DNA of 64,000 bases, from assembly GCF_011250645.1 (NCBI RefSeq), contig NZ_JAANNO010000001.1:1-64000 (forward strand). The letters are read 5' to 3'. Source of the DNA: Motilibacter aurantiacus. Lineage in GTDB: Bacteria; Actinomycetota; Actinomycetes; Motilibacterales; Motilibacteraceae. Below are positions 1 through 64,000 of the stretch, in pieces. How positions within the stretch are numbered: the first letter of the stretch is position 1; every line of letters begins with the position of its first letter. A model generated the notes under the pieces. The model saw nothing but the letters and a program-made list of their open reading frames with translations, did not search any database and had not been told where the DNA came from. Both the position numbers and the translations under genes were made by a program.

Positions 1-209
1 GACGACAAGTCGCCGATGGGGCGGTGACTGCTCAGCGGCATTTCCGGACGGGCGCTTGGCATCGGTGCGGATGCATGCTCATGCAGAGCGGGAGGCGGCC
101 GGGAGCCCGCGTAGGCACCTTCCTGCCGAGTGCCCATAGGGAGATCGGCTTGCGGTGCGGCCGGTTCTGCTGTTCGGCTGGCGAGCCCCAGCCCAGCTGA
201 GACGCGCCC

Positions 210-1370
210 GTGCGAGATGATGTTGTTGTGGCGGGGCTGCAGGGGTTCTCGACGGTTGGGTCGTTGTCGCGGCTTCGATCGGGTGAGCCGTTCGTGGTGC
301 TGGTGGCTACTGAGCGGGATGAATCGGCGGAGCGGGCTTGGCGAGGTATTGCCGAGCGGCTTGTGGCGCTCGATGACGAGCAGCGGGGCGGCCGGCTCGG
401 GGCTGGGCCGTCGGCAGTGTTCGACCCGGTGCCGGTAACGGGCGGCTACGTGTTCTCCGTCGACACGCATCTCATGACGACCAGGGCCGTGCGTGCGATC
501 CCCGCCCTCGTTTTGCAGGAGTTCGAGGCGGCGGGGTCGGCAGCCGCGCGCGTGTCGGTCCCACAGGCAAGCCGTTGGCTGCGCGCCTTCGCAGGGCGGG
601 TTGGACTGGCAACCCAGGTTCAGCTCTACGGCCCGATGAAGGCTTGGGTCAAAGCGCCCGACGCCCGTCCGCCCGGGCAGCCGCCGTTCCGCGCGGTTCC
701 TTGGACCTCGGATCAACTCGAGCCGTTCACCGCAGCCGCTGCTCGGTGGGTCGGTGAGCGCGGGCCGGTGACCCTGACGCTGGTCGATGACGTTCTCGTT
801 CAGGACGTGCCGCCGGCTGAGGCCGCCCGGGCTGCCCTGCTGCCGCTGTCCGGAGCCGGCGCGATGTGCGTGCTCTACGCCGGGGACGCCACTGGGGACG
901 CCCGAGTAGTGACAGTGAGCTCCATACTCGGGATCGAAGTTATGGCGACCGACGCTGCTCTGAAGCGGGAAGGGTGGGCGCAACGGCTGGGCAACTCGGT
1001 CGAGTACTGGCGGGCGCTCGCACCACACATTTTCTGGGCGGGGGCCGATGTGACCGGCTGCTACGAGTCGGGACACTCGTTCGGTGGCTCGCAGTCGCTG
1101 CTGTCGGCTTTGACCCTGCAGGACGGATCACCGGCACAGACGCTGCATCACCGCGACACACTGATCCCGGACGCCTACTGGTGGCAGGTCCTCAGCCCCA
1201 CTCACCTGGGCCAACTTCCAAAGCTCTCCGAAGGGCAAAGCGCCGCGCTCGACGGGGGACGCCTCGAAGTCCGATACGGAGACGCCGAGCAGTGGTCTGC
1301 TGGCACCGAGGCGCGGGCCGCGATGCGGACGCGTGCCCGGCGTGAGCTCGCGGTCCTCATCCCAGACTGA
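210..1370 (+). CDS. hypothetical protein, 386 aa
   Basis: I do not recognise this protein. It opens with GTG and has a weak purine stretch upstream. There is no signal peptide, membrane span or obvious catalytic motif. The C-terminal half (about residues 225-345) is rich in aromatic residues, with an S-G-H-S-F-G-G-S segment near residue 291. Coding is supported by its length, the absence of an equally plausible antisense gene and a consistent residue mix. It sits alone next to a convergent integrase gene, in a stretch that looks acquired, so it may be cargo of a mobile element. Function unknown. Confidence 0.6.
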   Translation: MRDDVVVAGLQGFSTVGSLSRLRSGEPFVVLVATERDESAERAWRGIAERLVALDDEQRGGRLGAGPSAVFDPVPVTGGYVFSVDTHLMTTRAVRAIPALVLQEFEAAGSAAARVSVPQASRWLRAFAGRVGLATQVQLYGPMKAWVKAPDARPPGQPPFRAVPWTSDQLEPFTAAAARWVGERGPVTLTLVDDVLVQDVPPAEAARAALLPLSGAGAMCVLYAGDATGDARVVTVSSILGIEVMATDAALKREGWAQRLGNSVEYWRALAPHIFWAGADVTGCYESGHSFGGSQSLLSALTLQDGSPAQTLHHRDTLIPDAYWWQVLSPTHLGQLPKLSEGQSAALDGGRLEVRYGDAEQWSAGTEARAAMRTRARRELAVLIPD

Positions 1371-1706
1371 TCAAGCGGCCTCGGGCCGAGCCGCAACTTG
1401 ACCCGTCCGCAGCATGGGCTTGTTACTTGACAGGGCGTCGGTGAACTCGCCATAGGCGGATCCGCCTGCGGCGACGCCGCAGGCCGGGAACTTGCCCGAG
1501 ATTGTGCGGCGTCTGCCGTCCCGTTTGCCCTGTCGCGTGATGAATCCCGCTCGGGTGCCTGTTGCGGGACCGCGCCGCCCCGGACGACCGAGTCCCTCGG
1601 GGGGACGTGCACCGGGCAGCGGCGCACCTTCGAGTGGATGCTCGTACCAGGAGCCGCATCTTCACCCAGTCCTGGACCGGCCCTGTCTTCGGCACGAGCG
1701 GGTGGG
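1371..1706. other. intergenic region between hypothetical gene and integrase
   Basis: No convincing complete gene is seen. Near 1455-1484 there are two adjacent palindromes: GGCGGATCCGCC (1455-1466), then a GCCTGCGGC/GCCGCAGGC hairpin with a 3-base loop (1464-1484). On the minus strand about 30 codons ending near 1377 read as protein-like but have no start, so they may be a remnant. The stretch lies just beyond the 3' end of the integrase and could hold a terminator or a recombination site; neither can be shown from one copy. Confidence 0.4.
1464..1484. terminator. possible hairpin terminator
   Basis: A 9-bp perfect GC stem (GCCTGCGGC / GCCGCAGGC) with loop GAC. It lies between the convergent hypothetical gene and the integrase. 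There is no T-run, as is common for actinobacterial hairpin terminators. Confidence 0.35.
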
Positions 1707-2612
1707 TTAGGTGCCGGAGGCCATGTAGGCGGCGAGGATGTAGTTGGGGTGCCGGTCGAGGTTCTTGCGGGCACGGTCATACCGCATCGTGGTCCGTGGG
1801 TCGGCGTGGCGGGCGGCGATCTGGACGTCGCGTAGATCCACCCCAGCATCGAGCATCGTCGTGACGTACGTGTGGCGCAGCATGTGCGGGTGCATCCGGG
1901 GCAGCCGTACCCCGGCGGCCTCGGCGAGGTGGCGGAGCCGGCGGGTGGAGGCGTGCCGGTCCATCCGTCGGCCATAGCGGTTGAGCAGCAGTGCCCCGGC
2001 CTGCCGGTCGCCGCAGGCCCGGTCGACCGCGCGGGAGACGGCCGGCGGCATCGGTACTAGGACGGTCTTGTCGCCCTTGCCGACGACCCGCAGGACCCGG
2101 TGGCCGTGCTCCTCGCCGATGTCGGACAGCGACAGCCCGCAGGCTTCGAACACGCGCAGGCCTAGCAGCCCGAGCAGGCAGACCAGGGCAAAGTCGTACC
2201 GGTTGGCGCTGCCACGGGCGGCGGAGACCAGGGCCTCGAGCTGCAGGTGCGAGAGCCCGAGCGTGGGTGACTCGGGCGGGACATGCGGGCGGCGGACATA
2301 GTCCGCCGGGGAGTGCTCGAGGACGGCGTCGATGACGCAGGTCCGGTAGAACATCGTCACCGTGGACAGGCGTCGGGAGACGGTCGAGGGGCGGTAGTGC
2401 TGGGCCTCCTGCATCCACCGGACGTAGAGCTCGATGTGCGGGCGCCGGGCCTGCAGGGGGTCGAGGCCGCGGGCCTGGCACCACACCAGGTAGGAGCGCA
2501 GGTCCGAGGCGGAGTGAGTGCGGGACTCGCCCTTGTAGCGGGCGAGGTAGGCCGCGACCGCGAGGCGGAGCGGGTCGGCGGCGACGGGCAGGAGCTCGGT
2601 CGAGGTCGTCAT
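1707..2612 (-). CDS. tyrosine-type recombinase/integrase (XerD-like)
   Basis: A site-specific recombinase that breaks and rejoins DNA through a tyrosine-phosphate intermediate. At 301 aa it is a normal single-polypeptide XerC/D-like enzyme. An N-terminal SAM-like core-binding domain (about residues 10-110) precedes the catalytic domain. Catalytic residues are visible: R153 (in GLLGLRVFEACGL), a Lys around 179-182 in the beta-hairpin, H243-x-x-R246 (HMLRH), H269 and the nucleophile Y278 (TTMRYDRA). It is probably intact. Its neighbours are a NERD protein and the Sir2-HerA pair, so it may mark a mobile or defence island. No flanking att repeats could be identified. A housekeeping XerD role is less likely given this context. 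Confidence 0.9.
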   Translation of the reverse strand: MTTSTELLPVAADPLRLAVAAYLARYKGESRTHSASDLRSYLVWCQARGLDPLQARRPHIELYVRWMQEAQHYRPSTVSRRLSTVTMFYRTCVIDAVLEHSPADYVRRPHVPPESPTLGLSHLQLEALVSAARGSANRYDFALVCLLGLLGLRVFEACGLSLSDIGEEHGHRVLRVVGKGDKTVLVPMPPAVSRAVDRACGDRQAGALLLNRYGRRMDRHASTRRLRHLAEAAGVRLPRMHPHMLRHTYVTTMLDAGVDLRDVQIAARHADPRTTMRYDRARKNLDRHPNYILAAYMASGT

Positions 2613-2701
2613 GCCCGACCATCCGCCCGCGCGCCGCGAGCGTCACGCCTCGGCTGCCACCTGGAAGATGGGGCCGTCGTCGTTCCGGTGCTCCAGCTGG
2701 C

Positions 2702-3634
2702 TTAGCCGGTGGCGGGCGGGAAGCGGGTGGCCAGGAACTCCGCGAGCAGTTGGCGGTCGTCGGGACCGAGGTCGCCGTTGCGCTTGAGCAGCCTGGCCAG
2801 GCCGCGGCGCCCGACGAGCGGGACGCCGTTGATGCTCTCGCCGAACCAGGGCAGCTCGGTCCCAACGAAGCACAGCGCGCCGCGCACGGGCACGGCCGCG
2901 TCAACGGCATGGAGGGCGGCGGTGACGTCGGCGACCTGGCCGGCGAGGCCGTCCAGCAGCTTGGTCTGGTCACGTCCGCGGATGTAGAGCCGCTCCTGGC
3001 GGGCGGTGAGGAACCCGCCGGACCGGCGGACCTCGAGCTCGCCCTGGTGGGTCTTGGCGTCGATGACCCACACGCCGCTCGGTGTGATGGCGATGTGATC
3101 GATGTTCGCGCGGGACAGCCGGCCGTCCGGGTGGCGGCGCACACGGTCGTGCAGAACCGTCACGTCGTCCAGGCCGTCGAGCTTGGCGGCCACGGCCCGC
3201 TCACCGCGGGCTCCCTGCGCCCACACCCGGGTGGTCGCGGGCTCCTCGCCCAGGGCAAGGATCAGCCCGCCGAGCAGCGGGTGACGGGAACGAACCTGCT
3301 GCTCACGGCGCTGCGACCGACGCTCGTACTCCCGCTGGGCCGACGTCCCCGCCGCGCTCACGGTCGACGCAACCTGGGCTGGTGCATCGTCCCGTACCGG
3401 CCCCGGCACGGGGTGAGCCGGGAGCGCCGGGGGCTCCACGGTCCTCGCCTCCGCGTAGCAGGCGAGGCAGGTCACCCGCCGCAGGCCCGGGTCCCACGCA
3501 GCGCGCGTTCCTGCCTCCAGCGGGCTGAGGCAGCCGCTGCAGGTGTCAGGACGCCGGAGAGCCAGAACACGCACGCCAACGTCGTCGGCCCAAGAGCACC
3601 GAACCTGAGCAGAAGGCCCTGTGCTCAAAGCCAC
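2702..3634 (-). CDS. zinc-ribbon and NERD-domain protein
   Basis: 310 aa. The N-terminus has a likely zinc ribbon with C32-x-x-C35 and C56-x-x-C59. Residues about 140-225 match the NERD (nuclease-related) domain: an ARGER start, then IDHIAITPSGVWVIDAKTHQG, in which the D...DAK pattern corresponds to the restriction-nuclease-like acidic/lysine core. NERD proteins are presumed to act on nucleic acids, but their substrates are mostly unknown. The gene starts with GTG; its ribosome-binding site is weak, so the start is uncertain. It lies 89 bases upstream of the integrase on the same strand, within the presumed acquired region, where a role in mobile DNA or defence is plausible but unproven. Confidence 0.8.
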   Translation of the reverse strand: MALSTGPSAQVRCSWADDVGVRVLALRRPDTCSGCLSPLEAGTRAAWDPGLRRVTCLACYAEARTVEPPALPAHPVPGPVRDDAPAQVASTVSAAGTSAQREYERRSQRREQQVRSRHPLLGGLILALGEEPATTRVWAQGARGERAVAAKLDGLDDVTVLHDRVRRHPDGRLSRANIDHIAITPSGVWVIDAKTHQGELEVRRSGGFLTARQERLYIRGRDQTKLLDGLAGQVADVTAALHAVDAAVPVRGALCFVGTELPWFGESINGVPLVGRRGLARLLKRNGDLGPDDRQLLAEFLATRFPPATG

Positions 3635-3695
3635 CAGGCGAGCCCAAGCGCGGCACGTAGGACCGGTAGAACTGAAGCCTCTCCTACGGTCAAGT

Positions 3696-3899
3696 CTAGT
3701 TCTTCGGCCGACCGCGCCAGTTCAGCTTGGTTGGGGCGCCGGGCTCTGGGATGGAGTCGCTGGCGCCCAGAGCGGTGACCAGAGTCGTCAGTAGCTGATT
3801 GGTCCGACGTTGTTCGTCCACGAGCAGCGCGACGAGGCGCCGGCTCTTCTCGAACTCTGTCGTCAGGACAGCAAGCTCTGCGTTGCTCAGCCCAGCCAT
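3696..3899 (-). CDS. small hypothetical protein, 67 aa
   Basis: A short protein that is mostly predicted helix (residues 5-45, ending in QRRTNQLLTTLVTALG), with a basic tail containing WRGRPKN. It starts with ATG and is read toward the NERD gene. The sequence could be a small DNA-binding or helix-oligomer protein, but no family was recognised. It could also be a chance reading frame. Confidence 0.4.
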   Translation of the reverse strand: MAGLSNAELAVLTTEFEKSRRLVALLVDEQRRTNQLLTTLVTALGASDSIPEPGAPTKLNWRGRPKN

Positions 3900-4499
3900 G
3901 TCACTCCGTCACGTCGAACCGTTGAGGACCAGACTCGCACGGGTGTAGGCGATACCCGCGGGGTGCTCGCAGCGCGGCATGTGGGTGCGTGAGCTGTCAG
4001 ACGCGCCATCAGGCCGGCAGGAGCGCGCTGGCAGCGGGCGGCAGTGATGTCTTCTACATGAGGGCTCGTGAACCAGCCAAGAGGGTCCGGGCGGTAGTCG
4101 AGGCGACAGCGCCCGGACGTTCTCTGCCCAGAGGGAGCTGGCCGACCGCACCGCCACCCACCATGCCGGCCGAGCGTCCCACCTCTCGATGCGAGACCTG
4201 CGGCCGAGACTCGAACGACGACAAGCCGTGCGCCACCTGCGCCAGCTTGCGCCAGTAGACAGGGAGGCTCGGGTTCGTCAAGCGCCTCTGGGTAGGAGCG
4301 GCTCGATGCGCCCCAAGGGCGCCAGTTGCGGGCGAGGCATCGAAGCCGTGATTCTGCGCCAACGTGCGACGGTCCTGAACTAACCTCGGTCGAGACCGAG
4401 GTCGGCAGTTGGAGGCCTGGTGCAGCGCGTGACGTCAAGTAGATCGCAGGTCCAACTTCTCGGAGTCGGGGCCCTACGACAACGAGGGGAAGGGGCCTG
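3900..4499. other. 600-base gap upstream of the Sir2-HerA pair
   Basis: No well-supported gene. The only suggestive stretch is 4163-4258 (+), which could encode 31 residues with two CxxC pairs (RCETCGRDS and KPCATCAS), like a tiny zinc ribbon. It lacks a clear ribosome-binding site. The stretch presumably contains the promoter for the Sir2-HerA operon, but no good -35/-10 pair could be picked. Confidence 0.35.
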
Positions 4500-5897
4500 A
4501 TGACTACCGACGGCACTAAGGGGGAGTTGCAGGAGGCGGCGCCCAAGGGCCTCTTCATCATTGGCGGAACCGTGAAGGAGGTGATCACCACTTCCGAGCC
4601 GAAAATGGTCCGCGAACATCTGAGCTCGCTATTACAGGTAAAGAACCTCGTCGTCCTCCTCGGATCTGGCGCGTCGTTTCACCTGGGCTCGCCGAGAACA
4701 CGCGACCTGACAAACAAGCAGGTTGTGGAACTCATCAAGGACTCAGGTGAGCAGCCGACGGATGGGGATGCTGCACTTCTGAGCACGATCAACCCGACCG
4801 ACAGCGGCGACTTGGAGAAGCTGCTAAATGGTCTCCAACTCGCTGCATCACTGGCGGACCAAGCCGGGCAAGATGCGGTGACGCTCGGGTCGGGCTCCGC
4901 TTCGAAGTCCTACCAAAGAGAAGAAGTTGACGGCCTCAGGCAGCGGATAAACCGGGCGCTAGCCGAAGCATGTCGCTTGCCAAAGGAGAGCGGAGGACGG
5001 GAGGCGCCTTACAACATCGACCCGCTCTTTGCGCATCGGACTTTCCTGTCGCGAATCCTTCGCAGCCGACGCGCGAACCTTGGACGCCCACGGATCTTCA
5101 CGACGAACTACGATCTGGTCATCGAGAGCGCTCTGGATGAGTTGGGCTATCCGTACATCGACGGCTTCAGCGGCACCGTCGACCGGCGCCTGAACCCTGC
5201 GTTCTACGGCCTCGACTTTCATCGGGTCGAGACGACGACGCAGTCCGTACTCGCCCGTGCGGAGGGTGCGCTCTACCTGCACAAGGTTCACGGCAGCCTG
5301 AACTGGCGGTCGAGCAGCAACCGCGATCGGTTGACTGGGCTCGAGTCGGTGGAGGTCAAGCAGAGCAATGCTCCCGCACAAGACGACGAGCTAGTGCTGA
5401 TCTACCCGACGTCGTCGAAGGAGGGTGACACGCTTGCGTACCCGTACTCGGACCTCCTTCGACTGCTCAGCGACGCCGTCCAACAGGAGGACACGGCCGT
5501 GATCGTCGCTGGTTACGGATTCGCGGATCCACACATCAACCGTCTACTGCTTCGCAGCCTCGCAACGAACTCTGCGCTTAGCGTCATCGTCGCCGACCCT
5601 TTCGCAGTACTCGACGACGTCGACATGGCGACTCTCACGTCGGAGGCCGAACATCGGCAACTCGAGGACCTCGACATCACGCCGAAGAACACCGCCATCG
5701 CGGCGCTCGCGAGGGCGAGCGACTCGCGTATAGCGGTACTTACGGGCGAGCACGGCAAGTTCACGGAGTTCGCCCGCCTCATGCCGGGTTCAGCACCGCA
5801 GGGGGAGACCCCGGCGGCTGTCGCAGCGCTGATCGAGGCCCTAGAGCAGGCAGCGCGCGGTAGTGCTCCTGCAATCCCGGGAAGTGAAATCTCGTGA
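4500..5897 (+). CDS. SIR2-family NAD-hydrolase-like protein (Sir2 of a Sir2-HerA system)
   Basis: 465 aa with the features of the SIR2-like family found in anti-phage systems. There is a glycine-rich NAD loop, LLGSGASFHLG (residues 53-63); TTNYD with N203; an HGS motif with H264 (the expected catalytic Asn and His); and a C-terminal GYGFADPHINRLL motif. Such proteins hydrolyse NAD+ or act with partner ATPases to stop phage growth. The stop overlaps the start of the HerA gene, so both are translated together. A rare TTA codon occurs at 4632. The purine-rich GAGGGGAAGGGG lies just before the ATG. Family identity is clear. The anti-phage role is inferred from the pairing and has not been shown for this protein. 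Confidence 0.88.
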   Translation: MTTDGTKGELQEAAPKGLFIIGGTVKEVITTSEPKMVREHLSSLLQVKNLVVLLGSGASFHLGSPRTRDLTNKQVVELIKDSGEQPTDGDAALLSTINPTDSGDLEKLLNGLQLAASLADQAGQDAVTLGSGSASKSYQREEVDGLRQRINRALAEACRLPKESGGREAPYNIDPLFAHRTFLSRILRSRRANLGRPRIFTTNYDLVIESALDELGYPYIDGFSGTVDRRLNPAFYGLDFHRVETTTQSVLARAEGALYLHKVHGSLNWRSSSNRDRLTGLESVEVKQSNAPAQDDELVLIYPTSSKEGDTLAYPYSDLLRLLSDAVQQEDTAVIVAGYGFADPHINRLLLRSLATNSALSVIVADPFAVLDDVDMATLTSEAEHRQLEDLDITPKNTAIAALARASDSRIAVLTGEHGKFTEFARLMPGSAPQGETPAAVAALIEALEQAARGSAPAIPGSEIS

Positions 5898-7972
5898 TGG
5901 AAGCCGGCGGGATCGGGAGTGTGATCGACGTCCGCAGCACGACAATTCGCGTCGCGCTGGATGTTGGATCCAAGGGTTTCACAAAGGTGGGACCCGACGG
6001 ACTTCAGACCGTGGGCGTCGTGAACTCCTACGTCACCGTGCCCGCGGGTGCGCACCGAATAGTGTGCATAGTAACCGGTGTCTACATCAGCGGACGTCAG
6101 GACCAGAAGGGCCAGGGCTCCCTCCTCAGCCAGGACGACGCGGCGACGTACGAACTCGAAGCCACCGTGGTCGGCCGCTTCGAAGGCGACAGGTTCAAGT
6201 CGGGCCTAACCGGGTACCCCCCGCTCCACGCGCCCGTGCTGGCAGCCACGCCGGGCGAGGTGAAGAACATCTTCCTCCCGGAGGGTGGTCCCTCCCTCCG
6301 TATCGGAACGTCAGCGGTCGTTACGGAGCAGGCTGTGCACCTCGACGCGAATCTGCTCTTGGGCCATCACTGCGCCGTCGTTGGCTCCACGGGATCGGGC
6401 AAGTCGTGCACCGTCACCGCCGTCATTGACGGACTGCTGGATCACGAGATCCCAAACGGGCACATCGTCGTCCTCGACATCAACGGAGAGTACGCGCAGT
6501 CCTTCGCCCCCTCGACCAACCGTGGCAAGAGAACGCGCCCGTTGGTGCTCGGCCCTCGGCCCGGCCCGGACTCCGGCCTATTCCTGCCGCACTGGTTCAT
6601 GAATAACGAGGAGCACCTCAACCTTCTGCGTGCGAGCGAAGGAGTACAAGCTCCGGTCCTGCAGCGCGCCATCGCGGATGCGCGACTGGCAGGAACCAAC
6701 AGGGGGACAGACGCCGATCAGCTCGATAATGTCCGATCGACGCTCGGTATTCTCGACGCACTCGGCAAGAACACGATGGATGCGGAGGCGCCCGCTCTTC
6801 GACAGCTTCAGTCGCTCTCGAACGTCCTCGCCAAGAACGCCGCGAAAGACTCGCCGATCAAGGCAAGGTGGCAGCGCATGGCGGATGTCGTGCCGAAGGT
6901 CATCGCGAAGTTGGGTCTTCGGGACAACGTCAAGTACCAGACTCTCACCGCTGAGCACCGAGACCTGCTGGCCAAGCTGACCAACTTCCTGAACACGGAG
7001 ATCACGGCCGGGCTTGGAGAGCTTGGCCTTGGCAGCGGAAGCGCAAGTGCGGACTTCGACGCCCCGGTGTTCTACTCCCTCCAAGCTTTATGTGACATCT
7101 TCCTGCCGGCGCGAGTGCAGTTAGAGCAAGCAGTCGATAGCCGCATCGGCAGCTATGTGGCAACTCTCCAGATGCGCCTGAGTCGACTGCTTGCCGACGG
7201 CAGATACGACTTCATCACGCGGATCGAGAAGCACGAGGATCCGTTGGGCTCGTATCTGAAGGCACTGATGGGGGTTGACCCCACCCACGGTGATGCGACG
7301 TCGGCAGACTGGCCGGCCGCCAAGCACCTTCAATCTCAGGTCGCTGCGCAGGGTGCCGGCCCCTCAGTTACGATCTTCGATCTGAGCCTTGTTGCCAATG
7401 ATGTGTTGGAGAACGTCGCCGCGCTACTCGGCCGCATTCTCCTTGATTTCGCAGTCAGAAGTCAGCCGCGCGCAGAGCACCCGCTCCTCCTGGTGCTGGA
7501 AGAGGCTCACCGATTCATTCCGTCGCGCCAGGACCCCAACGGTGGTTCAGGTCGGTCTGCGTCGATCTTCGAGCGAATCGCCAAGGAGGGGCGCAAGTTT
7601 GGCGTGTCGTTGCTGCTCGCGAGTCAGCGTCCGAGCGAACTCAGCGAGACGGTTGTAGCTCAATGCGGCACCGTCATTGCCCACCGCCTCAGCCATGAGG
7701 CGGACCAGAGCCTGCTCCGGCATGCGACCGCCCTCAGTTCGCGTGCACTACTTGACCAGTTGCCCAGTCTCGCTCAGCAGCACGCGCTCGTGACTGGCGT
7801 CAGCACGGGTGTCCCTGTCGCGGTTCGAGTCCGCGACGTCCAAGACCCGCCGAAGAGCGACGACCCCGACTTCATCAGCACGTGGGGTGATGCCGACAAG
7901 CTGGCAGACCTTGCCCTTCATATCGACAGGGTCGTCGCTGATTGGCAAGCGGGCGATAGTGAGCCTTCCTAA
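5894..7972 (+). CDS. HerA-like DUF87 ATPase (HerA of a Sir2-HerA system)
   Basis: 692 aa with HerA/FtsK-type architecture. The N-terminal beta-barrel-like part (about residues 1-130) is followed by Walker A GSTGSGKS (about residues 163-171). The Walker B LLLVLEEAHRFIP lies near residues 530-545, followed by the sensor and arginine-finger stretch (LLLASQRPSELSETVVAQCG). HerA proteins form hexameric DNA-translocating ATPases. In Sir2-HerA systems the two proteins assemble into a large complex combining NADase, nuclease and helicase activity. The start is either GTG 5894 or ATG 5897; both overlap the Sir2 stop. TTA codons at 7088 and 7121 are unusual for this genome and support horizontal transfer. 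Confidence 0.9.
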   Translation: MMEAGGIGSVIDVRSTTIRVALDVGSKGFTKVGPDGLQTVGVVNSYVTVPAGAHRIVCIVTGVYISGRQDQKGQGSLLSQDDAATYELEATVVGRFEGDRFKSGLTGYPPLHAPVLAATPGEVKNIFLPEGGPSLRIGTSAVVTEQAVHLDANLLLGHHCAVVGSTGSGKSCTVTAVIDGLLDHEIPNGHIVVLDINGEYAQSFAPSTNRGKRTRPLVLGPRPGPDSGLFLPHWFMNNEEHLNLLRASEGVQAPVLQRAIADARLAGTNRGTDADQLDNVRSTLGILDALGKNTMDAEAPALRQLQSLSNVLAKNAAKDSPIKARWQRMADVVPKVIAKLGLRDNVKYQTLTAEHRDLLAKLTNFLNTEITAGLGELGLGSGSASADFDAPVFYSLQALCDIFLPARVQLEQAVDSRIGSYVATLQMRLSRLLADGRYDFITRIEKHEDPLGSYLKALMGVDPTHGDATSADWPAAKHLQSQVAAQGAGPSVTIFDLSLVANDVLENVAALLGRILLDFAVRSQPRAEHPLLLVLEEAHRFIPSRQDPNGGSGRSASIFERIAKEGRKFGVSLLLASQRPSELSETVVAQCGTVIAHRLSHEADQSLLRHATALSSRALLDQLPSLAQQHALVTGVSTGVPVAVRVRDVQDPPKSDDPDFISTWGDADKLADLALHIDRVVADWQAGDSEPS

Positions 7973-8381
7973 TGCGAGGGTTCGCGCTCCGCCAGGTTCG
8001 TCCCGTAGGTACAATTATCGGTAACGCGATTCGCCTGGTCACGCCCGCACTGACAGTCCTATGGCCAGCGGCCAGCGCACCCCACCTATCGGCACTCTCG
8101 CTCACGCCTGCGCCGAATTGCGGCTCTATGTCGCGAACCGCAGGATACCCCCTATCGGGCTGCACGATCATCGGCAGAAGCGGACACGCGCAGCCCGCCA
8201 GGCGAGCGGGTGGCCCAGGACGGGGCGCGAGGTATCCGCAACTTGGGCGAGCGAACCATGGTTGTTGGCATGGCAGGGAGCGCTCGCGGACTTTGCGAGA
8301 GCGGCTGTGGGCCAGCAGGGTTTCAACTCCTGGGCTTCTGCAAGACTTCCCTCGGCCACCCAGCCTCCCCAGGAGGAGATC
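7973..8381. other. 409-base gap downstream of HerA
   Basis: Frames here can be read open, but they have no supported start or family. The base composition is more mixed than in the core genes. It ends with a strong AGGAGGAG ribosome-binding site for the next gene. No terminator hairpin was identified. Confidence 0.35.
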
Positions 8382-8942
8382 GTGAGCCGCAACTCCGAAC
8401 GCAGCGCAACGAGGCAGAGCAGCGGTGAAGAGAGTGAGGGCACCAGCCGCCAGTCTTGGCTGATCCCGGCATTGCTGGGGCTTGGTGGCGTTCTTGTTGG
8501 CGTGATAGCGAGCGTCGGCACGACCACTCTCACGCTGCATGACCAACACAGCGAGACAAGGCGCGAGCAGCGCAGGGAAGCATACGCCAGCCTATATGCT
8601 GCCGTGGCTTCATACTTGAGCGAGATCGGGGTGCAGTCCCAAGTCATCCTAGAGGCTCGCGCAAACCCCCGAGGGCGAGAGCAGGCAATGAAGAGTGCGG
8701 ACGAGGCATTGGACAAGCAGGACGAGGAGATCTTTCGTTCTCAGGCCGTGCTGGTGCTGACAGCAAATAAGTCTGTGTCGGATGCGGCCTTCGATCTCAG
8801 TACGCGGGCCCGGGCAATGCGTGCCGCGCTGACCGCTCCTGACTTGACCAAGCAGACCATCGACCAGCAAATCGACGTGATGTCGCGAGCCCTGGACCGG
8901 TACGCCGTTGATGCAAGACAAGACCTTGGAGTCGCCCCCTGA
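8382..8942 (+). CDS. single-span membrane protein, unknown function
   Basis: The start was set at GTG 8382 because AGGAGGAG (8371-8378) sits just upstream; the frame is open further upstream but that part does not look coding. The 186-aa protein has a polar N-terminus, one membrane helix (WLIPALLGLGGVLVGVIAS, about residues 25-43) and then a long, probably helical soluble tail rich in charged residues (DQHSETRREQRREAYASLYA onward). It resembles the widespread small membrane proteins with a periplasmic or cytoplasmic helical domain often seen beside mobile DNA. It may be accessory to the upstream defence genes or unrelated. Confidence 0.7.
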   Translation: MSRNSERSATRQSSGEESEGTSRQSWLIPALLGLGGVLVGVIASVGTTTLTLHDQHSETRREQRREAYASLYAAVASYLSEIGVQSQVILEARANPRGREQAMKSADEALDKQDEEIFRSQAVLVLTANKSVSDAAFDLSTRARAMRAALTAPDLTKQTIDQQIDVMSRALDRYAVDARQDLGVAP

Positions 8943-9055
8943 CGGGCCGAGTGGCGCTGCTCCCTCATCGGCATTTCCGCGTGCTGACGGGAGCCCGGTC
9001 ACAACGTGATGCAGCCCGTTCCGGGAGAGGGTCACCAGCGGCACACGGAGCCGGG

Positions 9056-9102
9056 CACGCGAGAGCCCCGGCGGGAGACGTCTCAGCCGGGGCGCTCGCG
9101 TG
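9056..9102. terminator. bidirectional hairpin terminator
   Basis: A long stem-loop: CACGCGAGAGCCCCGGC (9056-9072) pairs with GCCGGGGCGCTCGCGTG (9086-9102) with one mismatch, and an inner GAGACGTCTC palindrome fills the loop. It lies between convergent genes ending at 8942 and 9117, and fits a shared terminator. Confidence 0.75.
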
Positions 9103-9116
9103 ATGTCGCGAAAGGG

Positions 9117-9626
9117 CTAGCGGTTGCGCCCCGCGTCGCGGATCGCGCTGTCCGTGCGGTCGTCGTCGTCGCCCTCGATCTCCTTCGCGAGCAGGCCAGC
9201 GCCAATGGCCCAGACCAACGCGCCGAGAATCGCGACGTAGACGCCGATCTCGGAGCTCAGGTCGTCGCCGCGCTCAAGCCCGCCCATGGGGTTCAGGGCG
9301 AAGGCGATCGACTGCAGCGTTGCCGCGATACCGACCGCCATGGTGACGAGCGTCAGGCCTCGGTGCTGCCCACGGCGCGCGCGCTGCATGGCGTAGACGA
9401 GGGCCACCAGCAGGCCTAGGCCGAGATACGCGATGAACGGCACGAGCGAGTCGGTCTCGTAGCCGGTGCGGGTGACGTCGTCGGTAGCGGTGTCGGCCGT
9501 GACCCAGTCCAGGAAGGGCGAGATGTTGAACACCGCGATGCCGGCGGCGGCAACCGCGAGGCCGGTGGTACGCGCGCGGCGCGTGCCCTGCATGGGTGTC
9601 GCGCCGTGCTCGGTCGTGCTGACCAA
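9117..9626 (-). CDS. four-span membrane protein, unknown function
   Basis: 169 aa. The start is TTG 9626, chosen because AAGGAG lies five bases upstream. Four hydrophobic helices are visible (around residues 20-40, 63-82, 92-112 and 127-147) between a basic N-terminus and an acidic C-terminal tail (KEIEGDDDDRTD). No family is recognised; the pattern is of a small integral membrane protein of actinomycetes. A terminator hairpin follows the stop. Confidence 0.7.
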   Translation of the reverse strand: MVSTTEHGATPMQGTRRARTTGLAVAAAGIAVFNISPFLDWVTADTATDDVTRTGYETDSLVPFIAYLGLGLLVALVYAMQRARRGQHRGLTLVTMAVGIAATLQSIAFALNPMGGLERGDDLSSEIGVYVAILGALVWAIGAGLLAKEIEGDDDDRTDSAIRDAGRNR

Positions 9627-10631
9627 TTGAACTCCTTCGTGGGTGCGCGCCTGCGAGCGCAGGCGCCCTTCGTCCTAGACCGGCAACAGCCGTCCTAGGG
9701 GCTCTCGCTTGGGATGACGCCGGGCCTCGTCGGACGCCGGGGGCTCGACATCGACGACGGGCTGTCGCGCCCCGTGGGACGCGTGCCGACGGAAGATGCC
9801 CGAACGATCGAGGGGCAAACGGCGGCGCTAACACCAGGAGGAGTGACCTGCAACTCAAATGCGGGGCAGCTTCCCCTCTGCATCGCGGTGCACTCGCCTG
9901 TGCACGCAGTGTTACCTGGCCATCCCCGCGGCCGTCAATTCGGCGCGACTTCTTCGCGTTGCTCTCGCTGGCTGTCCGCTGTCTCCTGGCCAGGAACGAG
10001 TGCGTCGGTGAGTAGGCGCCCTGTCCTCGGCATGATGTGGGTGATCCCGTGGCCGCTCGTCGGCATGCCCGTGCGTCCCCAGGCGCCCCGCCACCGATCG
10101 CCTGTCAGACGGGTCTGCCCGCCGACCGACTCCGTCTGAAGCACCACGCTCACCGCCGGCCGGTCCTCGGCGGACGTCCATCCACTCGTAGGACATGCCC
10201 AGCACCATCACGGTGCCGCCGTCCTCGTCCGGCACCACGACCGTCCGCCAGGCTTTCGTGCGGACGGCTCGTTCCAGGCGCAGGGCGCAACTCCCTCAGC
10301 CCATGGGCCCGGTCGTGTCCGGCTGTCGGCCGTGTCGGCCGCGCATCCGGCGTGCGGTCGGGCACTGCGACGTCTCAGCGGGCGCTCGGCCGCGCTTGTC
10401 GAGGCCCGCCGCTGTGGACAAGCCGTGGAGTCGTCCATCCCGGCCGAGACTCCCGAGACCTTCGAGACACTGCTGGGCGCACGCCTCGGGCTGCACCTCG
10501 TCGGCCGCGTGGCCCTCGAGCCGGGACGAGCCAGGCAGGGGCACCCCGAGCTACGACGCCGCTCCCGCCCCAGCGACCCGTGCGCACGACTCCCCCGCAC
10601 GGCCTCGCGGTCGACGCGCGCGCTTGCGGCG
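9627..10631. other. 1-kb stretch without a supported gene
   Basis: All six frames here are open only in short pieces and none has a recognisable product. The best candidate is a minus-strand 72-codon frame at 9935-10153. Just upstream, another minus-strand frame (about 10170-10250) reads protein-like (a segment MVLGMSYEWMDVRR), so a decayed gene on the minus strand is possible. Confidence 0.4.
9935..10153 (-). CDS. possible small protein or gene remnant, 72 aa
   Basis: A minus-strand frame with a plausible amino-acid mix (for example SVVLQTESVGGQTRLTGDRW and GHGITHIMPRTGRLLTDALV) but no family match and no good ribosome-binding site. It may be the downstream part of a frameshifted gene beginning near 10250. 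Confidence 0.22.
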   Translation of the reverse strand: MSVVLQTESVGGQTRLTGDRWRGAWGRTGMPTSGHGITHIMPRTGRLLTDALVPGQETADSQREQREEVAPN

Positions 10632-11861
10632 TCATCGGTCCTCTTCGTCCTCGCACGCGTCCCGCAGGTGCGGCGGGTCATACGCCAGCCGGTAGCCGCG
10701 CTTGACGACGGTCTGGATGCAGCGGGAGTCGCCGAGGGCCGAGCGCAGGCGCGTGACGGCCGACTCGACCGCGTGCTCGTCGATCCCGACGGCAGACCCG
10801 CCGGTGCTGCGCGCGATCGCCCGGAGCAGGTCGGCCCGGGAGAGCACGCGCCCCGGGTAGCGGGCCAGCGCCCGCAGCAGCGCCATCGGGACGGGCGGGA
10901 GCGGCACGACGCGGCCGTCCACGACGACGGCGTGGCCGCGTACGTCCAGCTCGTGGCCGGCGACGTCGAGCCGCGCGCTGCGGGCCGGCAGGCAGTCGAC
11001 GACGGTACGCGCCAGCGCGCCGAGCCTTGCCCGCGTCGGCTGCGCCGTGGGGACGTCGCGACGTTCGAGCGGGCCGGCCGTGACCGGGCCGACACAGGCC
11101 ACGAGGACGTCCTTGCGCAGCACGTCGAGCAGCTTGTCCTCGTCACCACGGGTCTCGGCGAGCCTGAGCAGGCTCACCGCGGCCGGCGCGCTCGTGAACG
11201 TCACGGCGTCGACCTGCCGGGCGAGCAACTGGTCGAGCAGCCGCTCCATGGGCGCGGTGTCCTCCGGGCTGACCCAGCGGTAGACCGGCACCTGCACGAC
11301 GTCGGCCCCGGCGCCCTCGAGCGCGTCGACGAAGTCGGGCAGCGGCTCGCCGTGCAGCTGGACGACGACGCGCTTGCCCTCGAGGTCCATCGCCAGCAGG
11401 TGCTCCAGCACCTCCGACGAGGACTCCGAGGCCGGGGACCAGGCGTCGACGAGTCCGGCGGCCCGCACCGCCCCGCGCGCCTTCGGCCCGCGGGCGAGGA
11501 CGTGCGCCGTCGACAGCTGCTCGCGCAGCGCATCGCCGAGCCCCCACCCCTCGGCCGCCTCGATCCAGCCGCGGAACCCGATCCCGGTCGTCGCCACGGC
11601 CAGATCGACCGGGGCGGCCAGGCAGGCCCTGGTGGCCGCGAGCAGCTCGGCGTCGTCGGGCAGCGGGATGATCCGGATCGAGGGCCCGTGCACCACCCGG
11701 GCCCCCCGGCGCTCGAGCAGGGCGAGCAGCTCGTCGGCCCGGCGCGCGGCCGTCACGGCGACCGTCCACCCGGCGAGCGGGGGCACGGCGGGCTCGGCCG
11801 GCGGCGCGGCGGGCTCCGGCTCGGGGGGCGTGTCGACCTGCAGGACGCTCTCTCCTGGCAT
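10632..11861 (-). CDS. uroporphyrinogen-III synthase fused to an OmpR-type DNA-binding domain
   Basis: 409 aa. Residues about 28-275 match uroporphyrinogen-III synthase (HemD), which cyclises hydroxymethylbilane in haem and corrin synthesis. Features include LAGWTVAVTAARRADELLALLERRG and the late VDAVTFTSAPAAVSLL segment. Residues about 305-395 form a winged-helix Trans_reg_C domain (ALARYPGRVLSRADLLRAI ... TVVKRGYRLAY). This fusion is known in actinobacteria, where it is often annotated as a bifunctional synthase/response regulator and lies by a nitrate or cyanate-type MFS transporter. The same arrangement holds here, with the divergent MFS gene starting 136 bases away. It may therefore act as a regulator; catalytic activity is uncertain. 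Confidence 0.85.
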   Translation of the reverse strand: MPGESVLQVDTPPEPEPAAPPAEPAVPPLAGWTVAVTAARRADELLALLERRGARVVHGPSIRIIPLPDDAELLAATRACLAAPVDLAVATTGIGFRGWIEAAEGWGLGDALREQLSTAHVLARGPKARGAVRAAGLVDAWSPASESSSEVLEHLLAMDLEGKRVVVQLHGEPLPDFVDALEGAGADVVQVPVYRWVSPEDTAPMERLLDQLLARQVDAVTFTSAPAAVSLLRLAETRGDEDKLLDVLRKDVLVACVGPVTAGPLERRDVPTAQPTRARLGALARTVVDCLPARSARLDVAGHELDVRGHAVVVDGRVVPLPPVPMALLRALARYPGRVLSRADLLRAIARSTGGSAVGIDEHAVESAVTRLRSALGDSRCIQTVVKRGYRLAYDPPHLRDACEDEEDR

Positions 11862-11997
11862 GGCGGAAGGGTCGCGGTGGGGCGTTGCGCCTTCGGGTCC
11901 CTGGTGTTTCCGCGCGGCTACGTGTCGTGGGCAGCCTACGGCCGGCTGCTGTGAGCGCGCGCCCTCGACGACGCGGACGGGCTGGGAGAATTCGCGG

Positions 11998-13287
11998 GTG
12001 CCGACCGCTTCGCCCCGCCGCGCGCCCGCCGCTCCCACCGCCCCGGCACACCCGGCCGTACGCGCCGGTGCCCTGCTCGTCGTCGCGGTGGCGCTCACGG
12101 CCCTCAACCTGCGCACGGCCGTGACCAGTGTCGGCCCGGTGCTCGAGGAGCTGCGCACCGGCGTCGGCATGTCCGGGGCGGTGGCCGGCCTGCTCACGAG
12201 CATCCCGGTGCTCTGCTTCGCCGGGGTCGGCTTCCTCGCCCCGGCGGCAGCCCGACGGCTGGGTCCGCACGGCGCGGTGGCGGTCGCCCTGGCGCTGATG
12301 GCCGCCGGCGTCGTCCTGCGGGCTGCCGCGACGGTCCCGCTGGCCGTGCTGGCGTGCACCCTGCTCGCCCTCGTCGGCGGCGGGGTCGGCAACGTGCTGC
12401 TGCCGATGATCGTCAAGCTGCACTTCCCGGGCCGGGTCGGCCTGCTGACCGCGGTCTACACCACAGCGCTCGCGGTCGGCGCGACGGCCGCGGCGGCGCT
12501 GACCGTGCCGCTTGCCGAGCTGGCCGGCGACGGGGACGCCGCCGACGGGTGGCGGGTCGCCCTCGGGGTGTGGGCGCTGCCGGCCCTCGCCGCCGCGGTC
12601 GCGTGGGTCGTGGTCGTGCTGCGGCGGCGCGCCGCCGCTGGCGTCCCGGCCGGCGCGACGAGCCCGGCCACGCAACCGCTGCACCCGGCCCGGACCGTCG
12701 CAGGGCGCGCGCTGGCGGCGTACTTCGGCTCCCAGGCCCTCCTGGCGTACGTCACCATGGGGTGGCTGGCCCAGTTCTTCCGCGACGCGGGGGCCTCGGC
12801 GTCGACGGCGGGCTACCTGCTCGCCTTCACGGCGGCGCTGTCGGTGCCGGTCTCGATGGTCGTCCCCCAACTTGCGGCGCGCCGGCCGTCCCAGCGTGTG
12901 CTCGTGGCCGCCCTGGTCCTGGGCTACCTGCTGGGGTACGCCGGCCTGGTCGCCGCCCCGCTCGGCGGGGCCTGGCTGTGGGCGCTGCTCATCGGGCTGG
13001 GCTCGGGGTCGTTCCCGCTGGCCCTCACCTTCATCGGGCTGCGGTCGTCCACGCCGGCCGAGACGGCGTCGCTGTCGGCCTTCGCGCAGAGCACGGGCTA
13101 CCTGCTCGCCACGCCCGGGCCGCTGCTGATCGGCTGGCTGCACGGCGCGGGCGGCTGGGCCGGGCCGTTCGCGGTCATCGTCGTCGCGCTCGTCGTCCAG
13201 CTCGTCGCCGGCCTCCACGTCGGAGGCCCGGCCCGCGAGTCCAGCCACGCCAGCACCGCCGGCCCCAGCTCGCGCAGGCTCTTGTAG
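11998..13287 (+). CDS. MFS transporter, CynX/NimT (cyanate permease-like) family
   Basis: 429 aa from GTG 11998. About twelve membrane helices are present. The family signature is in the first helix region (ALNLRTAVTSVGPVLEEL), with ALVGGGVGNVLLPMIVK and FPLALTFIGLRSST further on. The family transports small anions or nitroimidazole-type compounds; the substrate here is unknown. It is divergent from the uroporphyrinogen-III synthase/regulator fusion, which is a likely controller. Its 3' end overlaps the next gene, on the opposite strand, by 190 bases. The last ~20 residues after the final helix (GLHVGG onward) do not look conserved. Confidence 0.85.
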   Translation: MPTASPRRAPAAPTAPAHPAVRAGALLVVAVALTALNLRTAVTSVGPVLEELRTGVGMSGAVAGLLTSIPVLCFAGVGFLAPAAARRLGPHGAVAVALALMAAGVVLRAAATVPLAVLACTLLALVGGGVGNVLLPMIVKLHFPGRVGLLTAVYTTALAVGATAAAALTVPLAELAGDGDAADGWRVALGVWALPALAAAVAWVVVVLRRRAAAGVPAGATSPATQPLHPARTVAGRALAAYFGSQALLAYVTMGWLAQFFRDAGASASTAGYLLAFTAALSVPVSMVVPQLAARRPSQRVLVAALVLGYLLGYAGLVAAPLGGAWLWALLIGLGSGSFPLALTFIGLRSSTPAETASLSAFAQSTGYLLATPGPLLIGWLHGAGGWAGPFAVIVVALVVQLVAGLHVGGPARESSHASTAGPSSRRLL

Positions 13288-14123
13288 TCGCGCAGCCCGG
13301 CCGGCATGCCGCGCAGCCACGCCGCCACCTGCGCACATGCCGCGGGGTCGTCCCCGATCGCGCCCAGCGGGTCCACGTAGGTGCGGATGGTGAAGACCAC
13401 GGCCCCGGTACGCGGCAGCCGGCGCAGCGTCTGCCGCTCGGCGCGCAGGAACACCCCGCCCGGCACCTCGGCGCGCCCGGGCCGCGCCGCCGGCTCGGGC
13501 TGGAAGAGCGCCGGGTCGTCGAGGACGCTGCCGTTCAGCCGCCACAGCCCGCGCTCGGGCGTCAGCCTGCTCATGACGAGGTCGACCGGCGCGCCGATCG
13601 CCGCCGCGTACCCCGGGACGGGCGTGTGGATCTCGCCGACCGGCAGCCCGAGCTTGTCCGCGAGCCGCCACCGGGACGGGAACGCCACGCTCGCGGCCAC
13701 CAGCCGCAGCGCCCCATCCGCGCCGGGCAGGTGCAGGCAGAGGTCCTCCGGGACCAGGCGGGCGGCGGCGTCGACCGGGTGCAGCCCCCGCGCGTCGTCC
13801 ACGTACGCCTGCCCGCTGCGCGGGTCGCGCAGGGTGCCGCCGTCGCGGGCGTACCGGTCGGGGAAGCGGCCGACGAGGTGGGCCTCGAGGACGGCGAGCA
13901 GCTCGTCCCCGGCCGCGCGCACCGTCCCGGCCCCCGGGCCGGGCGGCCCGTCGAGCACCGCCACCGCCTCGTCGGGATGGTCGGCGAGGACGCTGCGCTT
14001 CTGCGCCAGCTGGGCGTCGGCGTCGTCCCCGAGCTCGATCCAGCCCGCGACGTCGAGCGTGCGCGTCCCGACCCGGTGGCGGTGCGGGCCCGGCTCGAAG
14101 GGCAGGTAGCGCGGCGCGGGCAC
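13098..14123 (-). CDS. DUF3445 haem-dependent oxidative N-demethylase family protein
   Basis: 341 aa from GTG. The body matches DUF3445, the family of the haem-dependent dimethylamine-monooxygenase-type alpha subunit: RYLPFEPGPHRHRVGTRTLD at the N-terminus, ASVAFPSRWRLADKLGLPV around residue 146, and RAERQTLRRLPRTGAVVFTIRTY around residue 228. The conserved part appears to stop near residue 288 (AWLDSRAGPPTW). The last ~60 residues are translated antisense from the MFS gene and look like run-on. The substrate in this organism is unknown. It is divergent from the transhydrogenase operon. Confidence 0.8.
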   Translation of the reverse strand: MPAPRYLPFEPGPHRHRVGTRTLDVAGWIELGDDADAQLAQKRSVLADHPDEAVAVLDGPPGPGAGTVRAAGDELLAVLEAHLVGRFPDRYARDGGTLRDPRSGQAYVDDARGLHPVDAAARLVPEDLCLHLPGADGALRLVAASVAFPSRWRLADKLGLPVGEIHTPVPGYAAAIGAPVDLVMSRLTPERGLWRLNGSVLDDPALFQPEPAARPGRAEVPGGVFLRAERQTLRRLPRTGAVVFTIRTYVDPLGAIGDDPAACAQVAAWLRGMPAGLRDYKSLRELGPAVLAWLDSRAGPPTWRPATSWTTSATTMTANGPAQPPAPCSQPISSGPGVASR

Positions 14124-14243
14124 GGGGCAACCGTAATCGAGCCGAGTAGGAGGCCTCCGGCCCTGGACGGGAGGGGGCCGACGGGCCTATACCGCTGTCA
14201 GGGGACGACGGCGTCCCCGATCCCGAGCAACGGGAGGTACGTG

Positions 14244-15398
14244 GTGCTCACGCTCGCGGTCGGCGAGGAGCCACCGGGCGAACGACGGGTCGCCCTGGTG
14301 CCGGAGAGCGTGCGACGGCTCTCGGCGGCAGGGCACACGGTGGTCGTCCCGCCCGGCGCGGGGGCAGGCGCCTGGATACCGGACTCGGCGTTCAGCGAAG
14401 CAGGAGCCACGATCGGGACTGCAGCCGATGGGTACGCGGCCGCCGACGTCGTGCTCACGGTGGCACCGCCGGCCCCCGCCCTCGTCGCGCAGCTACGCGC
14501 GGGCCAGACGCTGATCGGCATGCTCCAGCCGCTGACCAGCCCGGGGCTGGTGCGCGAGCTCGCCGACCGCGGCATCACCGCGGTCAGCCTCGACGGGCTG
14601 CCCCGGACCCTCAGCCGTGCTCAGGCCATGGACGCTCTCACGTCACAGGCGAGCGTCGCCGGCTACCGCGCGGTGATCGAGGCGGCGCACGCGTACGGGC
14701 GCTACCTGCCGCTGCTCATCACGGCGGCGGGCACGGCAAAGCCGGCCGAGGTCCTCGTGCTGGGCGCCGGTGTGGCGGGGCTGCAGGCCATGGCGACGGC
14801 GCGCCGGCTGGGCGCCGTGGTGCGCGGCTACGACATCCGGCCCGAGACGCGGCAGGAGGTCGCCTCGCTCGGGGCCGAGTTCCTGGAGCTGCAGTCGGTG
14901 CGCGCGGGCAGCGGCGAGGGCGGGTACGCCCGGATGCTCGACGACCGCGAGCTCGCCGCCCAACAGGCCGAGCTCGACGGCCACATCGCCCGCCACGACA
15001 TCGTCATCACCACGGCGCAGGTGCCCGGGCGCCGCCCGCCGCTGCTGGTGCGCGGCGCGGCGGTCGAGCGCATGAAGGCCGGCTCGGTCGTCGTGGACAT
15101 GGCGGCGAGCGAGCACGGCGGCAACGTCGAGGGCTCGGTCGCGGGGCGCACGGTGGTCACCGCAAACGGCGTGACGGTCATCGGCGCGGACGACCTGGCC
15201 TCCCGCATGGCGGGGTCCGCGTCCGCCGCCTACTCGCGCAACATCACGGCACTGCTGCTCCACCTCACCCGCGACGGGACGCTCGCGATCGACCTCACGG
15301 ACGAGGTGCAGGCGGGAGTCGTCGTCACACACGACGGCACCGTGGTCCATCCGGCCACCGCCGCCCGGCTGGCCCAGCCCGAAGGAGCACCCCGATGA
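14244..15398 (+). CDS. pntA: NAD(P) transhydrogenase alpha subunit, NAD-binding part (PntAA)
   Basis: About 384 aa. It binds NAD(H) in the membrane enzyme that couples hydride transfer between NADH and NADP+ to proton movement. AlaDH/PNT N-terminal (LAVGEEPPGERRVALVPESV) and NAD-binding domains are clear, with Rossmann loop VLVLGAGVAGLQAMATARRLG and the DDRELAAQQAELDGHIARHDIVITTAQVPGR stretch. GGGAGG at 14232-14237 favours GTG 14244 over GTG 14241. The alpha chain is split: the membrane part is the next gene, with an ATGA overlap. The three genes form one operon. Confidence 0.93.
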   Translation: MLTLAVGEEPPGERRVALVPESVRRLSAAGHTVVVPPGAGAGAWIPDSAFSEAGATIGTAADGYAAADVVLTVAPPAPALVAQLRAGQTLIGMLQPLTSPGLVRELADRGITAVSLDGLPRTLSRAQAMDALTSQASVAGYRAVIEAAHAYGRYLPLLITAAGTAKPAEVLVLGAGVAGLQAMATARRLGAVVRGYDIRPETRQEVASLGAEFLELQSVRAGSGEGGYARMLDDRELAAQQAELDGHIARHDIVITTAQVPGRRPPLLVRGAAVERMKAGSVVVDMAASEHGGNVEGSVAGRTVVTANGVTVIGADDLASRMAGSASAAYSRNITALLLHLTRDGTLAIDLTDEVQAGVVVTHDGTVVHPATAARLAQPEGAPR

Positions 15399-15709
15399 GC
15401 GAGCAACTGCTCTCCGACCTGACGGTGTTCGTGCTGGCCGTGCTCGTGGGCTTCGAGGTCATCGGCAAGGTGCCCTCGACCCTGCACACGCCGCTGATGT
15501 CCGGGACGAACGCGATCCACGGCGTGGTGCTCGTGGGGGCGCTGCTCATCGCGTCCACCGCCGACGACCTGCTCTCCTACGTGCTCGCCTTCGTGGCGGT
15601 CGCGTTCGCCGCGATGAACGTGACCGGCGGCTACGTCGTCACCGACCGGATGCTGGGGATGTTCCGCCGGCGTCGTGAGCCCGTCACGCAGAAGGGGTCA
15701 CGGCCGTGA
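15395..15709 (+). CDS. NAD(P) transhydrogenase alpha subunit, membrane part (PntAB)
   Basis: 104 aa. It corresponds to the C-terminal membrane segment of transhydrogenase alpha, a separate protein in bacteria with the three-gene form. Three helices are visible (TVFVLAVLVGFEVIGKVP, GVVLVGALLI and YVLAFVAVAFAAMNVTGGYVVTDRML). Its ATG overlaps the pntA stop by four bases, and its stop overlaps the start of pntB, so the three are translationally coupled. Confidence 0.92.
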   Translation: MSEQLLSDLTVFVLAVLVGFEVIGKVPSTLHTPLMSGTNAIHGVVLVGALLIASTADDLLSYVLAFVAVAFAAMNVTGGYVVTDRMLGMFRRRREPVTQKGSRP

Positions 15710-17115
15710 GCGACTTCGACGCCGGTGTGCGCCTCGTCCATCTGGCGGCGGCGGTGTGCTTCGTCGTCGGGCTCCACCTCATGGGCTCGCCGACGACGGC
15801 CCGCCGGGGGAACCTGCTCTCGGCCGCCGGCATGGCCGCCGCCGTGCTCGCCACCCTTGCCGTGGTCGTCCACGAGGGCACGATCACACGTACCGGAACC
15901 GTCGTTCTGGTGTCTGCCCTCCTGGTCGGTGGCGCGGCCGGGCTCGTGACGGCACGGCGGGTGCAGATGACCGCCATGCCGCAGCTGGTGAGCCTGTTCA
16001 ACGCGGTCGGGGGTGGCGCGGCGGCGCTCGTCGCGCTGGACGACTTCCTCCGGCTGTCCGACGGGGCGGGAGTGCCGACGCGGACCGGTGTCGCGGCGAC
16101 GCTCGACGTCGGGATCGGCGGGCTGACGTTCGCCGGGTCCCTCGTCGCCACCGGCAAGCTGCAGGGCGTCGTGACCGGCCGCCCCGTCGTCTTCCCCGGC
16201 GCCCGGCTGGTGAACGCGCTGCTGATCGCCGTCGCGGTGGCCGCCGGGGTGGTCGTCGTGGCCGACGGGTCGGTTCCGCTGCTGCTGGTGCTGCTCGCCG
16301 TCGGCCTCGTCCTCGGCGTCACCCTGGTGCTGCCGATCGGCGGGGCCGACATGCCCGTCGTCATCTCGCTGCTCAACGCCTGCACGGGCACGGTCGTGGC
16401 GATGGCGGGCTTCGTCCTGGAGAACCCGGTGCTGATCATCGCCGGCGCGCTCGTCGGCGCGTCGGGGGCGATCCTGACCCTGCTCATGGCGCGAGCGATG
16501 AACCGGCCCATCCGCAACATCGTGCTGGGCGGGTTCGGGGGCGGTGGCGGCGCGGCGGTGCCGGCGAGCTCGAGCGGCCTGCCGGTGCGCGAGGTGACCG
16601 CCGACGACGTGGCGATGCAGCTGGCGTACGCCGAGAAGGTGCTCATCGTGCCGGGGTACGGGCTTGCGGCCGCGCAGGCCCAGCACGAGGTGGGCGAGCT
16701 CGCGGACCTGCTGGAGGCTCGCGGCGTCGACGTCGCGTACGCCATCCATCCCGTCGCGGGGCGGATGCCCGGGCACATGAACGTGCTGCTGGCAGAGGCC
16801 GACGTCCCCTATCCCCAGCTCAAGGAGATGGACGAGGTCAACCCCGAGTTCTCCCGCGCCGACGTCGCCCTCGTGGTCGGGGCGAACGACGTGACGAACC
16901 CCGCCGCGCGCCGGCCGGGCACCGCGATCTCCGGGATGCCGATCCTCGACGTCGACCAGGCGCGCAGCGTCATCGTCCTCAAGCGGTCAATGGGCCACGG
17001 CTACGCCGACATCGAGAACGAGCTCTACACCGACCCGCGTACCGGGATGTTCTTCACCGACGCGAAGAGCGGGCTCGCCGCGCTCGTCGCGTCGGTGAAG
17101 ACGCTGGTGGGCTGA
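15706..17115 (+). CDS. pntB: NAD(P) transhydrogenase beta subunit
   Basis: 469 aa from GTG. About eight or nine membrane helices are followed by the NADP-binding domain III (VLIVPGYGLAAAQAQHEVGELADLL; VVGANDVTNPAAR; and the late IVLKRSMGHGYADIENELY, which contacts NADP). Together with PntAA and PntAB it makes the proton-translocating enzyme, usually a source of NADPH. The stop lies only four bases from the stop of the convergent transporter gene, which leaves no room for a separate terminator. Confidence 0.95.
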   Translation: MSDFDAGVRLVHLAAAVCFVVGLHLMGSPTTARRGNLLSAAGMAAAVLATLAVVVHEGTITRTGTVVLVSALLVGGAAGLVTARRVQMTAMPQLVSLFNAVGGGAAALVALDDFLRLSDGAGVPTRTGVAATLDVGIGGLTFAGSLVATGKLQGVVTGRPVVFPGARLVNALLIAVAVAAGVVVVADGSVPLLLVLLAVGLVLGVTLVLPIGGADMPVVISLLNACTGTVVAMAGFVLENPVLIIAGALVGASGAILTLLMARAMNRPIRNIVLGGFGGGGGAAVPASSSGLPVREVTADDVAMQLAYAEKVLIVPGYGLAAAQAQHEVGELADLLEARGVDVAYAIHPVAGRMPGHMNVLLAEADVPYPQLKEMDEVNPEFSRADVALVVGANDVTNPAARRPGTAISGMPILDVDQARSVIVLKRSMGHGYADIENELYTDPRTGMFFTDAKSGLAALVASVKTLVG

Positions 17116-17119
17116 GCGG

Positions 17120-18619
17120 TCAGACCGCGACCGCCCCCTCGGCGGGGACATCCTCCCGGCGGGCGTTGATGAGCAGCGCGGCCGCGACCAGGCCGCACAG
17201 GAGCAGCATGCTGCCCCAGAAGAACGCCACGTGGTAGCCGCGGATGAGGGCCTCGCCCTGGACGGCGGCGGCCTGCTGCGGGTCCCTGAGGTTGTCGGCG
17301 ATGTACGACGTGATGGCCGACGCGTAGAGCGTGTTGAGCAGCGCGGTGCCGAGCGAGCCGCCGATCTGCTGGGCCGTGTTGAGGACCGCCGACGCGATGC
17401 CGGCGTCGTGCCCGCCCACGCCGACGAGCGCGACGCTGGACGCCGGGATGAACACCAGCGCCATGCCGACGCTCATCACGATCTCCGACGGCAGGACGTG
17501 GGTCCAGTACGAGGTGTCGCGGGTGACCTGGGTGAGCCAGAGCATGCCGGCGATGGCCAGGACGAGGCCGACGAGCAGCAGCGGGCGCGGGCCGATCCGG
17601 GGCAGCAGCTGGGCCGCGATGCCGGCGGTGGCGATGATGCCGAGGCTGAAGGGCAGGAACGCGAAGCCGGACTTCAGGGGGCTGTAGCCGAGCGTCTGCT
17701 GCAGGTAGAACGTGAGGAACAGGAACATGGCGAACAGCCCCGCCCCCACGAACAGGAAGACGAGGTACGCCCCGCCGCGGTTGCGGTCGAGCACGACGCG
17801 CAGCGGCAGCAGCGGGTTCTTCGCCCGGGCCTCGTAGGCCACGAACGCCACCAGCAGCAGGACGGCGACCGTGAGGAACGTGATGGTGGAGCCCGCCGTC
17901 CAGCCGACGTCCTCCTTGGCGGCCTCGGTGAACCCGTAGACGAGGGTCACCAGGCCGAGGGTCGCGAGCACGGTCCCCGGGATGTCGTAGCTGCGGTCGC
18001 CGGGGGCACGGCTCTCATGGACGTACGGGATCGCGGCCAGCGCGGCGAGGACGGCGATCGGCACGTTGACGCCGAGGCACCAGCGCCAGGAGAAGTACTC
18101 GGTGAGCACCCCGCCGAGGATGAGGCCGATCGCCGCGCCGCCACCGGAGATGGCGCCGAACACCCCGAACGCCTTCGCCCGCTCCTTCGGCTCCGTGAAC
18201 GTCACGGTGATGATGGACAGGGCGGCTGGTGCCAGCAGCGCGCCGAACGCGCCCTGCAGCGCTCGAGCCGCGAAGAGCAGTTCCTGGTTCGGGGCGATCC
18301 CGCCGAGCCCGGAGGCGAAGGCGAAGCCGAGCAGGCCGATGACGAACGTCTTCTTGCGGCCGGTGAAGTCGGCGATGCGGCCGCCGAGCAGCAGCAGGCC
18401 GCCGAAGGCCAGGGTGTAGGCCGTCACGATCCACTGGACGTTCGCGTTGCTGATGCCGAGGTCGTCGCGGGCCGACGGGATCGCGATGTTCACGATCGAT
18501 GCGTCGAGCACCACCATGAGCTGGGCTACCGCGATGACCCCCAGCGCTTTCCAACGAGTGGGGTCCGGGGCAGCGCCCGCCGCGACGTGCTCGCCGGCGG
18601 GGCCTTGAGGTGCCGTCAT
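17120..18619 (-). CDS. MFS drug efflux transporter, DHA2 (EmrB/QacA) family
   Basis: 499 aa with about 14 membrane helices. DHA2 signatures include the motif LMVVLDASIVNIAIPSARDDLG in the first helix, LLLLGGRIADFTGRKKTF (motif A) and the LRARALQGAFGALLAPAALSIITVTF-like stretch. It exports drugs or other hydrophobic compounds by proton antiport; the substrate is unknown. The start at 18619 is supported by GGAGGAG upstream. A possible operator (ACGTACGT) overlaps the presumed promoter, and no cognate regulator gene is adjacent. Confidence 0.92.
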   Translation of the reverse strand: MTAPQGPAGEHVAAGAAPDPTRWKALGVIAVAQLMVVLDASIVNIAIPSARDDLGISNANVQWIVTAYTLAFGGLLLLGGRIADFTGRKKTFVIGLLGFAFASGLGGIAPNQELLFAARALQGAFGALLAPAALSIITVTFTEPKERAKAFGVFGAISGGGAAIGLILGGVLTEYFSWRWCLGVNVPIAVLAALAAIPYVHESRAPGDRSYDIPGTVLATLGLVTLVYGFTEAAKEDVGWTAGSTITFLTVAVLLLVAFVAYEARAKNPLLPLRVVLDRNRGGAYLVFLFVGAGLFAMFLFLTFYLQQTLGYSPLKSGFAFLPFSLGIIATAGIAAQLLPRIGPRPLLLVGLVLAIAGMLWLTQVTRDTSYWTHVLPSEIVMSVGMALVFIPASSVALVGVGGHDAGIASAVLNTAQQIGGSLGTALLNTLYASAITSYIADNLRDPQQAAAVQGEALIRGYHVAFFWGSMLLLCGLVAAALLINARREDVPAEGAVAV

Positions 18620-18717
18620 TGCGTCTCCTCCGCTTCGGCCGCGGGCGGCCGGGCTGGCGTCGTGCCGTTGCCCTCCCGGCCGGCGCCGCGACACTGCGGT
18701 GCGACGACAGGAGTCAG

Positions 18718-18725
18718 ACGTACGT
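18718..18725 (-). promoter_or_regulatory. possible promoter/operator of the DHA2 transporter
   Basis: On the minus strand, GTGACC, a 16-base spacer and TAACGT could be -35 and -10 boxes about 100 bases before the start codon. The palindrome ACGTACGT (18718-18725) overlaps the -10, as in TetR-controlled efflux genes. Position and symmetry are the only evidence. Confidence 0.3.
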
Positions 18726-18821
18726 TAGGACCACCCCGCGGCCGGTCACCACGGGGCGGCCCGATGACCTCGGACACAGCGGCCCGCACTCGACCGCACG
18801 GGCCCCGCCCCTGCGCCGAGC

Positions 18822-19298
18822 TCATCTCACCGTGAGCCGGATCCGCGCGCTCGAGTCGGCCCCGTCGGTGGCGGAGACGCCCAGCCCCTCCAGGGCGCTC
18901 CACCGCTCGATCTCCTCGGCGTTCTCGCCCCGCTCCTTCGCCACGGCCAGCGCCTTCGCCAGGTCGACGTACATCACGAAGCCCTGTCCCTCGGCGTCCG
19001 GCACCGCCCGGCGGAACGCGTCGGAGCTCCCGACCTGCCCGGTCGCCCCCGCGGTCCCGACCGACACCCGCAGCCCGTCGCTCTCCCGCTGCACCGTCAC
19101 GTCCCCGCTGATCTCCCCGGCCTCGAGCAGCCGGCGCAGCACCTGCTCGGCGCGGTCGGGGTCGTCCGAGCGCGTGCGCACCGTGACGCCCAGCCCGGCG
19201 GCGGCGCTCGCGGAGTCGTCGCCGAGCGCGACCGCGGTGTCGGTGCCGAGCACGGCGCGCAGGTCGTCGCCGCCCTCGATTGGCGCCTGAGCGGACAT
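18822..19298 (-). CDS. hypothetical protein resembling the C-terminal part of DUF3352 proteins
   Basis: 158 aa from ATG. The C-terminal half (GFVMYVDLAKALAVAKERG ... LEGLGVSATDGADSSARIRLTVR) resembles the end of actinobacterial DUF3352 proteins, which are normally about 500-600 aa, membrane-anchored and of unknown role. Here the N-terminal transmembrane and first repeat domains are missing. This is therefore either a short family variant or a truncated relic. GGGGGAA precedes the start. It is divergent from idi, with a 298-base gap in which no gene is seen. Confidence 0.6.
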   Translation of the reverse strand: MSAQAPIEGGDDLRAVLGTDTAVALGDDSASAAAGLGVTVRTRSDDPDRAEQVLRRLLEAGEISGDVTVQRESDGLRVSVGTAGATGQVGSSDAFRRAVPDAEGQGFVMYVDLAKALAVAKERGENAEEIERWSALEGLGVSATDGADSSARIRLTVR

Positions 19299-19596
19299 CG
19301 CGTTCCCCCTGGTCGTAGCAGTCCTCGGCAGCGGAGCTCAGGTGCCGCGGGAGGCGCACCCCGTTGCCCGACCGGCCGATTCCCCGCCCTCCCGGCGAGC
19401 AACCACGAAGATCGATCGGGCGATGTGCGATCCGGGCGGCAGAGGCCGCCAGCCCGGGACGGGCCACCGCGGACCGCCGCACCGCCGGCGGCGCCCCGGC
19501 CCCGTTCGGGTGCCCGGCTTCCGCTCCCGGCCTCGGTGAGCGACGATGGCTGGCCGCGGCGGGCAGGAGAGCCCGCCCCGTCCTACGGAGCCGTGC

Positions 19597-20163
19597 ATGT
19601 CCTCCCCCGCTCTCGAGCGCGTCGTCCTCCTCGACCAGTCGGGGCGCCCGGCCGGCGAGGCCCTCAAGAGCGAGGTCCACACCCGGGAGACGCCGCTCCA
19701 CCTGGCCTTCTCCTGCTACGCCTTCGGCCCCGACGGCCGGGTTCTCTTCACCCGCCGGGCGCTGGGCAAGAAGACGTGGCCCGGCGTGTGGACCGGCAGC
19801 GTCTGCGGCCACCCCTCGCCCGGCGAGGACTCGCAGGAGGCGGTCGCGCGCCGCCTCGAGCAGGAGCTCGGCCTGACCGCCACCGCGATCGCGATGGCGC
19901 TGCCCGCGTTCGCCTACCGGGCCGTCGACGCGTCCGGGATCGTGGAGAACGAGGTGTGCCCGGTCTACCTGGCCCGCGTGGACCGCGACCCCACCCCGGA
20001 CCCGGACGAGGTCGCCGAGTGGCAGTGGGCCGCCTGGGACGACCTGGTGCGGGTCGCCGCGGCGACGCCATGGCTGATCAGCCCGTGGGCCGTGCTGCAG
20101 ATCGCCGAGCTCACACCCGTGCTCCCCGACCTGCTGCCGCCTTTCGTCACGGTCTGCCCCTGA
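19597..20163 (+). CDS. idi: isopentenyl-diphosphate delta-isomerase, type I
   Basis: 188 aa, normal for the type I enzyme. It interconverts isopentenyl and dimethylallyl diphosphate in isoprenoid synthesis. The Nudix-like fold shows HLAFSCYAFGPDGRVLFTRRA, the catalytic Cys70 in WTGSVCGHP, and the acidic metal/catalytic site VENEVCPVY (E117, E119). The start at 19597 is preceded by ACGGAG seven bases upstream. It is a single gene with no pathway neighbours in the window. Confidence 0.95.
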   Translation: MSSPALERVVLLDQSGRPAGEALKSEVHTRETPLHLAFSCYAFGPDGRVLFTRRALGKKTWPGVWTGSVCGHPSPGEDSQEAVARRLEQELGLTATAIAMALPAFAYRAVDASGIVENEVCPVYLARVDRDPTPDPDEVAEWQWAAWDDLVRVAAATPWLISPWAVLQIAELTPVLPDLLPPFVTVCP

Positions 20164-20323
20164 TCGCTCCCACGCCGGGAACCCCTGCCCCCCACCGCAC
20201 GTCGAGCCGCGCGTACGTGACGCAGCCGTTGCGGGGCACCCGCCCTGCCACACTGCGCAGCAGGAGCCGCACGCGATGCGGCTGCGCGGGAGCCGCCGCA
20301 GCGCGGTCGGAAGGGGACACACC

Positions 20324-21259
20324 GTGACGCTCGACGTGACTCTGGTCGGCACGACGACGAAGATCGCCGTCGTCAACCTGCGGCCGGGGCAGGTGGTCTA
20401 CAGCGAGGCCGGAAAGTTCCTCTTCGGCTCCTCGGACGTCGTCATGGAGACCAAGCTCTCCGCGCCCAGCGCGCCCGCAGGCCAGCCGGCGCCCCAGCCG
20501 ATGCCGGGCCAGCAGCAGCCGCAGGGCGGTGGCATGGGCGGGGGCATGGGCGGGGGCCTCGGTGGCCTGCTCGGCGGAGGCGGCGGCGGGGGGCTCGGGG
20601 GCATGCTCGGGGGGCGCGGCGGCGGTGGCGCACCCGGTGGCGGGACGGGCGGTGCGGCGGGAGGAGCCGCCGGTGGCCTGGGCGGCATGCTGCGCACCGC
20701 GGCCCAGGCCGGCAAGCGGATGCTGGCGGGCGAGTCCTTCGCCTTCACCCACTTCCACACCCGGGGCGGCGACGGCCTGCTCGGGCTGGCCGGGGTCATC
20801 CCGGGTGAGATGCGGGCGATCGAGCTCGACGGGCGGACGACCTGGTTCGCCGAGAAGGACGCCTTCGTCGCCGCCGAGGCCGGGGTCGACTTCGACATCG
20901 CCTTCTCCGGGCTCCGGCAGGGCATCTCCGGCGGCGAGGGGTTCATCCTCGAGAAGTTCAGCGGCGTCGGCACGTTGCTCATCGCCGGGGCCGGGGACTT
21001 CATCGACATCAACCCCGCCGACTACGGCGGCAAGCTGCGGGTCGACACCGGCTGCATCGTCGCCTGGGACTCCAACATCCGCTACGGCGTCGAGCGGCTC
21101 GGCGCGCTCAACAAGCAGGGGATGATGAACGCGATGTTCGGCGGCGAGGGCATGTCGCTCGCGACCCTCGAGGGCAACGGGCAGGTCATCCTGCAGTCGG
21201 TGACCATGGACGGGCTGTCCAAGGCGCTGGCCAAGAACGCGGGCGCGGGCGACCGCTGA
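20324..21259 (+). CDS. AIM24 (DUF124) family protein with a glycine-rich insertion
   Basis: 311 aa from GTG. The C-terminal two thirds matches the AIM24/TIGR00266 beta-sandwich family (GESFAFTHFHTRGGDGLLGLAG ... GVGTLLIAGAGDFIDINPADYGGKLRVDTGCIVAWD). Residues about 50-130 hold a long, low-complexity Gly/Met/Leu/Gln insertion (QPQGGGMGGGMGGGLGG and similar) between the first strands and the rest. Family members are soluble beta-fold proteins of unclear function that sometimes associate with TerD-type proteins. The insertion is unusual and may be an aggregation- or membrane-prone loop. It is unlinked to the three AIM24 genes at 31.3-33.4 kb. Confidence 0.85.
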   Translation: MTLDVTLVGTTTKIAVVNLRPGQVVYSEAGKFLFGSSDVVMETKLSAPSAPAGQPAPQPMPGQQQPQGGGMGGGMGGGLGGLLGGGGGGGLGGMLGGRGGGGAPGGGTGGAAGGAAGGLGGMLRTAAQAGKRMLAGESFAFTHFHTRGGDGLLGLAGVIPGEMRAIELDGRTTWFAEKDAFVAAEAGVDFDIAFSGLRQGISGGEGFILEKFSGVGTLLIAGAGDFIDINPADYGGKLRVDTGCIVAWDSNIRYGVERLGALNKQGMMNAMFGGEGMSLATLEGNGQVILQSVTMDGLSKALAKNAGAGDR

Positions 21260-21335
21260 GCCCCGGGCTTCCGTTCCCGGGCCGCTCTGCGCGATCATGG
21301 CCGCGCAGGCCACCCAGGCGTACCGAGGAGGAGAC

Positions 21336-21935
21336 GTGGCGCAGTTCTCGCGCGGGTTCTCCGGGCGGCCCCGCTCGGAGGAGCCGGACCTGCCGCCGGG
21401 GCAGTACCGCACCCACGACTTCCCGGTGCTGTCCGCGGGCCCCACGCCCCGGGTCCCGCTCGACACGTGGCAGTTCACCATCGTCACGGAGGCCGGCGAG
21501 CGGCACAGCTGGGACTGGAAGGCGCTGCAGCAGCTGCCGTCCGAGAGCGTGACGGTCGACCTGCACTGCGTCACCCGCTGGTCCAAGCTGGGCACGCGGT
21601 GGCGCGGCGTCTCGCTCGACACCCTCTTCGAGGACGTCGAGACCGCCTCCGAGTACGCGTACGTCCGGGCGTACGGCGGCTACACCACGAACCTGCCGCT
21701 GGAGGACCTGCTCGACGGCCAGGCCTGGGTCGCGTACGAGTACGACGGCGACCCGCTCGCCCCCGAGCACGGCGGGCCGGCGCGCCTGCTCGTCCCCCAC
21801 CTCTACCTGTGGAAGAGCGCGAAGTGGGTGCAGGGGATCGTCCTGACGCCGCAGGACGAGCCGGGCTTCTGGGAGACGGCCGGCTACCACATGTACGGAG
21901 ACCCGTGGCAGGAACAGCGCTACGCCGGCGACTGA
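21336..21935 (+). CDS. molybdopterin-dependent oxidoreductase, sulfite-oxidase fold
   Basis: 199 aa; GTG start with GAGGAGGAG immediately upstream. It matches the short, cytosolic oxidoreductase-molybdopterin-binding family: VTVDLHCVTRWSKLGTRWRGVSLDTLF contains the Cys that ligates Mo (HCVTRWS), and the C-terminal half has the GYTTNLPLEDLL and HLYLWKSAKWVQGI blocks. The natural substrate is unknown. It overlaps the following flavin reductase gene by four bases, suggesting the reductase supplies or takes electrons. A DUF6510 gene completes the operon. Confidence 0.9.
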   Translation: MAQFSRGFSGRPRSEEPDLPPGQYRTHDFPVLSAGPTPRVPLDTWQFTIVTEAGERHSWDWKALQQLPSESVTVDLHCVTRWSKLGTRWRGVSLDTLFEDVETASEYAYVRAYGGYTTNLPLEDLLDGQAWVAYEYDGDPLAPEHGGPARLLVPHLYLWKSAKWVQGIVLTPQDEPGFWETAGYHMYGDPWQEQRYAGD

Positions 21936-22663
21936 CCTGGCGGCCGGCCCAGCTGTCGGCCGTACGCCAGGAGACGCCCACCGCCCGCACCCTCACGCTG
22001 CGCGTCGACGGCTGGGCCGGGCACGTCCCGGGCCAGCACGTGGACGTCCGGCTCACCGCTGCCGACGGCTACACGGCCGTGCGGTCGTACTCCATCTCCT
22101 CGGCTCCGGCCGAGGGCGAGCTGGAAATCACCGTCGACGAGGTGCGCGGCGGGGAGGTCTCGCCCTACCTCGTGCGCGAGATCGCCGCCGGTGACCTGGT
22201 GGAGGTGCGCGGCCCGCTCGGCGGCTGGTTCGTGTGGCAGCCGCAGAGCACCCGGCCGCTGCAGCTGGTCGCCGGCGGCTCGGGCATCGCCCCGCTGATG
22301 TCGATGGCGCGGGCGCGGGCTGCGGCCGGCGGCGGCGCACCCACCCGGCTGCTCTACTCGGTGCGGCGGCCCGACGCGGTCGTCTTCGCCGCGGAGCTGG
22401 CCGGGCTCGCCGCCCCCGGCTCGGGGCTCGAGGTGAGCTACGCCTACACGCGCGCGGTGCCCGAGGGCTGGCCGCGCCCCGCCGGCCGGGTCGACGCGGC
22501 CCTGCTCGCCGAGGCGACCTGGCCGGCCGAGCGGGCCCCCGACTGCTTCGTGTGCGGCCCGACCGGCTTCGTCGAGGCCACCGCAGACCTGCTCGTGGCC
22601 GCCGGCCACAGCGCCTCCGCCATCCGGACCGAGCGGTTCGGGCCGACCGGGAGCACGTCATGA
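21932..22663 (+). CDS. FAD/NAD(P)-binding ferredoxin-reductase-type oxidoreductase
   Basis: 243 aa, without an iron-sulfur domain. The FAD-binding domain shows RSYSISSAPAEGELEITVD. The NAD(P) part has GGSGIAPLMSMARAR and the C-terminal CGPTGFVEATADLLVAAG. The conserved N-terminus (TWRPAQLSAVRQETPTARTL) begins immediately after CTG 21932, which overlaps the stop of the previous gene (CTGA). No ATG, GTG or TTG lies at a suitable place, so a CTG start is the best reading. It probably reduces the molybdoprotein encoded upstream. The stop overlaps the next gene by ATGA. Confidence 0.85.
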   Translation: MTWRPAQLSAVRQETPTARTLTLRVDGWAGHVPGQHVDVRLTAADGYTAVRSYSISSAPAEGELEITVDEVRGGEVSPYLVREIAAGDLVEVRGPLGGWFVWQPQSTRPLQLVAGGSGIAPLMSMARARAAAGGGAPTRLLYSVRRPDAVVFAAELAGLAAPGSGLEVSYAYTRAVPEGWPRPAGRVDAALLAEATWPAERAPDCFVCGPTGFVEATADLLVAAGHSASAIRTERFGPTGSTS

Positions 22664-22944
22664 GCGACCTGCCCAGCTCCGAGCCCACGTTCCTCGACGG
22701 CAACGCCGCCGCCGGGCCGCTGCGCGACGTCTTCTCCGTCGACCTGACGTCCGCCGTCGGCACCTGCGCCGGCTGCGGTGACGCGGGCCCGGTCGGCGGC
22801 GTCCGCCTCTACAGCCAGGCCCCCGGGCTCGTCGGCCGGTGCCCCGGCTGCGAGGAGGTGCTGTTCACGCTGGTGCGCGGCGAGCAGGACACCTTCCTCA
22901 GCATGAAGGGGTTCGCGATGCTGCGGTTCCCCACCGCCGGCTGA
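22660..22944 (+). CDS. DUF6510 family small zinc-ribbon protein
   Basis: 94 aa. CAGCG (C-x-x-C) and GRCPGCEEVL (C-x-x-C) give a four-cysteine zinc ribbon at about residues 31-69; the N-terminus has FLDGNAAAGPLRDVF. The family routinely follows this oxidoreductase pair in actinobacteria, so a structural or maturation role is likely. The start overlaps the reductase stop (ATGA). Confidence 0.85.
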   Translation: MSDLPSSEPTFLDGNAAAGPLRDVFSVDLTSAVGTCAGCGDAGPVGGVRLYSQAPGLVGRCPGCEEVLFTLVRGEQDTFLSMKGFAMLRFPTAG

Positions 22945-22952
22945 GGAGCCGC

Positions 22953-23339
22953 TCAGCCGCTCGCGTACCGCTCCAGCAGGGCCGCCGGCGCGCACGCGGC
23001 CCACGCGTCCTCGACCGCGGCGCGGAGCACGTCCGCTGTTACGCGGTCGAGCTGGACCAGCACCGCCGGGTACCCGTCGAAGTGCGGGATGGTGAAGAAC
23101 GCGCCGTCCCCGGAGGCGAGGACGGCCTCCTTCTCCCCCAGGTCGGCCGTGGCCAGGGCGAGGATCGGGCCGCCGGGCGCAGGGGTGTCGCCGAAGCGCT
23201 TGAGGTCGGCCTTGGTGAACGGCCGCTCCCAGGCGAACGCCTTCTTCCGGACCAGCCACGTCCGGTGCCCGTACCGCGTGCCCTCGGTGACCTCGGGCAG
23301 GGCCGCCGCGAGCTCGGCCACGTCCGCGACAGAGGCCAT
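22953..23339 (-). CDS. MmcQ/YjbR family protein
   Basis: 128 aa with the CyaY-like MmcQ/YjbR fold: [26 protein letters not shown] at the N-terminus and [21 protein letters not shown] near residue 85. The family is annotated as DNA-binding, but its role is poorly known. It is convergent with the preceding operon, with eight bases between stops. Confidence 0.85.
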
Positions 23340-23412
23340 GGGCCCACGCTAGCGGCTGGTCGGGCGGGCACGGGTCGACGGCGGGCCGGGTCGCCCTGGC
23401 ACGTTCGGGCGG

Positions 23413-24228
23413 TCAGCACTCCTGGCCCCGGGACGAGGCCCCGAGCGACGGGCCGGCCGGGCCCGGGGCCACGCGCTGCATGTTGGTCCACCCGGTCCAT
23501 CCGCGTTCCTCCAGCAGCTCGAGCAGCCGGGGCGCGCACGCGAAGGAGTCGAGGAAGGCGGCGTCGAGGAGCGCCACCAGGTCGTCCCCGACCGGCTGCT
23601 CCTCCTCCATCCCCTCCGTCCGGGCGGCGGCCGCCTCGACGAACGCGGCCACGCGGTCCGCCAGCCCCGGCAGCCTCGGGTCGTCCGGGCCGCAGTCGAC
23701 GAGGTCGCTGAAGTCCACGTAGAGCTCGCGCAGCGTCTCGTCCTCGATCTGCACCCGTTTGATCGCCATGAGCCCGGGGACCTCCTCGGGGACCTGCGCG
23801 GCGATGAGGATCCAGCTGTCCCGCTCGATGTCGATCAACTGTTTCCGGAATCCCAGCTCATGCATACGGTCGAGGTAGGCGACGACCTCGGCGGGCAGGG
23901 CCAGGCTGTCGCCCGCCGCCAGCTGGCCGATGAGCTCCCGGTGCCGCTGGCGCTCGCGGATCTCGGCCCGCAGCCGTCGGTCGATGTCGGCCACCGCTTC
24001 GGCGAACTCCGTCCCGTCCGCGCACAGCAGCTCCGAGACCCGGCGGAGCGGCACGCCCGCGTCGGCGAGCGTCCGGATCCGGATGAGCTGCACGACCGCC
24101 GCGGCGTCGTAGCGGCGGTACCCCGAGGCGTCGCGCGCGGGCTCGGGCAGCAGGCCCTTCGCGTGGTAGTGCCGGACCGCGCGGACCGTGACCCCGGCGT
24201 ACGACGCCAACTGGCTGATGGTCAGCAT
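23413..24228 (-). CDS. MerR-family transcriptional regulator
   Basis: 271 aa from ATG 24228; an upstream TTG at 24270 is less likely because the family begins at MLTISQLASYAGVTVRAVRHY. The winged helix spans residues 1-72 (GLLPEPARDASGYRRYDAAAVVQLIRIRTLADAGVPLRRV), followed by a dimer coil and a long ligand-binding region. It lies 34 bases downstream of the ABC exporter genes on the same strand. It probably controls them and itself through the palindrome at 25821-25833. Confidence 0.9.
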   Translation of the reverse strand: MLTISQLASYAGVTVRAVRHYHAKGLLPEPARDASGYRRYDAAAVVQLIRIRTLADAGVPLRRVSELLCADGTEFAEAVADIDRRLRAEIRERQRHRELIGQLAAGDSLALPAEVVAYLDRMHELGFRKQLIDIERDSWILIAAQVPEEVPGLMAIKRVQIEDETLRELYVDFSDLVDCGPDDPRLPGLADRVAAFVEAAAARTEGMEEEQPVGDDLVALLDAAFLDSFACAPRLLELLEERGWTGWTNMQRVAPGPAGPSLGASSRGQEC

Positions 24229-24262
24229 CCGTGATCGCCCGATCTCCCGTGCCGACGGCCGG

Positions 24263-25024
24263 TCACGCAATTCTGCGCCGGTAGGTGCTCATCGCGAGCG
24301 CGTACGCCGCAAGCAGCAGGGCCAGGCACCAGGCCACGGCGAGCCAGCCGTCACCGCCCACGGGCTGCTCGGCGTAGAGCCTGCGCAGCGTGTTGACGAT
24401 CGGGGTCACCGGCTGGTTCTCCGCGAACCAGCGCACCGGGCCCGGCATCCCGGCCGTGGGCACGAACGCGGAGCTCACGAACGGCAGGAAGATCAGCGGG
24501 TAGGAGAAGCCGCTCACGCCGTCCAACGACGTCGCGGTCAGCCCCGGGATGACGGCCAGCCAGGTCAGCGCGAGGGTGAACAGCACCAGGATGGCGAGCA
24601 CCGCCAGCCAGCCGAGCACTCCTGCGCCCGTGCGGAACCCCATGACGAGCGCGACGGCCACGACCAGGGCGAGCGAGACCATGTTGGCCACGAGCGAGGT
24701 GAGCACGTGGCTCCAGAGCACGGCGGAGCGGGAGATCGGCATCGACCGGAACCGCTCGAACAGGCCGCCCGACACGTCCTGGAACAGCCGGAACGCCGTG
24801 TAGGCGATGCCGGAGGCCACGGTGATGAGCAGGATCCCCGGCAGCAGGTAGTCGACGTACTCGCCCCCGCCGACCTCGATCGCGCCACCGAAGACGTACA
24901 CGAAGAGCAACAGCATGGTGATCGGGGTGACGGCCGTGGTGATGATGGTGTCGGGGCTGCGCAGGATGTGCCGCAGCGACCGCCTGAGCAGGACGAAGGT
25001 GTCGCGGGCGAGGTAGGCGGTCAT
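24263..25024 (-). CDS. ABC-2 type exporter permease (DrrB-like)
   Basis: 253 aa with six membrane helices. The ABC-2 signature includes LLPGILLITVASGIAYTAFRLFQDVSGGLFERFRSMPISR and WFAENQPVTPIVNTLRRL. This is the membrane half of a drug or lipid exporter; the ATPase is the gene immediately upstream (10 bases between). It is co-transcribed with the MerR gene. Confidence 0.92.
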   Translation of the reverse strand: MTAYLARDTFVLLRRSLRHILRSPDTIITTAVTPITMLLLFVYVFGGAIEVGGGEYVDYLLPGILLITVASGIAYTAFRLFQDVSGGLFERFRSMPISRSAVLWSHVLTSLVANMVSLALVVAVALVMGFRTGAGVLGWLAVLAILVLFTLALTWLAVIPGLTATSLDGVSGFSYPLIFLPFVSSAFVPTAGMPGPVRWFAENQPVTPIVNTLRRLYAEQPVGGDGWLAVAWCLALLLAAYALAMSTYRRRIA

Positions 25025-25034
25025 CGTCGCCCCC

Positions 25035-25802
25035 CTACCTTCGGGCCCCGGCGGCGCCGACCACCGCGAGGAAGATCTCTTCGAGGGTCGGCTGCTTCTC
25101 GACGAACTCCACCTCGGCCGGCGGCAGCAGCTTCTGCAGCTGCCCGAACGTCCCCTCCACGAGGATTCTCCCCTCGTGCAGGATCGCGATCCGGTCGGCG
25201 AGCTGCTCGGCCTCGTCGAGGTACTGCGTCGTGAGCAGGACCGTGGTGCCGCTGCCGGCCAGCTCCCGGACGGTGTCCCACACCTCGATCCGCGACTGCG
25301 GGTCGAGCCCTGTCGTGGGCTCGTCCAGGAAGAGCACCGGCGGGTCGCCGATCAGGCTCATCGCGATGTCGAGCCGGCGGCGCATCCCGCCGGAGTACGT
25401 GCCGACCCTGCGGTCGGCCGCGCCGGCCAGCCCGAACCGGGCGAGCAGCCCGTCCGCGACCCCGCTCGCGCCGCGCAGATGGCGCAGCTGGGCGACGAGC
25501 ACGAGGTTCTCCCGCCCGGTGAGGACCTCGTCGACCGCGGCGAACTGCCCCGTGAGGCTGATCGACTCGCGCACCCGGTGCGGCTGCCGGGCGACGTCGT
25601 GGCCGTTGACCCGCGCGGTCCCGCCGTCGGCGCGCAGGAGTGTGGACAGGATCCGCACGACGGTGGTCTTGCCCGCGCCGTTGGAGCCGAGCAGCGCGCA
25701 GACCGACCCCTGCTGGACGCTGAGGTCGACGCCGGCCAGGACCAGCTGGCCGCCGTAGGACTTGGTGAGCCCGGCCGTCTCTATCGTCGGTGTCGACGTC
25801 AT
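25035..25802 (-). CDS. ABC exporter ATP-binding protein (DrrA-like)
   Basis: 255 aa. Walker A LLGSNGAGKTTVVRILSTLL, signature YSGGMRRRLDIAMSLIG, Walker B PPVLFLDEPTTGLDP and the C-terminal DrrA-type extension (PAEVEFVEKQPTLEEIFLAVVG) are all present. It powers the adjacent permease; this class exports antibiotics or hydrophobic compounds. The first gene of the ABC-MerR operon, it starts only 18 bases from a palindromic MerR-type operator, so the transcript leader must be very short. Confidence 0.93.
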   Translation of the reverse strand: MTSTPTIETAGLTKSYGGQLVLAGVDLSVQQGSVCALLGSNGAGKTTVVRILSTLLRADGGTARVNGHDVARQPHRVRESISLTGQFAAVDEVLTGRENLVLVAQLRHLRGASGVADGLLARFGLAGAADRRVGTYSGGMRRRLDIAMSLIGDPPVLFLDEPTTGLDPQSRIEVWDTVRELAGSGTTVLLTTQYLDEAEQLADRIAILHEGRILVEGTFGQLQKLLPPAEVEFVEKQPTLEEIFLAVVGAAGARR

Positions 25803-25820
25803 GGCGTCAGCGTCCAGCCC

Positions 25821-25840
25821 TGACGCTGCGTCAAGGTCAA
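25821..25840 (-). promoter_or_regulatory. promoter with MerR-type palindromic operator
   Basis: TGACGCTGCGTCA (25821-25833) is a perfect 6-1-6 palindrome. On the minus strand the overlapping TTGACC/TTGACG hexamers (25829-25840) can serve as the -35 of the ABC operon, with the operator in the spacer as in MerR-type activation. A second, imperfect GGCGTCAGCGTCC arm lies between it and the start codon. Confidence 0.6.
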
Positions 25841-25976
25841 GCCCGCACCGGACACCCGTCCGCAGGTCAGCGCTTCGCCGACAGCGTGACGTCCTGACAT
25901 CGCTGGACACCCGCTCGCCGCGCTGATGAACTACCCCCTGCCCCGAGCACGAGGGGCGATGAGGAAGGCGGGACAC

Positions 25977-27674
25977 ATGACGCTGACGGCTCCTGAGACC
26001 TCTTCTCACGAGCGGCCGGTGCTCCTCAGCGTCGAGGACGACCCCGGGGTGGCGCGCGCCATCGCCCGTGACCTGCGCCGCCGCTACGGTGGCACCCACC
26101 GCGTGGTCCGCGCCGAGTCCGGGCCAGAGGGCCTGGACGCGCTGCGCGAGCTGACCGTGCGCGGAGAGCGGGTGGCGCTGCTGCTGGCGGACCACCGGAT
26201 GCCGGCGATGACGGGCATCGAGTTCCTCGAGGAGGCGATGGACCTCGCGCCCGACGCCAAGCGCGTGCTGCTGACGGCGTACGCGGACACGGATGCGGCG
26301 ATCCGGGCGATCAACGAGGTCGACCTCGACCGCTACCTGCTCAAGCCGTGGGACCCGCCGGAGGAGCGGCTCTACCCCCCGCTGGACGAGCTGCTGCGCG
26401 AGTGGGCGGCCACCACCCGGCCGGCGACCGAGGGGCTCACTCTGGTGGGGCACCAGTGGAGCGCGCAGACCCAGCTGGCCAAGGAGTTCCTGGCCCGCAA
26501 CGGCATCCCCTACCGCCATCTGGACGTACGCGTAGAGGAGGCCCGCCGGCTGCTGGCCGTCGCGCGGCTCGACGACGCGCCCGACGAGCTGCCCGTCGCC
26601 TTCCTGCCCGACGGCACCGTGCTCGCGCGCTGCACGCCGCGCGACCTCGCCGAGCGGGTCGGCCTCCCGACCACCGCGGGCAGCCCGTTCTACGACGTCG
26701 TCGTGGTGGGCGGAGGCCCCGCCGGCCTCGGCTCCGCGGTCTACGCGGCGAGCGAGGGCCTGCGCACGCTGCTCGTCGAGCGGGCGGCGACCGGCGGCCA
26801 GGCGGGGCAGAGCAGCCGCATCGAGAACTACCTCGGATTCCCGAAGGGCGTTGCAGGAGCCGACCTGGCGCAGCGAGCGAGGGACCAGGCACTGCGCTTC
26901 GGGGTCGAGATCGTGACCACGGCCGAGGTGACCTCGCTGGAGTCCTCCGGCGAGGGGCGCAAGGCGCACTTCGCCGACGGGTCCGAGGTGGCGTGCCACG
27001 CCGTCGTGCTCGCGACCGGCGTCTCCTACACCTCCCTTCCCGCGCCCGGCATCGCGGAGTTCACCGGCCGCGGCGTCTACCAGGGGGCGGCCGCCCATGA
27101 GGCGCACAACTGCGCCGGGCAGGACGTCTACATCGTCGGAGCCGCCAACTCGGCAGGCCAGGCAGCACTCTTCTTCGCCAAATACGCTTCGCGTGTCGTC
27201 ATCGTCGCCCGCGGTGGGGACCTGCGCCGCAGCATGAGCGAGTACCTCGTCGCGCGCATCGAGGCGACGGACAACATCGAGGTGCGGCTGTGCACCGAGG
27301 TCGCCGCGGCCGAGGGCGAGGAGCACCTGCAGCGGCTGCGGCTGCGCGACAACCGCACGGACACGGTGGAGACCGTCGACGCCGAATGGCTCTTCATCTT
27401 CATCGGCGCCAAGCCCCGCACCTCCTGGCTCGGCGAGGCCGTCGTACGCGACGAGAAGGGCTTCCTCGTCACCGGGCCCGACCTGCTCGACGCCCAGCGC
27501 AGGCCTCCCGCCGGGTGGCCGCTCGAGCGCGACCCCTACCTGCTGGAGACCAGCGTCCCCGGGGTCTTCGCGGCCGGGGACGTGCGGGCCACCTCGATCA
27601 AGCGCGTGGCCTCGGCCGTCGGCGAGGGGGCGCTTGCCGTCAGCCTGGTGCACCGCTACCTGGAGGGGCTGTGA
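25977..27674 (+). CDS. response-regulator receiver fused to a thioredoxin-reductase-like flavoprotein
   Basis: 565 aa. Residues 14-130 are a receiver with all key residues: acidic pair D21/D22, phospho-acceptor D72 (LLLADHRMP), T100 and K123 (YLLKPW). Residues about 145-225 look like a thioredoxin-type linker domain. Residues about 238-565 are the TrxR/NADPH flavin fold: YDVVVVGGGPAGLGSAVYAA, a GGQAGQSSRIENYLGFP stretch and GVFAAGDVRATSIKRVASAVGEG near the end. The redox CxxC (CATCDG in TrxR) is replaced by AAHEAHNCAG, so it is not a classical thioredoxin reductase. It overlaps the next kinase gene by four bases, making phosphorelay control of a redox output likely. Confidence 0.9.
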   Translation: MTLTAPETSSHERPVLLSVEDDPGVARAIARDLRRRYGGTHRVVRAESGPEGLDALRELTVRGERVALLLADHRMPAMTGIEFLEEAMDLAPDAKRVLLTAYADTDAAIRAINEVDLDRYLLKPWDPPEERLYPPLDELLREWAATTRPATEGLTLVGHQWSAQTQLAKEFLARNGIPYRHLDVRVEEARRLLAVARLDDAPDELPVAFLPDGTVLARCTPRDLAERVGLPTTAGSPFYDVVVVGGGPAGLGSAVYAASEGLRTLLVERAATGGQAGQSSRIENYLGFPKGVAGADLAQRARDQALRFGVEIVTTAEVTSLESSGEGRKAHFADGSEVACHAVVLATGVSYTSLPAPGIAEFTGRGVYQGAAAHEAHNCAGQDVYIVGAANSAGQAALFFAKYASRVVIVARGGDLRRSMSEYLVARIEATDNIEVRLCTEVAAAEGEEHLQRLRLRDNRTDTVETVDAEWLFIFIGAKPRTSWLGEAVVRDEKGFLVTGPDLLDAQRRPPAGWPLERDPYLLETSVPGVFAAGDVRATSIKRVASAVGEGALAVSLVHRYLEGL

Positions 27675-29098
27675 CCGACCTCGGCACCGCACGCGTCAGC
27701 CCGGACGAGCTGCGCAAGCTCTTCCTCTTCGAGGCGCTCCCGCAGGCCAAGCTGGAGTGGCTCTCCGAGCACGGCGAGCGGCGGACGTACGAAGCGGGCG
27801 CGGTCGTCTACCGCGAGGGCGAGCCCGCGAGCTGCTTCTACACGATGCTCGAAGGCCGGGTGCGCCTGCTGCGCACGGTCAACGGCGAGGACATCCTCAT
27901 CAACGAGACCGACCACGTCGGCACCTACGCCGGGGCGATGAAGTCCTTCATCCCGGGCTCGGATGAGACCTACTCCAACGGGCTGGTCACGGTCGAGCCG
28001 AGCAGCTTCTTCCAGCTGGCCGCGCCGCTCTTCTCCGAGTTCATGCACGTCCACATGCCCATGGCCGTGCACCTGCTCGAGGGGCTCTACGTCGGCATCC
28101 GCAACGCCGAGTCGGTGGTTCGCCAGCGCGAGCACCTCGCCAAGCTCGGCACCCTGTCCGCGAGCCTGGCCCACGAGCTCAACAACCCCGCCGCAGCCGC
28201 CGGCCGGGCCACCGCACAGCTGCGCGAGCGGGTCGCCGGACTGCGGAAGGGGCTCGCCCTGCTGGCGAGCCCGGGCGTCGACCCGGCGGCGCTGCAGCGC
28301 GTGCTACTGGCCCAGGAGGCCGCGGTGCGCCTGGCCCGGGAGGCAGGCCCGCTGAGCCCGCTGGAGCGGGCGGACCTCGAGGACGAGCTGGGCGACCGGA
28401 TCGAGGCCGCGGGCGTCGAGGGGGCGTACGACCTCGCCGCCGTCTTCGTCGGCGCCGGCCTCGGCCCCGAGTGGCTCGACGAGGCGCTCGACGGCCTGAC
28501 CGGCAAGCTCGCGCAGAAGTGCCTGCGCTGGGTGGCCGACGCGCTGGAGACCGAGGCGCTCATGGACGAGATCGCCCAGTCGACGAACGCCATCTCCGAG
28601 CTCGTCGCCGCCGTCAAGCAGTACTCCTACATGGACAGCTCGTCGGTGCAGGAGGTCGACGTCACCGCCGGCCTCGAGAGCACGCTGGTGATCCTCGGCC
28701 ACAAGCTGCAGGCGGTCGACGTGGTGCGCGAGTACGCCGCGGGGCTGCCGCGGATCCCGGCCTACGGCGCCGAGCTCAACCAGGTGTGGACCAACCTCAT
28801 CGACAACGCGGCGCAGGCGATGAACGGCCACGGCGTCCTCACCCTGCGCGTCCTGCACGAGGGGAACGACGTGCGTGTCGAGGTGGCCGACACCGGGCCC
28901 GGCATCCCGGAGACCGTGCAGCCCCGCGTCTTCGAGGCCTTCTTCACCACCAAGCCGCAGGGGCAGGGCAGCGGGCTGGGCCTGGACAACGCCCGGCGGA
29001 TCGTCGAGCGGCGGCACAACGGCTCCATCAGCTTCACCACGAGCGACCGCGGCACCACCTTCCGCGTCACACTGCCCGTGACGCAGCGTCTGTCCTGA
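27671..29098 (+). CDS. histidine kinase with N-terminal cyclic-nucleotide-binding-type domain
   Basis: 475 aa from GTG overlapping the preceding stop. Residues about 10-130 have a cNMP-binding beta roll (RRTYEAGAVVYREGEPASCFYTMLEGRVRLLRTVNGED). A helix linker leads to an H box with H168 (SASLAHELNNPAAAAGRA). About 150 residues of helical insertion follow, then the ATP-binding boxes: N (QVWTNLIDNAAQAM), G1 (VEVADTGPGIPE) and G2 (GQGSGLGLDNARRIVE). No membrane span, so it is cytosolic. Its likely target is the receiver in the upstream fused protein. Known relatives occur beside similar flavoproteins. Confidence 0.92.
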   Translation: MTDLGTARVSPDELRKLFLFEALPQAKLEWLSEHGERRTYEAGAVVYREGEPASCFYTMLEGRVRLLRTVNGEDILINETDHVGTYAGAMKSFIPGSDETYSNGLVTVEPSSFFQLAAPLFSEFMHVHMPMAVHLLEGLYVGIRNAESVVRQREHLAKLGTLSASLAHELNNPAAAAGRATAQLRERVAGLRKGLALLASPGVDPAALQRVLLAQEAAVRLAREAGPLSPLERADLEDELGDRIEAAGVEGAYDLAAVFVGAGLGPEWLDEALDGLTGKLAQKCLRWVADALETEALMDEIAQSTNAISELVAAVKQYSYMDSSSVQEVDVTAGLESTLVILGHKLQAVDVVREYAAGLPRIPAYGAELNQVWTNLIDNAAQAMNGHGVLTLRVLHEGNDVRVEVADTGPGIPETVQPRVFEAFFTTKPQGQGSGLGLDNARRIVERRHNGSISFTTSDRGTTFRVTLPVTQRLS

Positions 29099-29122
29099 CC
29101 GATACCGACCCCGGAGCACCTC

Positions 29123-29425
29123 ATGGCCGACCCGTCCGCCTGCAGTCACCTGGACACCATCGACGCTTCCGTCGAGCCCAGCGCCGACGGGTGCGAGGAC
29201 TGCCTCCGGGAGGACGGCTGGTGGGTCCACCTGCGGCTGTGCCGGTCCTGCGGGCACGTCGGCTGCTGCGACTCCTCCCCCGCCAGGCACGCCACCGCGC
29301 ACAGCCGAAGCACCACCCACCCGGTTGTGCAGTCGTTCGAGCCCGGCGAGGACTGGCTCTGGTGCTACTCGGACGAAGTCGGCTTCCACCTTCCGGCGCT
29401 GACGCCGAGCCCGTCGCACAGCTGA
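29123..29425 (+). CDS. UBP-type zinc-finger protein
   Basis: 100 aa. Zinc ligands of the ZnF-UBP type: CSHLD at residue 7, C24-x-x-C27 (CEDCL), C40-x-x-C43 (CRSCGHVGCCDSS), and HATAHSRSTTHPVV. In eukaryotes this fold binds ubiquitin C-termini; bacterial versions are small and of unknown ligand. It follows the kinase by 24 bases and is probably in the same operon, with GGAG before ATG. It may bind a protein tail in this redox-signalling system. Confidence 0.88.
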   Translation: MADPSACSHLDTIDASVEPSADGCEDCLREDGWWVHLRLCRSCGHVGCCDSSPARHATAHSRSTTHPVVQSFEPGEDWLWCYSDEVGFHLPALTPSPSHS

Positions 29426-29456
29426 CGCCGCAGCCTCGGGCCCCGGGAAGGCCCGC

Positions 29457-29672
29457 TCAGAGCCGACGGATCGTACGCCCCGGCTCCCCGTAGCCGGAGA
29501 ACTCCGCCGCGAGGACGTCGAGGAGCCGGTCCTCGCTCACCTCGGGCGCGATGACCACGTCGGGGTCCGGCCGCCGCGTGCCGTCCCCCAGCCGGTAGAC
29601 GCGCCACTGCCCTCCGTCACGGACGATCTCCAGCCGCAGCCGGCCGTAGACGTCGAACCACAGCGGCTGCAT
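29457..29672 (-). CDS. small conserved protein, possibly DUF7661 family
   Basis: 71 aa: FDVYGRLRLEIVRDGGQWRVYRLGDGTRR at the start resembles the small DUF7661 family of unknown role; I am moderately sure. It is convergent with the UBP-finger gene. No signal peptide or membrane segment. Confidence 0.55.
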   Translation of the reverse strand: MQPLWFDVYGRLRLEIVRDGGQWRVYRLGDGTRRPDPDVVIAPEVSEDRLLDVLAAEFSGYGEPGRTIRRL

Positions 29673-29709
29673 GCGCCCATTGTGGGAGCGCGGCGTCGCC
29701 CGTCAAGGG

Positions 29710-30027
29710 TCAGTCCCCGCTGCTGATCCGAGTGCGCGAGCTGTAGACGAGGTCGGCGAACTCCTGGTGCTTGGCGATGTAGCTCTTCACGAAGGGGCAC
29801 AGCGGAAGGACTCTTCCGCCGTTGCGCCGCACGTCCTCGAGCGCGGCGTTCACGAGCCGTGAGGCGACACCCTGGCCCTCGTAGCCGTCGAACACCTCGG
29901 TGTGCGTGAACACCACCAGTGCGTCGGTCGGGATGTACTCCGCGATCGCGGCGAGCGACCCGTTGTCGTCCTCGACCCGGCCCTCGTAGCGCTTCCGGTC
30001 GACCACGTTGCTGACGGCGAGATGCAT
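29710..30027 (-). CDS. GNAT-family N-acetyltransferase (short YidJ-like)
   Basis: 105 aa from ATG 30027, with AAGGGA just upstream; an upstream in-frame start at 30075 lacks support. It matches the compact GNAT type: LAAIAEYIPTDALVVFTHTEVFDGYEGQGVASRLV carries the acetyl-CoA loop (YEGQGVASRLV), and VLPLCPFVKSYIAKHQEFADLV is the family C-terminus. The substrate is unknown. Confidence 0.9.
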   Translation of the reverse strand: MHLAVSNVVDRKRYEGRVEDDNGSLAAIAEYIPTDALVVFTHTEVFDGYEGQGVASRLVNAALEDVRRNGGRVLPLCPFVKSYIAKHQEFADLVYSSRTRISSGD

Positions 30028-30121
30028 GACGTCCCTTCGGGCAGGAGCGGGGATGCTCGACCGCCAAGCTCTCATGCTCTAGCGTCCGGGCGACAGTGAC
30101 GCGTCGGACGAGGAGCCCCCG

Positions 30122-30367
30122 GTGGACGAGCAGTCGATCCTGCAGCAGGTGCACCAGCTGGTGGAGCAGGAGCACACGCTGCGTGCCCAGGTGGAGGCCG
30201 GCACCCTGAGCGCGGAGGACGAGCGCGCCCGGCTGCAGCGGCTCGAGGAGGCGCTGGACCAGTGCTGGGACCTGCTGCGCCAGCGCCGTGCCCGGCGCGA
30301 CGCCGGCCAGGACGCCGACGGCGCCACGGTCAGGCCGGTCGGCGAGGTGGAGGGCTACCTCCAGTAG
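30122..30367 (+). CDS. DUF2630 family protein
   Basis: 81 aa from GTG with GGAG upstream. The whole protein is charged helix (VHQLVEQEHTLRAQVEAG ... RLQRLEEALDQCWDLLRQRRARRDAG), typical of actinobacterial DUF2630. It has coiled-coil character and an unknown role. Confidence 0.85.
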   Translation: MDEQSILQQVHQLVEQEHTLRAQVEAGTLSAEDERARLQRLEEALDQCWDLLRQRRARRDAGQDADGATVRPVGEVEGYLQ

Positions 30368-30453
30368 TCGCCCGAGCTCGACCGGCCCGCTGCCGAACAG
30401 GCGGGAGAGAGGCGTACCGGCAACCGGCCGCGCCACGAGGAGGAGGTGGCTCC

Positions 30454-31182
30454 CTGCTCGGCGTACGGACGCGGGTCGCGCTGCCGGCCCTGGGCCGGGC
30501 ACTGGCGCTGTCCCTGGCGCTGTCTCTGGCGCTGGCTGGGTGCACGCTGCCCGCGCCGGCGTCCTCCGCGCCCGCTCCCCCGGCGGTGTCCGGCACGGGG
30601 CCCTCCGGCACGGCACTCGCCGCGCTCGACGGCCTGCAGGTCAAGGGCCGCGCCCCGCGCACCGGCTACGACCGCGACGAGTTCGGGCCGGCCTGGGCCG
30701 ACGTGGACCGCAACGGCTGCGACACCCGCAACGACATCCTGCGCCGCGACCTCGACGCGGTGACGACGAGGCCGGGCACCCGGGACTGCGTGATCGCGGC
30801 CGGGACGCTCGCCGACCCGTACTCCGGGACGACGATCGCGTTCGTGCGCGGCCAGGGCACGAGCCGGGCCGTGCAGATCGACCACGTCGTCGCGCTCTCC
30901 GACGCCTGGCAGAAGGGCGCCCGGCAGTGGAGCGCGCAGCGGCGAGCGCAGTTCGCCAACGACCCGCTCGAGCTGCTGGCCGTCGACGGCGGGCTCAACC
31001 AGGCCAAGCGCGACGGCGACGCCGCCACCTGGCTGCCGCCGGACCGGGCGGCCCGCTGCGCGTACGTCGCCCGGCAGGTGGCGGTCAAGGCGAAGTACGG
31101 GCTGTGGGTGACCGAGGCGGAACGGTCCGCGATCGCGCGTGTGCTGGCCCGCTGCCCGGAGGAGCCGCTCCCGAGCGGCTGA
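30454..31182 (+). CDS. exported HNH-nuclease-family lipoprotein (DUF1524/GmrSD-type domain)
   Basis: 242 aa. AGGAGGAGGTG (30438-30448) is followed seven bases later by CTG 30454, the best start; no in-frame ATG, GTG or TTG is suitable. A lipoprotein signal ends at LALAGC with Cys30. The mature part has the HNH-family pattern: SRAVQIDHVVALSDAWQKGA (catalytic His in DHV), FANDPLELLAVDGGLNQAKRDGD and CAYVARQVAVKAKYGLWV. Such secreted nucleases are common in actinomycetes, and likely degrade extracellular DNA or RNA. Confidence 0.8.
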   Translation: MLGVRTRVALPALGRALALSLALSLALAGCTLPAPASSAPAPPAVSGTGPSGTALAALDGLQVKGRAPRTGYDRDEFGPAWADVDRNGCDTRNDILRRDLDAVTTRPGTRDCVIAAGTLADPYSGTTIAFVRGQGTSRAVQIDHVVALSDAWQKGARQWSAQRRAQFANDPLELLAVDGGLNQAKRDGDAATWLPPDRAARCAYVARQVAVKAKYGLWVTEAERSAIARVLARCPEEPLPSG

Positions 31183-31295
31183 CCGGGTCGCCGCGACGTA
31201 TCACCCGCCGCCCGCCCGGCTCCTCGACCTTGCTGCCCGCACTGCGGCAGACTGCGAGACCGCGCCCGCGCGGGCGACGGCGGAGGAGGAGACGA

Positions 31296-31916
31296 GTGGC
31301 GCAGTTCCGGATGAACGGAGCACGCGTCCTCGAGGCACATCTGGCCGGGGACGCGGTGCGCGCGCTCACCGGCTCGATGGTGGCCTACGAGGGCAACGTG
31401 CAGTTCAAGAACGCCGGCATGGGCGGAGGCGGCGGCTTCAAGGCGGCGCTGAAGCGCAAGATGACCGGCGAGTCCCTCGAGCTGATGGAGATGGCCGGCC
31501 ACGGCGTCGTCTACCTGGCCAACGCGGGGATGGAGGTCGAGCTGGTCCAGCTGACCGGTGACACCCTGTCGGTGGAGTCCAGCGCGCTGCTGGCGATCGG
31601 GCCGGGGCTGCGCACCGACGTCACGTTCGCCGGGCTGCGCGGCGCGACCTCCGGGCAGGGCCTGTTCACCACCACGGTGTCGGGTCACGGCGACCTGGCG
31701 GTGCTGTCGGACGGGCCGATGATCGCGCTGGAGGTCTCGCCGGCGTACCCGCTCGTCGTGGACCCGGACGCCTTCATCGCGCACCGTGGCCAGCTCAGCC
31801 AGACCTTCGTCACGGACATCTCGTGGAAGGCGCTCATCGGCGAGGGCGGCGGAGAGGCCTACAGCCTGCGCTTCGACGGGACCGGCGTCGTCTACATCCA
31901 GCCTGCGGAGCGGTGA
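31296..31916 (+). CDS. AIM24 family protein (first of three)
   Basis: 206 aa from GTG with GGAGGAGGAG upstream. AIM24/TIGR00266 beta fold: VRALTGSMVAYEGNVQFKNAG and RTDVTFAGLRGATSGQGLFTTTVSGHGDLAVLSDG. It is followed one base after its stop by the next AIM24 gene. The role in bacteria is unclear, though relatives occur with TerD-type stress proteins. Confidence 0.9.
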   Translation: MAQFRMNGARVLEAHLAGDAVRALTGSMVAYEGNVQFKNAGMGGGGGFKAALKRKMTGESLELMEMAGHGVVYLANAGMEVELVQLTGDTLSVESSALLAIGPGLRTDVTFAGLRGATSGQGLFTTTVSGHGDLAVLSDGPMIALEVSPAYPLVVDPDAFIAHRGQLSQTFVTDISWKALIGEGGGEAYSLRFDGTGVVYIQPAER

Positions 31917-31917
31917 C

Positions 31918-32598
31918 GTGGCGCGATTCGAGAAGGTCAACAGCAAGGTCGTCAAGGTCCAGCTCGGCCCGCCCGTCGTCGCGCGGCGCGGCTCGATGCT
32001 CGCCTACTCCGGCCAGGTCGGCTTCACCCCGCACGGCGTCCCCGGCGGGATGGGAGGCGGGATGGGCGGGATGGGCGGCCTCGCCGGCCTCGCCGGCGGC
32101 CTCGCGCAGCGTGCAGCCGGCGAGCACGTGTCGATGATGGAGGCGCACGGGCAGGGCGAGGTGCACTACGGCTTCCGCGGCGCGCACGTCACCGTGCTCG
32201 ACGTCAGCCCCGGCCAGCAGCTGCAGGTCGAGGCGGACCGGCTGCTCGCCCACGACTCCTCGCTGCAGTCCTCGACCGTCTTCCTCGGCTCGGGCGGCAT
32301 CCGACAGGCGATCAGCGGCGCGGTCTCCGGGCAGGGCCTCTTCACCACCCAGCTGTCCGGCGCCGGCTCGGTGGCGATCCTGAGCCACGGCGGCACGATC
32401 GCGCTCCAGGTGACCCCCCAGAGCCAGGTCGCCGTCGACCCGCAGGCCTACGTGGCCGCCCTGGGCCAGCTGAGCGTCGAGGTGTCCGCGAAGGTCGGCT
32501 GGCGCGACGCCGTGGGCAAGGGCTCGGGCGAGGCGATCCAGCTCAAGGTGACCGGGCAGGGCACGGTCTACGTCCAGGCGTCCGAGCAGAAGCTCTGA
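31918..32598 (+). CDS. AIM24 family protein (second of three)
   Basis: 226 aa from GTG. VARRGSMLAYSGQVGFTP and GGIRQAISGAVSGQGLFTTQLSGAGSVAILSHGG show the family. A short Gly/Met-rich loop (GGMGGGMGGMGGLAGLAGG) lies at about residues 43-62, a milder form of the insertion in the 20.3-kb paralogue. It is translationally close to the first copy and 11 bases from the third. Confidence 0.9.
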   Translation: MARFEKVNSKVVKVQLGPPVVARRGSMLAYSGQVGFTPHGVPGGMGGGMGGMGGLAGLAGGLAQRAAGEHVSMMEAHGQGEVHYGFRGAHVTVLDVSPGQQLQVEADRLLAHDSSLQSSTVFLGSGGIRQAISGAVSGQGLFTTQLSGAGSVAILSHGGTIALQVTPQSQVAVDPQAYVAALGQLSVEVSAKVGWRDAVGKGSGEAIQLKVTGQGTVYVQASEQKL

Positions 32599-32609
32599 GG
32601 GGAGAGACC

Positions 32610-33359
32610 ATGGCGCCCACCATCCTGAATCCGTCGACGCTGCCGAGCGACGACAACGTCAACTCCTACGCCTTCTGCATCGAGCTGCGCCAGCCGTGGT
32701 TCCTGCGCAAGGGCGCGATGATCGCGTACTACGGGCAGGCCAGCTTCGAGGGGCTCGCGCAGACCTCGCTCTCGGCGATGGTCGCCGCGCGCTTCTCCAG
32801 CCCGCTCTACGTCCAGCAGTGGGTCGTGGCGCAGGGCCACGGCAAGGTCCTCATCGGCGACCGCGGCTACGACATCAACTCCTACGACCTCGACGCCGGC
32901 AACCTCACGATCCGCGCCGCGAACCTGCTCGGGTTCGAGACCGGGCTGGAGCTCAAGCAGTCGATCGTCCCCGGCTTCCTCACCCTCATCGGCACCGGCA
33001 AGTTCCTGGCCTCCTCCAACGGGCCGGTCATCTTCGCCGAGCCACCGCTGCGCGTCGACCCGGAGGCGCTGCTCGGCTGGGCCGACTGCCCCTCCCCGTC
33101 CCACCACTACGACACCGGGTGGATGCAGGGCTTCCTCGGCTCGATGGCGCACGCGGTGCTCGGCGTCCAGTCCGGGGAGGAGCGCCAGTTCGACTTCACC
33201 GGGGCCGGGACGATCCTCTTCCAGTCCACCGAGGTGCCCCGGCCCGACCCGGCGCACCTCGCCCAGCTCGAGAGCCAGATCACGGGGCTCGGGGTCCCCG
33301 GGCTGCAGCGCATCCAGAGCGTCGTGAGCCAACGGCTGGCCGCCGAGCAGCAACGCTGA
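32610..33359 (+). CDS. AIM24 family protein (third of three)
   Basis: 249 aa from ATG with GAGGGGAGAG upstream. AYYGQASFEGL and TGLELKQSIVPGFLTLIGTGKFLASSNGPVIF mark the family, but it is more diverged than the first two. The C-terminal extension ends LERI-type (LESQITGLGVPGLQRIQSVV). The three genes form one operon, which suggests a hetero-oligomer. Confidence 0.88.
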   Translation: MAPTILNPSTLPSDDNVNSYAFCIELRQPWFLRKGAMIAYYGQASFEGLAQTSLSAMVAARFSSPLYVQQWVVAQGHGKVLIGDRGYDINSYDLDAGNLTIRAANLLGFETGLELKQSIVPGFLTLIGTGKFLASSNGPVIFAEPPLRVDPEALLGWADCPSPSHHYDTGWMQGFLGSMAHAVLGVQSGEERQFDFTGAGTILFQSTEVPRPDPAHLAQLESQITGLGVPGLQRIQSVVSQRLAAEQQR

Positions 33360-33362
33360 CGC

Positions 33363-33482
33363 TCACGCGGGACGGCCCGGCGTACGCCAGTCGACGGAGT
33401 TGTCCGAGCCGTCCCGCGAGTCCGCTCCGAACAGCGGCGTCAGGATCGCGAGCAGCAGGAAGAATCCAAGCAACAGCAGCAT
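33363..33482 (-). CDS. 39-residue single-span membrane protein
   Basis: ATG 33482 is preceded by GGAGG at an eight-base spacing. The sequence begins with a membrane helix (MLLLLGFFLLLAILTPLFGA) followed by an acidic/polar tail (DSRDGSDNSVDWRTP). Small proteins of this form are widespread in actinomycetes, with unknown role. Stop is three bases from the stop of the last AIM24 gene on the other strand. Confidence 0.65.
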   Translation of the reverse strand: MLLLLGFFLLLAILTPLFGADSRDGSDNSVDWRTPGRPA

Positions 33483-33616
33483 TTCTCGGCCCTCCAGGCC
33501 CTGTGGACATGGCCCCCGACGGGCCGTCGTCCTGGTGCCTTCAACGGTGCTCGCACCGCCCGTCGGGGACAAGCAATTACTTCTGCACGACGATTCAGCT
33601 GTGCTGAAGGGTCGTC

Positions 33617-34558
33617 ATGGCGCACGATGGGACCGTGCTGGACGTCCGCCGCCTCCGCGTGCTCAAGACCGTCGTCGACACCGGCTCGGTGACGGCCGCG
33701 GCACAGGCCCTGAGCTACACCCCGTCCGCCGTCAGCCAGCAGCTGTCAGCGCTCGAGCGCGAGGCCGGGACGCCGCTGTTCGAGAAGGCGGGCCGCGGGC
33801 TGCGCCCCACGGCGGCGGGCACGCTGCTCGCCGAGCACGCCGGCGGCGTCCTCTCCCGGCTGGAGGAGGCGGAGCAGGCGCTCGTCACGCTGCGCGCCGG
33901 CCAGGCCGGGCAGCTGAGCATGGTCGTGCTTCCGTCCGCGCTGTCGGGCCTGCTGCCGGGGGCGGTCGGGCAGTTCCGGCGCCAGTGCCCCCAGGTCGCC
34001 CTCGACCTGCGCCCGGGCGAGGCGGACGACGCGTTCCCGGCGCTGCGCTCCGGCGCCGCCGACCTCATCGTGGCCGTGCAGCCCGGCTCGGTCCGGGAGA
34101 TCCCGGACGACGGGCTGGTCTACACCCACCTGCTCGACGACTGCTACAAGGTCGTGCTGCCCAAGCAGCACCGCCTCGCCGCGCGCCGGCAGGTCGACAT
34201 GGCCGACCTGGTCGACGAGGACTGGGTGACCACGGCGAGCTGCCCGGGCTACTGCCAGCTGCCCGTGCAGGAGGCCTGGGCGGCGGCCGGCTTCACGCCG
34301 CGGACCGGCATGGACGCCGACGACTTCCCCGCCGCGCAGGGGTACGTCGCGGCCGGGCTCGGCGTCGCGCTCATACCGCGGATGGCGCTGTCGAGCCTGC
34401 GGGAGGACATCGTGGTCCGCCGGCTGCGCGGGGAGGAGCCGTTCCGGCGGCTCTTCGCGGTCACCAGGCCCACCTTGACCGGTGACATCCGGGTGAGCCG
34501 CATGATCGAGGCGCTGAAGTCGGTCGTTCCCGCCCAGCTGGCGACGGCGTCCGCGTGA
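33617..34558 (+). CDS. LysR-family transcriptional regulator
   Basis: 313 aa. The helix-turn-helix is at residues about 8-65 (LKTVVDTGSVTAAAQALSYTPSAVSQQLSALEREAGTPLFEKAGRGLRPT), followed by a periplasmic-binding-type effector domain. ATG 33617 has AAGGG five bases upstream; GTG 33635 is an alternative. It is 134 bases from the divergent small membrane protein and overlaps the next gene. The effector is unknown. Confidence 0.92.
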   Translation: MAHDGTVLDVRRLRVLKTVVDTGSVTAAAQALSYTPSAVSQQLSALEREAGTPLFEKAGRGLRPTAAGTLLAEHAGGVLSRLEEAEQALVTLRAGQAGQLSMVVLPSALSGLLPGAVGQFRRQCPQVALDLRPGEADDAFPALRSGAADLIVAVQPGSVREIPDDGLVYTHLLDDCYKVVLPKQHRLAARRQVDMADLVDEDWVTTASCPGYCQLPVQEAWAAAGFTPRTGMDADDFPAAQGYVAAGLGVALIPRMALSSLREDIVVRRLRGEEPFRRLFAVTRPTLTGDIRVSRMIEALKSVVPAQLATASA

Positions 34559-35490
34559 GAGCCGGGCTGCTGGCCGTCCCCGCAGCGCTCGCGCTCGCCG
34601 TGGGCCTGGCGCAGCCGCCCGCCGCAGCAGCCGTGACGTCGTGGCCGGACGAGCCCGGGGACGCCGCCCCCGCGGCCGACATCACCGCGTACTCGATCGG
34701 CGTCTTCGGCGACCACACCGGCGGCAGCGTCCGGCTGGCCGCGTACGACCCGGCGACGGTCGCGCAGCTCGTCGTCAGCGTCTCGCTCGACGTGGACGGC
34801 GACGGCACCGCGGACTTCGTGCTCTGGAAGTACGGCCGGCCCGGGCCGGTCGAGGTGGTCCGCGAGTCCGACGCCGAGACGGTGTGCACCGACGGGTTCG
34901 CCGCGTACGACGCCGCCGGCTCGACGGTCTCCGTGTACGCCCCGAGCCGATGCCTCGGCAGCCCGGCCTCCGCGCGCGGGCAGCTCTACGTGGGCGGCCG
35001 GCTCGTGAGCGCCGGCGCCGCCGACTTCGCCCCCTCCGCCGACGAGCTCTCCCCCGCCGTCGCGGTCGGCGCGACCTCGCCCGTGCAGCCGCCGCCTCCC
35101 CCGAGCCCCGCCCCCTCACCGACGCCGGCGCCGCCCTCCCCGAGCCCCGCTCCGACGCCTCCTGGCCCCCAGCCCGCGCCCCCGGCCGGCCCCGCCCGGG
35201 TGGCCCCGAAGGCCCAGGCGACGGTGGCGTACAGCCGCGGCGTCGCCACGGTCTGCGTCGTCGCGCGGGACGGCTCAGCGGGGCTGCGCGGGGAGCGCGC
35301 CCGCCTGCTGACCAAGCCGCCACGGTCGGGGACGTGGCGGCCCGCCAGGACGTACGTCCTGAACCGGGCCGGCCGGGCCTGCGTGACGCAGCCGGCGGTG
35401 CGGGTGTGGCAGTACCGCTGGCGGGTGCTCGCCAGCCCGGCCGTCGTCCCCGCCACGTCCAACACCGTGCGGGTCGAGCCGCGGCGGTGA
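34555..35490 (+). CDS. secreted protein with proline-rich linker
   Basis: 311 aa; GTG overlaps the LysR stop. A Sec signal peptide (LLAVPAALALAVGLAQPPAAAA) is cleaved near residue 26. An N-terminal beta-type domain (about residues 27-175) follows, then a Pro/Ser/Ala linker (PPPPPSPAPSPTPAPPSPSP, about 180-222) and a C-terminal beta domain. No family recognised. It is exported, and possibly wall- or matrix-associated. Confidence 0.75.
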   Translation: MRAGLLAVPAALALAVGLAQPPAAAAVTSWPDEPGDAAPAADITAYSIGVFGDHTGGSVRLAAYDPATVAQLVVSVSLDVDGDGTADFVLWKYGRPGPVEVVRESDAETVCTDGFAAYDAAGSTVSVYAPSRCLGSPASARGQLYVGGRLVSAGAADFAPSADELSPAVAVGATSPVQPPPPPSPAPSPTPAPPSPSPAPTPPGPQPAPPAGPARVAPKAQATVAYSRGVATVCVVARDGSAGLRGERARLLTKPPRSGTWRPARTYVLNRAGRACVTQPAVRVWQYRWRVLASPAVVPATSNTVRVEPRR

Positions 35491-35593
35491 CCGCCCGCCG
35501 CAGCGGTTGAGGGGCACCTCGCCGAGCGGCAGGCGGTGGCCACCGGCACTTATCCACGCGACGATCTCCGGGCGCCGGTGAGAGGATCGGCCC

Positions 35594-36820
35594 ATGGAGG
35601 TCCTGCAGTCCGCCAAGCTCGCCGATGTCCTCTACGACGTCCGAGGCCCCGCACTGACCCGAGCCAGGGAGCTGGAGAGCGCAGGCCACCGGGTCATCAA
35701 GCTCAACATCGGCAACCCGGCGCCGTTCGGCTTCGAGGCCCCGCACGAGCTGCTCGAGGACATGATCGCCAACCTGCCGATCGCGCAGGGCTACAGCGAC
35801 AGCAAGGGCATCCTGTCCGCCCGGCGCGCGGTCATGCAGTACGCGCAGAACAAGGGCTTCCCGAGCGTCGACGTCGAGGACATCTACCTGGGCAACGGCG
35901 TCAGCGAGCTCATCGTCATGGCGCTGCAGGGCCTGCTCGACAACGGCGACGAGGTGCTCGTCCCGGCGCCGGACTACCCGCTCTGGACCGCGTCGACCAG
36001 CCTGGCCGGCGGTCGCGCGGTGCACTACCGCTGCGACGAGTCCAACGGCTGGCAGCCGGACGTCGAGGACCTCGAGTCCAAGGTCACCGACCGCACCAAG
36101 GCCATCGTCGTCATCAACCCGAACAACCCGACCGGCGCCGTCTACGACCGGCCCGTCCTCGAGGCGATCACCGAGGTCGCGCGCCGGCACGGCCTGCTCC
36201 TGATGGCCGACGAGATCTACGACAAGATCCTCTACGACGGCGCCGAGCACACGTCCCTGGCCGCGATCGCGCCGGACCTGCTCTGCCTGACCTTCAACGG
36301 GCTGTCGAAGGCGTACCGCGTCGCCGGGTTCCGCTCCGGCTGGATGATCGTGTCCGGGCCGAAGAAGCACGCCGCGAGCTACATCGAGGGCCTGGACATG
36401 CTCGCGAACATGCGGCTCTGCCCGAACGTCCCGGCCCAGCACGCGATCCAGGCCGCGCTCGGCGGCTACCAGAGCATCAACGACCTGATCCTGCCGGGCG
36501 GCCGCCTCCTCGAGCAGCGTGACCTGACGTGGAAGCTGCTCAACGAGATCCCCGGCGTCAGCTGTGTGAAGCCGCGCGGCGCGCTCTACTGCTTCCCCCG
36601 GCTCGACCCCGAGGTCTACCCCGTCAAGGACGACCGCCGCCTCATCCTCGACCTGCTCGAGGAGCAGCACGTGCTGGTCGTCCAGGGCACCGGCTTCAAC
36701 TGGCCGGCCCCGGACCACTTCCGCATCGTGACCCTTCCCCGGGTCGAGCAACTGCAGGACGCGCTCGGCCGGATCCGCAGCTTCCTGACCGACCGCAACT
36801 GGAGCGCGGGGCAGCGCTGA
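35594..36820 (+). CDS. PLP-dependent aminotransferase (AlaA/AspC-like, class I/II)
   Basis: 408 aa, usual length. Family residues: LNIGNPAPFGFEAP, APDYPLWTASTSLAGG, VVINPNNPTGAVY and the PLP lysine K239 in LTFNGLSKAYRVAGFRSGW. It matches the alanine-type aminotransferase group (AlaA), exchanging amino groups between alanine/pyruvate and glutamate/2-oxoglutarate. It stands alone. Confidence 0.92.
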   Translation: MEVLQSAKLADVLYDVRGPALTRARELESAGHRVIKLNIGNPAPFGFEAPHELLEDMIANLPIAQGYSDSKGILSARRAVMQYAQNKGFPSVDVEDIYLGNGVSELIVMALQGLLDNGDEVLVPAPDYPLWTASTSLAGGRAVHYRCDESNGWQPDVEDLESKVTDRTKAIVVINPNNPTGAVYDRPVLEAITEVARRHGLLLMADEIYDKILYDGAEHTSLAAIAPDLLCLTFNGLSKAYRVAGFRSGWMIVSGPKKHAASYIEGLDMLANMRLCPNVPAQHAIQAALGGYQSINDLILPGGRLLEQRDLTWKLLNEIPGVSCVKPRGALYCFPRLDPEVYPVKDDRRLILDLLEEQHVLVVQGTGFNWPAPDHFRIVTLPRVEQLQDALGRIRSFLTDRNWSAGQR

Positions 36821-36850
36821 CGCTTCTGCTAACGCGGTTGTGCAACCGCC

Positions 36851-37351
36851 TCAGTGGCTCGCGGTGCCGCGCCGTGACTCGAGCACGGGGTCGACGATGC
36901 GCTCGACGACGAACCCGGTCGCCACCGCGTTGACGGCGGAGTGGGCGACCTCCACCACGCGCTCCCCTGCCTGCCAGGTGCGCGGCGGGGCACCCGCGCC
37001 GGTGGCGTTCTGCAGCGTCACGTCGACGATGACGCGGGTGATCGTCTGCACCACGTCGGCCCGGACGGCGATCAGGCCCGTCGAGCGCCACACCCCGCGG
37101 AGGGCGCCGAGGGCGACGCTGGTGCCCACCTGCATGGCGAGGGTCGCCGCCCTGGGGTGGTCGTCGTCGCTGGGGTCACGGCCGAGCAGGATCAGCAGGG
37201 CCCGGCCCGGGACGTAGGAGGCCGGCCGTCCCGTCACCCGTCGCTCCAGCGCCTGGCCGGCGGTCATCGCCGCTGCGCCCACCAGGCCGCCGAGCATCCC
37301 GCGGGCTGCCGCTGCGGCGAGGACGGCGGGGCGTCCGCTGATCGTCGTCAT
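36851..37351 (-). CDS. small membrane-associated protein, unknown function
   Basis: 166 aa from ATG. Hydrophobic segments near residues 10-32 (MLGGLVGAAAMTAGQAL) and 80-100, with PASYVPGRALLILLGRDPSDDDHP between them. I do not recognise the family with confidence. It is convergent with the aminotransferase. The gene upstream is divergent. Confidence 0.7.
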   Translation of the reverse strand: MTTISGRPAVLAAAAARGMLGGLVGAAAMTAGQALERRVTGRPASYVPGRALLILLGRDPSDDDHPRAATLAMQVGTSVALGALRGVWRSTGLIAVRADVVQTITRVIVDVTLQNATGAGAPPRTWQAGERVVEVAHSAVNAVATGFVVERIVDPVLESRRGTASH

Positions 37352-37501
37352 GGCACCACCCTGCCGGTCGGCGTCCAGGCCCGCGAGCCGGGGTGCCCGC
37401 AGGCTCTTGTCATCGGCGCAGTGCAGGAGGACGCTCGGCTCGAGGGGACATGCTCGGTCCGGGTCGCGGCTGCGCGACGCGACGATGCGGGGGTGCTGCA
37501 C

Positions 37502-38173
37502 ATGGCGAACGTCACCTGGCCGCCGGCGGACGGTGACCTGAGCGTCCCGATCCAGGGGCTGCTCAAGAACCTGGAGCTGCTCGAGCGGCGGGAGCAAGGG
37601 CCCGGCGAGACGAAGAGCCCGACGGTCACCCTGGTCGGCGGCACCCCGGCGAGCTTGCAGGTCATAACCTCCGGTGCGACGTCCCTCGCGAAGTGGATGG
37701 CCCTCGCCCTGGGAACGGTGGGTGGGGGCAGTGGCGCGTGGGCGGCGGTGAAGGGCTTCTGGCTCAACGAGGACGAGACGCTGAGGCTCGCCTACACGGG
37801 TGCTGCCGCCCTGATCCTCTCGGCCGTGGCGGTCTCGATCGCGATCATCGTCCGCGGCGACGTCACGGCGCGAGCTTCCGCGATGGCCGCCGAGTACGCG
37901 GCCCGCAGCCAGGTGGCGGCGGCGATGCTGACCACGCCCAACTACGGCCGCGTGGCCCCCGCTCTGGCTCCGGCGTACTTCGCCGCCGTGCCCGACGGGG
38001 CCAACCCGCCGAACCAGACCTGGAAGCCGGTCGAGGCGTTCTCGAGGAACAACGGCACCTGGACGGTGAAGATCGACGGCCGGTGGGAGGACGTCAACCG
38101 CGTCATCGACCTCATCACGTACGAGGAGCTCCTGCGGGCGCAGGCGAAGGCGGCGACCAACGGGAAGCCGTGA
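37502..38173 (+). CDS. two-span membrane protein, unknown function
   Basis: About 223 aa. ATG 37502 chosen; GTG 37493 is possible. Two helices (WMALALGTVGGGSGAWAAVKGFW and TGAAALILSAVAVSIAIIVRG) and a soluble C-terminal domain with NQTWKPVEAFSRNNGTWTVKIDGRWEDV. No family recognised. Confidence 0.65.
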   Translation: MANVTWPPADGDLSVPIQGLLKNLELLERREQGPGETKSPTVTLVGGTPASLQVITSGATSLAKWMALALGTVGGGSGAWAAVKGFWLNEDETLRLAYTGAAALILSAVAVSIAIIVRGDVTARASAMAAEYAARSQVAAAMLTTPNYGRVAPALAPAYFAAVPDGANPPNQTWKPVEAFSRNNGTWTVKIDGRWEDVNRVIDLITYEELLRAQAKAATNGKP

Positions 38174-38241
38174 GATTGCGCAACGGCCGGGCCCGGCGAG
38201 GCCGAGCCGGCGCGCCCGGAGAGCACGGGCGCTGAGCGCGG

Positions 38242-41200
38242 TCACGTCGACGTCCGGCGCCCCCGAGGTCCAGGTCGCTCGGACACAGCGGCGAGCGCCC
38301 GGTCCCGCCAGTGCCCGGCCCGGGCCCGCTCCGCGACCCGGGCCGCCCGCCGGAAGTGCTCGCCCGCCTGCTCGCGGCGCCCCAGCGCCCCGGCCAGCCG
38401 GCCGAGGTGGAGGGCGACCGGCCCGAGCGTGACCAGGCCGCTGCCGGCACCGGCCAGCTCGTCCTCCGCCGGCAGCAGCAGGGCGTACAGCCGCTCCGCA
38501 GCCTCCCGGTCACCCAGCTCGGCGGCTGCCGAGGCGTGCAGGCAGCTGCGCGCCTCCAGGAGCGCGTCGTGCGGGGACGGCGGGACCGCGCGCAGCGCCT
38601 CCTGCGCCGCATCGACGTTCCCCCGGGCGAGCAGGGCCAGGGGGCGCACCCACGGCGCGTACGGCCCGCTGTGGACCGAGAAGTCGTCGAGCGTCGCCAG
38701 CGCCAGCCCGAGGATGCCGTCCTCCAGCCCGGACATGCCCGCGCCGGCGAGCCGGCCCGCCGCCGACCGGTACGCCGCGCCCGCCTCCGTGCGGCGGCCG
38801 CCGATCGCGAGCCGCAGCGCGGCGTACCAGGCCGTGAACGTGCCGGCAGCCGGCAGGGCGAAGCGCTCGGCCAGCTCGTCGACGGCGGCGGCATGCCCGT
38901 CCGCACCGGCGAGGTCGGCCAGCGCACAGGCCGACTGCAGCTGGACCAGGTGGCCGAGGACGGCGAAGGGGGCACGGGCCTCCTCCCCCCGGGTGGCCGC
39001 GACGAGCTCGGCACCGACCCGGGCGCGCTCGCGGGCGAGCCCCGCCCGGGCGTACGACTGCAGGAACCGGGCGTTGAGGGCGAGCACGAGCAGGCCGGGG
39101 TCGTCCAGCCGGCGGGCCAGCCGCTCGGCCTCGTCGGCGGCGCTGCCTCCACGGGGGCCGGTGTCGGCCCGGCGCTCCATCGCGACGGTGACGAGCAGCC
39201 GGGCGCGCTCGGCGTCCCGCCCGGGGGGCAGGGCCACGAGCGCGCGCTCGGACGCCTCCACCAGGCGGGCCGAGAGCTGCTCGTCGTCGTTGACCGGCCA
39301 GATCGCCGGGACGTCGAAGGAGCCGAGGACGTCCACCGCCTCCAGCGGGCTCGTGGCCGGGTCGAGCGCGTCGAGCGCCCGGGCGCGGTGCGAGCGCGCC
39401 TCGCCCAGCCGCCCGGTGACGGCGAGCGCGCGGACCAGGCCCATCCGGGCCTGCAGCCCGGCGCGGCCGGCATCGGTCCCCAGCCGGTCGAGCGCGGCGA
39501 GGGCCTCGTCCCACAGCCGGGCCGCGTCGTGCATCGCCGACCGGCGCTCGGCCCGCCGGGCTGCGGCAGCGGCGTACCGCGCGGTCACCGCGGCGTCGAC
39601 CCGGCTGCCTGCCCGGACGAGGTGGAAGGCGAGGGCCTCGATGTCGTCGGGGCGCACGTCGAGCAGGTACGCGGCGGCCGCGGCGTGCCACTGCGCCCGC
39701 CGGGCGAAAGGCACGTCGGCGTACACCGTCTCCTGCACCAGGGCGTGCGCGAACCGCATCCGGTCCGGCCCGGCCTCCTCCACGAACCCGGCGAGCAGGG
39801 CCGCCTCGACCGCGTCGAGCACGCGCCCCTCGTCCCCGTCCGCGGCCACGAGAAGCTCCAGCTCCACCTCGCCGCCGAGCACGGCCGCCCGGCGCAGCAC
39901 GTCGCGGGCAGCCGCCGGCAGCGTGCCCAGCCGGTGGCGCAGCACGTCGCGGACTCCGGGCGGCACCGCCTGCAGCGCGGCCTCGCCCTCGGCGTCCCAG
40001 ACCCTGAGCAGCTCGTGGACGAAGAAGGGGTTGCCCCCGCTGCGCGCGTGGACCCGGCGCACCTGCGCGGGCGGCAGCGGCCGCGACGCCACCGCTTCGG
40101 CGAGCGCGCCGACCTGGTCCGCGGGCAGGCCGCCCAGGTACACCCGCAGCGGGCCCCCCCTCGCCAGGCGCGCCAGCGCCTCGGTCAGCTGCCCGGACAG
40201 CTCGGTCGAGCGGTACGTCACCACGAGCAGGGCCCGGCCGGCGTCGGACGTGGCCACCGGCGCCAGCAGCGCGAGCGTGTCCTCGTCGGCCCAGTGCAGG
40301 TCGTCGAGGACGAGCAGCAGCGGACGCCGCGCCGCTGCCGCCGCCACCAGCCCGACGACCGAGCGCGCCCGGTCGAACCGCTGCCCCTCAGCCGGGCCCG
40401 GGCCGCCGAGACCGGCCGACCGGAGCTCCTGCTCCCCGGCGCCCGCGCTGCGCAAGGCGCCCGTCCACGGCCACACCGTCGGCGCGCCGGTGAGCTCCGG
40501 GCACTCCCCGCGTCCCGTCGCCCAGCCCGCCGCCGCCAGCCGGCCGGCCAGCTCGCGGGCCAGCGCGGTCTTCCCGGCGCCGGGCGCCCCCGAGACCAGG
40601 GCGACGCGCGGGCGGCCGTCGGCGAGCACGGCGGCCGCTGCCTGCTCCAGCGCGGCCAGCTCGTCCGTTCGGCCGACGAACGGCGCCTCCGACCGGAGGA
40701 CGGGCGCGGCGACCGCGACGGCCGCGGGGGCGGGCAGCAGCGCCGGCGCGTGGGCCAGGATGTCGGCCTGCAGCTGCCCGAGGGCCGGGCCGGGGTCGGC
40801 CCCCACCGCGCCGCGCAGCGCCTCCCGGGCACGGCGCAGGACGGCGAGGGCGTCCGCCTGGCGCCCGGAGCGGTACAGCGCGAGGGCAAGCAGCCGCCAG
40901 CCCTCCTCGCGCAGCGGACGGGCCTCGACGTGCGCCTCCAGGCCCGGAACCGCCGCCGCGTCCCGGCCGAGCGCCAGCGCCGCCGCGGCATGTCGCTCCA
41001 CCGCGAGCAGCCGCAGCTCCTCCAGGCGCGCCGCCTCCGCGTGCGCCCAGGGCAGCTCGGCGAACTCGGCGTACGCCCCGCCCCGCCAGTCCTCGAGCGC
41101 CCGCTCCAGCCGGGCCAGCGCGCCGGCCGCCCCACCGCTCGCGAGCAGCCGCTCCGCGTCGGCGACCGCGTCCTCGAACCGCCAGGCGTCGACCGCGCCC

Positions 41201-41496
41201 CGCCCGGGCCGCAACGCGTAGCCCGGCGCCGCGGTGATCAGCAGGCGGGAGGGCGTGCGCGGCGGGCGATCCGGCTCCAGGGCCTTGCGCAGCGCCCCCA
41301 CGAACGTCTGGACCGCCCCGACGGCCCCCTCCGGCGCGTCCTCCCACAGGTCCTCGACCAGCCTGCGGACGGGCACGACGCGCCCGCGGGACACGAGCAG
41401 CCGGGCCAGCACGGCCCGGTGCCGCGGGCCCTTGAGGCCGAGCGGGCGGTCCCCGGCGTACGCCTCCAGCGGCCCGAGCACCCGGAACGTGACCAT
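38242..41496 (-). CDS. BTAD-domain (AfsR/SARP-type) transcriptional regulator with AAA-type ATPase
   Basis: 1,084 aa. Residues about 1-95 are a winged helix (VTFRVLGPLEAYAGDRPLGLKGPRHRAVLARLL). About 100-245 are the bacterial transcriptional-activation (BTAD) TPR domain. The next 350 residues are an AAA/NB-ARC-type ATPase with Walker A SGAPGAGKTALARELA and LLLVLDDLHWADEDTLALL as Walker B. The C-terminal half is TPR-like Ala/Leu helices; no LuxR-type helix-turn-helix is seen at the end. It is a large signal-integrating regulator of the kind often tied to secondary metabolism. It is divergent from the hydrolase gene, which it may control. Confidence 0.9.
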   Translation of the reverse strand: MVTFRVLGPLEAYAGDRPLGLKGPRHRAVLARLLVSRGRVVPVRRLVEDLWEDAPEGAVGAVQTFVGALRKALEPDRPPRTPSRLLITAAPGYALRPGRGAVDAWRFEDAVADAERLLASGGAAGALARLERALEDWRGGAYAEFAELPWAHAEAARLEELRLLAVERHAAAALALGRDAAAVPGLEAHVEARPLREEGWRLLALALYRSGRQADALAVLRRAREALRGAVGADPGPALGQLQADILAHAPALLPAPAAVAVAAPVLRSEAPFVGRTDELAALEQAAAAVLADGRPRVALVSGAPGAGKTALARELAGRLAAAGWATGRGECPELTGAPTVWPWTGALRSAGAGEQELRSAGLGGPGPAEGQRFDRARSVVGLVAAAAARRPLLLVLDDLHWADEDTLALLAPVATSDAGRALLVVTYRSTELSGQLTEALARLARGGPLRVYLGGLPADQVGALAEAVASRPLPPAQVRRVHARSGGNPFFVHELLRVWDAEGEAALQAVPPGVRDVLRHRLGTLPAAARDVLRRAAVLGGEVELELLVAADGDEGRVLDAVEAALLAGFVEEAGPDRMRFAHALVQETVYADVPFARRAQWHAAAAAYLLDVRPDDIEALAFHLVRAGSRVDAAVTARYAAAAARRAERRSAMHDAARLWDEALAALDRLGTDAGRAGLQARMGLVRALAVTGRLGEARSHRARALDALDPATSPLEAVDVLGSFDVPAIWPVNDDEQLSARLVEASERALVALPPGRDAERARLLVTVAMERRADTGPRGGSAADEAERLARRLDDPGLLVLALNARFLQSYARAGLARERARVGAELVAATRGEEARAPFAVLGHLVQLQSACALADLAGADGHAAAVDELAERFALPAAGTFTAWYAALRLAIGGRRTEAGAAYRSAAGRLAGAGMSGLEDGILGLALATLDDFSVHSGPYAPWVRPLALLARGNVDAAQEALRAVPPSPHDALLEARSCLHASAAAELGDREAAERLYALLLPAEDELAGAGSGLVTLGPVALHLGRLAGALGRREQAGEHFRRAARVAERARAGHWRDRALAAVSERPGPRGRRTST

Positions 41497-41617
41497 GTCG
41501 CCCCGACGCTACTGCAACCCCGCGTGCTGATCGGCTGCTGATCGAGACCCCGCACTGTGGCTCTGCGGCCCGGCGTGCGGGCCGGAGACTGCGACAGCGA
41601 CAGCAAAGGACGAGCGG

Positions 41618-42496
41618 ATGACCCTCACGATCCCCGGGTTCCGGCAGCAGCACATCGAGGTGGCCGACGGCGTGGCCCTGTCCGTGACGGTCGGCGGGAC
41701 GGGCAGCCCCGTCGTGCTGCTGCACGGCTTCCCCCAGACGCACCTGATGTGGCGGCACGTCGCCCCTGACCTGGCCGCGGACCACACGGTGGTCTGCCCG
41801 GACCTGCGCGGCTACGGCGCGAGCGACAAGCCGGCCGACCCCGACGGGCAGGCGTACTCCAAGCGCACCATGGCCGCGGACGTCGTCGCCGTCGCCCGGG
41901 CGCTGGGGCACGAGCGGTTCGCCCTCGCCGGCCACGACCGGGGCGCCCTGGTGGCGATCCGGGCCGGCCTCGACTTCCCCGACGTCGTCACGCACCTGCT
42001 GGCGCTCGACGTCCTGCCGACGGTCGACTCGTGGGAGGTGCTGCAGGGCCGGACGGCGGCCGTCGCCTTCCACCTCTACCTCATGGCCCAGCCGCCCGGG
42101 CTTCCCGAATCCATGATCACGGCTTCTGCTGATGATTTCTTCGGGTATTTCCTCGACCTGTGGGTCAACGACGCTTCAGCGATCCCGGCCGACGTGCGGG
42201 CGGCGTACCTCGACGCCTGCCGGGCCGCGGTGCCGTCGATCGTCGCCGACTACCGGGCTTCGGCGACGGTCGACGTCGACCACGACCTGGCCGACCGCGC
42301 GGCGGGCAGCCGGCTGCGCATGCCCGTCGGCGTGCTCCAGCAGGACTGGGGCCCGGACTTCAGCTCGGCCGCCGTGTCGCGCTGGCAGGCGTGGGCCGCC
42401 GATCTCGACCACCGCTTCGTGGCGAGCGGCCACTTCATGGCCGAGGAGTCCCCCGCGGACGTCCTCGGCGCGCTGCGGGCGCTCCTCGCGCGGTAG
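41618..42496 (+). CDS. alpha/beta hydrolase (haloacid/fluoroacetate dehalogenase-like or epoxide hydrolase)
   Basis: 292 aa. The oxyanion/Gly region is VVLLHGFPQTHLMWRHV, and the nucleophile is D107 in AGHDRGALVA (Asp, not Ser, so the dehalogenase/epoxide-hydrolase type rather than an esterase). The late catalytic His is in VASGHFMAEE. The PDLRGYGASDKP block is typical of that group. Natural substrate unknown. It is preceded by AGGACGAGCGG and follows the divergent regulator by 121 bases. Confidence 0.88.
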   Translation: MTLTIPGFRQQHIEVADGVALSVTVGGTGSPVVLLHGFPQTHLMWRHVAPDLAADHTVVCPDLRGYGASDKPADPDGQAYSKRTMAADVVAVARALGHERFALAGHDRGALVAIRAGLDFPDVVTHLLALDVLPTVDSWEVLQGRTAAVAFHLYLMAQPPGLPESMITASADDFFGYFLDLWVNDASAIPADVRAAYLDACRAAVPSIVADYRASATVDVDHDLADRAAGSRLRMPVGVLQQDWGPDFSSAAVSRWQAWAADLDHRFVASGHFMAEESPADVLGALRALLAR

Positions 42497-42497
42497 C

Positions 42498-43083
42498 GGG
42501 ACCGCCGGTCAGTGCGGGTGGGGCGGTAGACCAGCTCCTGGGGGCGGCCGTCGACCGTCCGGCCGCTCAGCAGCTCCAGGTCGACGTCGCCCGCCCCGCC
42601 GAAGACCGGCTGAACGCCGGTCCGGCCCGTGATGACCGGGAAGACCGTCACCTGGACGCGGTCGACGAGCCCGGCGTCCAGCAGCGCCCGGTCCAGCGAC
42701 AGGCTCCCGTGCGAGCGCAACGGCACGTCGGACTCCTGCTTGAGCCGGATACCCCCGCGACGGCGTCCCCGGCCTCGACCGTGGCTCCCGGCCGGTCGAG
42801 CGGCTGCGGCAGCGTGGACGGGACCGCCGTCGCCGGCAGGGCGAGCATGCGCGTGCCTCCGACTCCGGATCGGGGTCGAGCGCACCCGACGCCCGCATCT
42901 GCGCGAGCTCCCGGTAGGTCCGGGCGCCGAAGACCATCCGCTGCGGCTGCGCGTAGGCCTCCGTCCGGTGCTGCAGCAGCTCCGGCCCTCGTTGCCCCAG
43001 TAGCCGCCCCAGTCGCCGTCCGGGCCGTAGGAGCCGTAGCCGTCGAGGCTGGCGAAGACGTGGAACGTGTAGGCCGCGGTCAT
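42498..43083 (-). pseudogene. frameshifted dihydrofolate-reductase-family (RibD C-terminal) gene
   Basis: A complete N-terminus (TAAYTFHVFASLDGYGSYGPDG) with a good start and GGAGAG is followed by matching segments in three frames: MVFGARTYRELAQMRASG (42,800-42,940), then MLALPATAVPSTLPQPLDRPGATVEAGDAV (about 42,750-42,850), then ESDVPLRSHGSLSLDRALLDAGLV through to the family end near 42,510. At least three frameshifts are needed; the first, near 42,985, looks like a single-base loss in a G run. Together the pieces match an actinobacterial dihydrofolate reductase family protein. It is either a pseudogene or a run of sequencing errors. Confidence 0.75.
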
Positions 43084-43218
43084 GACGCTCTCCTCGGTCG
43101 CGCGGGCAGGTGCAGGGGTGGACCGCGCTCCCGCGGCCGAGTCATCGGGGGGCATGATCATCGGCAGGGCCTGCGGCACGAGGTCGCGGGCGACGACGAC
43201 GAGCAGAGGGAGACCTTC

Positions 43219-44058
43219 ATGACACGGGTCCTCGTCACCGGTGCCCGCGGCAAGACCGGAGTGCCGATGGTCGAGCTCCTCCTCGCCCGCGGCCGCGTCG
43301 AGGTGCTGGCCGGGAGCAGCGACCCCGCGGCAGTCAACGTCGCCGGCGCACGGCCCACGGCCTTCTCCTGGGACGACCCGTCCGGCTGGCCGGCGGCGAC
43401 GGCCGGGGTCGACGCCGTCTACGTCGTACGGCCCGACCGGCCCGACGCACCGGAGCTCGTCCGCGCCCTGCTCGACGCCGCGCCTGGGGATGCGCGGGTC
43501 GTGCTGCTGTCCGAGCGGGAGGCGGACTACGAGGGGCTCGACGGGTGGGCGCTGCGGGTCGAGGGCGTCGTCCGGCAGAGCGGCCGCGGTTGGACGATCC
43601 TGCGGCCCAGCTGGTTCATGCAGGTCTTCACCGACCCGCGGTTCTACCGCGACGCGATCGCGGACGGGGAGCTGGCGTTCCCGAGCGGCGGGGCGAGCGT
43701 CGCCTGGATCGACGCGGTGGACATCGCGGCCGTAGGGGCGCACGCGCTGCTCGAGGAGGGGCACGCGGGCCAGGTCTACGAGCTGTCCGGCCCCGAGGCG
43801 CTGTCGCTGCCGCGGACGGCGGAGCTGCTCTCCGCCGCGGCCGGCCACCCCGTGGCCCATCGCGAGCTCACGGTCGACGACGCCGTGGCGGGCTCCACGG
43901 GCTGGGCGCGTGCCGTCGACACCGTCACCTTCGACCGCGTCCGCTCCGGGGCGTTCTCCGGGGTGACGGACACGGTCGAGCGGGTGACGGGACGCCCCGC
44001 GCGCACCCTGGAGGCGTTCCTCGCCGACTCCGGGCAGCTGCTCCACACCCGGCGCTGA
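43219..44058 (+). CDS. NmrA-like NAD(P)-binding protein
   Basis: 279 aa. The dinucleotide loop is VLVTGARGKTGVPMVELLLARG, with RQSGRGWTILRPSWFMQVFTD and YELSGPEALSLPRTAELLSAAAGHPV of the NmrA/short-chain-like group. It may be a redox-sensing regulator or a quinone-type reductase. It starts 135 bases from the divergent DHFR-family pseudogene, and a hairpin terminator follows it. Confidence 0.88.
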   Translation: MTRVLVTGARGKTGVPMVELLLARGRVEVLAGSSDPAAVNVAGARPTAFSWDDPSGWPAATAGVDAVYVVRPDRPDAPELVRALLDAAPGDARVVLLSEREADYEGLDGWALRVEGVVRQSGRGWTILRPSWFMQVFTDPRFYRDAIADGELAFPSGGASVAWIDAVDIAAVGAHALLEEGHAGQVYELSGPEALSLPRTAELLSAAAGHPVAHRELTVDDAVAGSTGWARAVDTVTFDRVRSGAFSGVTDTVERVTGRPARTLEAFLADSGQLLHTRR

Positions 44059-44074
44059 CGGCGCCGCCGAGCTC

Positions 44075-44114
44075 GTGGAGCGCCAGGGGCGTCAGGGCGC
44101 CCTTGGCGCTCCAC
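44075..44114. terminator. bidirectional hairpin terminator
   Basis: GTGGAGCGCCAGGGGCG (44075-44091) pairs with CGCCCTTGGCGCTCCAC (44098-44114), a 17-bp stem with one mismatch and a 6-base loop. It sits between the convergent NmrA and dehydratase genes. Confidence 0.8.
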
Positions 44115-44127
44115 GGTCGGCCGTCCC

Positions 44128-45087
44128 CTACAGCGCCTCGTCGGCCAGCGTGCTCGGGTCGGTGTTCGCCCCGCACACCAGGACGGCCACCCGCTCCCCC
44201 GGCTCGGGCGCGTACGCCCCGCCGAGCAGCCCCGCGAGCGCGGTCGCCGCGCCGTACTCGGCGGCGATGCGGTAGTCCTCCCACAGCGCGCGCCGGGCGG
44301 CCACGACGTCCGCGTCGCGCACCAGCACGCTGACCGGCGCCGTCCGACCGGCGACGCCGAACGCGATGTCGCCGACCCGGCGCGCGCCCAGCGAGTCGGC
44401 GGCGATGCCGGAGACCGGCACGTCGACCGGCCGGCCGGCGGCCAGGGCGGAGTGCAGCGTCGGCGCGGTCTCCGGCTCGACGGCGACGACCCGGGCCCGG
44501 CCGGCGACGGCGGTCGCCACCCCTGCGAGCAGCCCGCCCCCGCCGACGGCGAGCACGACCGTGTCGACGTCCGGCAGGTCGGCCAGGATCTCGGTGCCGA
44601 TCGTGCCGGCGCCGGCGGCGATCTCCGGCTGGTCGTACGCGTGGCAGAAGAGCGCCCCGCGCTCGGTGCAGTGCAGCAGGGCCGCGTCGTACGCCTCGGC
44701 GTACTGCTGCCCGACCTGGCGCACCTGCGCCCCGTAGCCGCGCAGCCGCGCGACCTTCACCGCGGGCGCCGTCTCGGGGACGAACACCGTGGCGGGCACC
44801 CCGAGCACGGACGCGGCGTACGCGTTGGCAAGCCCTGCGTTGCCCCCGGAGGCGGCGACGACACCGACCGTCGGGTCCAGGACGCCGGCCTCGCGGGCGG
44901 CGAGCATCCGGTTGAACGCACCTCTGGGCTTGAACACCCCCGTGTGCTGAAGGTGCTCGCACTTCAGCCACAGCCCGCCGCCGGCCTCCAGCATCGGCGT
45001 CCGGCGCACGTACCCCTGGATGCGGCGCTCGGCCGCGGAAACGTCCTCGGGCGTGATCGTGCCCGCCCGGTGCAGCTGCTCACTCAC
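44128..45087 (-). CDS. serine/threonine dehydratase (PLP)
   Basis: 319 aa from GTG. Fold-type II PLP enzyme with K53 in LKCEHLQHTGVFKPRGAFNR, a G-rich phosphate loop VVLAVGGGGLLAGVATAV, and VAASGGNAGLANAYAA. It deaminates serine or threonine to pyruvate or 2-oxobutyrate. It starts 30 bases after the HAD gene of the Ter biosynthetic operon and is on the same strand, so it may be read as its last gene, though it could be an independent catabolic gene. Confidence 0.88.
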   Translation of the reverse strand: MSEQLHRAGTITPEDVSAAERRIQGYVRRTPMLEAGGGLWLKCEHLQHTGVFKPRGAFNRMLAAREAGVLDPTVGVVAASGGNAGLANAYAASVLGVPATVFVPETAPAVKVARLRGYGAQVRQVGQQYAEAYDAALLHCTERGALFCHAYDQPEIAAGAGTIGTEILADLPDVDTVVLAVGGGGLLAGVATAVAGRARVVAVEPETAPTLHSALAAGRPVDVPVSGIAADSLGARRVGDIAFGVAGRTAPVSVLVRDADVVAARRALWEDYRIAAEYGAATALAGLLGGAYAPEPGERVAVLVCGANTDPSTLADEAL

Positions 45088-45117
45088 GGCCCGACCTTAC
45101 GGAGCGGCCCGTCGCGC

Positions 45118-45972
45118 TCAGCGCACCAGGTCGAGCAGCCACCGCGTGATCTCCTCGCCGGCCATGACGCCCGAGCTGCGCGTGACACCGACGTGCGGGG
45201 CGTTCCACCCCTGGTCGTGCAGCTCCCCGTGGGCCGGGCGCACCCCGGCGTCGGCCAGCTCGAGGAGCTCGGCGTCCAGGAGCGAGTCCCCGGCAGCGAG
45301 GACCCGCCCCGCTCCGACCCGCTGCACGACCTCGACGATGGCAGCAGACTTCGTGAGCGGGCGCGGGACGAGGTAGAGCTTGCGCCCCTGCAACGAGACG
45401 GTCCACCCCTGCGTCTCGGCCCACATCGTCAGCTCGGACACCAGCCCGACGGGCATCTCGTCACGCTGCACCACGGCATAGCAGAAGAGATCTTCAGCGA
45501 TGCGCAGTTTGCGGGTCCAGCGCGGGTCGGACACCTTGCGCAGGTGCTCGGTGATGGTCTCCAGCGGCGCGCACGCGGCCGCCAGTGCGGCGTCGACCTG
45601 CCGGCGCCAGTCCTCGTCGGGCCGGCCGTCGACCAGCAGATGACCGCCGTTGGCGCACACCGCGTAGTGCGGCTGCGGGCCGGGCAGCCGCACCCGGGCG
45701 TACTGGTCGCGGGTGCGCGTGGTGGTCGGGACCAGCACCGCCGCCGCCGCGAGCTCCTGCAGCAGCCGGCCGGCCTCCGCGGTGAGGAAGGACAGCGGCT
45801 CGCCGTGGTAGACCTCCGCGACCAGCATGCTCGGGGCCTCGGCGTCGGGGACGCGCAGGCCGAGGGCGCGCGCGGAGAAGATCAGCGTGCGGTCGAGGTC
45901 GCAGGCCGCGACCACGGGGGTCGCGTAGCCCACCGGGCCCCCGTCCGCAGCGTCGGATGTCGTGTCGCTCAT
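45118..45972 (-). CDS. HAD-superfamily phosphatase of the Ter locus
   Basis: 284 aa. Motif I is AACDLDRTLIFSARA (D25 and D27). A Lys follows in TRKLRIAEDL, and motif IV is LAAGDSLLDAELLE. The cap is of the Cof/phosphomannomutase-like type. In Ter-associated operons a HAD enzyme of this type is thought to dephosphorylate a nucleoside-like product. Its ATG overlaps the preceding stop (ATGA). No obvious signal peptide, so it is cytosolic. Confidence 0.9.
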   Translation of the reverse strand: MSDTTSDAADGGPVGYATPVVAACDLDRTLIFSARALGLRVPDAEAPSMLVAEVYHGEPLSFLTAEAGRLLQELAAAAVLVPTTTRTRDQYARVRLPGPQPHYAVCANGGHLLVDGRPDEDWRRQVDAALAAACAPLETITEHLRKVSDPRWTRKLRIAEDLFCYAVVQRDEMPVGLVSELTMWAETQGWTVSLQGRKLYLVPRPLTKSAAIVEVVQRVGAGRVLAAGDSLLDAELLELADAGVRPAHGELHDQGWNAPHVGVTRSSGVMAGEEITRWLLDLVR

Positions 45973-48653
45973 GTGCCTGTCCTTCGTTCGGTGCCGGCCG
46001 CCGTGCGGCCGTCCGCTCCGGTCGCCCCGCGTGTGTAGCGCGGGTGGATGAGCCCGACGCAGCTGTAGGGAAGGTCGTCGACGGCCTCGACCGGCACCCC
46101 GCGCTGCTCGGCGAGCAGCAGCACGTGGGCCAGCCCCGGCTCGTCCCCGCGCCGCACGAGGACGCGCCACGGGACCCGGCGGAGCAGGACGCGCGTCGTC
46201 TCGCCGACCCCCGGCTTCACCAGGTTGACGTCGTCGATGCCGTAGTCCTTGCTCACCCGCTCCACCGCCGCCCACCCAGCCCAGGTCGGCTCGCGCTCCC
46301 CGGCCGCAAGCAGCGGCCAGTCCCGGTCCACCTCGGCCCGGACCTCCGCGAACCTGGCCGAGACCGCGTCGACGAAGCGCAGGCTGACGTCGGCGTGCGC
46401 GAGCTCGGCGTAGTACTTGGCGCCGTGGAAGTCACGCGGGCCGATCAGCCGGGCGTTGAGGACCGTGCGGCTGACCAGGCCGGAGACGGTGGAGTTCAGG
46501 CAGGCCGACGGGATGAGGAAGTCGTCGCGGGTGCCGAACACCTCGACGCACCGCCCCGGGTCGGCCAGGACGGCGAGCCGCGGGTCGAAGCGCGCGCCCG
46601 TGCGCCCGGCGTGGAGGTCGAGCGCCACGCGCAGCTCGCGGGCGATGGCGCCCTTGCCGGTCCACCCGTCAACGAAGACGACGTCCTCCGGGCGGTGCGC
46701 CGACGCCAGCCAGCGCAGCGCCACCTCGTCGATGCCGCGGCCGCGCACGATGCTGGCCGAGTAGTGCGGCACGTCGAGCCCGCGCGTCGCAGCCCATCGC
46801 CGCATGAGCACACCGACCGGCGTGCCCGCCCGCGCCAGGCTCACGAGCACCGCCCCGTCGCCGCGCTCGGCCAGCACCATCTCGGTCACCACGCCGACCG
46901 CGTGTGCCAGCCGCCGGGCCGAGGCGTCCAGGGCGTCGACGAAGAGCTGCTGGTACGCCGCCGTGGGTTGGTACTCCACCGGCAGCGACTCCGCGTAGTG
47001 CGCGCCGCCGGACTGGATGGCCTCCTCGCGCTCCTCCACCGGCGCCTCGAGCGCGACCCCCGAGAGGTCCTTCAGCAGCCACCCGACCTCGTCGGCGGGG
47101 TAGGAGCCGAACACCGGGCCGCGCAGCGGCTCCGGCAGGTGCACCGGGCCGCGCAGCGGCTCCGGCAGGTGCCCCGGGCCGCGCAGCGGCTCCGGCAGGT
47201 GCACAGGGCCGCGCAGCCCGCTCGGCAGCACGACGAGGACGGCCTCGGGCGTGACCGAGCGCACGGCCGCCAGCAGGCCGCCGGGGGCGTACAGCTCGGG
47301 GGTGTCGGCGGCGTCGTCGACCACGAGCACGACCGCGTCGGGCTCGGGGTGGCCGGCGGGCGGGGCGACGTTGTAGGCGTAGCGCGTGCCGGGCCCGTCC
47401 GCGGGGTCGTCGCAGGCCGGGAAGGCCAGCGCGGTGCGTACGGCGTAGCCCGGGTCGTCCAGCACCAGGACCGGCGACCGGGTCGTGGACGAGAAACGGA
47501 CAGCCGCCTCGGGCGCGAGCTCGGCGAGCTCCGCGGCGATGCGCAGCGGGGCGTAGAGCAGCTCCTCGGTGCCGAGGACCAGGACGCGCGCTCCCGGCCG
47601 CAGGACGAGCGGGCCCAGCGCGTCCCGCAGCGCGCCGGCGGTCGCCGCGACCGCGGCGTCGAAGGCGGGCCGGTCGGCGGCCGCGAAGCCGTGCCGGCCA
47701 CCCTCCGGCGTCTTCCGCGGCCAGTGGCTCGCCAGCCGCTGCAGCCCGGCCGGCGGCCGGGGCCCGGGGGCCGCGCCCGTGGCCGTGCCCGCCGGGCCGC
47801 CGGCCGCATCGAGCTCCGCGATCCGCTCGGCCGCCCGCTCCGTGAGCCCCGGCGGCAGCTCCGCCTCGCCGGCGGCGAGGGCGACGACGTCGACCGTGGC
47901 CCCGAGCTCCGCGGCGAAGCGGGCCATGGCCTCCCGGTCCTTCGCGGCCCGCAGGTCGACGAGGGCGGCGATGACGTAGCGGGAGCGGGGGTTGGCCCGG
48001 TGCAGCGCGCTGATCGTGTTGCGTGCCGTGAGCCCGGTGCTCAGCTCGTCGTCCACGAGCACGAGCGGCCCTTCCCCAGCGAGCAGGGCGGGGTCGGCCG
48101 GCAGCAGCAGATGGCTCGTGGCGTGGCTGTGCTCCTCCTCGAACCCTGCCAACGGCTCGACCCCCGGCACCGCCCGTCGCGTGGAGTGCAGGTACGCCGC
48201 CTGCAGCGCGTCGGCGACGCAGTGCCCCAGCGCGGTCGCCGTCTCGGCGAACCCGACGACGACGGGAGCGCCGGCGCTCGCCGGCGGGGCGGGCAGCGCC
48301 GGGCCGCGCAGCCGGCGCCACAGCGCGCCCGGGGCCGCGGCGTCGCCACGGACAGCGGCGCCGACGAGGGGCGCCAGCTCCTCCTGCCCGCCGTGGCCGT
48401 GGCCGAGCAGCTGCCCCGCGAGGCGTCCGAGCAACAGGCCGCAGGCGTCGACGAGCCGGGGGTCGGTGGGGACGTGCTTGCCGAGGACGCGCGAGACGAG
48501 CAGGTGCGCGCGGCGCGGGTTGCGCCGCAGCGCCAGCCCCAGCAGGTCCTCCAGCTCGAGCCCGACCGGCGAGGCCGCGGTGCGCAGCCCGAGGCCGAGC
48601 TCGCGGGAGGCCCACCCCCCGGTCCACGGCGTGAACGGGGCCGAGCTCGTCAC
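45969..48653 (-). CDS. fused phosphoribosyltransferase-TRSP and StiP-type phosphoribosyltransferase protein
   Basis: 894 aa from GTG overlapping the preceding stop. Residues about 1-320 are a phosphoribosyltransferase with PRPP loop VLVDDELSTGLTA (DDELSTG 201-207). About 365-478 match the TRSP domain (VLVLGTEELLYAPLRIAAELAEL). About 479-513 are three copies of a ten-residue repeat (LRGPVHLPEP). About 514-894 match the family labelled cysteine protease StiP/PRTase_1-PRTase_3 (YPADEVGWLLKDLSGVALEA; IQSGGAHYAESLPVEY; VVFVDGWTGKGAIARE). These two halves are usually separate neighbouring genes. They are expected to build a ribosylated, nucleoside-like metabolite. Confidence 0.9.
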   Translation of the reverse strand: MTSSAPFTPWTGGWASRELGLGLRTAASPVGLELEDLLGLALRRNPRRAHLLVSRVLGKHVPTDPRLVDACGLLLGRLAGQLLGHGHGGQEELAPLVGAAVRGDAAAPGALWRRLRGPALPAPPASAGAPVVVGFAETATALGHCVADALQAAYLHSTRRAVPGVEPLAGFEEEHSHATSHLLLPADPALLAGEGPLVLVDDELSTGLTARNTISALHRANPRSRYVIAALVDLRAAKDREAMARFAAELGATVDVVALAAGEAELPPGLTERAAERIAELDAAGGPAGTATGAAPGPRPPAGLQRLASHWPRKTPEGGRHGFAAADRPAFDAAVAATAGALRDALGPLVLRPGARVLVLGTEELLYAPLRIAAELAELAPEAAVRFSSTTRSPVLVLDDPGYAVRTALAFPACDDPADGPGTRYAYNVAPPAGHPEPDAVVLVVDDAADTPELYAPGGLLAAVRSVTPEAVLVVLPSGLRGPVHLPEPLRGPGHLPEPLRGPVHLPEPLRGPVFGSYPADEVGWLLKDLSGVALEAPVEEREEAIQSGGAHYAESLPVEYQPTAAYQQLFVDALDASARRLAHAVGVVTEMVLAERGDGAVLVSLARAGTPVGVLMRRWAATRGLDVPHYSASIVRGRGIDEVALRWLASAHRPEDVVFVDGWTGKGAIARELRVALDLHAGRTGARFDPRLAVLADPGRCVEVFGTRDDFLIPSACLNSTVSGLVSRTVLNARLIGPRDFHGAKYYAELAHADVSLRFVDAVSARFAEVRAEVDRDWPLLAAGEREPTWAGWAAVERVSKDYGIDDVNLVKPGVGETTRVLLRRVPWRVLVRRGDEPGLAHVLLLAEQRGVPVEAVDDLPYSCVGLIHPRYTRGATGADGRTAAGTERRTGT
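47116..47217. repeat. 30-bp tandem repeat, 3.4 copies, in-frame within the fused gene
   Basis: Units at 47116-47145, 47146-47175 and 47176-47205 begin GGGCCGCGCAGCGGCTCC and differ only at the last few bases; a 12-base partial copy follows. On the minus strand each encodes LRGPVHLPEP (one unit has V to G). The array forms the linker between the TRSP part and the StiP part, so copy number changes would keep the frame. Repeat number may vary between strains. Confidence 0.92.
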
Positions 48654-49813
48654 GTGCCCACGCTCGCGGCGAGCAGGTCGACGTGGCTGACGTCCTCGGC
48701 GGCGACGCCGAAGACCTCGGCCCGGCGCATGGTCCGCAGCGCCCAGGACGTGTGCGGCTTGCTCTCGTTCATCTTGTTGCCGTAGTCGGAACGGCTGACC
48801 CCGCCGCGGGAGGCGCTGCCGAGGACGTCGCGGGCGTCGCTCCACTCCTCGTGGCTGACCACGGACATGGCGTGCACCACGCCGACGTGGGCCGGGTGGA
48901 TGACCGTCTTGCCGGTCAGGCCGTTGGCCTTGTCCAGCTGGACCTCGCGCAGCAGCCCGTCCATCCCGCCGTCGACCAGCTCGTGGCGGAGCCCGCGGGC
49001 GTCGTTCTCCTCGAAGGGCGTGGTGCGCAGCAGCGGGCGGAAGACCCGCTCGTGGGCCGAGAAGTACTCCCAGACGGGGCCGGTCACCACGAACCCGGAC
49101 TCGTCGCTGCGGCCGAGCACGTTGACGATGTCGCCGATCGCGCTGGCCACCGGGTGGACGTCGTAGATCGTGAGCTCCCTGTCGCGACGGATGCCGTAGG
49201 CGCTGCACAGGTCGGTGGCGCCGATGCGCACGGCGAGGACCATGTCGCGGTGCTTGCCGAGCAGGCGCGCGACGCCGACGAGGACGTCCGTACGCGTCTC
49301 ACGGTAGACGATCTCCGGCGACTCCAGCACCGGCATGAGGAAGAGCCGCAGCCCCGTGGCCGCGCGCAGCTCGGCGAGCTCGTCCAGGTAGGCGACCCCC
49401 GACAGGTCGGTGAACTTCGGCACCACGAACCCGCTGAGCACCTCGGCGTGAGGCCCGAGGGCGCGGACGATCTGCGCCATCTGGCCCGGGCGGCGCACCC
49501 GGACGAAGAGCAGCGGCAGGTCGGCCTCGGGCGTCGCGGCGAGGGCGCTCAGCTGCTGCACCGCGTGCGTCTGCGCTGCCTCGACCTCCGCGTCGGGCAC
49601 CGCGTCCTCCAGGCACACGACCAGGCTGCGCACGCCGGCGCCCGCCTGCCGGACGATGTCCTCGGCCAGGCGGGGGCGGTTGGCCGGGCAGTAGAGCGTC
49701 GCGCCGAGCGCGGCCGCGAGCGTCGCCGGGTCGCTCGTCCGGTCGAAGGGAGCGGGCTGCACGTGGAACAGGTGCTCGCGGACCTGCGGTGCGACGTGGT
49801 CGAAGTGCCGCAT
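48650..49813 (-). CDS. HpcH/HpaI aldolase (citrate-lyase-beta-like) of the Ter locus
   Basis: 387 aa from ATG, GGGGAGGAAAGG upstream. The CitE-like barrel has LYCPANRPRLAEDIVRQ, SLVVCLEDAVPDAEVEAA (metal-binding acidic pair), VLESPEIVYRETRTDVLVGVARLLG and TGKTVIHPAHVGVVHAMSV. It forms or splits a C-C bond on an acyl or keto substrate in the biosynthetic module. First gene of the minus-strand operon; a 203-base gap separates it from the divergent TerD-vWA gene, so this gap holds both promoters. Confidence 0.9.
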   Translation of the reverse strand: MRHFDHVAPQVREHLFHVQPAPFDRTSDPATLAAALGATLYCPANRPRLAEDIVRQAGAGVRSLVVCLEDAVPDAEVEAAQTHAVQQLSALAATPEADLPLLFVRVRRPGQMAQIVRALGPHAEVLSGFVVPKFTDLSGVAYLDELAELRAATGLRLFLMPVLESPEIVYRETRTDVLVGVARLLGKHRDMVLAVRIGATDLCSAYGIRRDRELTIYDVHPVASAIGDIVNVLGRSDESGFVVTGPVWEYFSAHERVFRPLLRTTPFEENDARGLRHELVDGGMDGLLREVQLDKANGLTGKTVIHPAHVGVVHAMSVVSHEEWSDARDVLGSASRGGVSRSDYGNKMNESKPHTSWALRTMRRAEVFGVAAEDVSHVDLLAASVGT

Positions 49814-50016
49814 GACCTTTCCTCCCCTGGGGCTCAAGGGCGCGTCCGGGCTGTCATCCGGCTGCAACATCCGCTCGCACGGTAGCCGGACTCGGCCCGG
49901 TCGCGCGGGCGTCGCGGATGAGGCTGTGGACACACTTGCGGCACGTCCCGCGACGATCAGGGCGTCCCGGACGTTCCCAGGGCAGCCGCGGTCCCGACGT
50001 GAGGCAGGATTCGACG

Positions 50017-51393
50017 ATGACCACCATCAGCAAGGGCGCGAACGTCCCGCTGCCCGGCACCCGCGTCTCGGCCGTCCTCGGCTGGCAGGCCGGCCCGGGC
50101 GTACCCGACGTGGACGCCTCCGCGCTGCTGCTGACCGCGGACGGGCGGGTCCGGTCCGACGCCGACTTCGTGTTCTACAACCAGCCCCAGCACGCCTCCG
50201 GTGCCGTGCGCCACGCCGGGAAGCAGGCCGGGCCGGGCGGCCCCGCGACCGACAGCCTCTCGGTCGACACCGGTGTCCTGGAGCCGGTCGTCGAGCGGGT
50301 CGTGATCGGTGCCTCGGCCGACCGCGGAAGCTTCGGCAGCGTCCCCGGCCTGCACCTGCGGGTGCTCGACGCCGACAGCGGCGCCGAGCTCGTCCGCTTC
50401 GACATCTCCGACGCCTCGACCGAGACCGCGTTCGTGTTCGGCGAGCTCTACCGCCGCGGCGGCGCCTGGAAGTTCCGGGCGGTCGGGCAGGGCTACGCCT
50501 CCGGCCTCGCCGGGCTCGCCTCCGACTTCGGCATCAGCGTCGACGACGAGCCGGCCCCCCCGCCCGTCGCCCCGGCTGCCGCCCCCGCCCCCGCCATCTC
50601 GCTGAAGAAGCAGCAGCTGGTGAACCTCGAGAAGAAGCTCGAGCAGCGGGGGGACCGCAAGCTCCTCGACCTGACCAAGCGGGCCGCGGTCTCGCTGGAG
50701 AAGAAGGGGCTCGGGGAGCACACGGCCCGGGTCGCGATCTGCCTGGACATCTCCGGGTCGATGCACCGTCTCTACTCGGGCGGCAAGATCCAGGCCCTCG
50801 CCGAGCGCGTGCTCGCGCTGGGCATGCGCTTCGACGACGACGCGAGCATCGACTGCTTCGTCTTCGGGGAGGGGGCGTACGAGGCCGGCTCCATGAGCCC
50901 GGACAACTACAGCGCCTACGTCCGCGAGATCCTCGCCTCGCACCGGCTCGAGGCCGGGACGTACTACGGCAAGGCCATGGGGGCCATCCGGAGGCACTAC
51001 TTCGGCTCGGACGCCCCGCGCACGTCCCCCGCCCCGGGGGTGCCCGTCTACGTCATGTTCATCACCGACGGGGCGACGTTCGACGAGGACGTGACCCGCA
51101 GCCACGTGATGTCGAGCTCGTACGAGCCGCTCTTCTGGCAGTTCATGGCCATCGGGCGCAGCAGCAAGTCCATCGACGCGAAGCCCTCCCGCTTCGGGCT
51201 CGGCGGCGGGGGACGCAGCGAGTTCGCGTTCCTCGAGGGGCTGGACGACATGTCCGGCCGGTTCCTCGACAACGCCGACTTCTTCGCGGTCGAGGACCCG
51301 GCCAACATCTCCGACGACGCGCTCTTCGACCTGCTGATGACCGAGTACCCGGAGTGGCTCAAGCAGGCGCGCCAGCGCGGGCTGGTGCGCTGA
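50017..51393 (+). CDS. TerD-domain protein fused to a von Willebrand factor A domain
   Basis: 458 aa. Residues about 1-180 form a TerD domain ([31 protein letters not shown]); about 195-235 are a Lys/Glu-rich helical linker. About 238-445 form a vWA domain with an intact MIDAS: D244-x-S246-x-S248 (LDISGSM), with the later [13 protein letters not shown]. The TerD calcium loop (DN-x-TG-x-GEGDDE in classical TerD) is changed to [12 protein letters not shown], so metal binding may be lost there while the MIDAS could bind Mg. It is a likely scaffold of the membrane-linked Ter complex. Confidence 0.92.
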
Positions 51394-51421
51394 GGCGCCC
51401 CCGGCCCCGTAGTCGCCGCAC

Positions 51422-51467
51422 ACGACGAACGACGCACCTCCCGGAGCGGAGGTGCGTCGTTCGTCGT
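51422..51467. terminator. bidirectional hairpin terminator
   Basis: ACGACGAACGACGCACCTCC (51422-51441) pairs perfectly over 20 bases with its complement at 51448-51467; the loop is CGGAGC. It separates the convergent TerD-vWA and TerC genes. Confidence 0.9.
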
Positions 51468-51509
51468 TCGGGGTCGGAGGCGGGCCGCGCCCGGAGCGGG
51501 GCGCGCCCG

Positions 51510-52637
51510 TCAGACCCGCGGGATCGAGGTCTCGTGCTCCTCGACGTGCCCGTCGAGCGTGACGATCTCGCCGTGGCCGACGTTCTTGTTGTGCTGCAAC
51601 GAGCTGAGCAGGGCCGCGCCGATGAAGGCGACGCCGATGAGGCCGGTGATGACCTCGGGGACCTCGTGGCCGATGGACACGAGCATGATGACCGCGAGCG
51701 CGCCGATGGCCCAGTGGGCGCCGTGCTCGAGGTAGATGTACTGGGAGAGCGTTCCCTTGCGGACCAGGTAGACGGTCAGCGAGCGGATGTACATCGCGCC
51801 GATGCCGAGGCCGGCCGCGATGATGTAGATGTTGTTCGAGATGGCGAACGCGCCGATGACGCCGTCGAACGAGAACGACGCGTCGAGGACCTCGAGGTAG
51901 AGGAAGAGGAAGAAGCCGGCCTTGCCGGTCGCCTTCGCCGCCTGCGACGGGCCGCCGCGACGCGCGGGCGCCGCGTCCTCGCCGTCGTCGGCGATGCCCT
52001 GGCTCTCGAACAGCGACCCCAGGCCGTTGACCAGCAGGTACGTCATCACGCCGAGGACGCCGGAGAGCAGCACCTCGCCGGGCTCCTCGGCCAGGGTCTC
52101 CGCCGCCAGGGCCAGTGCGCCGAGGCCGAGCACCACCGCGAGCGCGTCGAGCTGGCCGAGCTTGGCGAGCGGGCGCTCGAGGAAGCCCAGCCAATGGTGC
52201 TCGCGCTCCTCGTCGAAGAGCCAGTCGAGGAAGAGCATGAGCAGGAACATGCCGCCGAACGCCGCGATGTCCGGGTGCGCCTCGTGCAGGAGGTACGCGT
52301 AGGTGCCCTCCTCCTCGGCGCTCCCGCCCTCGTTGGCCAACCGGATCGCCTCGACCGGCGACAGCTGCGCGGTGATGCCGACGATCAGCAGCGGGAAGAC
52401 CAGCCGCATGCCGAACACGGCGATCGCGATACCGATCGTGAGGAAGATCTTCTGCCAGAAGTCCGACATCCGGACGAGGATCTTCGCGTTGACGACGGCG
52501 TTGTCGAAGGAGAGCGAGATCTCGAGGATCGACAGGATGGCGACGAGGACCAGGGCCTCGGGGCCGCCGAGCACCAGGGCGGCTATGAGGCCGACGGCGG
52601 TGATGCCGAACGACCATCCGAAGGTACGGAGGATCAA
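51510..52637 (-). CDS. TerC-like integral membrane protein (DUF475 family)
   Basis: 375 aa. TTG 52637 is the likely start because GAGGAGAGACG precedes it. Several membrane helices; SLSFDNAVVNAKILVRMSDFWQKIF and YLEVLDASFSFDGVIGAFAISNN repeat the acidic-residue-in-helix pattern (FDN / FDG) that is thought to bind a metal ion. This is the longer DUF475-type TerC found in actinobacteria. It is the probable membrane anchor of the Ter complex, and may export manganese or other metals as proposed for TerC proteins. Confidence 0.92.
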   Translation of the reverse strand: MILRTFGWSFGITAVGLIAALVLGGPEALVLVAILSILEISLSFDNAVVNAKILVRMSDFWQKIFLTIGIAIAVFGMRLVFPLLIVGITAQLSPVEAIRLANEGGSAEEEGTYAYLLHEAHPDIAAFGGMFLLMLFLDWLFDEEREHHWLGFLERPLAKLGQLDALAVVLGLGALALAAETLAEEPGEVLLSGVLGVMTYLLVNGLGSLFESQGIADDGEDAAPARRGGPSQAAKATGKAGFFLFLYLEVLDASFSFDGVIGAFAISNNIYIIAAGLGIGAMYIRSLTVYLVRKGTLSQYIYLEHGAHWAIGALAVIMLVSIGHEVPEVITGLIGVAFIGAALLSSLQHNKNVGHGEIVTLDGHVEEHETSIPRV

Positions 52638-52730
52638 CGTCTCTCCTCGAGTGCGACTGACGCTCCGGGCGGAGCTACGGACATTCGGCCGAAGCGTATC
52701 CGCGCGATGGGGTCGGTGCGCACGCACGAC

Positions 52731-52761
52731 GGCCCGGCGCCTCGCGAGGAAGCGCCGGGCC
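52731..52761 (-). terminator. hairpin terminator downstream of terD
   Basis: GGCCCGGCGC (52731-52740) pairs with GCGCCGGGCC (52752-52761) over ten bases, with an inner CT...AG pair. It lies about 75 bases past the terD stop. Confidence 0.65.
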
Positions 52762-52835
52762 GGCGTGGGAAGTGACGGGCGGCCGCCCCGCGGACGGAGC
52801 GGCGCGCCCGCCCTGCAGGCGGAGTGCGGGGAAGG

Positions 52836-53417
52836 TCAGACCCCGACGCCGAAGTCGGAGGCGATGCCGCGTAGGCCCGAGGCGTAGCCCTGGCCGACCG
52901 CGCGGAACTTCCACTCCGCGCCGTTGCGGTAGACCTCGCCGAAGACCATCGCGGTCTCGGTGGAGGCGTCCTCGGACAGGTCGTAGCGCGCCAGCTCCTC
53001 GTTGTTGTCGGCGTTGACGACGCGGATGAAGGCGTTGCGCACCTGGCCGAAGCTCTGCGAGCGCGTCTCGGCGTCGTAGATGGAGACCGCGAACACGACC
53101 TTGTCGGCCTCGGCCGGCATCGCCGGCAGCGAGAGCTTGATCTGCTCGTCGTCGCCCTCGCCCTCACCGGTAAGGTTGTCGCCGGTGTGCTCGACGGCGC
53201 CCTCGGGGCTCTTGAGGTTGTTGAAGAACACGAAGTGCTTGTCCGAGAGCACCTTGCCGTCGGCCTTGACGAGGATCGCCGAGGCGTCGAGGTCGAAGTC
53301 GGTGCCCGTCGTCGTGCGGACGTCCCAGCCCAGGCCGACGATCGCGTTGTTCAGGCCGGCCGGCCCGGCCTGCTTGGTGAGCGAGACATTCCCGCCCTTG
53401 GAAAGGCTGACTCCCAC
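52836..53417 (-). CDS. terD: TerD-family stress protein
   Basis: 193 aa, standard TerD length. GTG 53417 follows GGAGGTCC. It has the family pattern [14 protein letters not shown], the first calcium site [37 protein letters not shown] then the loop [12 protein letters not shown], and the end [20 protein letters not shown]. It binds calcium and associates with the membrane under stress. It is co-oriented with the coiled-coil gene upstream (141-base gap). Confidence 0.95.
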
Positions 53418-53558
53418 GAGGGACCTCCGGTTGTGATCGTGGGCGAACGTACGCCCAACGTCTTCGTGGCCTTGAACGCCGGGGATACGGCGACTGGTTC
53501 CGGAGCCTAGCCCCACGCCGCGTGATCCAGCTCATGACACCGCCCCGCGGGCGGGCGG

Positions 53559-54782
53559 TCAGCGGGCGCGGGCGGCGCGGATCTCGCCCACGACCGACGC
53601 CGCGCCGGCCGCGACCGCTTCGAGCTCGCGCAGGTACGCCTCCCAGTCCGGGTGCGGCCGGTCCTGCACGGACTCGGCCGCCCTGTCGAGCCGCAAGGCG
53701 AGCGCGTCCAGCGCCTGCACCCACCGCTGGGGCAGGGGCTCACCCCCGGCCAGCGCCAGCCGCTGGGCGTCGCGGACGGCGAAGCGGGCGGCCTTGAGCG
53801 GAGCCGTCGGGTCCGCCACCGCGGCCTCCAGCCGCTCGCGCCGGCGGCCCACCCCCGTCACCGCCTCCTCCGCCTGGTCCAGGGCGTCGGCCGCGGCCGC
53901 GACGGCCGCCTCGGCCTCGGCGCTCTCGCCGGCACGGCCGGCTCGGGCGGCGTCGTCGAGCAGGTCGCGGGCCTGGCGCACCCGCTCGGCCGCTCCGGGG
54001 AGCGCGGCCTCGACGTCGTGCCAGGAGGAGGCGACGAACCCGCGCCGCAGCGCGGACAGTGCCGGCCCCACGCCCGCCAGCCGGTGCTCGACGGCGTCGG
54101 CCCGGGTGCGCAGCGACGACAGCCGGCGGCGTACGGCCTCCCGGCGGCTCGGCAGCTCCTCGGCGGCAGCGCGTGCACGGTCGGCCTGCGCCGCCACCCG
54201 GTCCGCCAGCTCGACGGCCGCGGCGACACCGAGCCGCGCCGCGCCGCCGTCGAGCCGGGCGGCGTCCTGCTCGGCGGCGGCCAGCAGCTCGCCGGCGCTG
54301 CCGGGAGCCAGCCCGTCCGCCGCCAGCCGGGCGACCGCCTCCCGCGCCGCGGCCAGGGCCGAGCGGGCTGCGGCGACCCGCGGCGGGAGCTGGGCGAGCG
54401 CCGCGTCCACGACGGCGAGCGGCGCGGCCGAGCGGGCGGCGAAGGCGTCGAGCTCGGCCGAGCAGCGCCGCATGCGCTCCAGGACCGCCTCGAAGTCCCG
54501 CTCGGCCGCGCCCGGCGCCCCGGGGACGTCGTCCTCGTCCAGCGGGTGCGCGTCGATGGCGGCGAGATAAGCCGCGCCGAGCACGTCGGCGGCCCGGTCC
54601 AGCGGGGCGAACTCCGCGCGCAGCCGCCCTCCCGGGCCCTGCGGGTCGAGGGTGGCGGCGGCGTCCACGCGTGCGCGGAGGTCGCGCTGGGCGCGGTCCA
54701 CCGCGTAGAAGGACTCGATCAGGGCGTCCCGCGCCGCCAGGGCACGCTCGGCCTGGGCGTTGCGGCCGCGACGGCCCAGCAC
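53559..54782 (-). CDS. alanine-rich coiled-coil protein of the Ter locus
   Basis: 407 aa, GTG start with AAGGAG eight bases before it. Nearly all of it is Ala/Leu/Arg/Glu helix (for example RAEAAEELPSRREAVRRRLS-like heptads), suggesting long coiled coils; no enzyme domain. Its position directly upstream of terD, on the same strand, suggests a structural partner. Family not recognised. Confidence 0.75.
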   Translation of the reverse strand: MLGRRGRNAQAERALAARDALIESFYAVDRAQRDLRARVDAAATLDPQGPGGRLRAEFAPLDRAADVLGAAYLAAIDAHPLDEDDVPGAPGAAERDFEAVLERMRRCSAELDAFAARSAAPLAVVDAALAQLPPRVAAARSALAAAREAVARLAADGLAPGSAGELLAAAEQDAARLDGGAARLGVAAAVELADRVAAQADRARAAAEELPSRREAVRRRLSSLRTRADAVEHRLAGVGPALSALRRGFVASSWHDVEAALPGAAERVRQARDLLDDAARAGRAGESAEAEAAVAAAADALDQAEEAVTGVGRRRERLEAAVADPTAPLKAARFAVRDAQRLALAGGEPLPQRWVQALDALALRLDRAAESVQDRPHPDWEAYLRELEAVAAGAASVVGEIRAARAR

Positions 54783-54911
54783 CCGATCGGCTCCTTCCGT
54801 TGGCTGTCCGGCAACGCTACCCCCGGCGCCCGCCCTGCTCGCCGAACGTTTCCACACCGCTCACCCCGCGGCCACCTGCCCGGCGCGTGCCGTGGCGCCG
54901 GCTGAGAGAGC

Positions 54912-55790
54912 ATGGGGATCATGCGAGCCCTCGCCGGACCGCGGACGAGCCTGGCGCCCCAGGTCGTCGCCCACCGCGGAGCCTCCGCCGACGTCGCCGA
55001 GCACACGCTCGCGGCGTACGAGAAAGCGATCGCGGACGGGGCCGACGCCCTCGAGTGCGACGTCCGGCTGACCCGCGACGGGCACCTGGTCTGCGTGCAC
55101 GACCGGACCGTCGACCGGACCTCCGACGGGCGCGGGGTCGTGTCCGCCCTCGAGCTCGCGGACCTGTCCCAGCTCGACTTCGAGTCGTGGGCCGGGCAGG
55201 GGCGCTGGCACGCCGAGGGCGTCGACCGTGACGAGCGTGGCGTCCTCTCCCTGGACCGGCTGCTCGGCCTGGTGCGCAGCGCGGGACGACCGGTACAGCT
55301 GGCCATCGAGACCAAGCACCCCACGCGCTGGGCCGGCCGCGTCGAGCGCACCCTCTGCGAGCTGCTGGAGCGGCACGGCCTGGCCCGGCCGCGCCCGGGC
55401 GAGGCGAGCACCGTCCGCGTCATGAGCTTCAGCACCACTGCCCTGCGCCGGGTCGGCGAGCAGGCGCCCGGCCTGCCGCTGGTGTGGCTGACGAGCCGTC
55501 ACCGGCTGGGGATGAGCGCGGGCCGGGCGGCCGGCGTGCGCGTCCCCGCGATCGGCGGCCTGCTGGCCGGGCTGCCCGCGGGGGTCGCCGGGTTCGGGCC
55601 GAGCATCGGGCTGCTGCGTGAGCGGCCCGAGCTGGTGGAGGCGACCCACCGGCGCGGCCGCGCGGTGCACGTCTGGACGGTCGACGACCCCGCCGACGCC
55701 CGCCTCTGCGTCGAGCTGGGCGTCGACGTCGTGATCACGAACCGGCCGGCGGCGCTGCGGGCACAGCTCAGCGGGCTCGGCGTCGGCTGA
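54912..55790 (+). CDS. glycerophosphodiester phosphodiesterase
   Basis: 292 aa. Family motifs: VVAHRGASADVAEHTLAAYEKAIADGADALECDVRLTRDGHLVCVHD (metal and catalytic His/Glu/Asp), PVQLAIETKH and the C-terminal VHVWTVDDPADARLCVELGVDVVITNRP. It hydrolyses glycerophosphodiesters to glycerol-3-phosphate and an alcohol. No signal peptide, so it is cytosolic. It starts at ATG 54912; ATG 54921 is possible. Confidence 0.93.
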   Translation: MGIMRALAGPRTSLAPQVVAHRGASADVAEHTLAAYEKAIADGADALECDVRLTRDGHLVCVHDRTVDRTSDGRGVVSALELADLSQLDFESWAGQGRWHAEGVDRDERGVLSLDRLLGLVRSAGRPVQLAIETKHPTRWAGRVERTLCELLERHGLARPRPGEASTVRVMSFSTTALRRVGEQAPGLPLVWLTSRHRLGMSAGRAAGVRVPAIGGLLAGLPAGVAGFGPSIGLLRERPELVEATHRRGRAVHVWTVDDPADARLCVELGVDVVITNRPAALRAQLSGLGVG

Positions 55791-55799
55791 CGCCCGGCC

Positions 55800-56720
55800 T
55801 CAGGCCGCTGCGGCGAGTCGCCGGACCAGCTCGGTGCGCAGCTCGTGGGCCCCGTCCGGGCGGGTGCCCTCGTAGTAGACGCGCCATCCCTCGGCCACCG
55901 GGACGGCGCTGACGTAGCGCAGCCCGCCGGGCGGGTGCGGCGAGACCAGCGCCGGCTCGTCCCCGACCGCGGTGAACGTGCCGTCCGGCAGCGTCCCGAC
56001 CGCGAGCCCGGTCTGCTCCTCCCAGTTCTGCCCGGCCGTGGCCCGGCCGTCGTAGTACGCCAGCAGCCGTCCGCCCTCCTCGACGACGCAGCTGACCCGC
56101 ACGCCGCGGGCGTCCCACAGCCCGGGCCGGCCGGACAGCGCGGTCCCGCGCCACTGCCAGTCGACGCCGTCGGCGCTCGTCGCGTACTCGGTCGTCATCC
56201 GGTCGGTGGCGAGCGGGTCGTCCAGCGGGTGCACCGAGGCCCACAGGTGCCAGAGCCCGCCGTGCCGGACCACGACCGGGTCCTTGGGCGCGGCCAGCTC
56301 GGTGCACGGCAGGACGGTCCGTGGCGTCGCCTCGGCGAGCCCCTCCGGCGTGTCGGCCTCCAGCAGGTCGACCCGCCAGCCGCGGGTGCCCGGGATGGCC
56401 GCGCTGACGTACATGCGCCAGCGGCCCTCGGGGGTGACGACGACCGCCGGGCGCTCGAGCGACTCGGCCGCGAACGCGTCCTTCCCGACGACCGCGACGG
56501 TCTCGAAGCGGGCCCCGTCGGCCGAGCGGGCCAGCACGTTGGCGAACCCGCGGCCCTCGCCCACCGGCCGGCGCAAGCGGTAGGCGAGGTAGAAGACGCC
56601 GTCGACGAGGAGCGCGCTCGGGCCGCCGGCCCAGGCGCCGGGACGACCCTCCGGGGGCTCCACCACCACGGTGCCCGCGTCCCAGTCGATCGCAGGCAGC
56701 CCCTCCGGAAGCTCGGTCAC
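55800..56720 (-). CDS. beta-propeller glycoside-hydrolase-like protein (GH43/GH130-like)
   Basis: 306 aa from GTG with GGAGG upstream. Repeating short blades ([55 protein letters not shown]) resemble five-bladed propellers of GH43/GH130/GH32 enzymes. Exact activity unknown; no signal peptide, so intracellular. Convergent with the glycerophosphodiesterase, nine bases between stops. Confidence 0.65.
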
Positions 56721-56856
56721 GGTGCAGTTCCTCCACAAGGGCCGTCGCGAGGTGTCGGGCGGGCTCCCGAGGATCGTCCACCGCCGACCGGGCGCGCAAA
56801 CGTCCGGGCGGCCCGTCCCGAGGGGCGGACGGTGGCGGTGCGCGAAGCTGGGGCCC

Positions 56857-58206
56857 ATGAGCAGCGAGATCTCCGTCGTCGTCGACGACGCCACCGCCGA
56901 CGACGTCGAGCTGGCCCTGGCCGGGGCGTACGCCGGCGGCCCGCGGGTGCCGACCGCCGCGGAGCGCGCGGCGTCGGGGCTGCCGCTCGCCGTGCCGGTC
57001 CCCCCGGACGCCGTGGCGGAGGGCGGGCGCGTCGTGCTCGTCGACCCCGAGGCCGTCCCCTTCGCCGCCCTGACCGTGACGGAGACGGTGCAGGAGGACG
57101 GGCGGGCGCTCGCGGCGGGCCCGCTGGAGCGGCTGCGCCGCCGCAGCCCGGGCATCTTCGCCGCGCTGCGGCTTCCCCCCGAGCAGGCGCGCGCCGAGGC
57201 GGACGGGCCGGTGCTCGCCGTCCCGTGCGCCCGCCCGCTGCACGCGCACGACGTGGAGGCGGTCCGCGCGGCCGCCGAGCGGGAGGGGGCGCAGGTCCTG
57301 CTGCTCGCCCTCGTCGGTGCGGGGCAGGGCTTCGCGCCCGAGCAGCTGGTGCGGGCGCTGCGCCCGCTCGGGTGGCGGCTCCGGCTCGTCCCGCTCCCGG
57401 CGCACCCGGGGCTGGGGCCCGTGGCCGCGGCGGGGCTGGCGGTCCAGGTCGCCGCGGCGTACGGGGCCGGCCGTGTCCTGCTCCCCCACGAGCCCGGGCT
57501 CGAGCAGGGGATCGGGGACGCGCCCGCCGTCCCCGTCGAGGTGGGCCCGGCAGGGCCGCTCCCGGCGGCCGAGCTCCGCGAGCTGCTCGACCGCGGGGAC
57601 CCGCTGCCGCCCGGCTACACCTCCCCCGCGGGCGAGCGCGCGCTCCGGCACGCCCACCCGCCCGCTGCCGAGCGCGGGCTGGTGCTGCTGTTCACGGGGC
57701 TGTCCGGCTCGGGCAAGTCCACCATCGCGCGAGCCGTGGTCGAGGCGGTCCTGGAGCGGACGGACCGCACCGTCACGCTGCTGGACGGGGACGTCGTCCG
57801 CACCATGCTCTCCTCGGGGCTGGGCTTCTCGCGCCCGGACCGCGAGCTCAACGTGCGCCGCATCGGCTGGGTCGCGGCCGAGATCGCCCGGCACGGCGGC
57901 ACGGCGGTGTGCGCCCCGATCGCCCCGTACGCGTCTGTGCGCGCGGACGTGCGGGCGATGGCCGAGCGGGCCGGGGCGTACGTCCTCGTCCACGTGGCCA
58001 CGCCGCTGCAGGTGTGCGAGGCGCGGGACCGCAAGGGCCTCTACGCGAAGGCGCGGGCCGGGCTGATCCCCGAGTTCACCGGCATCTCGGACCCGTACGA
58101 GGAGCCGGCCGACGCCGACCTGGTGCTCGACACCTCCGAGATGTCCCTGGAGGAGTGCGTCGAGCGGGTCTGGCGGCTGCTCCGGGCGCGGCGTCTCGTC
58201 GGGTGA
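56857..58206 (+). CDS. cysC: APS kinase (CysC) with degenerate ATP-sulfurylase-like N-terminal region
   Basis: 449 aa from ATG. Residues about 1-275 resemble the ATP-sulfurylase fold in layout, but the HxGH/QxRNP nucleotide motifs are absent. From about residue 277 an APS kinase follows: P-loop GLSGSGKST (281-289), [41 protein letters not shown], and [20 protein letters not shown]. The kinase makes PAPS from APS. In PAPS synthases the two are joined in either order; here the sulfurylase part probably serves structure or control. cysN-cysD, about 3.5 kb downstream on the other strand, provide the actual sulfurylase. Confidence 0.88.
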
Positions 58207-58317
58207 CCGCAGGCGGAAACGGCGTGCCACCGCGCGCGCCGGCCGATACGGTGCCCGGAGGGCAGCCGTGGGGGACGCCGGCGGCAGGGGCAGCCGTGAG
58301 AGAACGCCGGGGGCGAC

Positions 58318-59055
58318 GTGAGCGACGCAGCCAGGGCACGCCGGAGGCGTCCCTCGATGGCCGACATCGCCAGCGTGCCCGCGCAGCGGCCGAGCGTCAC
58401 GCACCTGGTGGGCGGTGCCCGCGGCTTCCTCGAGGCCGTGGTGCCCGGCGCGCTGCTCGTCTCGTTCTACCCGCTCACCAACCGGCTCGGGCTCTCCCTC
58501 GGCGTGGCGCTGGCCGCGTCGGCCGCCGTGGCGGCGGTCCGGCTGGCCCGGCGCGAGCGCCTCGTGCCCGCGATCGGCGGGCTCGTCGTCACCGGCGCCG
58601 GGGCCGCGCTGGCGCTGCGCTCCGGCAACGCCGAGGACGCGTACCTGCCCGGGCTCGTCGGCACGCTCTTCCTGGTCGTCGTCTGCCTCGGCTCCGCCGC
58701 GCTGCGCTGGCCGCTCGCCGGCCTGCTCCTCACGCTCTTCGGCGGGCAGCCCGTGTCCTCCTGGCGCGGCGACCCCCGCCGGCTGCGCAACTACCGCGTC
58801 GTCACGACCGTGTTCGGGCTCGGGTACGCCGTCCGCGCCTGCATCCAGTGGCCGCTCTACCTGGCCGGCTCCTTCACCGGCATGGGCATCGCCAAGCTGG
58901 TCCTCGGGATGCCGCTGTACGCGGTGTGCGGGCTGCTCTCCTGGGCCTGGCTGCGCCGGCTGAACCGGCGCGACCCGCAGGTCGTCATCCCGCGGCAGGC
59001 CCGGCCGGGGCACGACACGGCGCGCCCGGCCCTGGACGCCACCACCGCGCAGTAG
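58318..59055 (+). CDS. DUF3159 membrane protein
   Basis: 245 aa from GTG. About five membrane helices; GARGFLEAVVPGALLVSFYPLTNRLGLSLGVALAAS and LRNYRVVTTVFGLGYAVRACIQWPLYLAGSFTGMGIAKLVLGMPLYA are family hallmarks of actinobacterial DUF3159. Function unknown. An N-terminal basic stretch precedes the first helix. Confidence 0.9.
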   Translation: MSDAARARRRRPSMADIASVPAQRPSVTHLVGGARGFLEAVVPGALLVSFYPLTNRLGLSLGVALAASAAVAAVRLARRERLVPAIGGLVVTGAGAALALRSGNAEDAYLPGLVGTLFLVVVCLGSAALRWPLAGLLLTLFGGQPVSSWRGDPRRLRNYRVVTTVFGLGYAVRACIQWPLYLAGSFTGMGIAKLVLGMPLYAVCGLLSWAWLRRLNRRDPQVVIPRQARPGHDTARPALDATTAQ

Positions 59056-59109
59056 CCCTGCGGCGGCGGCCCGCTCGCGTCCTCGCCGCGCGGTGGCACA
59101 CTTGACGGA

Positions 59110-59871
59110 ATGGCAGGCTGGCCCGGAGACGGTGAGAGCTCGCGGCCGGACGGCCCTTCCGACCGGCGCCCCGAGGACGCCTGGGAGTGGCGCGTCCCCG
59201 ATGACGCGAGGGAGCTGGAGCCCGACCGGCAGGCGTGGCTGCGCGAGCAGCGCGAGCGTGCGCGGGCGAGCACCAGGTCCCCCGGACGGCGCCGGCTGCG
59301 CGCCGCGCTCCCATTCCTCGTCATCGCCGCCCTCGTCCTCGCGCTGAGCGCCCCGGCGCTGCTGCTGTCACCCCAGGCCCCGCGCGGGACGCTCCCGCTC
59401 GCCGCCCGGCACGGGAGGGTCGCCACCGTCGGGGGTCTGCTGCCCGATGTGCAGCTGCAGACCCTGGGCGCCCGCGCGACGAGCGCACGCAACGCCCGTG
59501 CGGCGGTCGTCGTGGTGCTGCCGTCCGGCGGGTGCGACTGCCATCCGCTCGTCCTGGACGTCGTGGGCCGGGCGCGCGCCGTCGGGGTCTACCCGTGGCT
59601 GGTGAGCAGCGGGAACGAGCAGCTGGCGGCCGACGAGTTCGCGATCGCCACCCGCCGAGCGCGTGGCGTGGTCGCGCAGGACCCGGGAGCGTTGCTCTGG
59701 CGCGCGCTCGGGGCCTCCGAGCCGACGCTCGTCCTCGTCCACGCCGACGGCATCATCGCGGCGATCGAGCCGGCCGACCGGCAGAGCCTGCCCGCCCTCG
59801 GCCAGTGGCTCGACGAGCAGCTGCCGGGCCTGCTGCGGCCGGGGCCGGTGCCGGACACCGCCCACGCCTGA
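59110..59871 (+). CDS. membrane-anchored thioredoxin-fold protein
   Basis: 253 aa. A charged N-terminus and one membrane helix (LRAALPFLVIAALVLALSAPALLL, about residues 61-84) are followed by an extracytoplasmic AhpC/TlpA-like domain. The redox-type pair is CDC in LPSGGCDCHPLVL rather than CxxC, so it may not be a normal thiol oxidoreductase. Function unknown. Confidence 0.7.
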   Translation: MAGWPGDGESSRPDGPSDRRPEDAWEWRVPDDARELEPDRQAWLREQRERARASTRSPGRRRLRAALPFLVIAALVLALSAPALLLSPQAPRGTLPLAARHGRVATVGGLLPDVQLQTLGARATSARNARAAVVVVLPSGGCDCHPLVLDVVGRARAVGVYPWLVSSGNEQLAADEFAIATRRARGVVAQDPGALLWRALGASEPTLVLVHADGIIAAIEPADRQSLPALGQWLDEQLPGLLRPGPVPDTAHA

Positions 59872-59953
59872 CCCCGCGAGCGTCGCCTCGCGCTCACCTT
59901 CCGGACACGAGCGGGCGGGGCCCGCGCAACCCGGCGGCCCTAGCTTCCGCCCC

Positions 59954-61612
59954 ATGCCTGCCACGTTCCGCACCGCCTCCCGGCGCGTCGCCGCGCCTGC
60001 GGCCCTCGCCGTCCCGCTGCTCGGCCTCTGCGCCCTGCCCGTGACGACGGCCGACGCCGCCCCGCCCCAGCCCGCGCAGGAGCTGCCGCTGGGGCCGGCG
60101 GGCCTCGTCGAGACCCGGTCGACGCAGGCCCTGCAGCCGGGCGTGACGCTCACCTCGATCGTCCGTGGGGCCGCCGACGCCGCCACGTTCTGGACGGTCG
60201 AGGTGCAGGTGCCCGCCGGCGGCAGCGCGGGCGGGGCCCGCGCCGCCCTCGGCACCGCGGCCGACGCCCGGGCGCTCGCCGCCCGGCTGGCCGCGGCCGG
60301 CCTCGAGCCCCGGGTCGAGCCGGTCGAGACGCCCGCGACGGCCGACTTCGCCGGCGGGGTCATCGGCCACCGCGTCCGGGTCGGGCAGCTCGCGACGCAG
60401 GCTCAGGCCTCCGCCGTGCAGTCGCGCCTCGGGGCCGCCGGCTTCCCCGGCGCGTCCACGGTCTTCACCGGCTGGGACGGCGCCCCCACCGACCGCGGCC
60501 CCTGGAAGCTGCAGGTGCTCACCGTCGACCCGCGGGCCTTCACCGGATCGCTCGTCGCGTCGTACGGCCCGGACCTGCGTGACCGGGAGACGACGAGCGC
60601 GCTCGGCCGCGCGGCCGGCGCCACCGCCGCGGTCAACGCCGGCTACTTCGTCCTCGACACCGCCTCCGGCGCCCCCGGCGACCCGGCCGGCGCCGGCGTG
60701 TACGACGGGGAGCTGCAGAGCGAGCCGGTCGGCGACCGGCCGGTGCTGGTCGTCCGGGAGGGCGCCCGCGGCACCCGCGTGGCCCGGGTGACCTGGGACG
60801 GCTCGGTCCTGGCCCCCCGAGGCACCCGGCTCGCGCTGGACGGCGTCAACCGGGTGCCCGGCCTGATCCGCAACTGCGGAGGGACGGCCGACGACGCGCC
60901 CGTCGGCAGCGCCCCGCGCCACGACACCACCTGCACCGACCCGGACGAGCTGGTCGCGTTCACCGCGGCGTACGGCCCGACGACCCCGGCCGGGGCCGGC
61001 GTCGAGGCGGTCCTCGACGCGCACCAGCGGGTCGTCGCAGTGCGCTCCCCGCGGGGCGGGGCGCTGCCGCCCGGCGGCCGGTCGGTGCAGGCGACGGGCA
61101 CGCAGGCCGCGGCGCTGCGTGCCGTGGCCACCGTGGGCAAGCGGCTCCGGCTGCAGGCGACGCTGCGGGACGAGGACGGGCGGGTCGTCCGCCACTCGGC
61201 CGGCACGTCGGTCGTCAACGGCGGCCCCGAGCTCGTCCGCGACGGGGACCTGCACGTCACCGTCGCCCGCGACGGCATGGTCCGGCCGAACGACCCGTCC
61301 TTCTACTACGGCTGGGCGGCCAAGCGGAACCCGCGCACGCTCGCCGGTGTGGACGCGTACGGGCGGACCGTCCTCGTCACCGCCGACGGGCGCAGCACCG
61401 CGAGCCTCGGCCTGTCCATCCCCGAGGCCGCGCAGGTGGCGAAGGCGCTCGGCCTGCGCGACGCGCTGAACCTCGACGGAGGCGGCTCGACGACCATGGT
61501 CGCCCGCGGTGCCGTCGTGAACACGCCGTCGGACGCCGGCGGCGCCGAGCGCCCGGTCGGGGACGCGCTGCTGGTGCTGCCCCCGACGCCCTCGCAGCGC
61601 CGGGTGCCCTGA
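59954..61612 (+). CDS. secreted phosphodiester glycosidase-family protein
   Basis: 552 aa. A Sec signal (ALAVPLLGLCALPVTTADAA) is followed by a repeat-like N-terminal domain (about 60-190), then the NAGPA domain: AAVNAGYFVLDTASGAPGD, SVVNGGPELVRDGDLHV and the hallmark LNLDGGGSTTMVARGAVVN. The family removes N-acetylglucosamine from phosphodiesters in animals; bacterial members act on cell-wall or extracellular glycans. It starts 83 bases after the membrane thioredoxin-fold gene. Confidence 0.9.
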   Translation: MPATFRTASRRVAAPAALAVPLLGLCALPVTTADAAPPQPAQELPLGPAGLVETRSTQALQPGVTLTSIVRGAADAATFWTVEVQVPAGGSAGGARAALGTAADARALAARLAAAGLEPRVEPVETPATADFAGGVIGHRVRVGQLATQAQASAVQSRLGAAGFPGASTVFTGWDGAPTDRGPWKLQVLTVDPRAFTGSLVASYGPDLRDRETTSALGRAAGATAAVNAGYFVLDTASGAPGDPAGAGVYDGELQSEPVGDRPVLVVREGARGTRVARVTWDGSVLAPRGTRLALDGVNRVPGLIRNCGGTADDAPVGSAPRHDTTCTDPDELVAFTAAYGPTTPAGAGVEAVLDAHQRVVAVRSPRGGALPPGGRSVQATGTQAAALRAVATVGKRLRLQATLRDEDGRVVRHSAGTSVVNGGPELVRDGDLHVTVARDGMVRPNDPSFYYGWAAKRNPRTLAGVDAYGRTVLVTADGRSTASLGLSIPEAAQVAKALGLRDALNLDGGGSTTMVARGAVVNTPSDAGGAERPVGDALLVLPPTPSQRRVP

Positions 61613-61622
61613 CCCGTACAGC

Positions 61623-61669
61623 AGAATGCGTCATCGTGCCAGTACGCGATCGGCACGATGACGCATTCT
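61623..61669. terminator. long perfect inverted repeat, probable bidirectional terminator
   Basis: AGAATGCGTCATCGTGCC (61623-61640) and its exact complement (61652-61669) with an 11-base loop form a perfect 18-bp stem between convergent genes. It is richer in A/T than its surroundings and has no T-run, so it may also be a dispersed palindromic element. Confidence 0.7.
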
Positions 61670-61741
61670 TGCGATAGAGCCGCGACGATGCCGCGATCTG
61701 CCGAGCTCGGGTGGGGCGGGCGCGCGGGTGGGGCCGGGTCG

Positions 61742-62992
61742 TCAGTCCTGGCCGGTGGTGTTGAGCATGCCGGCACCGACGGTCCGGTTGGTGGCCTCGT
61801 CGATGAGGATGAACCCGCCGGTGTTGCGGTTGCGGCCGTACGGGTCGGCGAAGAGCGGCACGGTGGTGCGCAGCCGGACCCGGCCGATGTCGTTGAGCCC
61901 CAGCGACTCGACGCCCTCCTCGCGGTGCAGGGTGTTGACGTCGAGGCGGTACTGCAGCTCCTTGACCATGGCCCGGGCGGACCGGGTCGTGTGCTTGACC
62001 GCGAGCTTCTGCCGGGGGCGCAACGGCTCGTCGGTCATCCAGCAGACCATCGCGTCGACGTCCTGGGTGACGCTCGGGGTGTTGTGCGGGCGGCAGATCA
62101 TGTCGCCGCGGGAGATGTCGATCTCGTCCTCGAGCCGGATCGTCACCGACATCGGCGAGAACGCCTCCGCCACCGGGCCGCCGGGGCCGTCGATCCCCGC
62201 GATGCGCGAGGTGAAGCCGCTGGGCAGCACCATCACCTCGTCGCCCGGCTTGAACACGCCGCCGGAGACGGTGCCCGCGTAGCCGCGGTAGTCCGGGAAC
62301 TCGCGCGACTGCGGACGGATGACGTACTGAACAGGGAAGCGCGCATCCACGAAGTTGCGGTCGCTGGCGATGTGCACGTGCTCGAGGTGGTGCAGCAGCG
62401 ACGGGCCTTCGTACCACGGCATGTTCTTCGACCGGTGGACGATGTTGTCGCCCTCGAGCGCGGAGATCGGGATGATCTGCACGTCGGGGAAGTCGAGCTT
62501 GGAGGCGAACCCCGTGAACTCGGACGCGATCTGCTCGAAGACCTCCTGGGAGTAGTCCACGAGGTCCATCTTGTTGACCGCGACGACGAGGTGCGGCACG
62601 CGCAGCAGCGACACCAGGAAGGAGTGCCGGCGGCTCTGCTCGAGGATCCCCTTGCGGGCGTCGACGAGCACGATGGCCAGGTCCGCCGTGGAGGCGCCCG
62701 TGACCATGTTGCGGGTGTACTGGATGTGGCCCGGGGTGTCCGCGATGATGAACTTGCGCCGCGGGGTGGCGAAGTAGCGGTACGCCACGTCGATCGTGAT
62801 GCCCTGCTCCCGCTCGGCGCGCAGGCCGTCCGTGAGCAGCGCGAGGTTGACGTAGTCGTTGCCCGCGCTCGCGCGCTCCACGGCTTCGTACTGGTCCTCG
62901 AAGATGGACTTGCTGTCGTAGAGCAGGCGCCCGATCAGCGTGCTCTTGCCGTCGTCCACCGAGCCGGCGGTCGCGAACCGCAGGATGTCCAT
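61742..62992 (-). CDS. cysN: sulfate adenylyltransferase large subunit (GTPase)
   Basis: 416 aa, no fused APS kinase. GTPase motifs: G1 GSVDDGKST (residues 10-18), G3 DTPGH and G4 NKMD, with EF-Tu-like domains II and III. With CysD it adenylylates sulfate to APS, with GTP hydrolysis driving the reaction. It follows cysD by one base. The missing kinase function is supplied by the cysC gene at 56.9 kb. Confidence 0.96.
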   Translation of the reverse strand: MDILRFATAGSVDDGKSTLIGRLLYDSKSIFEDQYEAVERASAGNDYVNLALLTDGLRAEREQGITIDVAYRYFATPRRKFIIADTPGHIQYTRNMVTGASTADLAIVLVDARKGILEQSRRHSFLVSLLRVPHLVVAVNKMDLVDYSQEVFEQIASEFTGFASKLDFPDVQIIPISALEGDNIVHRSKNMPWYEGPSLLHHLEHVHIASDRNFVDARFPVQYVIRPQSREFPDYRGYAGTVSGGVFKPGDEVMVLPSGFTSRIAGIDGPGGPVAEAFSPMSVTIRLEDEIDISRGDMICRPHNTPSVTQDVDAMVCWMTDEPLRPRQKLAVKHTTRSARAMVKELQYRLDVNTLHREEGVESLGLNDIGRVRLRTTVPLFADPYGRNRNTGGFILIDEATNRTVGAGMLNTTGQD

Positions 62993-62993
62993 G

Positions 62994-63926
62994 TCAGAAG
63001 TAGCCTTCCCGCTTGCGGTCCTCCATGGCGGCCTCGCTCACCTTGTCGTCCCCACGGGTGGCGCCGCGCTCGGTGAGCCGGGTCGCCGCGACCTCGGCGA
63101 CGATCTTCTCCAGCGTGTCGGCGTCCGACCGGACCGCTGCGGTGAGGTTCGCGTCCCCGACGGTGCGGTAGCGCACGGTCTCGACGGACGACGTCTCGCC
63201 CTCTCGGAGCGCGATGAACTCGTTGACGGCGTAGAGCATCCCCTGCCGGTCCACCACCTCCCGCTGGTGCGCGAGGTAGAGCGAGGGGATCTCGATCGAC
63301 TCGGCGAGGATGTAGTTCCAGATGTCGAGCTCGGTCCAGTTCGACAGCGGGAAGACGCGGATCGACTCGCCCATGTGGATGCGCCCGTTGTAGAGGCTCC
63401 ACAGCTCCGGCCGCTGGTTCTTGGGGTCCCACTGGCCGAACTCGTCCCGGAACGAGAACACCCGCTCCTTCGCGCGCGCCTTCTCCTCGTCTCGCCGGGC
63501 CCCGCCGAACGCGGCGGTGAAGCCGTGCTTCTCGATCGCCTCGAGCAGGACCGGGGTCTGGATCCGGTTGCGCGAGCCGTTGGGCTCCTCGCGCACGAGG
63601 CCGCGCTCGATCGCGTCCGGCACGGAGGCCACGAGCAGCTGCACACCGAGCTCGGCGGCACGCTTGTCGCGGAAGGCCAGCACCTCGGGGAAGTTCAGCC
63701 CCGTGTCCACGTGCAGCACGGGGAACGGGATGCGCGCCGGCCAGAACGCCTTCTCCGCCAGGCGGAGCATGACGATCGAGTCCTTGCCGCCGGAGAAGAG
63801 GAGCACCGGCCGCTCCAGCTCCGCGACGACCTCGCGGAAGATGTGGATCGACTCGGCCTCGAGCGTCTTGAGCTGGCTCAGCCGGTAGTCGGGGCTCGCC
63901 TGCGGGGTGCCCTGCGCGTTGGTCAT
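62994..63926 (-). CDS. cysD: sulfate adenylyltransferase small subunit
   Basis: 310 aa, normal length. PP-loop LLFSGGKDSIVMLRLAEKAF; AFGGARRDEEKARAKERVFSFRDEFGQWDPKNQRPELW and FPLSNWTELDIWNYI are CysD hallmarks. It catalyses adenylyl transfer from ATP to sulfate. It follows a partial gene (63934 onward) by seven bases, so cysDN are part of a longer operon extending past the window. Confidence 0.96.
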   Translation of the reverse strand: MTNAQGTPQASPDYRLSQLKTLEAESIHIFREVVAELERPVLLFSGGKDSIVMLRLAEKAFWPARIPFPVLHVDTGLNFPEVLAFRDKRAAELGVQLLVASVPDAIERGLVREEPNGSRNRIQTPVLLEAIEKHGFTAAFGGARRDEEKARAKERVFSFRDEFGQWDPKNQRPELWSLYNGRIHMGESIRVFPLSNWTELDIWNYILAESIEIPSLYLAHQREVVDRQGMLYAVNEFIALREGETSSVETVRYRTVGDANLTAAVRSDADTLEKIVAEVAATRLTERGATRGDDKVSEAAMEDRKREGYF

Positions 63927-63933
63927 CTCGCCC

Positions 63934-64000
63934 TCAGTCCTTCCGGCCCGTTGCCGTGTCGCCGCCGCTCAGGGAAGCGATGGCCGCCAGCACCGCCTCG
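63934..64000 (-). CDS. C-terminal end of an upstream sulfate-operon gene (partial)
   Basis: The minus-strand frame ends EAVLAAIASLSGGDTATGRKD then TGA, seven bases before the cysD start. Only 21 residues are visible. Expected neighbours in actinobacteria include an APS kinase or a 3'(2'),5'-bisphosphate nucleotidase (CysQ); the fragment is too short to decide. Confidence 0.55.
   Translation of the reverse strand, partial: EAVLAAIASLSGGDTATGRKD

What the first reader, a model, noticed from the sequence alone, without database searches (positions are those of the whole stretch)
4500..7972. Overlapping Sir2-HerA pair beside an integrase: a candidate anti-phage system
The Sir2 protein has the expected NAD-site residues (N203 in TTNYD, H264 in HGS) and the HerA has both Walker motifs. 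Stop and start overlap, so they are made as a pair. Rare TTA codons (4632, 7088, 7121) and an integrase plus NERD gene within 3 kb fit an acquired defence island. Sir2-HerA defence is already known as a class; the protein pair here is apparently unstudied. No NADase or anti-phage activity has been shown for this copy.
Basis: partly seen in the sequence, partly recalled or inferred. Interest (0 to 1): 0.72.

Follow-up and report, generated by a model that had tools for sequence, protein, structure and literature searches.

The report
Acquired SIR2–HerA anti-phage gene pair
Two overlapping genes here encode an actinobacterial version of a known bacterial anti-virus machine (an NAD-destroying SIR2 enzyme plus a HerA motor), gained by gene transfer; the relatives suggest that it once formed the tail of a larger BREX defence operon and that one block of the motor protein gets swapped between copies.

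Summary
SIR2 (4500-5897) and HerA (5894-7972) overlap by 4 bp. The NADase residues (N203, H264) and both Walker motifs are present, as are the three TTA codons. The reading is right in outline: both genes match PADLOC SIR2 and HerA models (7e-65; 2.8e-197), and SIR2's best solved relative by sequence is the E. coli SIR2-HerA complex. The pair is acquired: GC3 is 0.74-0.75 against about 0.96 for the host, four confamilial genomes lack it, and HerA copies 65-86% identical sit in other actinobacterial orders. This is a new member of the known SIR2-HerA (Nezha) kind.
Three points go beyond the finding. (1) In three relatives the pair is the 3' tail of a type 1 BREX operon. On plasmids and here it stands alone. 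(2) The 60 bp before this SIR2 resemble a decayed brxL 3' end (0 of 20,000 random 60-mers score as well), so this copy probably escaped from a BREX tail. (3) HerA residues ~269-385 form a helical block present in three types (24-35% identity between types) inside an otherwise 71-88% identical protein, which suggests a swapped sensor or specificity module. Defence activity is untested. The integrase link is not conserved.

The parts
4500..5897 (+). SIR2-family protein, 465 aa, predicted NADase effector (GSGAS 55, TTNYD with N203, HGS with H264)
   Evidence: PF13289 1.9e-11; PADLOC SIR2 7.1e-65; PDB 8j4u_A 4.1e-29
5894..7972 (+). HerA-family ATPase/translocase, 692 aa; HAS-like N-terminal region, Walker A at 164, Walker B at 533
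   Evidence: PF01935 2e-22; PADLOC HerA 2.8e-197 over 7-686
6698..7048 (+). swapped helical block of HerA (residues ~269-385), allele type shared with Microcella alkalica only among the seven copies
4441..4500 (+). putative decayed 3' end of brxL (TGATG overlap with the SIR2 start kept)
5894..5897 (+). 4-bp stop/start overlap (GTGA) between SIR2 and HerA
2702..3634 (-). NERD-domain protein; neighbour, not conserved with the pair
1707..2612 (-). tyrosine recombinase (Xer/phage integrase family); neighbour, not conserved with the pair, host-like codon usage

Best explanation
This is a horizontally acquired SIR2-HerA (Nezha-type) anti-phage module. By family knowledge, twelve SIR2 subunits dock on a HerA hexamer. 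On infection the HerA-bound SIR2 hydrolyses NAD+ (possibly with nuclease activity) and stops phage replication at the expense of the cell. Shown here: gene pair, intact active-site motifs, family match, presence across orders with a sporadic distribution, BREX-tail position in three relatives, and block-wise divergence inside HerA. Inferred: complex formation, NADase activity, defence, escape from a BREX operon (supported by a brxL-like scar), and the swapped block serving as the infection-sensing or specificity part.
For: PADLOC SIR2 7.1e-65 and HerA 2.8e-197. PDB SIR2-HerA chain 8j4u_A 4.1e-29, with IFTTNYD and HGSL aligned. HerA matches the solved defence HerAs, including the SIR2-HerA chain 8j4u_M. 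In all seven copies of this clade both genes are present and adjacent. GC3 0.74-0.75 against 0.957, and 3 TTA codons against 0 in 7,313. Absent from 4 confamilial genomes. In the same-genus genome the flanking genes lie about 205 bp apart. BREX tail in three genomes, with brxC also present. Active-site and herA mutants of the V. cholerae homologue lose immunity (PMC11559045).
Against: No functional data for this copy. NCBIfam equivalog cut-offs for the characterised subfamily are not reached (160.8 of 500 bits; 230.8 of 800). AlphaFold models were too poor to test the fold or complex (mean pLDDT 35 for HerA, 38 for SIR2).
Confidence: 0.85

Rival explanations
1. The pair is a BREX accessory effector: it works properly only with BREX (as a backup triggered by BREX failure), and the solitary copy here is a stranded remnant with reduced or no function.
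For: In L004-L006 sir2 overlaps or abuts the end of brxL in a type 1 BREX operon. A brxL-like scar precedes SIR2 here. No BREX PglZ found in the host genome: the only hit is a phosphodiesterase-like protein.
Against: Plasmid copies L030 and L031 have no BREX gene annotated next to them; L029 is unannotated and was scanned only for this window's own proteins. All these copies, and the one here, have both ORFs intact. Solitary SIR2-HerA systems elsewhere are active alone (PMC11559045, PMC11514479).
Confidence: 0.15
2. The pair is anti-plasmid or DNA-maintenance rather than anti-phage: HerA processes DNA ends and SIR2 signals damage.
For: HerA-family translocases also serve DNA repair; three of seven copies sit on plasmids.
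Against: SIR2 partner with NADase residues, sporadic distribution, and far higher scores against defence HerA models than repair HerA models (PADLOC 655 bits; repair HerA 105-115 bits).
Confidence: 0.06
3. The divergence of HerA 269-385 is simply fast drift of a loosely constrained domain, not module exchange.
For: The region has no match in solved HerAs by sequence. Only seven sequences; the window-Microcella grouping also appears in the core tree, and the block's own data do not significantly reject the core topology (p 0.06).
Against: Within types identity is 68-79%, between types 24-35%, with core identity about equal in both cases, e.g. Nocardioides against window 86% core but 27% block, against Rhodococcus 85% core and 74% block. 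Internal branches are 0.9-1.26 against 0.03-0.07 in the core while most terminal branches differ far less; the core data reject the block's tree (AU 9e-5). DNA homology stops and resumes sharply at w 6693/7052.
Confidence: 0.2

Closest known systems
SIR2-HerA / Nezha / GAO_19 (E. coli 8j4u, V. cholerae A103, S. thermophilus)
   Same: Two adjacent genes, SIR2 NADase with catalytic N and H (V. cholerae N168/H227; here N203/H264), HerA ATPase with HAS-like N-terminus and Walker motifs; found in defence or mobile contexts
   Different: Divergent: below the NCBIfam equivalog cut-offs and roughly 28-30% identical to the nearest non-actinobacterial plasmid pairs; HerA has about 240 aa between the two conserved stretches, holding a swappable helical block; chromosomal relatives sit at type 1 BREX tails
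HerA-DUF4297 and Hachiman-like ATPase-nuclease pairs
   Same: HerA ATPase paired with an effector (HerA-DUF4297); an insertion in the HerA helix bundle is reported for HerA-DUF4297 (PMC12198126)
   Different: Effector here is SIR2, not DUF4297; the Hachiman ATPase was not compared here
Type 1 BREX with auxiliary effectors (PMC12839542)
   Same: Relatives carry brxC-pglX-(Shedu, YhcG or none)-pglZ-brxL followed by this pair
   Different: That survey's main text has no SIR2 mention; this window has no BREX genes at the locus

Membership tests
SIR2-HerA (Nezha) defence system | SIR2-family protein with the NADase Asn and His | tested here: met
   N203 in TTNYD, H264 in HGS; aligned with 8j4u_A; invariant in the four aligned copies
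SIR2-HerA (Nezha) defence system | HerA ATPase with Walker A/B and HAS-like N-terminus | tested here: met
SIR2-HerA (Nezha) defence system | adjacent co-directional genes, conserved as a pair | tested here: met
   both genes adjacent in all seven copies
SIR2-HerA (Nezha) defence system | 12 SIR2 : 6 HerA complex | not testable with these tools
   models too poor; needs biochemistry
SIR2-HerA (Nezha) defence system | NAD+ depletion and phage protection | not testable with these tools
   no experiment available
NCBIfam equivalogs NF042942 / NF042943 (characterised subfamily) | curated score cut-off 500 / 800 bits | tested here: not met
   160.8 and 230.8 bits: related, not the same orthologous subfamily
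BREX type 1 | PglZ, PglX, BrxC, BrxL at the locus | tested here: not met
   no BREX ORF among those read around the pair; PglZ searched in the genome gave only a phosphodiesterase-like hit; BrxC, PglX and BrxL were not searched genome-wide. Present at L004-L006
DSR1/DSR2, SIR2-APAZ/pAgo, Thoeris | single long SIR2 protein, or pAgo / TIR partner | tested here: not met
   465-aa SIR2 with a HerA partner; only SIR2_2 and HerA/ATPase-type domains found

The most novel reading that the evidence does not exclude
An actinobacterial SIR2-HerA lineage arose as the tail of type 1 BREX operons, repeatedly escapes as a solitary module, and diversifies by swapping a ~115-aa four-helix block of HerA that acts as the phage-sensing or specificity module, comparable to specificity-domain exchange in other immune proteins.
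Probability: 0.3. Interest if true: 0.6.

Novelty: new member of a known kind. Interest (0 to 1): 0.38.

Why it matters
How SIR2-HerA is triggered is listed as unclear (PMC12198126). Naturally swapped blocks inside an otherwise conserved HerA give a ready set of chimaeras to test whether that block sets the trigger. The BREX-tail position suggests a SIR2-HerA backup layer in BREX that the one BREX survey examined here does not mention in its main text.

Tried and rejected
AlphaFold of SIR2 and HerA from four sequences gave low-confidence models, so no fold search was run; only the HerA helices at 273-376 were mostly better, in blocks of about 48-84 pLDDT. A scan of viral contigs found no HerA relative and only distant SIR2s. 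Class- and order-wide genome searches found no further close copies: the clade is rare. The idea that the integrase mobilises the pair was set aside: it is absent beside all six relatives and has host-like GC3. No tRNA near the site. A possible general hypervariability of the HerA middle region was tested on three alphaproteobacterial pairs: no block swap there. The brxL-scar test against brxL of BREX without SIR2 was uninformative at DNA level. Two mechanistic papers (Zhen 2024, Liao 2024) were not held.

Full report
Observation. The two ORFs are exactly where stated: SIR2 4500-5897 and HerA 5894-7972, overlapping by four bases. SIR2 has GSGAS at 55, TTNYD with N203 and HGS with H264; HerA has Walker A at 164 and a LVLEEAH Walker B at 533. 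Three in-frame TTA codons are confirmed, against none in 7,313 background codons. An Xer-type tyrosine recombinase and a NERD protein lie on the opposite strand within 3 kb.

Identity. Pfam gives SIR2_2 and the HerA central domain. PADLOC gives SIR2 at 7e-65 and a HerA model at 2.8e-197 over the full length. Among solved structures the best SIR2 match by sequence is 8j4u_A, the SIR2 of a solved SIR2-HerA complex (its HerA is chain M; E. coli origin from my own knowledge), with the catalytic Asn and His aligned. HerA matches the solved defence HerAs over residues 6-244 and 486-666, but not in between. NCBIfam equivalog cut-offs for the characterised subfamily are not met, so this is a divergent branch of the same kind.

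Acquisition. GC3 of the pair is 0.74-0.75 against about 0.96 for host ORFs; the integrase is host-like at 0.93. The other four genomes held from its order, all in the same family, lack it. In the same-genus genome the narK-like and uroS-like flanking genes lie about 205 bp apart, while here uroS is preceded by 10.6 kb of unshared sequence and narK sits about 5.6 kb from the end of another contig. The contigs are not joined, so island borders are uncertain. DNA homology to relatives in Nocardioides, Microcella and Gulosibacter covers only the pair.

BREX link. In those three genomes the pair follows brxL in a type 1 BREX operon: brxC, pglX, optional Shedu or YhcG nuclease, pglZ, brxL. On the M. 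poriferae and C. glutamicum plasmids the pair has no adjacent BREX genes in the annotation, with type I restriction genes nearby. The R. opacus plasmid record is unannotated; it holds the pair, but I did not scan that locus for BREX. In this window too the pair is solitary, and the genome's only PglZ-domain hit is an unrelated phosphodiesterase-like ORF.

Scar. The 60 bases before this SIR2 align with the last 60 bases before sir2 in the three brxL loci better than any of 20,000 random 60-mers from the window (65 against a best of 51). With the Shine-Dalgarno zone removed 9 of 20,000 score as well, and among 151 ORF-upstream regions the next best scores 30 against 59. In the brxL frame it reads RSQVQLLGVGALRQRGEGA-stop against YRQVKAFGVTYIREEESA-stop. 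The motif RQV.AFGVTYI is native to BrxL: it is present in the Arthrobacter plasmid BREX locus that lacks SIR2 and nearly so in the Rhodococcus qingshengii one, and lies mostly inside the Pfam MIT_C match. The M. poriferae plasmid copy scores 45 in the same test. Against non-SIR2 brxL ends the DNA test is uninformative. I take escape from a BREX tail as likely, not proven.

Swapped block. Across seven HerAs, residues ~269-385 fall into three types: window + Microcella (72%), Nocardioides + Gulosibacter + Rhodococcus + Mycolicibacterium (68-79%), and Corynebacterium. Between types identity is 24-35%, while the rest of HerA is 71-88% identical. DNA alignments break at 6693 and resume at 7052 for Nocardioides and Gulosibacter but run through for Microcella. 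The internal branches that separate block types are more than ten times those of the core, terminal branches differ far less, and the core data reject the block's topology (AU 9e-5). The block's own data do not significantly reject the core topology (p 0.06), so one or two replacements suffice. The model predicts four helices there (273-376), in blocks of about 48-84 pLDDT, although the rest is unreliable. SIR2 is 76-81% identical to its relatives regardless of block type, so the block is unlikely to be the SIR2 interface; sensing or DNA handling is the better guess (inference). A control in three alphaproteobacterial pairs, two of them nearly identical, shows no such swap.

Mechanism. Family knowledge: 12 SIR2 and 6 HerA subunits form a complex, HerA binding opens the NAD+ pocket, NAD+ is hydrolysed, and the trigger is unclear (PMC12198126; PMC11559045). 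V. cholerae N168A or H227A abolish immunity and herA deletion removes it against several phages. All required motifs are present here, so the same mechanism is the best-supported expectation. Activity of this copy is untested.

Verdict. A sound observation and a correct reading; a new member of a known kind, with two features (BREX-tail ancestry and a swapped HerA block) worth a specialist's attention.

Noticed in passing
window 4441-4500: Putative decayed 3' end of brxL directly before SIR2, with the TGATG overlap kept; a similar trace precedes the SIR2 of the Mycolicibacterium poriferae plasmid (L030, start 12541).
   Followed up: partly
L005 2116-3372; L006 2326-3372: Between pglX and pglZ of the BREX operons sits a Shedu (SduA) gene in Microcella, a YhcG/PDC-S02 nuclease in Gulosibacter and nothing in Nocardioides: a second variable slot in the same operon.
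   Followed up: partly
window 3699-3899 (-): Unannotated 66-aa ORF upstream of NERD and integrase on the same strand; no Pfam match.
   Followed up: no
window 210-1370 (+): 386-aa ORF with no Pfam, PADLOC or NCBIfam match at the very start of the contig.
   Followed up: no
window 8061-8942 (+): 293-aa ORF downstream of HerA with low GC3 (0.71), probably one membrane helix; only weak sub-threshold matches to 1TM effector and LeoBC models.
   Followed up: no
G000 C3:504000-513472 (L024) and C1:1-10630: narK-like gene and uroS-like gene adjacent in the same-genus genome are on different contigs here, each with unshared sequence up to the contig end.
   Followed up: partly
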